DNA of 32,598 nucleotides from Natrialba taiwanensis DSM 12281 (GTDB lineage Archaea; Halobacteriota; Halobacteria; Halobacteriales; Natrialbaceae): NCBI RefSeq assembly GCF_000337595.1, contig NZ_AOIL01000052.1, forward strand, positions 82,162-114,759. The letters run 5' to 3'. Below, piece by piece: positions 1 through 32,598 of the stretch (the first letter of the stretch is position 1; every line of letters starts with the position of its first letter). The translations under genes were made by a program, and so were the position numbers. Below the pieces are notes generated by a model. That model searched no databases and was not told the DNA's origin. It saw nothing but the letters and a program-made list of their open reading frames with translations.

Positions 1-215
1 CCCTCGGTGTCGGGATCGGCGGCCCAGCCGTAGAGGTTCCGCTGATCGTCCGGGCTGATATCGCCGACGAGTCCGGCCTGCAGGCTCGCCCCGAGCGTGA
101 CGAACGCGATGACCGCCGCGATCCCGATGACGATTCCGAGCGTCGTCAGCGCCGACCGGAGCCGGTGACTGCGAATCGCCCGCCAGGCGAGCCGACCGAA
201 CTCGAGCGGGCGCAT
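1..215 (-). CDS. ABC transporter permease, MacB/FtsX type (N-terminal part, runs off the window)
   Basis: Only the first 71 residues are in the window. They begin MRPLEFGRLAWRAIRSHRLR and continue into one hydrophobic segment at about residues 24-46 (TTLGIVIGIAAVIAFVTLG). This start is typical of MacB-type permeases: a short cytoplasmic amphipathic stretch rich in Arg, one transmembrane helix, then a large extracytoplasmic domain that lies beyond the window edge. Its start codon overlaps the stop of the ATPase gene by one base (TAATG), so the two are translationally coupled and form one transporter. MacB-family systems export lipids, peptides or other compounds, or transmit force. The substrate cannot be read from this fragment. 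Confidence 0.85.
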   Translation of the reverse strand, partial: MRPLEFGRLAWRAIRSHRLRSALTTLGIVIGIAAVIAFVTLGASLQAGLVGDISPDDQRNLYGWAADPDTE

Positions 216-985
216 TAGCGATCGGCTCCGGACGCCGCTCCCGTTCCGTCGACGCCGTCTCGTCGGCTCTGGGCTACGTCCGAATCGCGGCCGGCAGCCT
301 CGAGTTCTTCGACGCGTTCGATCCGTCCGTCTAACAGGTGGACGATCCGCTCGGCGCGCTCGGCGACGTGGCGCTCGTGGGTGACGACGAGCATCGTCGT
401 TCCCGCGTCGTAGAACTCGTCGAAGAGGTCGAGCACGTCGGCTTCCGTGTCGGTATCCAGGTTTCCGGAGGGTTCGTCAGCTAGGACGATCGTGGGGTCG
501 TTCACCAGCGCGCGGGCGAGGGCGACGCGCTGGCGCTGGCCGCCGGAGAGTTCGTTCGGCATGTGGTCGGTTCGGTCGCCGAGTCCCACGCGCTCCAGCA
601 ACTCGCGCGCGCGATCGCGGCGTGTGCTACGGCCGACATCCTGGAAGAGTTGGGGGAGCGCGACGTTTTCGAGGGCGGACAGGCGCGGCATCAGGTTGAA
701 CGTCTGGAAGACGAAGCCGACGGTGGTGCCGCGGAGGGTCGTTCGCTCGCGGTCGTCGAGCGTCGTCACGTCCTCGCCGCCGACGACGACGGTGCCGTCG
801 GTCGGCGTGTCGAGACAGCCGACGAGGTTCATCAGGGTCGATTTCCCGGAGCCGCTCGGTCCCATGATCGCGGTGTAGGTGCCCCGCGGAATCTCGAGTG
901 TGACGCCGTCGAGTGCGTGAACCGGTTCGCCCAGCTGGTAGGTCTTTCGGACGTTCTGAAGGCTGACTGCGGTCCCCGTCGCCAT
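215..985 (-). CDS. ABC transporter ATP-binding protein, LolD/MacB family
   Basis: This 256-residue protein is the cytoplasmic ATPase that powers the permease encoded just after it. The sequence shows Walker A GPSGSGKST at 42-50, the Q-loop glutamine at 94, signature LSGGQ at 146-150, Walker B with IVLADEP at 166-172, and the H-loop histidine at 203. The LMNLVGCLD and NLDTDT patterns are characteristic of the LolD/MacB subgroup. After residue 225 comes an acidic, probably flexible tail outside the conserved fold. A T-rich promoter element at 1005-1014 lies about 24 bp before the start, so the transcript is probably leaderless. The gene is divergent from the signal peptidase gene. Family assignment is secure; substrate is unknown. 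Confidence 0.95.
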   Translation of the reverse strand: MATGTAVSLQNVRKTYQLGEPVHALDGVTLEIPRGTYTAIMGPSGSGKSTLMNLVGCLDTPTDGTVVVGGEDVTTLDDRERTTLRGTTVGFVFQTFNLMPRLSALENVALPQLFQDVGRSTRRDRARELLERVGLGDRTDHMPNELSGGQRQRVALARALVNDPTIVLADEPSGNLDTDTEADVLDLFDEFYDAGTTMLVVTHERHVAERAERIVHLLDGRIERVEELEAAGRDSDVAQSRRDGVDGTGAASGADR

Positions 986-1004
986 GGGCGTTCGACGACA
1001 GGCG

Positions 1005-1014
1005 AAATAAAAAA
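1005..1014 (-). promoter_or_regulatory. TATA-like promoter element of the ABC transporter operon
   Basis: Read on the minus strand this is TTTTTTATTT, the only strongly AT-rich element before the ATPase start. Its centre is about 24 bp from the ATG at 985. That is the spacing expected when haloarchaeal transcription starts at or next to the start codon. Confidence 0.5.
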
Positions 1015-1111
1015 GCTTCGCCGCTCTGTGGCGTTCGTCTCTGACTGCGACCGGAAAGACCGATCGATAGCAACAAAACGTTGATAGTCAGTCTTGACAG
1101 AATGCGAACGA

Positions 1112-1864
1112 ATGAGCGAGCGCCGCCCCGAGGACCCTCCCGCGACCGATTCGGATACCTCGAGCGTCAGTATCGAGGACGACGGTCTGCTCCGCTGGTT
1201 GCTGCGGTCGGAGGAGGGCACCGTTGTCGTCGTCCGGGATGTCGCGAGTACCGTTGCAATCGTCGCACTAATCGGACTGGTGCTGTTCGCCGCGAGCGGC
1301 GTCTGGCCGCCGCTGGTCGCCGTCGAGAGCGGGAGTATGGAACCCAACATGCACACCGGGGATCTCGTTTTCGTCGTCGACGACGACCGATTCGTCGGCG
1401 AAAACGCTGTCGATGGAACCGGCGTTGTCACACTTGAAGACGGGCAAAACGGCGGCGATAAGCACTTCGGTCGGCCCGGCGACGTCATTGTCTTCGCCCC
1501 CGACGGCGACGCGAGCAAGACGCCGGTGATCCACCGCGCTCGCTTCTGGGTCGAGGAAGGGGAAAACTGGGTCGAGACGAAAGCCGACGCGGACGCGCTC
1601 GACGGAAGAACGTGCGCTGACCTGTCTTCTTGCCCCGCTCCCCACGACGGGTTTGTCACGAAGGGCGACGCGAACGACCTGTACGATCAGGTCGACGGGC
1701 GGTACGCCGAGACGACCGTCGTCAAACCGGATTGGGTCTCCAGCAAGGCCGGGTTTCGGATTCCCTGGCTCGGCCGCGTTCGACTCGCGTTCGATTCCCT
1801 GTTTGCCGTCGTGACCCCGCAGCCGCTCTCCGGACCGCTCTCGTCGCCGATACTGTGGCCGTAA
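1112..1864 (+). CDS. Signal peptidase I, archaeal/ER (Sec11) type
   Basis: Membrane protease, 250 residues, that removes signal peptides from Sec-exported proteins. Family S26B uses a Ser-His-Asp arrangement instead of the bacterial Ser-Lys. Here the candidates are Ser75 in ESGSMEPNM, His141 in VIHRARF and Asp186 in VTKGDAND. A membrane segment at about 44-70 precedes the serine, as in the family; about 40 acidic residues lie before it. An insert with two cysteines (168 and 174) lies between the His and Asp boxes. No second membrane helix is evident at the C terminus. A TTG at 1094 would add six residues, but the ATG at 1112 gives a normal start. Function is secure; the exact start is less so. 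Confidence 0.9.
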   Translation: MSERRPEDPPATDSDTSSVSIEDDGLLRWLLRSEEGTVVVVRDVASTVAIVALIGLVLFAASGVWPPLVAVESGSMEPNMHTGDLVFVVDDDRFVGENAVDGTGVVTLEDGQNGGDKHFGRPGDVIVFAPDGDASKTPVIHRARFWVEEGENWVETKADADALDGRTCADLSSCPAPHDGFVTKGDANDLYDQVDGRYAETTVVKPDWVSSKAGFRIPWLGRVRLAFDSLFAVVTPQPLSGPLSSPILWP

Positions 1865-1970
1865 CGATCGCAGGCCACAGCCACAACTACGGCCACAGTT
1901 GCTCACGCCGGCTGCTCGACACGAGATGTACAACGTTTTTCCCCTCGCCGCCCGCCTGAGAAACCAGAGC

Positions 1971-2717
1971 ATGAAGACGGAGGGCGGCAGCGAGACGGCG
2001 AAACGAAACGCGGGCGAACGCGCGGCCGAGGAGGTGACGGACGGCTCCGTCGTCGGTCTTGGCACCGGCTCGACGGCCGCCTACGCCATCGAAGCCATCG
2101 GCCGGGCCGTCGACGACGGTCTTGACGTGCGCGGTATTCCCACCTCGTTTCAGTCCCGGCAACTGGCACTCGAGGTCGGCATCCCGCTGACCAGCCTCGA
2201 CGCCGTCGACGGCGTCGACCTCGCGATCGACGGGGCCGATCAGGTCCGTGATGACCCCTCTCCGAACGCGGAGACGGACGCGAACGCAACCGCCGCCAAC
2301 AGCAACGGTGGCGGCACGCTCATCAAGGGCGGCGGCGGCGCACACGCCCGCGAGAAGCTCGTCGCCGCCGCCGCCGACCGATACCTCGTCGTCGCCGACC
2401 CCTCGAAACTCATCCCCGAACTCGATCGATCCGTTCCAGTCGAAATCCTCCCCGCCGCTCACACGACCGTCGCCGAGCGCGTCCGTGAACTCGGCGGCGA
2501 GCCGACGCTTCGCGACGCCGAACACAAGGACGGCCCGGTCGTCACCGACAACGGCAACCTGGTACTCGATGTCGCCTTCGGTCCGATCGACTCGCCGGCC
2601 GAACTCGCGACGACGCTCGCTTCGATCCCCGGTGTCGTCGAACACGGACTGTTCATCGGGCTAGCCGACGCGACCTACGTTGGCACTGACGACGGTGTCG
2701 AGAAGCGGACCTACTGA
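1971..2717 (+). CDS. rpiA: Ribose-5-phosphate isomerase A
   Basis: Cytosolic enzyme that interconverts ribose 5-phosphate and ribulose 5-phosphate, supplying ribose for nucleotides. The 248-residue product carries the RpiA hallmarks: VGLGTGSTA phosphate loop near residue 30, GIPTSFQSRQLA, the catalytic DLAIDGADQV, and KGGGGAHAREKL. Between the DGADQV motif and the KGGGG loop is an extra Asn/Ala/Asp-rich stretch (about 2250-2320) that most family members lack. ATG 1971 is chosen because the upstream in-frame extension from 1899 does not resemble the family N terminus. It stands alone between the signal peptidase gene and a convergent membrane-protein gene. Confidence 0.95.
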   Translation: MKTEGGSETAKRNAGERAAEEVTDGSVVGLGTGSTAAYAIEAIGRAVDDGLDVRGIPTSFQSRQLALEVGIPLTSLDAVDGVDLAIDGADQVRDDPSPNAETDANATAANSNGGGTLIKGGGGAHAREKLVAAAADRYLVVADPSKLIPELDRSVPVEILPAAHTTVAERVRELGGEPTLRDAEHKDGPVVTDNGNLVLDVAFGPIDSPAELATTLASIPGVVEHGLFIGLADATYVGTDDGVEKRTY

Positions 2718-2724
2718 ACGCGCC

Positions 2725-3150
2725 TTAGTCGTCTCCGGACGCGTTCTCTTCCGGCGTTGGCGTCGCCACTCGTCTCGCACCCAGCGCAGCGAGGAGATAG
2801 CACGCCCCCAGCACCCGAGTCAGGGGAACGACCCACGAGTTCACCTCGAGTTCGGCGGCGTTCTCGTAGGAACTCGCGAGCCCGAACTCGAGGGCTGATC
2901 GCGGGAACAGGGCCATCGCCGTACCGAGCGCGGCGGCCAGCGGGCGAGCGATTGCCGGCGGGCCGTCCGTCCGCGCGGCAAGCCAGACGAAGAGGACCCC
3001 TTCGAGTCGAGCGATCGGTACTGTCCACCGTCGAAGCCGACCTGTCTCGGGATTCTTGAACGCGAGCCGTTCGGCCGGCTCGATGATCCGGTTTGGTGCG
3101 ATGGTTTCGAGCAGTCCGACGACGATCACGAGCGCTCGCGTGCGATGCAT
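2725..3150 (-). CDS. Small membrane protein, paralogue A of a tandem pair
   Basis: Unrecognised 141-residue protein. It begins MHRTRALVIVVGLLETIAP, has hydrophobic segments at about 52-65, 70-85 and 110-130, and ends in an acidic tail. The most conserved stretch is SYENAAELEVNSWVVP, shared almost exactly with the next gene upstream. The two also share an ARLEG(V/L)LFVW block and an N-terminal P...IE.xER(L/I) pattern. The start at 3150 is chosen because the pair aligns from here; the longer reading to 3270 adds an Arg-rich stretch that looks like untranslated DNA. The position suggests co-transcription with the paralogue. Function unknown, possibly a multi-spanning membrane component. Confidence 0.75.
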   Translation of the reverse strand: MHRTRALVIVVGLLETIAPNRIIEPAERLAFKNPETGRLRRWTVPIARLEGVLFVWLAARTDGPPAIARPLAAALGTAMALFPRSALEFGLASSYENAAELEVNSWVVPLTRVLGACYLLAALGARRVATPTPEENASGDD

Positions 3151-3235
3151 GCGTCTCACGTCGACGAGCGGTCTCAAAAAGATCACCCGTGAAGGGTGAC
3201 CGGGTGAACTCGAAACGGGGTGTCTGTGTCTGTAT

Positions 3236-3652
3236 CTACGCCCCTTCGTCGTCTTCCGGTGGCGAATCACCGTTCACGGGGCGCGCGAGGGCGACGACGA
3301 GCAGGTAGAGTATTCCGAGCAGCCGCGCCGCGGGGACCACCCACGATTTCACCTCGAGTTCGGCCGTATTTTCGTAGACCAGCGACTGACTGAGTTCGAT
3401 GATCGGGCGCGGGAGCACGACGAGGATCGTGCCGGCAAGGCCCAGTAGTGCGGTGCTGACGGTTGAGCCGTCCCGTCCGCGGAGAAGTGCCCAGACGAAG
3501 AGCAGCCCTTCGAGTCTGGCACCCCAAAGCGCCTGCGGACGGCGTTCGGTTGCGGAGGGATTCTCGAGACCGATCCGTTCGCACGCCTCGATGACCGGTT
3601 GTGGCTTGGCGAGTTCGGCGAGTCCGAAGCCGAGTAAGAGCTTGCGAAGCAT
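3236..3652 (-). CDS. Small membrane protein, paralogue B of a tandem pair
   Basis: Unrecognised 138-residue protein clearly homologous to the gene immediately downstream on the same strand. Shared blocks include (V/S)YENxAELEVxSWVVPxxRxLG, [10 protein letters not shown] and an N-terminal [13 protein letters not shown] region matching IEPAERLAFKNPE in the partner. At least three hydrophobic stretches suggest a membrane location, and the C terminus is short and acidic. Alternative starts are ATG 3664 (four residues longer) or ATG 3652; the latter matches the partner's N terminus better. About 85 bp separate the two genes, consistent with tandem duplication and a common transcript. The gene is divergent from idi2. 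No function can be assigned. Confidence 0.75.
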
Positions 3653-3791
3653 GCTCGAGGGCATACACCGACGAACCCCAAAAGCGCGTCTCCGGCCGTT
3701 GCTCGGTACCGGACCTCGCGGCTCGCGAGGCGTGCGCTCGAATGGACACCTTTTCAATACCGTCCTCCCACCTTCCGGTGGAGACGATTCG

Positions 3792-4853
3792 ATGCCCGAG
3801 ACATCCGACAGGAAAGACGATCACATCCGTATCATCGAGGAGGAAGACGTCGAGACAGCCGGGACGGGATTCGCCGATGTCGACCTCGTCCACGAAGCAC
3901 TGCCGGAGATCCACCGCGACGAAATCAACACGACGACGACGCTGTTCGGGCACGAGTTAGCGGCCCCGATCGTCATCGAGAGCATGACCGGCGGCCACGC
4001 GAACACGACGAAGCTCAACCGGGCGCTCGCCGAAGCGGCCCAGGAGACGAACGTCGCCATGGGCGTCGGCAGCCAGCGCGCCGGGCTCGAACTCGACGAC
4101 GAGGGCGTCCTCGAATCCTACACCGTCGTTCGCGAGGTCGCCCCCGACGCCCTCCTGTACGGCAACGTCGGGGCAGCACAGCTTCTCGAGTACGACGTCG
4201 CCGACGTCGAGGCCGCCGTCGAGATGATCGACGCCGACGCGATGGCCGTCCACCTGAACTTCCTTCAGGAGGCCGTCCAGCCGGAAGGCGACGTCGACGC
4301 ACGCGGCTGTCTCGCCGAAATCGAACGCGTCGCGAGCGAACTCTCGGTGCCGGTCGTCGTCAAGGAGACGGGCAACGGCATCTCGCGGGCGACTGCGACA
4401 CGGCTCACCGACGCCGGCGTCGATGCCATCGACGTCGCCGGACAGGGCGGGACGACCTGGTCGGGCATCGAATCCTACCGTGCGGCTGCAGTCGGTGCCT
4501 CCCGCCAGGAACAGGTCGGCCAACTCTTTCGCGCGTGGGGCGTCCCGACCGCGGTCAGCACGATCGAGTCCGCGACAGCCCACGACTGCGTGATCGCAAG
4601 CGGCGGCGTTCGTTCCGGACTTGACATCGCCAAGGCGATCGCCCTCGGCGCTCGCGCCGGCGGCCTCGCAAAACCCTTCCTCGGGCCGGCGGGACAGGGC
4701 ACCGACGCCGTCGTCGATCTGATCGAGACGCTCACACTCGAACTGACGACGGCCATGTTCGTCACCGGCTCGGCGTCGATCGCTGAACTCCGGGAGACCG
4801 ACTACGTCGTCTGCGGCCGGACGAAGGAGTACCTCGACGAACGGTCCCGGTAA
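3792..4853 (+). CDS. fni: Isopentenyl-diphosphate delta-isomerase, type 2 (FMN-dependent)
   Basis: Catalyses isopentenyl diphosphate to dimethylallyl diphosphate, the step that primes synthesis of archaeal isoprenoid lipids, carotenoids and quinones. The 353-residue TIM-barrel protein shows the type 2 signatures: RKDDHI at the N terminus, [29 protein letters not shown] (catalytic Gln and metal-binding Glu), [18 protein letters not shown], and the FMN-phosphate loops SGGVRSGLD and GLAKPFL. ATG 3792 is chosen because family homology begins right after it; the upstream in-frame extension has no similarity. It is a single gene, divergent from the paired membrane proteins and convergent with the DUF1931 gene. 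Confidence 0.96.
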
Positions 4854-4987
4854 CGCGGCTGCTGTCTCTCCTGTTTCGGTTCGCGAACGCTGCTACTGTT
4901 CCGGTTATTGCTACTGCTACGGTCGCTCTTCTTTCCGTTAACCGCCTCTGTTCAACTCGGAGCTATCGCTTGTCGACGTAGCGCTCG

Positions 4988-4994
4988 AAAAAAA
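4988..4994 (-). terminator. T-tract terminator after the DUF1931 gene
   Basis: Seven A residues on the plus strand give a run of seven T on the minus strand, starting about 18 bp beyond the stop codon of the DUF1931 gene and followed by further T-rich sequence. Archaeal intrinsic termination commonly uses such U-tracts without a hairpin. It lies between two convergent genes. Confidence 0.45.
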
Positions 4995-5011
4995 TTGTTT
5001 CGACGGTACCC

Positions 5012-5179
5012 TTACAGGTCGCGCGGCTGGACCGTCTTCCGGTCGTTGGCCTCTGCACGTCGGGCAGCGTCGGCGAGCAGTTCGTCGACTTCCTCGTCGA
5101 GTGCGTCGTAGAAGTCGGAGGCGACGTTCTTGTCATCGAGCGCTTCCTTCACAGCAGCTTTGACGATAAGGTCTGCCAT
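5012..5179 (-). CDS. DUF1931-family small histone-fold protein
   Basis: Fifty-five residues: MADLIVKAAVKEALDDKNV, then SDFYDALDEEVDELLADAA, ending RRAEANDRKTVQPRDL. I recognise this as the haloarchaeal DUF1931 family, which has a histone-like fold; the terminal RKTVQPRDL block resembles the loop-helix end of archaeal histones. It is about half the length of a two-fold DUF1931 protein and very acidic, so whether it binds DNA is unclear. A clear TATA box and an AAGGAGG-like ribosome-binding sequence precede the start, and a T-tract follows the stop, making a compact single-gene transcription unit between idi2 and larB. Identification is by motif recognition only. Confidence 0.8.
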   Translation of the reverse strand: MADLIVKAAVKEALDDKNVASDFYDALDEEVDELLADAARRAEANDRKTVQPRDL

Positions 5180-5202
5180 ACGATGTAGCGGTTCCTCCTT
5201 CC

Positions 5203-5212
5203 ATATTATAAA
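5203..5212 (-). promoter_or_regulatory. TATA box and leader of the DUF1931 gene
   Basis: On the minus strand the element reads TTTATAATAT, about 28 bp before the ATG at 5179, a strong match to the haloarchaeal TATA consensus. Between it and the start is GGAAGGAGGA (about 5191-5200), a Shine-Dalgarno-like sequence that is unusual among haloarchaeal genes, many of which are leaderless. Confidence 0.65.
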
Positions 5213-5437
5213 TGCTTTGGTTGTTCACGGAAATACCGGGGCTGGAGCGGTTGCGACGGCCGTTTCGACACCCGGACCCACCGGAAAGTATATGACTTAT
5301 GAATCCACGAACTGGGATTCGCCCCGCTCGAGTTCACCATTCCCGCTCGCGCGCGCCGTTGGGCGCTCTCGCGCGCACTTTCGAAATCCCATCTCACAGG
5401 TCGACGGATTCGAGTGGCGTGACGACCCAGTAGCGAT

Positions 5438-6196
5438 ATGCGAGAACTTCTCGAAGCCGTCGCAGACGGCTCGATGTCGCCGGCAGCTGCGGAAGCCGAA
5501 CTCAACGGCTACGTGACCAGCGAAGCGGGGCGTTTCGATGCGGCGCGCCAGCAACGGCGAGGGATCCCCGAAGCGATCTTTGCCGAGGGCAAATCCGCGG
5601 CGCAGGTCGTCGCACTCGCCGAAACCGCGCTCGAGACGACCGGACGAGCGCTGCTTACCCGCGTCGATGACGAGCAGGCGACGGCGCTTCGGACGGCGCT
5701 TGCCGATAGCAACCCCGAGGCGGCCATCGAGCGCCGGCATTCGACCGTCCGCGTGCTCGCCCCGACGTACGACCCACCTGAACTCGATGCGACCGTCGGA
5801 ATCGTCACCGGCGGGACGGTCGACGAACCGGTGGCTGACGAGGCAGAAGTCGTCTGTTTGGACGCGGGCGCGACGGTCGATAGAGTCGACGATATCGGCG
5901 TGGCGTCGCTCGCTCGGACGCTCGATCAGGTCGATCGCTTCCGTGGGGCTGACGTGCTGATCGTCGCTGCCGGACGCGAGGGGGCGCTCCCGACTGTCGT
6001 TGCCGGACTCGTCGATACGCCGGTGATCGCCGTTCCGGTCGATAGCGGGTACGGCTACGGCGGTAATGGAGATGCGGCTCTCGCCGGCATGCTCCAGTCC
6101 TGTACGGTTCTGTCCGTCGTCAACATCGACGCTGGATTCGTCGCTGGTGCCCAGGCGGTTTTGATTTCGCGCGCGATTGATCGTGCTCGAAGCTAA
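5438..6196 (+). CDS. larB: Nickel-pincer cofactor biosynthesis protein LarB (AIR-carboxylase-like)
   Basis: LarB carboxylates the pyridinium ring of nicotinic acid adenine dinucleotide and cleaves its phosphoanhydride, the first step to the nickel-pincer nucleotide used by lactate racemase and relatives. The 252-residue protein has a helical N-terminal part (MRELLEAVADG...) and, from about 117, the PurE-like Rossmann domain: VGIVTGGTVDEPVADEA, GADVLIVAAGREGALPTVVAGL, and the Gly-rich GYGYGGNGDAALAGMLQSC near the C terminus. Neither larE nor larC, which complete the pathway, is in the window, so partner genes must lie elsewhere or this protein acts differently. A palindromic stretch follows the stop. 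Confidence 0.88.
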   Translation: MRELLEAVADGSMSPAAAEAELNGYVTSEAGRFDAARQQRRGIPEAIFAEGKSAAQVVALAETALETTGRALLTRVDDEQATALRTALADSNPEAAIERRHSTVRVLAPTYDPPELDATVGIVTGGTVDEPVADEAEVVCLDAGATVDRVDDIGVASLARTLDQVDRFRGADVLIVAAGREGALPTVVAGLVDTPVIAVPVDSGYGYGGNGDAALAGMLQSCTVLSVVNIDAGFVAGAQAVLISRAIDRARS

Positions 6197-6205
6197 TATT
6201 GTTTT

Positions 6206-6226
6206 CGAGTAAGAAAATCTTTCTCG
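6206..6226 (+). terminator. Hairpin after larB
   Basis: An imperfect inverted repeat starts ten bases after the larB stop: CGAG at 6206-6209 and AAGA at 6211-6214 pair with TCTT at 6218-6221 and CTCG at 6223-6226, with one T-T mismatch and a three-base loop. The position fits a transcript end, but haloarchaeal terminators rarely depend on hairpins. Confidence 0.4.
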
Positions 6227-6260
6227 ACTGCTCCAAACTCTCGGACTTGATCTAGGAAGG

Positions 6261-6307
6261 ATTTTTATCTACTCTCCGAATAGTACTACCTACCGGCGTT
6301 CGCCGGT
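6261..6307 (+). promoter_or_regulatory. TATA element plus palindromic leader of the small zinc-finger gene
   Basis: An AT-rich element, ATTTTTATC, starts at 6261. Some 25-30 bp later, just before the ATG at 6315, is a perfect inverted repeat: ACCGGCG at 6292-6298 against CGCCGGT at 6301-6307. The repeat falls in the predicted transcription start or leader, where it could be an operator or an RNA hairpin affecting translation. The role is inferred from position only. Confidence 0.45.
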
Positions 6308-6314
6308 GTGACCA

Positions 6315-6473
6315 ATGCCCACGTGTGATCACTGCGATGCGCACGTTTCCGAACGGTTCGCTCGCGTGTTCGCTGACGAGCACGGAGAGATCCTCGCGTG
6401 CACTAGCTGTTCAGCCAACGCGGGAATCGCTGAAGCCGCGCGCGAACGTGCGAATCGACCCTCCCACGACTGA
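6315..6473 (+). CDS. Small CxxC zinc-finger protein (52 aa)
   Basis: Fifty-two residues starting MPTCDHCDAHVSERFARVFA. Two Cys pairs (residues 4 and 7, and 29 and 32, in CDHC and CTSC) can bind one zinc ion, and a helical, charged tail follows (IAEAARERANR). It belongs to the numerous small CxxC zinc-finger proteins of haloarchaea, several of which act as regulators or adaptors, though no specific function can be claimed here. The codon usage is like its neighbours, and the reading frame is bounded by a promoter element upstream and the GIY-YIG gene 100 bp downstream on the same strand. Confidence 0.75.
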   Translation: MPTCDHCDAHVSERFARVFADEHGEILACTSCSANAGIAEAARERANRPSHD

Positions 6474-6572
6474 CGCGATTCGCCGAGAACCGCCCGTCCC
6501 GACCGACGAGTTCGTCCTCGGACGAGTTCGAGTTCGAGTTCCTTTTTGGATCTCCCGCCGTACGGTCGATCG

Positions 6573-6884
6573 ATGTCGGAGCGCGATTCCCGGCGTGACT
6601 CTGCAGTCGGACCCGATTCTCGTCCAGCCAGTGGCAGTCACATCGTCTACGTCCTCGAATGCGCGGACAACTCGCTGTACACCGGCTACACGACGGACCT
6701 CGAACGGCGCATCGGCGAACACAACGCGGGCGACGGCGCGAAGTATACCCGCGGCCGCACGCCCGTCGAACTACGCCACCACGAGCGGTACGAAACGCGT
6801 TCTGCGGCTCTGTCTCGCGAGTACGAAATCAAGCAACTTTCGCGCGCACAGAAAGAACGACTCGTTGGACTCGACGACGAGTGA
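6573..6884 (+). CDS. GIY-YIG domain protein (YhbQ/UvrC-like nuclease fold)
   Basis: A 103-residue protein made almost wholly of one GIY-YIG domain at about 23-90. The first motif appears as VYV (25-27) and the second as YTG (36-38), a common variation. The conserved Arg46 in ERRIGEHN, the [13 protein letters not shown] segment and the catalytic Glu83 (SREYEIK) are all present, so the active site looks intact. Stand-alone proteins of this type are structure-specific nucleases or of unknown function. A TTG start at 6546 would add nine residues, but ATG 6573 gives a normal acidic N terminus. It converges with the FMN-reductase gene with a single base between the two stops. Confidence 0.88.
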
Positions 6885-6885
6885 T

Positions 6886-7485
6886 TCAGCCGTCCGCCTC
6901 CGTACGCGGGGAACTCACGTCCGGGTCGATGAACGCGTACTCGACGAGCATTCGGCCGAGTTTCTCGACGCGTTCCTGTAACGCCTCCTCATCGAATACC
7001 CGTCCGTCGATCGCATCGGGTCCCGTGTCGTCGACGAACCGACTCGACGCGTTGCGGATGCCGACCTGATGTGGCAGTGACCAGCCGTGCACCCCTCGAA
7101 CGGTGATTCGGAGGTGATCGAGCGTCGAGCCGTAACTCCCGCCGCCGGCGGTCGCGAGCAGCCCGACGGTCGTGTCCTCGTACTCGTCCCAGCCGCAGTA
7201 GTCGTGAAAGTTCTTCAACGCTCCCGAGTACGAGCCGTGGTACACCGGCGTTCCGAGTGCAACGGCATCTGCTTCCCGCATGAGCGCGGTGGCCTCGCGA
7301 CTATCGCCCTGGTCGCCGATATCGGGATCGTACAGCGGGAGATCGACCTCACGAAGATCGAGGAGCGTCGTCTCGGCACCCGCCTCGGCGGCGGCTCTAA
7401 GGACGTACTGGAGTGCGGTTCGAGTATAGCTTCTCTCGCGGAGGCTGCCGCTGACCGCGAGAACTGACGGTGTGGGGCGGCTCAT
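6886..7485 (-). CDS. NADPH-dependent FMN reductase family protein
   Basis: Flavodoxin-fold protein of 199 residues. It has the FMN-phosphate loop SGSLRERSYTR near residue 13, the LYDPDIGDQGD substrate-side loop, and TPVYHGSYSGALKNFHDYCG, the typical second flavin-binding loop of the NADPH:FMN reductase/azoreductase group. GLLATAGGGSYGSTLDHLR forms the third loop. Members reduce FMN, quinones, azo compounds or chromate with NAD(P)H; the physiological substrate here is unknown. Two starts are possible, ATG 7506 and ATG 7485; the second gives the family-like MSRPTPSVLAVSGS N terminus. It stands alone, convergent with the GIY-YIG gene and divergent from the phosphohexomutase. Confidence 0.9.
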   Translation of the reverse strand: MSRPTPSVLAVSGSLRERSYTRTALQYVLRAAAEAGAETTLLDLREVDLPLYDPDIGDQGDSREATALMREADAVALGTPVYHGSYSGALKNFHDYCGWDEYEDTTVGLLATAGGGSYGSTLDHLRITVRGVHGWSLPHQVGIRNASSRFVDDTGPDAIDGRVFDEEALQERVEKLGRMLVEYAFIDPDVSSPRTEADG

Positions 7486-7620
7486 GAGTCCGTCTTGGAG
7501 CGGCATCCGGAAAATATCGTTGTTACTCGTCGGTTTTGCCCATTGCTCGTCTCACGGCTCGCGATCTCTCGGGGAAGCCAGCAGCGTCGCTTTTTTCGCA
7601 CCCGGCGGTGAGAAACGCGT

Positions 7621-9072
7621 ATGGACACGGACGCCATCACCTTCGGCACCGACGGCTGGCGGGCGACGCTCGAGGAGTTCACGACGCCGCGCGTCCGAAC
7701 CGTCGGCCAGGCGGTTGCGACGTATCTCACCGACGAGGGACGGACCGCCCCCGTCGTGATCGGCTACGACGCCCGCGAGACCTCTCGCGGCTTCGCGGAA
7801 GAACTCTCGCGGGTCCTCTGTGCGAACGGATTCGACGTCCTCTTGCCCGAGCGGGACCGGCCGACGCCGCTCGTCGCACACGCGATCGTCGAACGCGACC
7901 TTGCGGGCGGGTTCGCCGTCACGGCGTCGCACAACCCGCCGGAGTACAACGGCGTGAAGTTCATCCCACATACCGGCGCACCGGCGCTACCCGCCGTCAC
8001 GGACGCGATCGCGGATCGACTCGCGGAACCCCGCTCGCTGCCGGAACGCGATCACGGTACCGTCCGCGAGGTCGACCTCGCAACACCCCACGCCGATGCC
8101 GCGTTCGAACTCGTCTCGTCGATCACCCGCGGCGACAGCAACGGCGACGGCGAGAACGAAGACCAGGACGAGGACGACCTCGATCTTTCCGATACCGATC
8201 TGACCGTCGCTTACGACGCCATGCACGGCAGCGGCCGCGGGACGACGGACGCCGCGCTCGAACGGGCCGGTCTCACCGTCGACCGCCTGCGCTGCGAGCG
8301 CGATCCCACCTTCGGCGGCAGCGCACCTGAACCGGCCGCCGAGAACCTCACCGAACTGATCGAACTCGTCACCGATCCCGACAGCGCTCCCGAACTCGGC
8401 CTGGCGAACGACGGCGACGCGGACCGGCTCGCCGTCGTCACACCGGACCGGGGCTACCTCGACGAAAACCTCTTTTTCGCCGCGCTGTACGACTACCTGC
8501 TCGAATCCGACGCGGGCTCGGCCGTCCGCTCGGTTTCGACGACGTACCTGATCGACCGCGTTGCCGAGGCCCACGGGGAGACGGTCCACGAGGTCCCCGT
8601 CGGCTTCAAGTGGGTCGCCCAGGCGATGGCCGACCACGACGCCCTCGTCGGCGGCGAGGAATCGGGCGGCTTCACCGTCCGCGGCCACGTCCGCGAGAAG
8701 GACGGCGTCCTCATGGCCCTGCTCGCAGCCGCGATGCACGCCGCCGAGCCGATCGACGACCGAGTCGACCGACTGCTCGCCGAACACGGCACCGTCGTCC
8801 AGGACAAGACCAGCGTCGCCTGCCCCGACGACGAGAAAGCGCGCGTGCTCTCCGACCTCGAAACCGAGATTCCGGACACCGTCGCCGAAACACCCGTCGC
8901 GGACGTCAACACCGCAGACGGGTTCAAACTCCTGCTCGAAGACGGCTCCTGGCTGCTCGTCCGTCCGAGCGGCACGGAGCCCGTGCTGCGAGTCTACGCC
9001 GAGGCCGAAACTGATGACCGAGTTCAGACCCTGCTCGTGGCCGGCACGGAACTCGTCGAGCCGCTCGTCTAA
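7621..9072 (+). CDS. Phosphoglucomutase/phosphomannomutase family enzyme
   Basis: Alpha-D-phosphohexomutase of 483 residues that moves phosphate between C1 and C6 of a hexose or hexosamine phosphate, feeding glycan synthesis. All four landmarks are present: the catalytic phosphoserine Ser103 in TASHNPPEYNG, the metal loop DGDAD at 264-268, the sugar-specificity loop GGEESGG, and the C-terminal phosphate clamp RPSGTEPVLRVY. The N-terminal FGTDGWRA is typical. An acidic low-complexity insert (about residues 174-193, Asn/Glu/Asp-rich) separates domains 1 and 2. Which of glucose, mannose or glucosamine is the substrate cannot be decided by eye. Single gene, followed by a Cys-rich protein. Confidence 0.93.
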   Translation: MDTDAITFGTDGWRATLEEFTTPRVRTVGQAVATYLTDEGRTAPVVIGYDARETSRGFAEELSRVLCANGFDVLLPERDRPTPLVAHAIVERDLAGGFAVTASHNPPEYNGVKFIPHTGAPALPAVTDAIADRLAEPRSLPERDHGTVREVDLATPHADAAFELVSSITRGDSNGDGENEDQDEDDLDLSDTDLTVAYDAMHGSGRGTTDAALERAGLTVDRLRCERDPTFGGSAPEPAAENLTELIELVTDPDSAPELGLANDGDADRLAVVTPDRGYLDENLFFAALYDYLLESDAGSAVRSVSTTYLIDRVAEAHGETVHEVPVGFKWVAQAMADHDALVGGEESGGFTVRGHVREKDGVLMALLAAAMHAAEPIDDRVDRLLAEHGTVVQDKTSVACPDDEKARVLSDLETEIPDTVAETPVADVNTADGFKLLLEDGSWLLVRPSGTEPVLRVYAEAETDDRVQTLLVAGTELVEPLV

Positions 9073-9166
9073 CGCCCCGCAGTCGGTGAACCGATCGATC
9101 GATACGCCGGCTGGTTGCGAGTTCCGGGCCTGCACTTACCGGCTTCCTTACCGATAGCATACGCAT

Positions 9167-9544
9167 ATGCCCCATCAAAACGAGGACGCGGCCTACACCG
9201 AACTCACACCCGACACCTGGCACCAGAACGACGAGGGCAACTACTACATCGACTGTCCGGAATGCGGCTCGGCGGCCACGCTGATGAACGTCGTCCAACA
9301 CGGCCGCTGTAACGGCTACCTCGACCAACGGGAAGGCGAAACTGAACTCGACGAAGAAGACATGGGCTGTACGGCGAAGCTCTGGTTCGAACTGGGGTAC
9401 GTTTCCGATCCAGATTCCGATTCCGACCCCACCGCCGACGCCCTAACTGATGAGCCGACATCCGAATCCGGCGCGGAATCCGACGACGGCGTCCCGGCCG
9501 AGGGTGAACCCGCAGGCACCGACGGAACCGTCGACAACGAGTAA
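9167..9544 (+). CDS. Haloarchaeal Cys4 (zinc-ribbon-like) hypothetical protein
   Basis: Unrecognised 125-residue protein. Residues 20-80 look folded and hold four cysteines (30, 33, 48 and 68) in CPECGSA, HGRCNGYL and DMGCTAKLWFELGY, a spacing that could bind zinc. The last 45 residues are an Asp/Glu/Ser-rich disordered tail. The pattern suggests an RNA- or protein-binding zinc protein, but no function is shown. It follows the phosphohexomutase gene by 94 bp on the same strand and converges with the serine acetyltransferase gene. Confidence 0.75.
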   Translation: MPHQNEDAAYTELTPDTWHQNDEGNYYIDCPECGSAATLMNVVQHGRCNGYLDQREGETELDEEDMGCTAKLWFELGYVSDPDSDSDPTADALTDEPTSESGAESDDGVPAEGEPAGTDGTVDNE

Positions 9545-9636
9545 CGGCCATTCGACCGCTTTGATTCCGTAGTGGTGGTCTCCTATCGTTGCTTCGCCGT
9601 CGCAATCGACCGCTATTACCCCTCTCCCGTCGTCTC

Positions 9637-10149
9637 TCAGTCGTCGATGCGCCGTGCAGGAACCCCCGCAACCGTCACACCGGGCGCAACGTCGTCGGTA
9701 ACGACCGATCCAGCGCCGACGGCCGCGTTCTCCCCGATCGTAATGTCGCCGAGAAGCGTCGCTCGTGCGCCGATTTTTACCCCATCTTCGACCGTTGGAT
9801 GGCGCTTAACGCGCTTGTTCGTGTCTCCACCGAGGGTGACGCCGTGGTACATATGCACATCGTCGCCGATCTCGGCCGTTTCACCGATAACGACGCCCAT
9901 CCCGTGATCGATCGTCACCCGTCGGCCGATCGTCGCCGCGGGGTGGATCTCGACGCCCGTCAGGTGCCGCACGATATGGGACAGCAACCGGGCGAGGAGT
10001 CGAAACCCACCGTTCCAGAGCCGGTGTGTAATCCTGTAGCCCCAGATAGCGTGCACACCGGAATAGGTGAGTGCGACTTCGAAACCCCGGCGCGCGGCCG
10101 GATCGCGGTCACACATCGCCCGCGTGTCCTCACGAAGCCGGTCGAACAT
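9637..10149 (-). CDS. cysE: Serine O-acetyltransferase, short form
   Basis: Makes O-acetylserine from serine and acetyl-CoA, the committed step of cysteine synthesis. The 170-residue product is mostly the left-handed beta-helix of hexapeptide repeats: [33 protein letters not shown], the conserved segment that contains catalytic His and Asp residues, then [30 protein letters not shown] and [13 protein letters not shown]. The large N-terminal helical domain of bacterial CysE is reduced to about 50 residues, as in the short Bacillus-type forms. Such truncation often changes oligomeric state and cysteine feedback. No sulfhydrylase gene lies nearby. Confidence 0.93.
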
Positions 10150-10454
10150 CTGCCCCCGTGTTCGCGTTCAGCGCGACCGTCTGCTCGGCGTGACGACCCT
10201 GTCGAACCCGAGTCTGGCCCCACGTGGACCGACAACACCGGCCCTCGACGTGACGCGGTTGCTTCCTGCCAATACACGCGAGGTCGCCGGTAACAACCAT
10301 ACTCGCAACTTTACCCGTGGCCCGCCTAAAGGATTCGATTCGACCCATTCTCCGTGCCACCGCTGCCGTCAGCGATATCCTCACACGCTCCGTGACACTG
10401 CTGTCGCCCTGTGACACCGCTGACGCCGGACGACACACCTGCTCCCTCTGTGAC
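10150..10454 (-). other. Intergenic region upstream of cysE with degenerate direct repeats
   Basis: A 305-bp stretch between two minus-strand genes. I find no convincing gene. The longest minus-strand open frame here has an Arg-rich composition unlike its neighbours. Three similar 17-bp units of the form GTGacAcYGCTGnCGcC occur at about 10353, 10392 and 10410. A T-poor region precedes cysE, and no strong TATA box is visible. Confidence 0.4.
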
Positions 10455-11123
10455 TTACTCCCCGCGAGCGAGTCGCGTCCCGATTCGCTCCGGGAGCCCC
10501 GCCTCCGTAACGGCCCGCTGGACGGCCTCGATATCGTACTCGACGCGATACGTGTCGACGGTCAGTGCCGCCAGATCGACCACCGCGTAGCCCGCCCGCG
10601 GGTCCCCATCCCGCGGTTGCCCGACGCTCCCCGGATTAACGACGATGCCATCCCCGTACTGTTTGGCCCCCTGTACGTGCGTATGCCCGAGCACCAGCAC
10701 GTCCTCATCGCCGAGCAGGCCCGCGCTGAACTCGTCCGGATACGTATACCGAGCGTAACGCTGTGGATCCTCCGGATGCCCGTGCACCAGTTTGACACGC
10801 CCGCTGCCCTCGGTTCGTTCCGTCGGTAGCTCACCGAGCCACGCCAGTTGGTCCGCCGCGAGTTCCGCGTTCGCGTACTCGACTCCCGCACGGGCCATTC
10901 CGTTGAACCGAAACGGCGTCTCCCCGACGACGGCGGCGTCGTGGTTCCCGAGAACGGTCGGCACGTCTCGCCGGCGCAACTCGTCGACACAATCGCCCGG
11001 CCAGGGGTTGTACCCGACCACGTCGCCCGCACAGACGAGTTCATCAACTGGCGGCATCTCTTCGAGTACGGTTTCGAGTGCGACCCGATTGCCGTGGATA
11101 TCCGAGATGAGCCCGACCTTCAT
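10455..11123 (-). CDS. Metallophosphoesterase, YfcE/MJ0936 family
   Basis: Cytosolic calcineurin-like phosphodiesterase of 222 residues. Its dinuclear metal site is complete: DIHGN at 8-12, GDVVGYNPWP with Asp34, GNHD at about 59-62, HGHP near 115 and GHTHVQ near 147. The closing NPGSVGQPRDGDPRAGYAVVD motif is diagnostic of the YfcE/MJ0936 group, which hydrolyses phosphodiesters such as bis-pNPP in vitro; the natural substrate is usually unknown. The start MKVGLISDIHGN is unambiguous. It is transcribed toward cysE and lies downstream of purO on the same strand, with 91 bp between. Confidence 0.93.
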   Translation of the reverse strand: MKVGLISDIHGNRVALETVLEEMPPVDELVCAGDVVGYNPWPGDCVDELRRRDVPTVLGNHDAAVVGETPFRFNGMARAGVEYANAELAADQLAWLGELPTERTEGSGRVKLVHGHPEDPQRYARYTYPDEFSAGLLGDEDVLVLGHTHVQGAKQYGDGIVVNPGSVGQPRDGDPRAGYAVVDLAALTVDTYRVEYDIEAVQRAVTEAGLPERIGTRLARGE

Positions 11124-11214
11124 GTGCCAGTATAGCTATCCGAAGCCGTTTGTAGGTTAGCCGTGATCCGTGATCACGGCAAGGCAGCGGGAAGCCGGCG
11201 AGAATCCAGCGGCG

Positions 11215-11808
11215 TTACTCCCCGTTCTCGATTGCCGTCTCGAACCCGTCACCAGTCCGCGCCACACCCGCCGCACAAACCGCGTGCTCGAATTCGAGTT
11301 CGTAACTCTCGCTGGCGGCCGTCCCGGCGCTGTCCGCGGTGAACTCGATCGGCTCGGGCGAGTTCTTCTCGTAGGTCGCGACGAGCGTCGGTTCGTCGAC
11401 GGGTTCGACGAGCAGCGCATCCTTGCGCACGATGCCGATCAGGGCCTCGTCGTCGCCGATCGTCGCCGCGATCCGGGGGGTGTCGTAGTCGTCTTTCTCG
11501 TAATCGAGCGCGAGCAGGCTCTCGGCGAGCGCATCACGAGCTGGGTAGCCGAGTTCGAGTTTCTCCGCGATCGGATCGACGTGCGAGCCGTTGCCGAACG
11601 CAGCCGTCTGGCCGGTCGGCGTGTCGACGACGCGCAGGCAGTTGTAGGAGACGTATGGATTGTCCGTTTCCGGGGCATCTGCCGTGGGGCCGACGGTGAG
11701 CGCGTCCTCTCTGGCGGTGATCTCGCGGTTCGGGAACGAGCGCGAGGAGACGCGGTACGCGCCGACCTCGGGCCCGACGACGACGAATCGTCCGACGTAC
11801 GTACTCAT
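11215..11808 (-). CDS. purO: IMP cyclohydrolase, archaeal PurO type
   Basis: Closes the purine ring of FAICAR to give IMP, the last step of de novo purine synthesis, replacing the bacterial PurH cyclohydrolase domain. The 197-residue protein begins [30 protein letters not shown], the well-known PurO N terminus, and also has [27 protein letters not shown] and a [14 protein letters not shown] segment, all family landmarks. ATG 11808 is chosen for this reason; the frame continues to 12003 but the extra 65 residues overlap the promoter and start of the divergent HNH gene. The FAICAR-producing partner is not in the window. Confidence 0.94.
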
Positions 11809-11887
11809 ACCCGAATGTGAACCGGTGGGCGGAATAGTGGTATCGGTTCGAACTCGCGCTGAACGATTGCCGGAGCAATACTGACGT

Positions 11888-11896
11888 TTATATACA
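11888..11896 (+). promoter_or_regulatory. TATA box giving a leaderless transcript of the HNH gene
   Basis: TTTATATAC is a near-ideal haloarchaeal TATA box. Its centre is 24 bp before the GTG at 11916, so transcription should begin at or beside the start codon. This supports the GTG as the true start. Confidence 0.7.
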
Positions 11897-11915
11897 AATC
11901 CGCAGCAAACTGGGT

Positions 11916-12701
11916 GTGACGACCCAAGCGGAGTGTCTCGACTTGTTACGACGAGCCGCCGAGCAACTCGGTGAATCCCCGACGAAAGCGCAGTACGAAG
12001 CACTCGGGTTGCGGCCGGCGTCTGCGACGATCATTCGAACGTGCGGTGGCTGGAACGATGCGAAAGAACGAGCCGGTCTGGAATCCTCGTATTCGCGCGG
12101 AACTCGCGTCGGTCCGAAGCCAGCCGATGTCGACCTTCCCTCGGGAACGTCGTGGGATGAACTCTCTGCGGATCAGCGGTGGCACTATCGAAACGTCGAC
12201 TGGAACGCGGAACGGACGTTGCGCCGCCGCTCCCGATTGCGATCCTGGCTCACCGAACGGAAGCGAGAACGCGGCTGTTCACGGTGTGATGTAGATACTC
12301 CCGCGTGTCTCGACTTCCATCACATCGATGCAATGACGAAGGAGATGGCCGTTGGACGGATGGTTACGTTCGGGTACGGGAAGGACGCACTTCGTGACGA
12401 AATTGAGAAATGTGAGGTCCTATGCGCGAATTGCCACCGCGAAATACATTACACGCCACCGAAACGGGAACTCCGAAAATGGACTGACGATCAAAAACGT
12501 GCCGTCGGATGTAACCGCTGTGGAGAGACAGATCCCGCTTGTTTGGACTTTCATCACACCAGTGATGAGAAGGAAGCGACTGTCGCACAACTGGTCTCAA
12601 ACAACCGGTCGAAAGAGCGAGTCCGGTCTGAAATCGAACGGTGTTGCGTTCTCTGTTCAAACTGCCACCGGATGGAACACTACGATCAAACGATGTGCTA
12701 A
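11916..12701 (+). CDS. HNH-endonuclease-like protein with duplicated Cys/His domain and homing-endonuclease-associated repeat
   Basis: A 261-residue protein. Residues 5-55 ([17 protein letters not shown], then [17 protein letters not shown]) match the homing-endonuclease-associated repeat, a DNA-binding helix-turn unit. Two copies of one Cys/His module follow, at 121-179 and 199-256. Each has CxRC, an ACLDFHH core (His pairs 135/136 and 213/214), a variable helix, then VLCxNCHRxxHY (Cys170/173 and Cys247/250). This resembles HNH nucleases with a structural zinc. Whether it cuts DNA is unproven. It starts at a GTG with a strong TATA box 24 bp upstream, has lower GC than its neighbours, and ends 132 bp before tRNA-Gln, which suggests acquisition by transfer. 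Confidence 0.8.
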
Positions 12702-12833
12702 TATCACCAAATCGGGGCACGGCTACCGTGTTTATTCGATACACTGGTTCGCGATTGAGTTCGTAACACTCTAATATGAACACCAACTACGAATCGATAG
12801 GTCGTCGGTAATAGAGGCCGACGAAAACATGTC

Positions 12834-12906
12834 AGTCCATTAGGGTAGTGGCCAATCCTCCGAGCTTCTGGGGCTCGGGACGCTGGTTCGAATCCAGCAT
12901 GGACTA
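12834..12906 (+). tRNA. tRNA-Gln (anticodon CTG)
   Basis: A complete cloverleaf can be drawn by hand. The acceptor AGTCCAT (12834-12840) pairs perfectly with ATGGACT (12899-12905), followed by discriminator A. The D arm is GGGT/ATCC. The anticodon stem CGAGC/GCTCG encloses loop TTCTGGG, giving anticodon CTG at 12868-12870. The T arm GCTGG/CCAGC encloses TTCGAAT. The variable loop is four bases, no intron is present, and CCA is not encoded. AGTCC...GGACT ends are typical of haloarchaeal tRNA-Gln, which is charged with glutamate and then amidated in archaea. A cysteine-rich HNH gene lies just upstream. Confidence 0.88.
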
Positions 12907-13035
12907 CTTCTCTCGCGTTTCACTTCGAGTTCTCCGACAGTACCGTCTCCGGATCTCCAGTTGAAACGAAGGGGTTCGTGGCTGAGTTCGTTCCGACCAG
13001 AACGCATATTGGGTCAACGCACGTATCGTTCGTCA

Positions 13036-13842
13036 ATGGACCGACGGCAGTTTCTCGTAGTCGGATCGACGGCAGCCGTCATGGGTGTCGGCGGGTGTCT
13101 CGACAATAGCGGTGTCAATGGGCTTGGAAATACAGGCGGGAATGGAAACGTGACTGTCGACGCCGACGACAGTGGTGGATACGGTCCGGAACCGGAAACG
13201 GAGCCCGAAGAGCGCTCGATCGACACTGGCGCATACCAGACGCAGACGTTCGATGGCGTGGAGGTGCCGCTGGCATCGATCGACGACGTCTTCTACTGGT
13301 ACCAGCGACAGGAGGCGCGGATAGCCGACGCACGCGGGTCCGATCAGTACCAGAGCGAACGCGTCGCCGGAGCGGTGCTGAGCAGCGCACCCCCGTACAC
13401 TCCTGACAACGATCCGATCGCGGACTGGTCCGAGAGCGATCGGATCGTGACCTACTGCGGGTGTCCGCACCACCTCTCCGGATTGCGTGCCGCGGCGCTG
13501 ATTGACGATGGATACGAGGAGGTGTACGCTCTCGATGAAGGATTCAGTGAATGGACGGATCGCGGCTACCCGCTCGCAGGCTCGGATGTCGACGACGAAC
13601 AGACCACCTACCACATCGAGGGACAGTCCACCGCCGACGCCGGCGAGATGGTCATGCTCGAACAGGTTAATGCGGATCGCCTAGAAGCAGCCCCGATTGG
13701 CGATGACGGCTCGTACTCCTTGCAACTCCACTATTCCGGCGCGCTCGATACCCAGTTCAGCGTCAAAGCCCCCGATTACACGGTCGAAGGGACTCTCGAA
13801 GAACTGACGAACAACGTCGTTAGCGCCGACTTCGAGGCCTAG
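13036..13842 (+). CDS. Tat-exported lipoprotein with rhodanese-like domain
   Basis: A 268-residue protein. The N terminus MDRRQFLVVGSTAAVMGVGG ends at Cys21, a Tat signal (Arg3-Arg4) with a lipobox, so the mature protein should be lipid-anchored outside the cell. Residues 22-65 are a Gly/Asn/Glu-rich linker. Residues 75-182 are rhodanese-like: DVFYWYQRQEARIADAR, RVAGAV, then the loop TYCGCPHHLSGLRAA with Cys141 at the active position, and VYALDEGFSEWTDRGYPL. A beta-rich C-terminal domain follows, of unknown role. Rhodaneses move sulfane sulfur. The stop codon overlaps the convergent flavin oxidoreductase stop within CTAG. The ATG is chosen because the Tat signal starts there. Confidence 0.87.
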   Translation: MDRRQFLVVGSTAAVMGVGGCLDNSGVNGLGNTGGNGNVTVDADDSGGYGPEPETEPEERSIDTGAYQTQTFDGVEVPLASIDDVFYWYQRQEARIADARGSDQYQSERVAGAVLSSAPPYTPDNDPIADWSESDRIVTYCGCPHHLSGLRAAALIDDGYEEVYALDEGFSEWTDRGYPLAGSDVDDEQTTYHIEGQSTADAGEMVMLEQVNADRLEAAPIGDDGSYSLQLHYSGALDTQFSVKAPDYTVEGTLEELTNNVVSADFEA

Positions 13843-15263
13843 TCGTAGGCCCCCTCCCGTTCGAGTTCACCTCGTTCGCGAAGGACGCTCGGCGTTCGAC
13901 ACATGCCGGGCGCACCGGTCACCTGGGGAACGGTACAGTTGTTGCAGTTTTTACAGAGTGCGCTGGCAGTGTCGCTGTCGCTGTTACTGTTGCTGTTGTC
14001 GTTGGTATCGGTGGCGTTGTCGGAGCCAGTCGCGCCGTCGAGCAGTCGCGCGCCGAGTCGGGGTTCGGCGTAGAACGGGCGGGCCATGCCGACCATGTCG
14101 CAGGCGGGGTCGGCGTCAGTTGCACCGGTGCCATTGTCGTTGTCGTTGCCGTCGCCGTCGAGTTCGCGAGCGGAGCCGAGCAGGCGATCCATCTCCGCAC
14201 GATTGCGGATTCCGCCCTCCGCAAGCACCGGAATCGACACCTGCTCGCGGACCCGCCGGCAGAAGTCCTCGTTCCACGCCGGTTCGAAGTCGTACTGCAG
14301 CGACTGCACTCGGTTGGCGAGCGCGACGAGTCGCTTCCGGGTCGCGCCGCCGAACGCCGCATCGTACTCCTCCTGTAGCCGTTCGTTTTCCCACGCTCGA
14401 TCCGGATACTCGCCGCGGATGATACTCATGTCCCAGACGACCGACGTCTGTACGGGGACCACCGCGTCGTAGCCGATTCGTTCGAGCCGTCGCGCGAGTT
14501 CAACGCCGTCTCCTAGCGAGAGTTTCCGGCGGACGACGGGCGGTGCGGGGGTCTCGGCCGGCACCTTCGTTAGCAGCGGCACGTCTCCCGCTCGCTCCCG
14601 AATCTCGTCGTGAACCAGCGCGAGGAACTCGAGGCGGGCCTCGGGTGAGCCGCCGAACTCGTCCTCGCGGCGGTTGTAGAACGGCGAGAGGAACTGCTGG
14701 ACGATTCCCATGTTCGCTCCCGCGAGGTGGATGCCGTCGTAGCCCGCCTCGACCGCGCGCGCCGCCGCGCGGCCGAAATCGGCCGCGAGTTCGTAGACCT
14801 CGTCGGTCGAGAGTACGTGGGGATCGAACGCGAGGAATCCGAGCCGGTCCAGCAGCCGCAGTTGCCAGGGCGGCGTCGATACCGCGAGCTGTTCGAGTTC
14901 GGGAGTCGCTCGCCTGAACTCGGCGTGCCAGGTTTCCATGCTCCGCAGACCGCCGTGCTCGAGTTGGAGGAAAATGCGGCTGCCGTGCTCGTGGATGCGG
15001 TCGGTCAGTCGCGAGAGTCGGGAAACGAACTCGGGGTCGTGGACGCGGGTCATGCCGGGTGCGGCACAGCCGCCGTCGCCGCGGACGATGGTTGCGCCCT
15101 GGCAGATGAGGCCGACGCCGGATGCGGCGGCCGGTTCGAGGTCGTCGATCAGCGCGTCGACGGCGTCGGGGCCGTTGCCCGCACACTCGAGTAGCGGGGC
15201 GCGATAGAGTCGGTTCGGGACTGTGAGGCCGCCGATATCGATGGGATCCTCGAGCGTAGCCAT
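13839..15263 (-). CDS. NADH:flavin oxidoreductase, old yellow enzyme family, with terminal Cys cluster
   Basis: FMN-binding TIM barrel of 474 residues. Old-yellow-enzyme features: NRLYRAPLLECAGNG at the first strand, GLICQGATIV, FLQLEHGGLRS, YDGIHLAGANMGIVQQFLSPFYNRREDEFGGSPEAR (the binding-site His and Asn and the Arg/Asp tail loop) and VGMARPF near the C terminus. Cysteines at 437, 440, 443 and 455 (CKNCNNC, then MC) resemble the [4Fe-4S] site of 2,4-dienoyl-CoA reductase and trimethylamine dehydrogenase, but the protein ends there, with no FAD/NAD(P) domain. Two Asp/Asn/Ser-rich inserts sit near 370-383 and 410-433. Same strand as cgi121, 92 bp downstream. Substrate unknown. Confidence 0.88.
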   Translation of the reverse strand: MATLEDPIDIGGLTVPNRLYRAPLLECAGNGPDAVDALIDDLEPAAASGVGLICQGATIVRGDGGCAAPGMTRVHDPEFVSRLSRLTDRIHEHGSRIFLQLEHGGLRSMETWHAEFRRATPELEQLAVSTPPWQLRLLDRLGFLAFDPHVLSTDEVYELAADFGRAAARAVEAGYDGIHLAGANMGIVQQFLSPFYNRREDEFGGSPEARLEFLALVHDEIRERAGDVPLLTKVPAETPAPPVVRRKLSLGDGVELARRLERIGYDAVVPVQTSVVWDMSIIRGEYPDRAWENERLQEEYDAAFGGATRKRLVALANRVQSLQYDFEPAWNEDFCRRVREQVSIPVLAEGGIRNRAEMDRLLGSARELDGDGNDNDNGTGATDADPACDMVGMARPFYAEPRLGARLLDGATGSDNATDTNDNSNSNSDSDTASALCKNCNNCTVPQVTGAPGMCRTPSVLRERGELEREGAYD

Positions 15264-15355
15264 CCGTGGTGTCGTCGGCGTTTCGAGGGGAACGACCAAG
15301 AGTATACCGTCGCTTTCAGCCAATTGCTGCCGGTTCACTGGGTGACCGCGAGTGC

Positions 15356-15880
15356 TTACTTCTCGACGTCGAGCAGTGCCACGCGCTCGCGGACCAGCGC
15401 CGCGAGAGAGGCGTCCGTTGCGGCCCGTTCGGCGTCCGTGATGTCGAAAAACGTCTGGAGGATCCCCTTGTCTTGGTGATCGAGCGTCGGCTCGCTTCCT
15501 GCGAACGCCTCGAGTTCGGTCACCGCGGTGCGGGCGGCGTCGAGGTTGCTCTCGGTTTTGGAGTTCGAGTGTGGGGCAGCGTCGATGAGCACGACGGCTC
15601 GATTCTCGCCCTCGCCGACGCCCATCTCGAGTGCGCGGTCGATCTGTCGGCGACCGGCGGCGTACAGCAGGATCTCGACGGCACGGTCGCGGGCGACGTT
15701 TTCGTCCCGTTCGATGGCGCGGTCGGCGAGTTCAACTGCTCGTTCGAGGTGCCTGCGGTCGGCGACGTACCGAGCGTCGACGGTCTGGAGCGTCGTCCCG
15801 TGGCGTTCGCTGATCACGGTCAGGTCCGCGACGAACGAATCGATGTCGTCGATGTCGAGACGGCATTCGAGCAGGTCCAT
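15356..15880 (-). CDS. cgi121: KEOPS complex subunit Cgi121
   Basis: Small subunit of the KEOPS complex, which threonylcarbamoylates A37 of ANN-decoding tRNAs; Cgi121 binds the tRNA 3' CCA end and the kinase Bud32. The 174-residue protein has the family core: AVELADRAIERDENVARDRAVEILLYAAGRRQIDRALEMGVGEGENRAVVLID, including the EILLYAAGRRQI block by which I recognise it. Its start codon overlaps the hel308 stop by one base (TGATG), so the two are translationally coupled. Other KEOPS genes are not in the window. A family assignment by motif, supported by the known adjacency to helicase genes in haloarchaea. Confidence 0.85.
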   Translation of the reverse strand: MDLLECRLDIDDIDSFVADLTVISERHGTTLQTVDARYVADRRHLERAVELADRAIERDENVARDRAVEILLYAAGRRQIDRALEMGVGEGENRAVVLIDAAPHSNSKTESNLDAARTAVTELEAFAGSEPTLDHQDKGILQTFFDITDAERAATDASLAALVRERVALLDVEK

Positions 15881-18294
15881 CAGAAATCACCCAGGCTGGA
15901 TTGGCTGTCGTCCGCCTCGTCGTCGCTCTTGCTCGCGGCCGCGTCAGTTTCGCCTCCGTCACTCGAGTCAGCTGCCGAGGCGGAGCCGCCGTCGATCGGA
16001 ACCGGCTCGACGCCGTCCATCGATGGGTCCTCGCGGCCGGCGCTTTCGAGGATGTTCTCGGCCGTCTTCTCGCCCTTGAGAACGTGCAAGATGATTCTCT
16101 TGTCGGCCGTTCGAAGATCTGCAAGTTCCTCGATACCAGCCTCGTAGAGCCGGCGAGCACGCTTTCGGCCGATACCGCTCACCGAGACGAGTTCAAGGAG
16201 TTCCTCGCCGACGCCGTGTTCGACGCGGGCGCGGGCCTCGCGGACGGCGACGGTCCACTCGCTGTCGATTTCGGCTGCAAGCGATTCGGCGGCTCCGAGC
16301 AGCCACTCGGCGGTGTCGACCTTGCCGCGGAGGTCGCCGGGGCCGATCTTGTAGCGTTCGGTGATCGTCTCCTCGTTGTCCTCCGTGGCCCAATCCTCGA
16401 GCAGTGTACCGGTTTTGAGGGCGGCGAGCCAGTCCTCGAAGCGGCCTTCCTCGAACTCGCTGGGGGCGTCGCCCAGCAGTTCTGCCTCGCGCTCGTAGTA
16501 GAGTTCACCGAATTGTTCGTCCTCGCCCGAGCGCAGGTAGAGTTCGTACATATCGGGGGTACGCGAGACGAGTTGGTAGAGGCCGAGGGCGGTCGGGCGG
16601 TCGTCGGCGTCGTCGAGGCCGTGGACGATTTCGGCGGCGCTCATCGGATCGAGATAGAGCCGGGAAACGGTGTGGCCGAGGCTGGTGGCCTCGAGTTCTT
16701 CGTCCCGGCCGGTCGCGCTCTCGCTCCCGTCGCCGTCGGCCAGATCGGCCGCCGACGTGAACGCGCTCGCCGCGTCGGCGTCGGTGCCGAGGGTGTCTTC
16801 TAATCCGCCGCTGGACTCCGATGCGAGTGGCGTCTCGCGGTCGATGAACTCGTTACGCTCGAGGTAGTCGAGTACGTCGTCGGTCACCCGCTCGAGCCGT
16901 CCGGCCTCGCTCGACTGGCTGGCATAGAGGGTGGCTTCGAGGAACTCGAGGAGGCCTTCTCGCGTGCGGGCGAAGCCGGAGGCGATGGTCGCGAGGACGT
17001 GGGTCCGAAGCGCGGGCTCGGCGGCCAGTTTCGAGCGGACCGGCTCCGGATCGGCCCAGACGTAGCGGTCGAACAGTTCCTCGCTCTCGTCGTGGTTTTT
17101 CGCGAGTAGAACGGCCTCGCCGTAGGGGTCAAGCCCCGGGCGGCCGGCCCGTCCCATCATCTGGTGGACTTCGAGCACGTCGAGCGGCGACATTCCGCCC
17201 GCGCTGGGGTCGAAGCGCCGCCAGTCGCGCACGATGACGCGGCGGGCGGGCGTGTTCACGCCGGCGGCGAGCGTCGGCGTTGCGGAGATCACTTTGAGGA
17301 GGCGGTTGCGGAAGGCGTTCTCAACCAGGCTGCGCTGGGTACTCGAGAGGCCGGCGTGGTGAAAGGCCGACCCGCGTTCGACACAGTCGGCGAGATCCTG
17401 ACTCGTTTCCGTGTCGCTGTCCTCGCGGATTTCCGCGGCCAGTTCCTCCAGGTCGGTCCGCTCGCCGGCAGTTAGCTCCCGGCTCGAGACCTGCCCGAGA
17501 CGGCGAGCGGCGGCCTCTGCGTTGCGCCGCGAGTTCACGAAGACGAGCGAGGAGCCGCCCTCCTGCAGGATGTCCCGGACGAGCGCGGCCTCCTGTTTCT
17601 CGCCGCCGTCGACGGGGACCTCCCGGGTCGAGCCGTCGTCGAAGTTCAGGGCGTTGCCGTAGTGGACGCCCATCTGGAGGTCGATCGGCCGCCAGTCGGT
17701 GTCGACGAGGGAGGCGTCGAGCCAGTCGGCGAGTTCGTCCGCGTTGCCGACGGTCGCCGAGAGGGCGACGACCTGCAGTTGCGGGTTTAGTCGGCGGAGT
17801 TTGGCGAGGGTGACCTCGAGCGTGGGACCGCGATTTCGGTCGTCGATGAGGTGGACCTCGTCGCTGACGACGCAGGTGAGATCGGAGAGCCAGTCCGCGC
17901 CGTTGCGCACGAGCGAGTCGACCTTCTCGCTGGTCGCAACGACGATGTCCTTGGTCGCGAGCCAGTCGTTCGTGCTCTCGTAGTTGCCGGTCGCGACGCC
18001 GGTCGTCACGCCGAACTCCTCGTAGGCGTCGAACTCGGCCTTTTTTTCACTGGCCAGGGCTCGCAAGGGGACGATGTACAGTGCTTTCCCGCCGCGCTTT
18101 ACGGCGGAGAGCATCGACAGCGCGGCGATCATCGTTTTGCCGCTGGCGGTGGGGACGGCGGCGACGAGGTTCTCTCCGTCGGTTGCACCGGCCTCGACGG
18201 CCTCGGCTTGTGGCGGGTAGAGTTCCTCGATGCCGTCCCGCTGGAAGTGCGAAATCGCCCCGGGCGGGAGCCCCGACAGCTCCTCGACATTCAT
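15880..18294 (-). CDS. hel308: ATP-dependent DNA helicase Hel308
   Basis: Superfamily 2 Ski2-like 3'-5' helicase of 804 residues that acts on stalled replication forks and D-loops. Visible motifs: Q motif YPPQ at 26-29, Walker A PTASGKT at 48-54, DEVH at 145-148, SAT at 179-181, the HHAGLS motif IV region, and the [17 protein letters not shown] and [10 protein letters not shown] motifs V and VI. The winged-helix and ratchet domains follow, interrupted by an acidic insert near 495-535. A helix-hairpin-helix ([25 protein letters not shown]) sits near 715-740, and the tail is acidic and ends QSSLGDF, a PCNA-binding-like end. A TTTAAA element at about 18321 may be its promoter. Confidence 0.97.
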
Positions 18295-18320
18295 TACCCG
18301 TGATTGGCGCGTCCCGGGGT

Positions 18321-18328
18321 TTAAACTG
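18321..18328 (-). promoter_or_regulatory. TATA-like element before hel308
   Basis: AGTTTAAACC on the minus strand lies about 30 bp before the hel308 ATG at 18294, in an otherwise GC-rich 123-bp gap. The position is right for a promoter, but the element is symmetrical and not a perfect consensus. Confidence 0.35.
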
Positions 18329-18417
18329 TCGTCTTCCGGGTCGCGTCGTGCTCGCCTTTCGCCGGCCGAGCAGTTGCCCTCGGTGAACGGGAGATCGATG
18401 CCGTCGGCCCGCGATAC

Positions 18418-19794
18418 TCAGCCCTCCGTATCCGGTTTCGGATCGTTCCCGTCCGTTTCAGACCCCGACTGCGGTCGAACGACGACAGTCGAAACGCGCA
18501 TCCCCTCGACGGCCGTCACCTCGAACTCGTAGCCTTCGATGGTGACCTGATCACCGGTCTCCGGTGGGCGTCCCAGTCGATCGAGTACCAACCCGCCAAC
18601 CGTCTCGACCGTATCATGCTCGAAATCGCTTTTCAGCGCATCGTTGAGTGCCGTGACCGTCACACCGCCGTCGACGACCGTCCCGTCTGCACGCTGTTCG
18701 TCGTCGATCGACGGCTCTCGGGCCGCGACATCGAACTCGTCGCGGATGTCGCCGACGACGACCTCGACGATATCTTCGATGGCAACGATCCCCTCTAGTA
18801 CGCCCCACTCGTCGATAATGGCCGCCATCTGGGCTTGCTCCTCTTGGAGTTCTGCGAGGAGTTCACCGACCGTCGTCGTCTCCGGGACGACCGGCAGCGC
18901 GCGTGCGAGTTCACCGGCGGTGATCGGCGTGGACGAATCGGTGGCGTCCGCAATCGTCTCGCTCGCGCGGATGACGTCCTTGGCGTCGACGAGGCCGACG
19001 ACCTGGTCCGGGTCGTCCGCGTCGACGATGGGGTAGCGAGTGTGTCCCTCGTCGACGATGAGATGGCGGAGTTCCGGGAGGGGGGTGTCGGCGGGAACGC
19101 TACGCACGTCGGGTCGAGGAACCATTACCTCGCGGACCGTCACGTCGTCGAGTTCGAAGACGCGCTCGACCATCTGCACCTCTTCGATGGCGACGTTGCC
19201 TTCCTCACCGGCGCGGGAGAGGGCCATGCGGAGTTCCTCCTCGGAGAGCGTCTCGTCGGTCTCGGAGACGGGTGGAACGCCGAGTAGTCGGGTGAAGGCG
19301 TTTGCCGTCCCGTTGAAGACGATGATGCCCGGAATGAACACGTAGTAGAAGGCTTTCATCGGCAGGGCGACGGTCAGCGCGATCCGCTCGGCCTGTGCGA
19401 TGGCGATGGTCTTCGGTGCGAGTTCGCCAAACACGACGTGGAGGAACGTGATGACGCTGAAGCCGATCGCGACGGCGACGAAGTGGATTAGTCCGTCCGG
19501 AAGGACTTCGCCGAGGATCGGTTGAATGAGCGACGCGACTGCGGGTTCGCCGATCCAGCCGAGTCCGAGCGAGGCGAGCGTGATTCCCAGTTGCGTGACT
19601 GCCAGGTAGGAATCCAGGTTGTCCATCGCCTCCTGAAGCGTCGCCGCGCCGCGTCTTCCCTCCGCGACGAGGGTTTCGACAGCCGTCGCCCGTACCCGAA
19701 CGTAGGCGAACTCGGCGGCGACGAAGAAGCCGTTGAGCCCGACGAGAAAGAGGGCGGCGGCAAGCCGGCCGAGCGAGAACGCGAGATCTACCAT
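18418..19794 (-). CDS. CNNM/CorC-type membrane protein (DUF21, CBS pair, transporter-associated domain)
   Basis: A 458-residue membrane protein with the classic HlyC/CorC-CNNM layout. Residues 1-190 form the DUF21 transmembrane domain, beginning MVDLAFSLGRLAAALFLVG and including LNGFFVAAEFAYVRVR, a QLGITLASLGLGWIGEPA block and FGELAPKTIAIAQAERIA. Two CBS domains follow (about 215-345), starting at VREVMVPRPDV. The C-terminal CorC_HlyC domain (about 355-435) contains DFEHDTVETVGGLVLDRLGRPPETGD. Relatives are implicated in Mg2+ or Co2+ export and divalent-cation homeostasis, with nucleotide binding at the CBS pair. ATG 19794 is chosen because the first hydrophobic helix begins there. Confidence 0.92.
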   Translation of the reverse strand: MVDLAFSLGRLAAALFLVGLNGFFVAAEFAYVRVRATAVETLVAEGRRGAATLQEAMDNLDSYLAVTQLGITLASLGLGWIGEPAVASLIQPILGEVLPDGLIHFVAVAIGFSVITFLHVVFGELAPKTIAIAQAERIALTVALPMKAFYYVFIPGIIVFNGTANAFTRLLGVPPVSETDETLSEEELRMALSRAGEEGNVAIEEVQMVERVFELDDVTVREVMVPRPDVRSVPADTPLPELRHLIVDEGHTRYPIVDADDPDQVVGLVDAKDVIRASETIADATDSSTPITAGELARALPVVPETTTVGELLAELQEEQAQMAAIIDEWGVLEGIVAIEDIVEVVVGDIRDEFDVAAREPSIDDEQRADGTVVDGGVTVTALNDALKSDFEHDTVETVGGLVLDRLGRPPETGDQVTIEGYEFEVTAVEGMRVSTVVVRPQSGSETDGNDPKPDTEG

Positions 19795-19974
19795 CGTCCT
19801 CGGCGGTGTTGTCGTTCGAAATCGACTCGACACGACATCCGTCGGCGTGAATTCATGGGTAGTCCCTCTCGTGCCGATCACTAAACAGTATGGTCATTCT
19901 CGAACGCCACGGTAGGCGGTATCCGGCCGCATGCTCACGGATTCCCGATGGAATGGGTCCGCGAGCAAGCGGAT

Positions 19975-21027
19975 TTACGCGCGCAGCGATTCGATCGCGT
20001 CGGTAACGCCGTCGGCCACCGTGTCCCAGTCCGACTGCCTGATGTCGGTCGATTGTTCGATCTGAATCGTTTGTCCGGTCGGTGCGAGTTCGTTGAGCAC
20101 GTTCTCAGGGTTCGCTCCGGTGTAGGCCGTCGCGTCACGGCCGACGATCTCGACCGTTCGATCCGGAAGTCGTTCCGCAATGGCGTCTCTCACGGTGGCC
20201 TTGGCCGCTCGTTCGGCGGTTCCGCCGATGAGAATTCCGTCGTCGTCGTAGCCGTGGAAGGCAACGCCCCAGTCAAACTGCCGATCGAGCAGCGCATCCA
20301 GTGACGGGAACGATCGACGGTGGAGATCCGTCGAGTTCGTGTGCCAGCGGGTGAACGCACCTCCGCCCTCGTTGAATCCCGCACAGATCCATCCCGCGCC
20401 GCCGACCGCTTCGGCAACCCGGGTCGCCTGGAAGTCCGTCCCGTATTCGATGTATCCGCCGTGGGGCGCGATCACCGCGACGCCGTCACCATCGACGCCG
20501 TACTCGACGAACTCGTCGTTTAGTTTTCCCGCTTGCCGGGTATCGTAATTCGGATGGGCCGCCTGCGCGCCGATCGTCGCCGTCGTCGCATCGCTCGCTC
20601 CGATTCGATCGAGCCCGCTCGCAGTCAGTCGAAGCGTCTCGCCTTCATGGTCCGAAGCGACGGTGTACACTGCGTTTTCGATCCCATCGGCCGTCGCTTC
20701 GTATCCGATCCTGACCTGTTGCCCGATCGCCACCTGCTCGTTCTCGACCAACTGACATGGAACCGAACAGTACTGCTCCGAACTCGACCGTGATTTCCAG
20801 TCTGTGGCAGCCGTTTCAAGTGTCGCCTCCCAGTGATCGACGGTCTCACAACCGTCCGCGTACACCCACTGGTCGGAACCACTCTGCATCTTCGCCCGTG
20901 AGTCGGCGACTTGCGTCCGGACGCTGGTCGTCAATGCACCGATGCCGAGCAGCCCTGCGCCCGCCGCGATAATCCGCCGGCGCGAGCAAGTCTGCCGATC
21001 GCCGTCACCCGTCCCATTTTCACTCAT
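19975..21027 (-). CDS. Tat-exported poly-gamma-glutamate hydrolase family protein
   Basis: A 350-residue protein. The N terminus CSRRRIIAAGAGLLGIGALTT is a Tat-type signal (Arg16-18), so it should be exported. From about 160 it matches the poly-gamma-glutamate hydrolase family (Zn enzymes first known from Bacillus phages): VAVIAPHGGYIEYGTDFQA with His189 and Glu194, WICAGFN, RWHTNSTDLHRRSFPSLDALL with His229, and WGVAFHGYDDDGILIGG with His258. Family members cut gamma-glutamyl polymers. Residues 50-155 are an extra N-terminal domain with several cysteines (60, 87, 91), possibly a cell-wall or polymer-binding part. It is divergent from the ferredoxin gene. Substrate inferred from family only. 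Confidence 0.85.
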   Translation of the reverse strand: MSENGTGDGDRQTCSRRRIIAAGAGLLGIGALTTSVRTQVADSRAKMQSGSDQWVYADGCETVDHWEATLETAATDWKSRSSSEQYCSVPCQLVENEQVAIGQQVRIGYEATADGIENAVYTVASDHEGETLRLTASGLDRIGASDATTATIGAQAAHPNYDTRQAGKLNDEFVEYGVDGDGVAVIAPHGGYIEYGTDFQATRVAEAVGGAGWICAGFNEGGGAFTRWHTNSTDLHRRSFPSLDALLDRQFDWGVAFHGYDDDGILIGGTAERAAKATVRDAIAERLPDRTVEIVGRDATAYTGANPENVLNELAPTGQTIQIEQSTDIRQSDWDTVADGVTDAIESLRA

Positions 21028-21048
21028 TGTAATAATGATCCGCTATTA

Positions 21049-21058
21049 GAACTAGTTC
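21049..21058. promoter_or_regulatory. Perfect palindrome GAACTAGTTC at the pgaH-like promoter
   Basis: A ten-base perfect palindrome centred 26 bp before the start of the poly-gamma-glutamate hydrolase family gene. It coincides with the expected TATA position. Its GAAC/GTTC arms resemble the half-sites over the HTH_10/P450 promoter 1.1 kb away. A bound protein here would block or guide transcription. Confidence 0.35.
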
Positions 21059-21201
21059 AATCCACTGGTGTACGTCGCGGCGGCCCGTTTCTCATCACTT
21101 CCGCTCGGTCTCCGTCCTCCTCCCCTTCCGAGGGTTCACCGTCGCGAACTTCTCGCCGGTCCACACTTCTCGTTCTATCCGGGCGTCGGTCCGGAAACGG
21201 T

Positions 21202-21474
21202 ATGTCGAAGACGTACCAACCGTCGTCCATGCGAGTCGAGTTCGACGAGGACACCTGTATCGGGATGTACCAGTGCGTCGCCGAATGGGACGCCTTCGAG
21301 GAGGACAAATCGAAGGGCAAAGCGACGCTCGAAGGAAGCGAGGAGGTCGACGACGGCATTTTCGCCCGCGACGTTCCCGACGACGCTGAACTCGATGCGA
21401 AGTTCGCCGCCCGGACCTGTCCGGTCGACGCGATCACGATCTATGACGACGACGGCGAGCAGTTGATTCCCTGA
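21202..21474 (+). CDS. Single-cluster ferredoxin with three cluster cysteines (P450-type)
   Basis: A 90-residue protein. The cluster-binding part is DTCIGMYQCVAEWDAFEED with Cys19 and Cys25, and RTCPVDAITIYDDDGEQLIP with Cys73. The middle position of the usual CxxCxxC motif is Met22, so only three cysteines are available. This is the pattern of [3Fe-4S] ferredoxins that donate electrons to cytochromes P450, for example in Actinobacteria; a [4Fe-4S] cluster with a non-Cys ligand is the alternative. The P450 gene begins 754 bp downstream on the same strand, with the regulator gene between on the other strand. A start at ATG 21229 is also possible. Function as the P450 donor is inferred. Confidence 0.83.
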   Translation: MSKTYQPSSMRVEFDEDTCIGMYQCVAEWDAFEEDKSKGKATLEGSEEVDDGIFARDVPDDAELDAKFAARTCPVDAITIYDDDGEQLIP

Positions 21475-21490
21475 CTGACGCGTCGATTTC

Positions 21491-22147
21491 CTAGTAGTTC
21501 AGTGCTGCATCCACCAATTCTGTCTCGACCGTTCGGAGGAGCGTCGAGGCGGCACTCTCCGAACACTCGAGTGCTGTCGCAACCTCGGAAAGCGACGCCG
21601 TCCGTGGAATGTCGTAGTATCCTGCTTCTCGAGCCGCTTCCATCGCCTCGAACTGTCGTGCTGTCAACCGCCCAGCGAGCGTCTCGGCTGTTTGCTGGTG
21701 AGCGCTCACTCGCTCAACTTCGACACCGATATCCTCTGGAAACTGGCCGATCAGCCCCGAGAGGGCGTCGGGTTCTCCGAGCACGGTGACGTGAACGGTT
21801 TCTCGTCCAGTGTACACAATTGGCGGAACGAGTACAAGGCCGGGTTCGTCGAACGCGCCCAGCAGCGTTTCGTCAGCAGCGCGGACATCCATCACGGCGT
21901 ACGCGTAGAACGTGTCCCCATCGATCGGCATGAGTTCGAACCGATGGACGACATCCAAGTCGACCGCTGTCTCTCGGACTGCATCACAGTCGCCGACGAT
22001 CAGTGAGAGGAACCGCACCCGTTCCGTCTCGGCGTCGACGTGCCACGAAAGCAACTCCTCGCGGTGAACCTCGAGTTCGGCGTCGGGTGTGGGAATCGGA
22101 AGTTGCATTCGCTCCGGAAGGTGAAGGGTCAGATCCGTCGACTGCAT
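21491..22147 (-). CDS. Bat-type helix-turn-helix transcriptional regulator (HTH_10)
   Basis: A 218-residue protein with an N-terminal beta-rich sensor-like domain (MQSTDLTLHLPERMQLPIPT...) and a C-terminal HTH_10 domain at about 162-215: LTARQFEAMEAAREAGYYDIPRTASLSEVATALECSESAASTLLRTVE. This is the bacterio-opsin-activator type found in dozens of copies in haloarchaea. The ligand is unknown. It lies between the ferredoxin and P450 genes in opposite orientation, so it probably regulates them or itself. A TATA box about 24 bp before ATG 22147 makes the transcript leaderless and supports this start over the upstream in-frame ATG at 22219. Confidence 0.88.
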   Translation of the reverse strand: MQSTDLTLHLPERMQLPIPTPDAELEVHREELLSWHVDAETERVRFLSLIVGDCDAVRETAVDLDVVHRFELMPIDGDTFYAYAVMDVRAADETLLGAFDEPGLVLVPPIVYTGRETVHVTVLGEPDALSGLIGQFPEDIGVEVERVSAHQQTAETLAGRLTARQFEAMEAAREAGYYDIPRTASLSEVATALECSESAASTLLRTVETELVDAALNY

Positions 22148-22158
22148 ACCGACACATT

Positions 22159-22182
22159 CTGAACCAGTATAAAGAAGTTCAG
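22159..22182. promoter_or_regulatory. Inverted repeat flanking the TATA box in the HTH_10/P450 intergenic region
   Basis: CTGAAC (22159-22164) and GTTCAG (22177-22182) form a six-base inverted repeat with a 12-base spacer. The spacer holds GTATAAAG (22167-22174), the TATA box of the regulator gene and possibly of the P450 gene on the other strand. This looks like an operator for autoregulation; that is inference from position. Confidence 0.5.
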
Positions 22183-22227
22183 TGCTTCGAGAAAACGTCG
22201 ACATGGGTTCCGGTCTCACTGTCAGTT

Positions 22228-23664
22228 ATGTTCGAGTCCGAGACTGACCCCTGCACTGACACCGAACTCGATTCCGCCACTGAGACCGATACCCACTCAC
22301 CGCAGGCTGACGCTGTGAACTCCTCGGGGTCTGATCTCTCGACCGCAGACCGACCGCCGGGACCGCGAGGACTCCCGCTGATTGGGAGTACGCTATCGAT
22401 CGCCCGGGATCCATTCTCGTTCGTCGAGTCGGCTCGAGAATATGGCGATATCGCGTCCTATCGGGCGTACGGCACCGAGTTCGCACTCGTCTTCGACCCT
22501 CATGTCGTCGAAACAGTTCTCGTCTCGCGCTCGGACGAGTTCAGAAAGGGCGAGTTCGAGACTGCCTTTGGCGAACTCGTCGCCCCTGAGGGGATCGCGT
22601 TCACCGAGGGCAAGCGGTGGCGTCGCCAGCGCCAGTTGCTGCAATCGTCGTTTACGCCCGATCACGTTCGTGCCGCCGCTGACGAGATCGTCGCAGAGGC
22701 GAATGCATTCGTCGACGACTGGGACGATGGTGAGAGAGTCGCGCTCCGGGACACGATGTCGACGTACACCCTCCGCATCCTCATGCGAACGCTGTTCGAT
22801 CTTCCGCTCGAGGACGACCGCGCAACGATCGTCAGGCGGGCGGCGAACGCCGTGAACACCTACGCGTCTCCGAAGCGACTCGCGCTGGGTTCGATCCTGC
22901 CGTCGTGGCTGCCGGATCGCGTCGAACGCGAGTACGAGGATGCGATGACAGACCTCGAAACACTCACCACGGAACTCGTCGAGACCCGCCGTTCGGCGGA
23001 TTCGACGGGTGAGGATCTCCTCTCGATACTGGCGCGGGCTGTGTACCCAGACGGCTCGCGACTCTCCCCCGAAACTGTGCGAGATCAACTCGTCACGTTC
23101 CTCTTTGCCGGCCACGAGACGACCGCGACGACGCTCGCAATCGCATGCTGGCTGCTCGCGGACAATCCGCAAGTCCACGCCGAACTCGAGCGCGAACTCG
23201 CCGCTGTCTGCGGTGATCGGAAGCCAGATGCCGGCGATCTCGCGAGCCTCGACTACACCGAAGCCGTTCTCAGGGAGGCGATGCGACTCTATCCCCCAAT
23301 CACTGGAATTTATCGCGAACCCCTGACGGACACGGCACTTGCCGGGTTTCGAATTTCGTCCGGGACAACGCTGCAACTCTCGGTGTACGGTATTCACCGC
23401 GACGATCGGTGGTGGGCGGATCCCGAAGCGTTTTGCCCCGAACGCTGGCTCGTCGACGCCGACCGACCCGAGTACGCGTACTTTCCCTTCGGCGGCGGTC
23501 CCCGTCATTGCCTTGGGATGCGCTTTGCAATGGTCGAACTACAGCTCGCGCTCGCATCTATTATGCGCCGCGTCGAGTTCGAGTGTGTCACTCCAACTCT
23601 CGAGCCATCGCTCGGTGTAACGCTTGACCCAGGATCGGTCGAGACCCGAGTTCGGAAACGATAG
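22228..23664 (+). CDS. Cytochrome P450
   Basis: Haem monooxygenase of 478 residues; the typical P450 landmarks are all intact. The N-terminal PPGPRGLPLIGS (43-54) precedes the substrate-binding region. The I-helix oxygen-activation motif AGHETT is at 294-299, the K-helix ExxR is Glu350-Arg353, and the haem-binding FPFGGGPRHCLG loop has Cys428. There is no membrane anchor; the first 40 residues are acidic and disordered, so it is soluble. Soluble P450s of this class usually take electrons from a ferredoxin, and one with three cysteines lies 754 bp upstream. The ATG at 22228 is chosen because upstream sequence overlaps the regulator promoter. Substrate unknown. Confidence 0.96.
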   Translation: MFESETDPCTDTELDSATETDTHSPQADAVNSSGSDLSTADRPPGPRGLPLIGSTLSIARDPFSFVESAREYGDIASYRAYGTEFALVFDPHVVETVLVSRSDEFRKGEFETAFGELVAPEGIAFTEGKRWRRQRQLLQSSFTPDHVRAAADEIVAEANAFVDDWDDGERVALRDTMSTYTLRILMRTLFDLPLEDDRATIVRRAANAVNTYASPKRLALGSILPSWLPDRVEREYEDAMTDLETLTTELVETRRSADSTGEDLLSILARAVYPDGSRLSPETVRDQLVTFLFAGHETTATTLAIACWLLADNPQVHAELERELAAVCGDRKPDAGDLASLDYTEAVLREAMRLYPPITGIYREPLTDTALAGFRISSGTTLQLSVYGIHRDDRWWADPEAFCPERWLVDADRPEYAYFPFGGGPRHCLGMRFAMVELQLALASIMRRVEFECVTPTLEPSLGVTLDPGSVETRVRKR

Positions 23665-23681
23665 CGAACGAGTCGATCGCC

Positions 23682-24356
23682 TCAGCTACAGATCCGTGCC
23701 ACCACATCATGCAGATCCTCTACTTCGTAGGTTGGGGATGTTTCGAACGCAACGTCTCGACAGTGTGCTCGGCGAACGAACACCGAGTCGAGTCCGGCCC
23801 GCTCGGCCGCGACGATATCGCTTTCGCTGTCGCCGACGTAGAGCGCCGACTCCGCCCCCAGATCGGCCAGCGCCCGCTCAAGATAGTGCGTGTTCGGCTT
23901 TTTCAACCGCAGGCTCTCGACCGTCATCTCGCGCCCGTAGTAGGTCTCGAAGAACGCCTCGAGTTCGAAAAACGTCAGGATGAACTCGATCGTGCTGTGG
24001 TGGTTGTTGCTCACGACGCCGCAGTCCACTGGGAGGTCGGCGATCGCGGTGCTGTCGTCGTAGCACCCTCGCGTGCCGTCTCTAAACGCGTCGAGCTGGG
24101 AATATTCGTCGTGGCGCTCGCGCGCCTCCCAGAACGTCTCGGCGTCGAGATCGTACGCGGTGCAAATCTCGTCCAGCGCGGCGGGCGTGACGCCGCTGAC
24201 GATGGCGTCGACGTGCTGCCGGCTGGGATCGTCGACGCCGACCGCTCGAAACGCGGCCCGCGCCGCCGCGGATTGGGTATCGGCCGACGGGGGTTCGACG
24301 AGGACGCCGTCGTTGTCGAAGAGGACGGCGTCGTACGTGGGTTCCGGTGATGTCAC
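23682..24356 (-). CDS. HAD-family hydrolase
   Basis: A 224-residue haloacid-dehalogenase-fold phosphatase. All four motifs are visible: DNDGVLV with nucleophile Asp14 and Asp16, VVSNNHHSTI, KKPNTHYLERAL with the catalytic lysine, and YVGDSESDIVAAERAGL. Between motifs 1 and 2 is a helical cap of about 80 residues containing TRGCYDD, which places it in the C1-cap group of phosphoglycolate-phosphatase-like enzymes. The substrate cannot be inferred; members act on small phosphorylated metabolites. It converges with the P450 gene, 17 bp apart. A low-complexity spacer of about 250 bp separates it from mdh upstream on the same strand. Confidence 0.92.
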   Translation of the reverse strand: MTSPEPTYDAVLFDNDGVLVEPPSADTQSAAARAAFRAVGVDDPSRQHVDAIVSGVTPAALDEICTAYDLDAETFWEARERHDEYSQLDAFRDGTRGCYDDSTAIADLPVDCGVVSNNHHSTIEFILTFFELEAFFETYYGREMTVESLRLKKPNTHYLERALADLGAESALYVGDSESDIVAAERAGLDSVFVRRAHCRDVAFETSPTYEVEDLHDVVARICS

Positions 24357-24362
24357 ACGAAC

Positions 24363-24575
24363 CTACTGGTCGGAATCCGCGTTGATCCTTTCGGTTGCGC
24401 TCTGGTACACCAGACTGGAGACGAACGCGACGAAAACATGCGTGAGGCGGTTGGAATCCGAACGGATTTCGGTCCTGGGTCTGGAGGACTGGCCCACGTC
24501 TGCGTCTATATCCGGGTCCGTGTCTGCGTCGCGGTCCCGGTCTGGGTCTGGATCTAGATCTCCGTCCGAATCCAT
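24363..24575 (-). CDS. Doubtful small Asp-rich ORF in the HAD-mdh spacer
   Basis: A 70-residue frame starting MDSDGDLDPDPDRDRDADTD and later containing THVFVAFVSSLVYQSA, a short hydrophobic stretch. The N-terminal half is a run of DP/DR/DT repeats arising from a GGTCTG/GGTCCG-like hexamer array, so it may be low-complexity noncoding DNA. If real it would be a small acidic protein with one membrane helix. The lack of a recognisable family and the repeat content make coding status uncertain. Confidence 0.2.
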   Translation of the reverse strand: MDSDGDLDPDPDRDRDADTDPDIDADVGQSSRPRTEIRSDSNRLTHVFVAFVSSLVYQSATERINADSDQ

Positions 24576-24613
24576 CCCTCCATCTGCGTTCGGATCGGCG
24601 TAGCGTCTCCGAT

Positions 24614-25528
24614 TCAGGCGATCTTCTCGTACTGCTCTGAGAGCTTCTCCGCCGCCTCGCCGAGTTCATTGCGCTCGAACTCGGTCAGTTCCCATTCGAC
24701 GATCTCTTCGACACCGTTCGATCCCAACTTCGCGGGCACGCCAAAGGCCGTCTCCTCGTGGCCGAACTCGCCCTCGAGTTTCACACTCGCCGGAAGCACT
24801 TCGCCCGTATCGCGGAGGATCGCCTCGACCATGTGGCCGACGCCGGTCGCCGGCCCCCACTCCGTTGCGCCCTTCTTCTCGATGACGTTCATCGCCGAAG
24901 TCTGGAGTTCCTCCAAGAGTTCGTCCTTCTCGTCGTCGCTGAACTCGTGGTCCTGGCCGTCGACGCGGACCTTCGAGAAGACGGGGACCTGCGCATCGCC
25001 GTGCTCGCCGAGGATGGTCGCCTCGACGTTCTGGACGGGAGCGTCGTAACGCTTTGAGATCACGTAGCGGAATCGGGCGGAGTCGAGGCGGCCGCCGAAG
25101 CCGATCACCTTCTCTCGGGCGCGCTCGCCCGTCTCGTAGAGGTGGCGGTTTAGCAGGTCGACGGGGTTCGACGTGGTGACGGTGATGAAGTCGTCGTTGT
25201 ACTCCGCCACGGAGGAGCCGATATCCTCCATGATCGGCGCGTTGTCGCCCGCGAGGTCGATCCGGGTCTGGCCGGGCTGGCGCGGGATGCCGGCCGTGAT
25301 GACGACGACATCCGACCCCTCGGTGTCGGCGTAGTCGCCCTGCCGAATCGTCGTGTTCGAGTCGTAGGCGATGCCGTGGTTCGCGTCGGCGGCCTGGCCG
25401 ATCGTGTCGTCTTCCTTGTCCGGGATGTCGACGAACACGAGTTCGTCCGCGATGTCCCGGAGCGCGATGTTGTACCCTGCAGCGGCCCCGACGGTGCCGG
25501 CCGCACCGATCACGCTAACTTTCGTCAT
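24614..25528 (-). CDS. mdh: Malate dehydrogenase (halophilic, LDH-like type)
   Basis: NAD-dependent oxidation of malate to oxaloacetate in the TCA cycle. The 304-residue protein begins [20 protein letters not shown] with the NAD-binding GxxGxxG at 8-14. Long blocks I recall from the well-studied Haloarcula marismortui enzyme recur: [67 protein letters not shown] with the catalytic His, and [20 protein letters not shown]. The acidic surface fits salt adaptation of that tetrameric enzyme. An in-frame ATG at 25555 would add nine residues that do not match known N termini. It is divergent from the SLOG-family gene across a 90-bp shared promoter region. Confidence 0.97.
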
Positions 25529-25618
25529 ACCATCTCGTGGTGCGCTTGTATACACGTTAAATCCGTCGAAACCGGTGCTTCTATAGCCGCCAGTCTCCCA
25601 GTAGTGGGCAGTTTACAC
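25529..25618. promoter_or_regulatory. Divergent promoter region of mdh and the SLOG-family gene
   Basis: Ninety bases between two start codons. On the minus strand ATTTAACGTGTATACAA lies about 20-32 bp before mdh, and on the plus strand TTCTATAGCC lies about 33 bp before the other gene. Both are plausible TATA elements; neither is a perfect consensus. Confidence 0.4.
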
Positions 25619-26077
25619 ATGCGTGTGAGCGTCATCGGCGGCGGCACGATTACAGATGGCGAGATGGAAACTGCGGCGGCGGTCGGCCGCGAACTCGGTG
25701 CACGAGGGCACACGGTCGTCTGTGGGGGTCGCGGCGGGACGATGGAGGCGGTCTGTCGCGGGGCCGCTGCGGAGGGAGCGACGACCATCGGGATTCTGCC
25801 GGGGGCTGACCGGAGTCTGGCCAACGAGTTCGTCGACGTGGCGATCGCGACCGGGCTCGGACACGCGCGAAACGCGCTGGTGCCGTTGAACGGCGATGCG
25901 GTTATCGCGCTGTCGGGCGGCGTCGGCACGCTGTCGGAGATCGGTTTTGCGGGCATCTACGACCGGCCGATCGTCGGACTCGATACACACGACGTTGCGG
26001 GAGTCGAGATCGAGACGGTCGAGACGCCCGCGGCCGCAGTCGATGCCGTCGAGGCGGCGGTTGACGGGGAGCCGTAG
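25619..26077 (+). CDS. TIGR00725-family SLOG (LOG/DprA-like) protein
   Basis: A 152-residue Rossmann-like protein. The N terminus MRVSVIGGGTITDGEMETA, CGGRGGTMEAVCRGAAAEG at 35-53, ILPGADRS and LSGGVGTLSEIGFAGIYDRPIVGL at about 99-120 are the conserved blocks of the TIGR00725 branch of the SLOG superfamily. That superfamily includes cytokinin-activating LOG phosphoribohydrolases and nucleotide-sensing proteins. The GGxGT(L)xE signature is intact, so nucleotide or nucleoside-monophosphate binding is likely; the substrate is unknown. ATG 25619 is chosen because the fold begins there. It is divergent from mdh and followed by a repeat-rich spacer. Confidence 0.86.
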   Translation: MRVSVIGGGTITDGEMETAAAVGRELGARGHTVVCGGRGGTMEAVCRGAAAEGATTIGILPGADRSLANEFVDVAIATGLGHARNALVPLNGDAVIALSGGVGTLSEIGFAGIYDRPIVGLDTHDVAGVEIETVETPAAAVDAVEAAVDGEP

Positions 26078-26275
26078 GTACAGGTGAGTTGCAGGGAGGA
26101 CAGATAGTCGCAGATAGTGGTTGGTGACTGGCAATTAGCCATTAGCGATCGCCGGTTGGCGATTCTCGATTGGCGCTTCGCAAACCGGTAACTGGCAACC
26201 GACAACCGACAACTGGCGACCGGCGAGCAGCGGGCAACCGGTACCGATTTGATCGCCCGCTGTGTGCAGTGTGCT
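26078..26275. repeat. Repeat-rich spacer between the SLOG and GNAT genes
   Basis: A 198-bp noncoding spacer built of short degenerate direct repeats: CAGATAGT at 26101 and 26111, GACTGGCAA-like units at about 26126 and 26190, and tandem CAACCGA at 26196-26209 followed by CAACTGG. Composition is noticeably less GC-biased than flanking genes. No ORF or RNA gene is evident. It may be a decayed tandem array. Confidence 0.5.
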
Positions 26276-26713
26276 ATGTCCGAGCCGAACTCGGAAGCCA
26301 ACGCGGACGCCTATTCGATCCGCGAGGCGGTACCCGATCCCGAGACGTTTGCCGCGCTGCGCGAGGCTGCCGGCTTACCCTCCCGGTCGCGAGAGGGTAT
26401 CGAACGCGGTCTCCCGAACTCCGTCTTCGGCGTCACCGTCGTCCACGAACCGACCGGCGACCCGGTGGGCATGGGACGGATCGTCGGCGACGGTGGCACC
26501 GTCTACCAGATCACGGATATTGCCGTCCACCCCGACCACCAGGGCCAGGGCCTCGGTACGCGAATTATGCGCCGGCTCGACGACTATCTGGAGGCGCAAG
26601 CACCGCCGCGAGCGTACGTCAATCTGGTCGCCGACGTCGACGGATTCTACGAGGCGTTCGGCTTCGAGGAGACGCGCCCGCACTCGAAGGCCATGTATCG
26701 CCGCACCGAGTAA
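26276..26713 (+). CDS. GNAT family N-acetyltransferase
   Basis: Acetyl-CoA-dependent transferase of 145 residues. The GNAT core is clear: motif B/D strands VFGVTVVHEPTGDPVGMGRIVGDGGT, then the pantetheine-binding motif A at about 82-100 (ITDIAVHPDHQGQGLGTRIMRRL, with the Q/RxxGxG/A loop QGQGLG), and the C-terminal strand-turn AYVNLVADVDGFYEAFGFEE. The acetyl acceptor is unknown; small stand-alone GNATs act on amines, antibiotics or protein N termini. An in-frame ATG at 26249 would add nine residues with two cysteines; ATG 26276 gives the usual acidic N terminus. It follows a repeat-rich spacer and is followed by another one. Confidence 0.9.
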   Translation: MSEPNSEANADAYSIREAVPDPETFAALREAAGLPSRSREGIERGLPNSVFGVTVVHEPTGDPVGMGRIVGDGGTVYQITDIAVHPDHQGQGLGTRIMRRLDDYLEAQAPPRAYVNLVADVDGFYEAFGFEETRPHSKAMYRRTE

Positions 26714-26722
26714 CTGCTCCGT

Positions 26723-26802
26723 ATACCATTTGGCACGAGATACCACTTGGCACGAGTTCAGTACACGCGCTGGCCCGCGGGCCTGCTGGTCCGCTGGCCC
26801 GC
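26723..26802. repeat. Tandem 17-bp repeat and 11-bp GC repeats between GNAT and p27-like genes
   Basis: ATACCATTTGGCACGAG (26723-26739) is followed directly by ATACCACTTGGCACGAG (26740-26756), a head-to-tail duplication with one mismatch. Shortly after, CGCTGGCCCGC occurs at 26768-26778 and again at 26792-26802, and GGCCCGCGGGCC at 26772-26783 is a perfect 12-base palindrome. Noncoding; origin unknown. Confidence 0.75.
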
Positions 26803-26853
26803 TGGCTATCCTCGTTCGCAGCTTTTTCGACTCTTGACCGCGTTATGGTGGAT

Positions 26854-27636
26854 ATGAGCGATTTCGACAAGGAAGCCGAGCGCGAGAAACTTCGCGAGAA
26901 GTACGAACGCGACAAGGCCGAACGGGAAGCCACCCAGCGCATGAGCGATCTGCTACTCAAGGGTGCCACGATGACGAACTCTCACTGTGGCACCTGCGGC
27001 GATCCGCTCTTCCAGCAGGACGGCACCACCTTCTGTCCGAGCTGTCACGGCAACCCGGACGCCGTCCAGGGAACTGAACTCGAAGCCGAACCGGCTGAGG
27101 ACACGGCAATTGGGCACGCTACCGCCGAGGAATCGGCGGTCGATCGGAACGGCGAATCGGATGAGCGGGACGCTGCTGGCGAGCCCGACGCCGATGACGA
27201 CGCTCGACCGGAACGGACGCGAACGCGTTCCGAACGTCGTCAGGAGCAGCAACTGGACCCCGATCGAGGCGCTGACTCGTCCGATCGCGCCGAGCCAACC
27301 GACGAGTCAACCAACGAGCCAACCACCGAGGCGGTCGAGCCGACACAGCCGCGACAACCCGCCACGGCGTCTCCATCGCATCAGCCATCGACGCCGGACC
27401 GGCGCTCGAGTTCACGCGTCGACGCCGCCGGGTCCGAGTCGCCCGCCGGCACCGGCACTGGTACACCCCGTCGCTCGACCGACGGTGACAGCGAACTCGA
27501 GGCGGCCAGAGAGTCGCTTCGGCGGGCACTCGAGAAGTTCGCGGGGGAGGCTGCGGCGACGGACGACCCGCGCTATGCGACGGCGTGTCTGGAGGCGGCC
27601 CGCGAGGCGAGCGAGACGTTGTCGACGCTCCGCTGA
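26854..27636 (+). CDS. p27-autoantigen (SSSCA1)-like zinc-ribbon protein
   Basis: A 260-residue protein. It begins MSDFDKEAEREKLREKYERD, a charged helix, then SDLLLKGATMTNSHCGTCGD with a zinc ribbon of Cys45, Cys48, Cys61 and Cys64 (CGTCGDPLF...FCPSC). That is the pattern of the Sjogren's syndrome/scleroderma autoantigen 1 family, whose archaeal role is unknown. Residues 75-205 are an acidic, Pro/Ser/Glu-rich disordered stretch. The last 45 residues form a helical domain (LEAARESLRRALEKFAGEA). The frame extends upstream to 26170 through noncoding spacers, so that longer reading is rejected; ATG 26845 is a possible alternative. Confidence 0.85.
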   Translation: MSDFDKEAEREKLREKYERDKAEREATQRMSDLLLKGATMTNSHCGTCGDPLFQQDGTTFCPSCHGNPDAVQGTELEAEPAEDTAIGHATAEESAVDRNGESDERDAAGEPDADDDARPERTRTRSERRQEQQLDPDRGADSSDRAEPTDESTNEPTTEAVEPTQPRQPATASPSHQPSTPDRRSSSRVDAAGSESPAGTGTGTPRRSTDGDSELEAARESLRRALEKFAGEAAATDDPRYATACLEAAREASETLSTLR

Positions 27637-27774
27637 TCGCAGTTCGGTTTCCGCGAGGGTCTGCGATAGGTCTCTGCTTCTCTTGTCGGTGGTCCGGCGG
27701 GAGATTTCTCAGACATCATAAACGTACGGGCGAACGTCTTCGAGCAATTCTTTCCCTGTAAGAACCGTCGAGCG

Positions 27775-27785
27775 TCATTATTCAC
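27775..27785 (+). promoter_or_regulatory. TATA-like element before the multicopper oxidase
   Basis: TCATTATTCAC lies about 30 bp before the ATG at 27809 and is the most AT-rich point of the 172-bp gap. It fits a haloarchaeal promoter with a very short leader. Confidence 0.4.
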
Positions 27786-27808
27786 CGTCGATTCCAACGC
27801 TGACATGT

Positions 27809-28966
27809 ATGACCGATCGTATTGGGGCTCCGGGGTTCGACATGTCGCGACGCGAACTAGTCGCTGCAACGGGTGGGATGACGGTGCTGGCCGGCTGTAT
27901 GAGCCGGCTTGGTGAGTCCGAGACGCCATCGTCCGAGGAGTCACAGCCGGCTACGGAAACTGGGGATGATGAGGAGTCGTCGCTTCCATGGACGAGTTCA
28001 CCCGAAGTCGTGCAGGTGGACGAACAGGGTGGGAGCGTGACACTGCGGTCGGTGACGGCCCGCCACGCCGTCCATCCGCTCGATTCAATGGGCGGGCCGG
28101 TCGAGTTGCCGAAGGTCTGGGCGTTTCAGGCCGACGAGGGCGAACCGAGCGTTCCGGGGCCGATCCTTCGGACGACGGAGGGTAACGACATCGAAGTGAC
28201 GTTAGACAACACGGGTAACGTCCACCCGCACACGCTACATTTCCACGGCGTGAGCAAGACCTGGGAGAACGACGGGGTACCGACGACGACGGGGATTCAG
28301 GTCGGTCCCGACGAGAAACACACGTACACGATTCCGGCGAACGTCCCGGGGACGCACCTGTATCACTGTCACTACCAGACTCATCGTCACATCGACATGG
28401 GAATGTACGGCATCTTCCGGGTCGATCCGAAGGGGTACGAACCGGCCGACAAGGAGTACTTCTTCACCGTCAAGGACTGGGATTCGCGGCTCAACCGGCA
28501 ACTCGCCGGCGAGGACGTCGACTACAGTCCGCGCAATCGCAACCCGGATGTCTTCACGATCAACGGGAAGAGCCTTCCACGGACGCTCCATCCCGAAGCC
28601 GGATCGCCCATCATCGTCGACCATGGCGATACCGTCCGACTGCATATCGTCAACGCGGGGTACATGTCCCACCCGATGCACACGCACAACCACCGGTTCC
28701 GACTCGTCGAGAAGGACGGCGGCCAGGTCCCGGAGGCCGCCCAGTACGACCACGATGTCACGAACATCGCGCCCGCAGAGCGCCACACGATCGAGTTCAC
28801 CGCCGACGCCGATCCCGGCATCTACCTCGTGCACTGTCACAAGGTCAATCACGCGATGAACGGCCGGGTCTACCCCGGTGGAATGGTGACGGGGGTCGTC
28901 TACCGTGATGCGATGGACACAGACGTTTTCGCGGACCTGATGGAGTCTGCCGGCTACGAGGGCTAA
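27809..28966 (+). CDS. Two-domain multicopper oxidase, Tat lipoprotein
   Basis: A 385-residue exported copper oxidase. MSRRELVAATGGMTVLAGC is a Tat signal with Arg14-Arg15 and lipobox Cys30, followed by an acidic linker. Two cupredoxin domains follow. Domain 1 has HPHTLHFHG (His139, 141, 144, 146) and HCHYQTHRHIDM (186-197), the full HCHx3Hx4M type 1 copper pattern. Domain 2 has HPMHTHNH (288-295) and HCHKVNHAMNGR (342-353), where the usual axial position holds Arg353 instead of Met. Such two-domain enzymes are usually trimers with trinuclear copper sites between subunits. Substrate (phenol, metal or nitrite) cannot be inferred. Confidence 0.92.
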   Translation: MTDRIGAPGFDMSRRELVAATGGMTVLAGCMSRLGESETPSSEESQPATETGDDEESSLPWTSSPEVVQVDEQGGSVTLRSVTARHAVHPLDSMGGPVELPKVWAFQADEGEPSVPGPILRTTEGNDIEVTLDNTGNVHPHTLHFHGVSKTWENDGVPTTTGIQVGPDEKHTYTIPANVPGTHLYHCHYQTHRHIDMGMYGIFRVDPKGYEPADKEYFFTVKDWDSRLNRQLAGEDVDYSPRNRNPDVFTINGKSLPRTLHPEAGSPIIVDHGDTVRLHIVNAGYMSHPMHTHNHRFRLVEKDGGQVPEAAQYDHDVTNIAPAERHTIEFTADADPGIYLVHCHKVNHAMNGRVYPGGMVTGVVYRDAMDTDVFADLMESAGYEG

Positions 28967-29068
28967 CCCTTCCCGGACCCGAACTGGGTAGTCGCCCGTC
29001 CTCGATTCGATGCCACTCGCGGCCTGCCGAACGGACCGGTCGCTTGGATTTTCCCGATATATCCATGC

Positions 29069-29086
29069 ATACTTATTCGAAAGTAT
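29069..29086. promoter_or_regulatory. Inverted repeat upstream of the PAP2 gene
   Basis: ATACTT (29069-29074) and AAGTAT (29081-29086) form a perfect six-base inverted repeat around ATTCGA, 37-54 bp before the PAP2 start. AT-rich sequence on both sides (GATATATCC before, CTTTAACT after) could hold the promoter. The repeat may be a regulator site; only position supports this. Confidence 0.3.
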
Positions 29087-29122
29087 CTTTAACTGAATCG
29101 ATGAATATGATCGGTACGACAC

Positions 29123-30001
29123 ATGGCGCTTATCTCGATGGCGGTTTTGACCGCTCTCACCGTTCTCACTGGGCTGTCGATAACGTGCCTGCTCTGTCTC
29201 GAACCCCGACAGCTTCGTCGGACGGCCAGTGAGTTCGGATCCCGACTCCGGACCGTCGCCCCCTATCTCGGCGCTGCAGCACTGTTCTTTCTGACCAAAC
29301 GGGCGACCCACGAGTACAGCGTCGAACTATCCCACGCGCTCGACTGGGACATCACTGCTGAACTCTACGCCATCGAAGGCGAGTTCGTCGCGGATCTTCA
29401 GCACGCCGTCCCCGGGGCTACCCTGGAGTTCTTCTCGGTGATGTACATGTTCGGATTCCCGTTTCTCGTCGTGACGGCACCGATCCTCTATTTCCTGTTA
29501 CCGTCCCAGCGACACCTCAAGGAACTCCTCATCGCGTACCTCCTCAACTACTTCCTCGGTGCGATCTGTTATACGCTGTTCATCGCGTACGGGCCGCGGA
29601 ATTACCTGTCGACGGTCAACGGTCTGATGTACGACTTCTACCCGTCTACGCAGGATCTCACGGGGGCCGTTTCGGCGAACACCGACGTGTTCCCGTCGCT
29701 GCACACGTCGCTGGCGGTCGTCGTCCTCGTGTTCGCCTGGCGATCACGCCGAGAGTATCCGCGGTGGTTCCCGATTGCGGCGTTCGTGACCGCCGGTGTC
29801 GTTTTCTCGACGATGTATCTCGGCATTCACTGGCTGCTCGATGTCGTGGCGGGTGCCGCACTCGGCGTCGGAAGCATCTACGCGGCCGAACGATTCGTCG
29901 ACCGCGCGGAAGGCGATGCCGAGCGCGGTCGGGGCCGAGAACAGGACCCCGTTCCCGACCCTGATGACGAGGACGGCATCACGTCCGACGTGAGCGACTG
30001 A
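29123..30001 (+). CDS. PAP2-family membrane phosphatase (AUR1-like)
   Basis: A 292-residue polytopic membrane protein with about six hydrophobic segments. Two of the three PAP2 catalytic motifs are clear: PSLHTS at 191-196 with His194, and YLGIHWLLDVVAG around His236 and Asp240, the nucleophile and its partner. The Lys/Arg-rich first motif is less clear, perhaps AYGPRNYLSTVNG. The spacing and FPSLHTSLA resemble the inositol-phosphorylceramide synthase (AUR1)-like subgroup, so it may transfer head groups instead of hydrolysing lipids. Substrate likely a lipid phosphate. The acidic C-terminal tail of about 40 residues is cytoplasmic or disordered. It follows the copper oxidase on the same strand. 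Confidence 0.9.
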   Translation: MALISMAVLTALTVLTGLSITCLLCLEPRQLRRTASEFGSRLRTVAPYLGAAALFFLTKRATHEYSVELSHALDWDITAELYAIEGEFVADLQHAVPGATLEFFSVMYMFGFPFLVVTAPILYFLLPSQRHLKELLIAYLLNYFLGAICYTLFIAYGPRNYLSTVNGLMYDFYPSTQDLTGAVSANTDVFPSLHTSLAVVVLVFAWRSRREYPRWFPIAAFVTAGVVFSTMYLGIHWLLDVVAGAALGVGSIYAAERFVDRAEGDAERGRGREQDPVPDPDDEDGITSDVSD

Positions 30002-30046
30002 TCGCTCTCGACCCGCAACTTCTCGAACGGCAGTCATCGAGGGCCA

Positions 30047-32551
30047 TCAGCCGCTGTACTCGCTGCCGATAACCTCTCTAATCCGCTCGGCCGTCACCGA
30101 CCCGACGCCGTCGGCCGCTTGTAACTCCTCTTCGCTGGCGATCATCACGGCTTCGACGGTACCGAACTCGTCGAGCAGCGACCGGGCCGTAACCGGGCCA
30201 ATTTCGGCGATCGAGGCGACGACGTACTCCTGTTGTTCGCCGAGCGTCTTGGACTGTTTCTCGCCGTGAACCGATACCTCGCGGTCCGTAAGGTCTTGCT
30301 CCCGGCTCGCAATCACCGCGAGCAGTTCGGTCGTTTCGTCCTCGCCTTCGGTGCGAAGCACGCTCGCACCGAAGTCCACGGCGAGACTCGAGAGTGCTCC
30401 CCGAACGGCGTTCGGATGAATATCGCGCTGATCGTACAGCCCGTCACCTTCGACGACGACGATGGGTCGGGAGTAGTGGCGAGCCATCGCGCCCACCTGC
30501 TCGAAGACCGACCGGTCGCCCCCGACGAGCGAATCGACGAAGTCGGCGACGGACTTCCGTTCGACGACGACGCGATCCGAGCAGACGTAGTCGCCCACGT
30601 CGAGGGTTTCGAGTCGAACCTCGATCTCTTCGCGGCGCGAGAGTTCGCGGGCGATGTTGGCGTCCATTTCGCGCTGGTCGGCGACGATTTCGACGGCGTC
30701 GCCCTCGGCCGCGGGTTCGTGGGTTTCGACCGCCTGTGCGGCGTCTCCATCGTCGCCGTCTTCGTCGGGCTCGAACTCCCGGAGACCGGGCCGTTCCGAA
30801 CCCCCCTCGCTTCCACTGGAACCATCGCCGCCTGCACCGGGTTTTCCGCCGCTAGCGTTTACTTTCGCTCCGCTGTCATCGGTCGTCGCGTGGCTCCCGT
30901 CACCGCCGCCGAAATCCGCGAGCGACTGCTGGGATTCGTCGAGTTCGTCCTCGATGTCGTCGGTCATCCCCTTCAGCTCGCGCAGTTCCGATTCCATCTC
31001 CTTCTCGCGCCGGCGGGAGATCCAGAAGTAGGCCTCGTCGCGGGTGTCTTCGGCCATGAGCACGACGACGCGGCCCTCGGACTGGCGACCCGTCCGGCCC
31101 TTGCGCTGGATGGACCGAATCGCCGTGGGAACGGGTTCGTAAAAGAGGACGAGGTCGACCTCGGGCACGTCTAAGCCCTCCTCGGCGACTGACGTCGAGA
31201 CGAGCACCTCGAACTCGCCCGCGCGGAACTCGTCTAAGACTTCCTGCTGTTGCTTCTGGGTCATTCCGTCCGAACCCTCGCGGTCGCCCTGGCCGACGAA
31301 CCGTTTGGCGTCACAGCTCTCTGCGAGAAACTCCGTCAGCGCCTCGGCCGTGTCGCGCGATTCGGTGAAGACGATCACGCGCTCGCCGTCCTCGATTCCG
31401 AGCGTTTCCGCGAGGAGCATCCGAGTCTTGCGGTATTTGGGGTGTAACTCGCTGAAACTCTCGGCCTTCCGCATGGCTTCGCGAACGCGCGGGTCCGAGA
31501 CCATCCGCTGGCTGGCCTTCGACGCCCCCGACGAACGGGCCTGGTTGCGCTGGCGGTCGAAGTACCGCCGCAGCGCCTCGACGCTCTGGGTTTCGACGAG
31601 CGTGACGGCCTGGCGGAGCTTCATCACCTCCGCGTGGATCGACATTCCCTCGAACCCCTCTGACTGGTCGTTGTTGATCAACTGCTGCAACTCGGCGCGC
31701 ATTTTGTTCAGATCCTTCTGGGACTGATCCGGCTGCGTCGACTTCGCAACCCCCAACTCTTTCAGCTTCTCGAGCCGATCTTTGATCACCTCGTTTAGGG
31801 CGTCACGGATCTCGAGTACGTCATCGGGCAAGTCGATCCGTTCCCACTCGACCTCGGTGTCGTGGGTGAACTCGTCGACGTCGGCGTCCTCCTCGGTCAT
31901 CACCTCGACCTCCTGGAGCCCGAGGTTCTCACAGACCTCGAGGATGGCCTCCTCGTCACCGCCGGGTGAGGCCGACATGCCGGTGACGAGCGGGTCGCGG
32001 GCGTCTTCGTGATAGCGCTCGGCGATGTAGTTGTAGGCGTAGTCGCCGGTCGCGCGGTGGCACTCGTCGAACGTCAGGTGGGTCACGTCGGAAAGCGAGA
32101 TGCGGCCCCCGACGAGGTCGTTCTCGATCACCTGCGGGGTGGCCATCACGACCGTGGCGTCCGCCCACAGTTCGGCGCGGTCGTCCGGGCTCACGTCGCC
32201 CGTGAAGACGACGATCTCCTCGTTTTCAGAACGCTCTGCGTTCTGATCGCTCGACGAGTTCCGCTCGTCGATGTCCGAGATCTGGAGCGCCTCGCGGTAG
32301 AAGTCGGCGTGTTGCTGGACGAGGGGTTTCGTCGGTGCGAGCATCAGTGCGGTGCCGCCGACCTCTTCGAGCCGACGCGCCGTCACGAGCAGGCTCACGG
32401 TGGTCTTTCCCAGCCCGGTCGGAAGGCAGACGAGCGTGTGGTCGTTCGCGGCCGTTCCGGCGAGTTTCAACTGGTAGAGGCGGCGCTCGAGAAAATTCGA
32501 TTCGAGCAAGGGGTGCTCGATCGACGGCGGCTCCTCGTCCTGTGCTGCCAT
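30047..32551 (-). CDS. hef: Hef helicase/nuclease (FANCM/XPF-like)
   Basis: An 834-residue fork-repair protein joining a superfamily 2 helicase to an XPF-type nuclease. Helicase motifs: Walker A LPTGLGKT at 43-50, DECH at 162-165, MSASPGG at about 192-198, VIVFTESRDTAEAL, VSTSVAEEGLDVP and QRKGRTGR at 482-489. A Gly/Ser/Asp-rich linker spans about 545-615. The nuclease centre is GDY at 653-655 with VERKS at 663-667 and Asp670, so the catalytic site is intact, unlike eukaryotic FANCM. Two helix-hairpin-helix motifs (IAEIGPVTARSLLDEFGTVEAV and GVGSVTAERIREV) end the protein. In haloarchaea Hef works at stalled forks with Hjc as backup. Confidence 0.97.
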   Translation of the reverse strand: MAAQDEEPPSIEHPLLESNFLERRLYQLKLAGTAANDHTLVCLPTGLGKTTVSLLVTARRLEEVGGTALMLAPTKPLVQQHADFYREALQISDIDERNSSSDQNAERSENEEIVVFTGDVSPDDRAELWADATVVMATPQVIENDLVGGRISLSDVTHLTFDECHRATGDYAYNYIAERYHEDARDPLVTGMSASPGGDEEAILEVCENLGLQEVEVMTEEDADVDEFTHDTEVEWERIDLPDDVLEIRDALNEVIKDRLEKLKELGVAKSTQPDQSQKDLNKMRAELQQLINNDQSEGFEGMSIHAEVMKLRQAVTLVETQSVEALRRYFDRQRNQARSSGASKASQRMVSDPRVREAMRKAESFSELHPKYRKTRMLLAETLGIEDGERVIVFTESRDTAEALTEFLAESCDAKRFVGQGDREGSDGMTQKQQQEVLDEFRAGEFEVLVSTSVAEEGLDVPEVDLVLFYEPVPTAIRSIQRKGRTGRQSEGRVVVLMAEDTRDEAYFWISRRREKEMESELRELKGMTDDIEDELDESQQSLADFGGGDGSHATTDDSGAKVNASGGKPGAGGDGSSGSEGGSERPGLREFEPDEDGDDGDAAQAVETHEPAAEGDAVEIVADQREMDANIARELSRREEIEVRLETLDVGDYVCSDRVVVERKSVADFVDSLVGGDRSVFEQVGAMARHYSRPIVVVEGDGLYDQRDIHPNAVRGALSSLAVDFGASVLRTEGEDETTELLAVIASREQDLTDREVSVHGEKQSKTLGEQQEYVVASIAEIGPVTARSLLDEFGTVEAVMIASEEELQAADGVGSVTAERIREVIGSEYSG

Positions 32552-32598
32552 TGGCGGTCGATTCGATGCGGTTGCGGTTAAGGATTGAGAAAGTGGGG
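32552..32598. other. Window end upstream of hef
   Basis: The last 47 bp precede the hef start. On the minus strand the sequence ACTTTCTCAATCCTTAACC is the only AT-rich point, about 25-45 bp before the ATG, and may hold the promoter. No gene is visible. Confidence 0.3.

Follow-up and report, generated by a model that had tools for sequence, protein, structure and literature searches.

The cytochrome P450 gene in this window, the whole 32,598-nucleotide stretch that was analysed, and the divergent regulator gene beside it are best explained as a regulated two-gene cassette, which was probably inserted once next to an older ferredoxin gene that is not dedicated to it; we consider this explanation, taken as a whole, likely to be correct. 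The individual parts are of known kinds, and the new piece is the unit of regulator, putative operator and P450. Archaeal P450s are almost all orphans, with substrate, electron donor and regulation not known (PMC9962201). A predicted operator with a dedicated regulator would offer a direct experimental handle on one of them, and the ligand of the regulator would be a likely clue to the P450 substrate.

Three genes lie close together in the window: a 3Fe-4S-type, Fer4_15 ferredoxin of 90 aa (21202–21474, + strand), a transcription regulator of 218 aa with HVO_0513_N and HTH_10 domains (21491–22147, − strand) and a soluble P450 of 478 aa (22228–23664, + strand). All three reading frames are intact and carry their diagnostic motifs, and with the Pfam matches they bear out the arrangement given by an earlier, sequence-only reading of this DNA, in which the regulator, on the opposite strand, separates the ferredoxin from the P450. 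The regulator converges on the ferredoxin across a 16 bp gap and diverges from the P450 across 80 bp, and the ferredoxin and P450 are separate transcription units. Within the shared promoter of regulator and P450 lies a conserved element, TATAAAGAAGTTCAGTGCTTCGAGAAAACGTCGA (22168–22201, unstranded), consisting of a TATA box (22168–22173) followed by a putative operator. Three flanking genes fall outside the module: a helicase of 804 aa, named by eye (15880–18294, − strand), which borders the older ferredoxin block on its left in tblastn synteny comparisons of most family loci and other families; a HAD-type hydrolase (23682–24356, − strand; Pfam, synteny), found between P450 and malate dehydrogenase in a subset of genomes and retained in some P450-less relatives; and, as the right flank, a lactate/malate dehydrogenase family gene (24614–25555, − strand; Pfam, synteny). 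A Tat-signal-like protein of the PF05908 poly-gamma-glutamate hydrolase family is encoded upstream of the ferredoxin (19975–21027, − strand), and only some relatives have one. The source genome is Natrialba-like and measures 4.6 Mb; it contains six P450 loci, and among those inspected only the window P450 has an adjacent regulator of the HVO_0513_N/HTH_10 kind. The nearest other P450 in the genome is ~38–39% identical to the window P450, which itself shares 97% identity with that of Natrialba asiatica DSM 12278.

The P450 matches the superfamily profile PF00067 (E=5.9e-86) and, as the sequence-only reading had claimed, contains all catalytic motifs: the I-helix AGxET motif (AGHETT, 294), ExxR (EAMR, 350), PxRx (PERW, 404) and the FxxGxxxCxG heme motif (FGGGPRHCLG, 421). 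No membrane anchor is evident in the protein, of which residues 1–34 are of low confidence in a structure model (pLDDT 82.6) that otherwise matches the P450 fold. The top PDB match by both sequence and fold is CYP184A1 of Streptomyces avermitilis (7wzl/7wzm; 33% identity, TM 0.82), though this enzyme is bacterial, and the nearest solved structures comprise CYP184A1 with oleic acid, the CYP97 carotenoid hydroxylases and P450 BM3. Two NCBIfam equivalogs, albaflavenone monooxygenase and pentalenene oxygenase, were rejected as identities for the protein, their scores falling far under cut-off. Because fatty acids and carotenoids are ligands or substrates of the enzymes with the nearest structures, and because regulator-less P450 relatives in two genomes (G059 and G065) sit between two prenyltransferase-like genes (named by eye), our best guess by analogy is that the substrate may be isoprenoid or fatty-acid-like. 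CYP174A1, a Halobacterium P450 that affects carotenoid and purple-membrane levels (PMC6212597), may be likened to the window P450 as a haloarchaeal enzyme for which a hydrophobic substrate is expected.

The regulator combines an N-terminal HVO_0513_N domain (PF24278, 2.6e-17) with a C-terminal HTH_10 domain (PF04967, 5.8e-13, residues 161–212). The label ‘bat-type’ given to it previously therefore holds for its DNA-binding half, which belongs to the C-terminal PF04967 family common to Bat and other haloarchaeal HTH_10 regulators, but not for its N-terminal half; unlike Bat, it also appears to be a local, one-promoter regulator. No trustworthy match emerged when a model of the regulator was used for a fold search, and a literature search on HVO_0513 found no papers.

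That the regulator and P450 form a conserved, self-contained pair with its own control site is strongly supported by comparative sequence evidence. In a survey of 125 Natrialbaceae genomes from 29 genera, with regulator orthologues defined at ≥48% identity, the two genes are adjacent and divergent in 44 (counted from the survey tables); two further genomes hold a damaged or altered P450 (G046, and G072, where it is split over two frames). In a sample of 16 genomes that come from three further families of the order and carry orthologous P450s at 47–61% identity, the regulator adjoins the P450 at every locus (L144–L159), and more distant P450s (40–48%) likewise adjoin related regulators. The pair remains together at differing genomic sites: in many of the outside-family genomes, and in genus g2 of the Natrialbaceae, it lies amid genes for biotin carboxylase, BirA, carboxyltransferase and an SLC6-type transporter (named by eye). 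A second, more distant regulator/P450 pair often stands in tandem at biotin carboxylase/carboxyltransferase loci, also named by eye (L145, L146, L148, L149 and L160–L163). P450 relatives at 54% identity that lack an HTH_10 regulator (L127:6468-7865 and L133:6572-7969) are flanked by two UbiA-type prenyltransferase-like genes (by eye), which gives a hint as to substrate.

The regulator–P450 intergenic regions have in common the element TATAAAgAAGTTCAGTGCTTCGnGnnAAcnnCGA, at a fixed place ~17–26 bp from the regulator start codon, and its position is the same in 57 regions. Scanning of the loci with a position weight matrix (PWM) covering the part after the TATA box, and so lacking the TATA columns, still set the element sites apart from everything else: 55 of 58 pair loci scored above 14 bits, as did none of 22 loci without the pair, the leave-one-out median was 32.8, and additional matches within pair loci were few and reached at most 17 bits. 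The three pair loci L122, L138 and L163 have a strongly diverged element. In the source genome, pattern matching with two patterns at up to two mismatches returned no second good site, further matches being at chance level. A sister element, TATA-N4-CTAG-N4-TTCGACnGAA, occupies the matching place in 27 of 29 related pairs, whose regulators are 31–41% and P450s ~40–47% identical; it keeps the 12 bp TATA–TTCG spacing and differs in the first half-site (TTCAGTG vs CTAG), a change at fixed spacing that would look like co-evolution of regulator and operator. A local regulator would be expected to show conserved divergent pairing with its target and a conserved site restricted to the promoter that the two genes share; both are seen here, and they bear out the earlier suggestion that this P450 has an HTH_10 regulator of its own.

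Seen from the P450, the site is downstream of the TATA box, and seen from the regulator it is upstream, with TATAAA, read towards the P450, ~60 bp before the P450 ATG, and TTTATA, read towards the regulator, ~21–26 bp before the regulator ATG. Leaderless transcripts are common in haloarchaea, and the latter distance fits such a transcript. With the TATA box at its start, the element may owe some of its conservation to basal promoter sequence.

We propose that the regulator would bind this one site and control both genes, and that a protein bound downstream of the TATA box on the P450 side would hinder the pre-initiation complex. Repression of the P450 would be lifted once the N-terminal domain of the regulator senses a hydrophobic compound, probably the isoprenoid or fatty-acid-like substrate of the P450 itself. 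Because the site extends from the TATA box in the downstream direction on the P450 side, a repressor rather than an activator is our best guess, lightly held, as Bat, the best-known HTH_10 regulator, is an activator. Indeed, the HTH_10 protein could instead activate the P450 by binding the element together with the transcription machinery, in the manner of Bat, which has the same type of DNA-binding domain and induces bop (PMC6212597, PMC3184054); we regard this as a close rival, though slightly less likely, as the element stands at an unfavourable spot for an activator of the P450. More broadly, we give about an even chance to the existence of a haloarchaeal P450 lineage with a dedicated HVO_0513_N/HTH_10 regulator, in which the N-terminal domain senses substrate and the half-site has co-evolved at fixed TATA spacing. 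If so, this would represent an archaeal substrate-induced P450 switch, with a logic comparable to that of bacterial inducible P450 systems.

The neighbouring ferredoxin presents a different picture. It matches Fer4_15 (E=3.9e-21) and has exactly three cysteines (19, 25 and 73; CX5CX47CP), with Met in place of the fourth ligand in all 55 orthologues read (IGMYQ/IGMFQ). This cysteine spacing is identical to that of the published archaeal subtype 11 (3Fe-4SST11, PMC11430716), predicting a 3Fe-4S cluster; that subtype is the most numerous archaeal 3Fe-4S subtype, with 41 members in 40 species, or about one per genome (PMC9962201). Here, too, the gene is present in 124 of 125 family genomes, nearly always once, and accompanies the cassette in every family genome counted with one. 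At least 13 near-complete genomes, including one from the window’s own genus (G045; the others are G023, G029, G030, G033, G050, G060, G063, G064, G068, G075, G076 and G079), contain the ferredoxin and no P450 of any family by profile search, and it must therefore have a P450-independent role. Conversely, G127 has a P450 and no match to the window ferredoxin at E≤1e-5. The published ferredoxin–CYP174 association involves ferredoxins of subtype 1 (CX5CX38CP) and of a 7Fe-8S subtype rather than of subtype 11 (PMC11430716, PMC9962201), and we did not consider it to apply to the window ferredoxin. A second Fer4_15 ferredoxin, with a spacing of about CX5CX56CP, is encoded elsewhere in the same genome (G000:C9:227251-227484, L199).

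With or without a P450, the ferredoxin belongs to a block in the order helicase(−), ferredoxin(+), malate dehydrogenase(−). Where the cassette is absent the dehydrogenase directly follows the ferredoxin; the two are near neighbours in 13 cassette-less family loci, nine of them at 63–191 bp. In several other families, too, the ferredoxin has the helicase nearby, and the full order is present in G181, whose P450 pair is elsewhere. As this block exists either way, the cassette is best read as an insertion, one that probably occurred once in the Natrialbaceae, between ferredoxin and malate dehydrogenase. The pair lies beside the ferredoxin in 35 of 44 family genomes, always in the same order and orientation, with a ferredoxin–regulator gap of 34 bp at the median and 0.7–2.8 kb in six of these 35 loci; it lies elsewhere in the other nine (G001, G002, G004, G006, G013, G014, G049, G100 and G108), and at none of the 16 loci outside the family does it adjoin the ferredoxin, which is elsewhere in the genome. 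On the P450 tree, in which support for deep nodes is moderate, ferredoxin linkage takes three changes, against a mean of 23 when shuffled, which would fit a single gain and two losses. Remnants of cassette deletion were found in four genomes, in each of which the ferredoxin is intact: a C-terminal piece of the regulator directly next to a piece of the P450 (G107), a regulator piece (G044), a P450 C-terminal piece (G047) and a regulator body fused to a P450 C-terminal piece (G089). The persistence of the linkage through much of the family’s diversity could reflect some selection. In genus g10, a gene for a secreted-looking protein of ~370–400 aa with a Tat-type leader is inserted between ferredoxin and regulator (L121:7953-9152, L140:7176-8279).

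Being near-universal and present in genomes without any P450, the ferredoxin is unlikely to be dedicated to the P450 system. We envisage an old general electron carrier with a job independent of the P450, perhaps serving as one of several P450 donors; it could feed the P450, and its gene position is no argument that it does. A reading compatible with our own, to which we assign a reasonable but less than even chance, would make this general carrier also a main physiological donor of the window P450 and of other P450s, with no dedicated evolution. The ubiquity of this CX5C..CP 3Fe-4S ferredoxin and its presence alongside every cassette counted in the family would suit such a role; against it, haloarchaea also encode many 2Fe-2S ferredoxins (PMC9962201), and G127 manages a P450 with no match to this one.

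The sequence-only reading had gone further and, on position and cysteine pattern, counted the ferredoxin as the third member of the module. Its observation of the three genes is confirmed and its interpretation partly supported, the comparative evidence upholding the P450–regulator half and not the ferredoxin half. The neighbourhood survey it called for recovers a conserved pair and a ferredoxin adjacency that is specific to one lineage; the finding it had named as fatal, a P450 without the ferredoxin in most genomes, did not literally emerge because the ferredoxin is near-universal, and the adjacency is lineage-specific nonetheless. Survey, deletion scars, P450-less genomes and motif scan together lead us to reject the three-gene module as a conserved unit. 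It is accordingly improbable that the window P450 has its cognate donor in this ferredoxin and that all three genes have stayed together for that reason, as in the Fdx–CYP51 and FdxE–CYP143 pairs of Mycobacterium tuberculosis (PMC9868604). The resemblance is real, as the ferredoxins that lie beside bacterial P450s are of the CX5C..CP 3Fe-4S type and the intact cassette often lies within 35 bp of the ferredoxin. In the actinobacterial pairs, however, the genes are adjacent or in one operon and the structure of a redox complex is available, whereas here a regulator intervenes, transcription is separate, and the ferredoxin occurs without, and outlives deletion of, the P450. Roughly one insertion accounts for the linkage; the ferredoxin has no copy of the element upstream (best PWM score 3.0, against 2.8 for shuffles), as judged by motif scan rather than expression data; another CX5C..CP ferredoxin is available in the genome; and malate dehydrogenase follows the P450 in all 35 linked loci, such that an argument from position would equally nominate it as partner. 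Adjacency to the window ferredoxin should therefore not serve to assign the electron donor. Weaker still is the notion that chance and basal promoter sequence account for the shared-promoter element and that the pairing is mere synteny without regulation, since, although the element overlaps the TATA box and the TATA columns are among its strongest, the matrix discriminates sites without them, the sister element combines a different half-site with identical spacing, and the pair is kept together wherever it resides.

The ferredoxin may nevertheless have control sequences of its own. Many ferredoxin promoters, in genomes with and without a P450, contain an element like GATAATAAAAnCACGATGACATGTGGT (seen by eye, for example in L112, L116, L137 and L174), which is perhaps a ferredoxin-specific control site. 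At L126, part of the ferredoxin N-terminus (MKVEFDEDVCIGMYQ) is duplicated within ~200 bp upstream of the intact ferredoxin gene.
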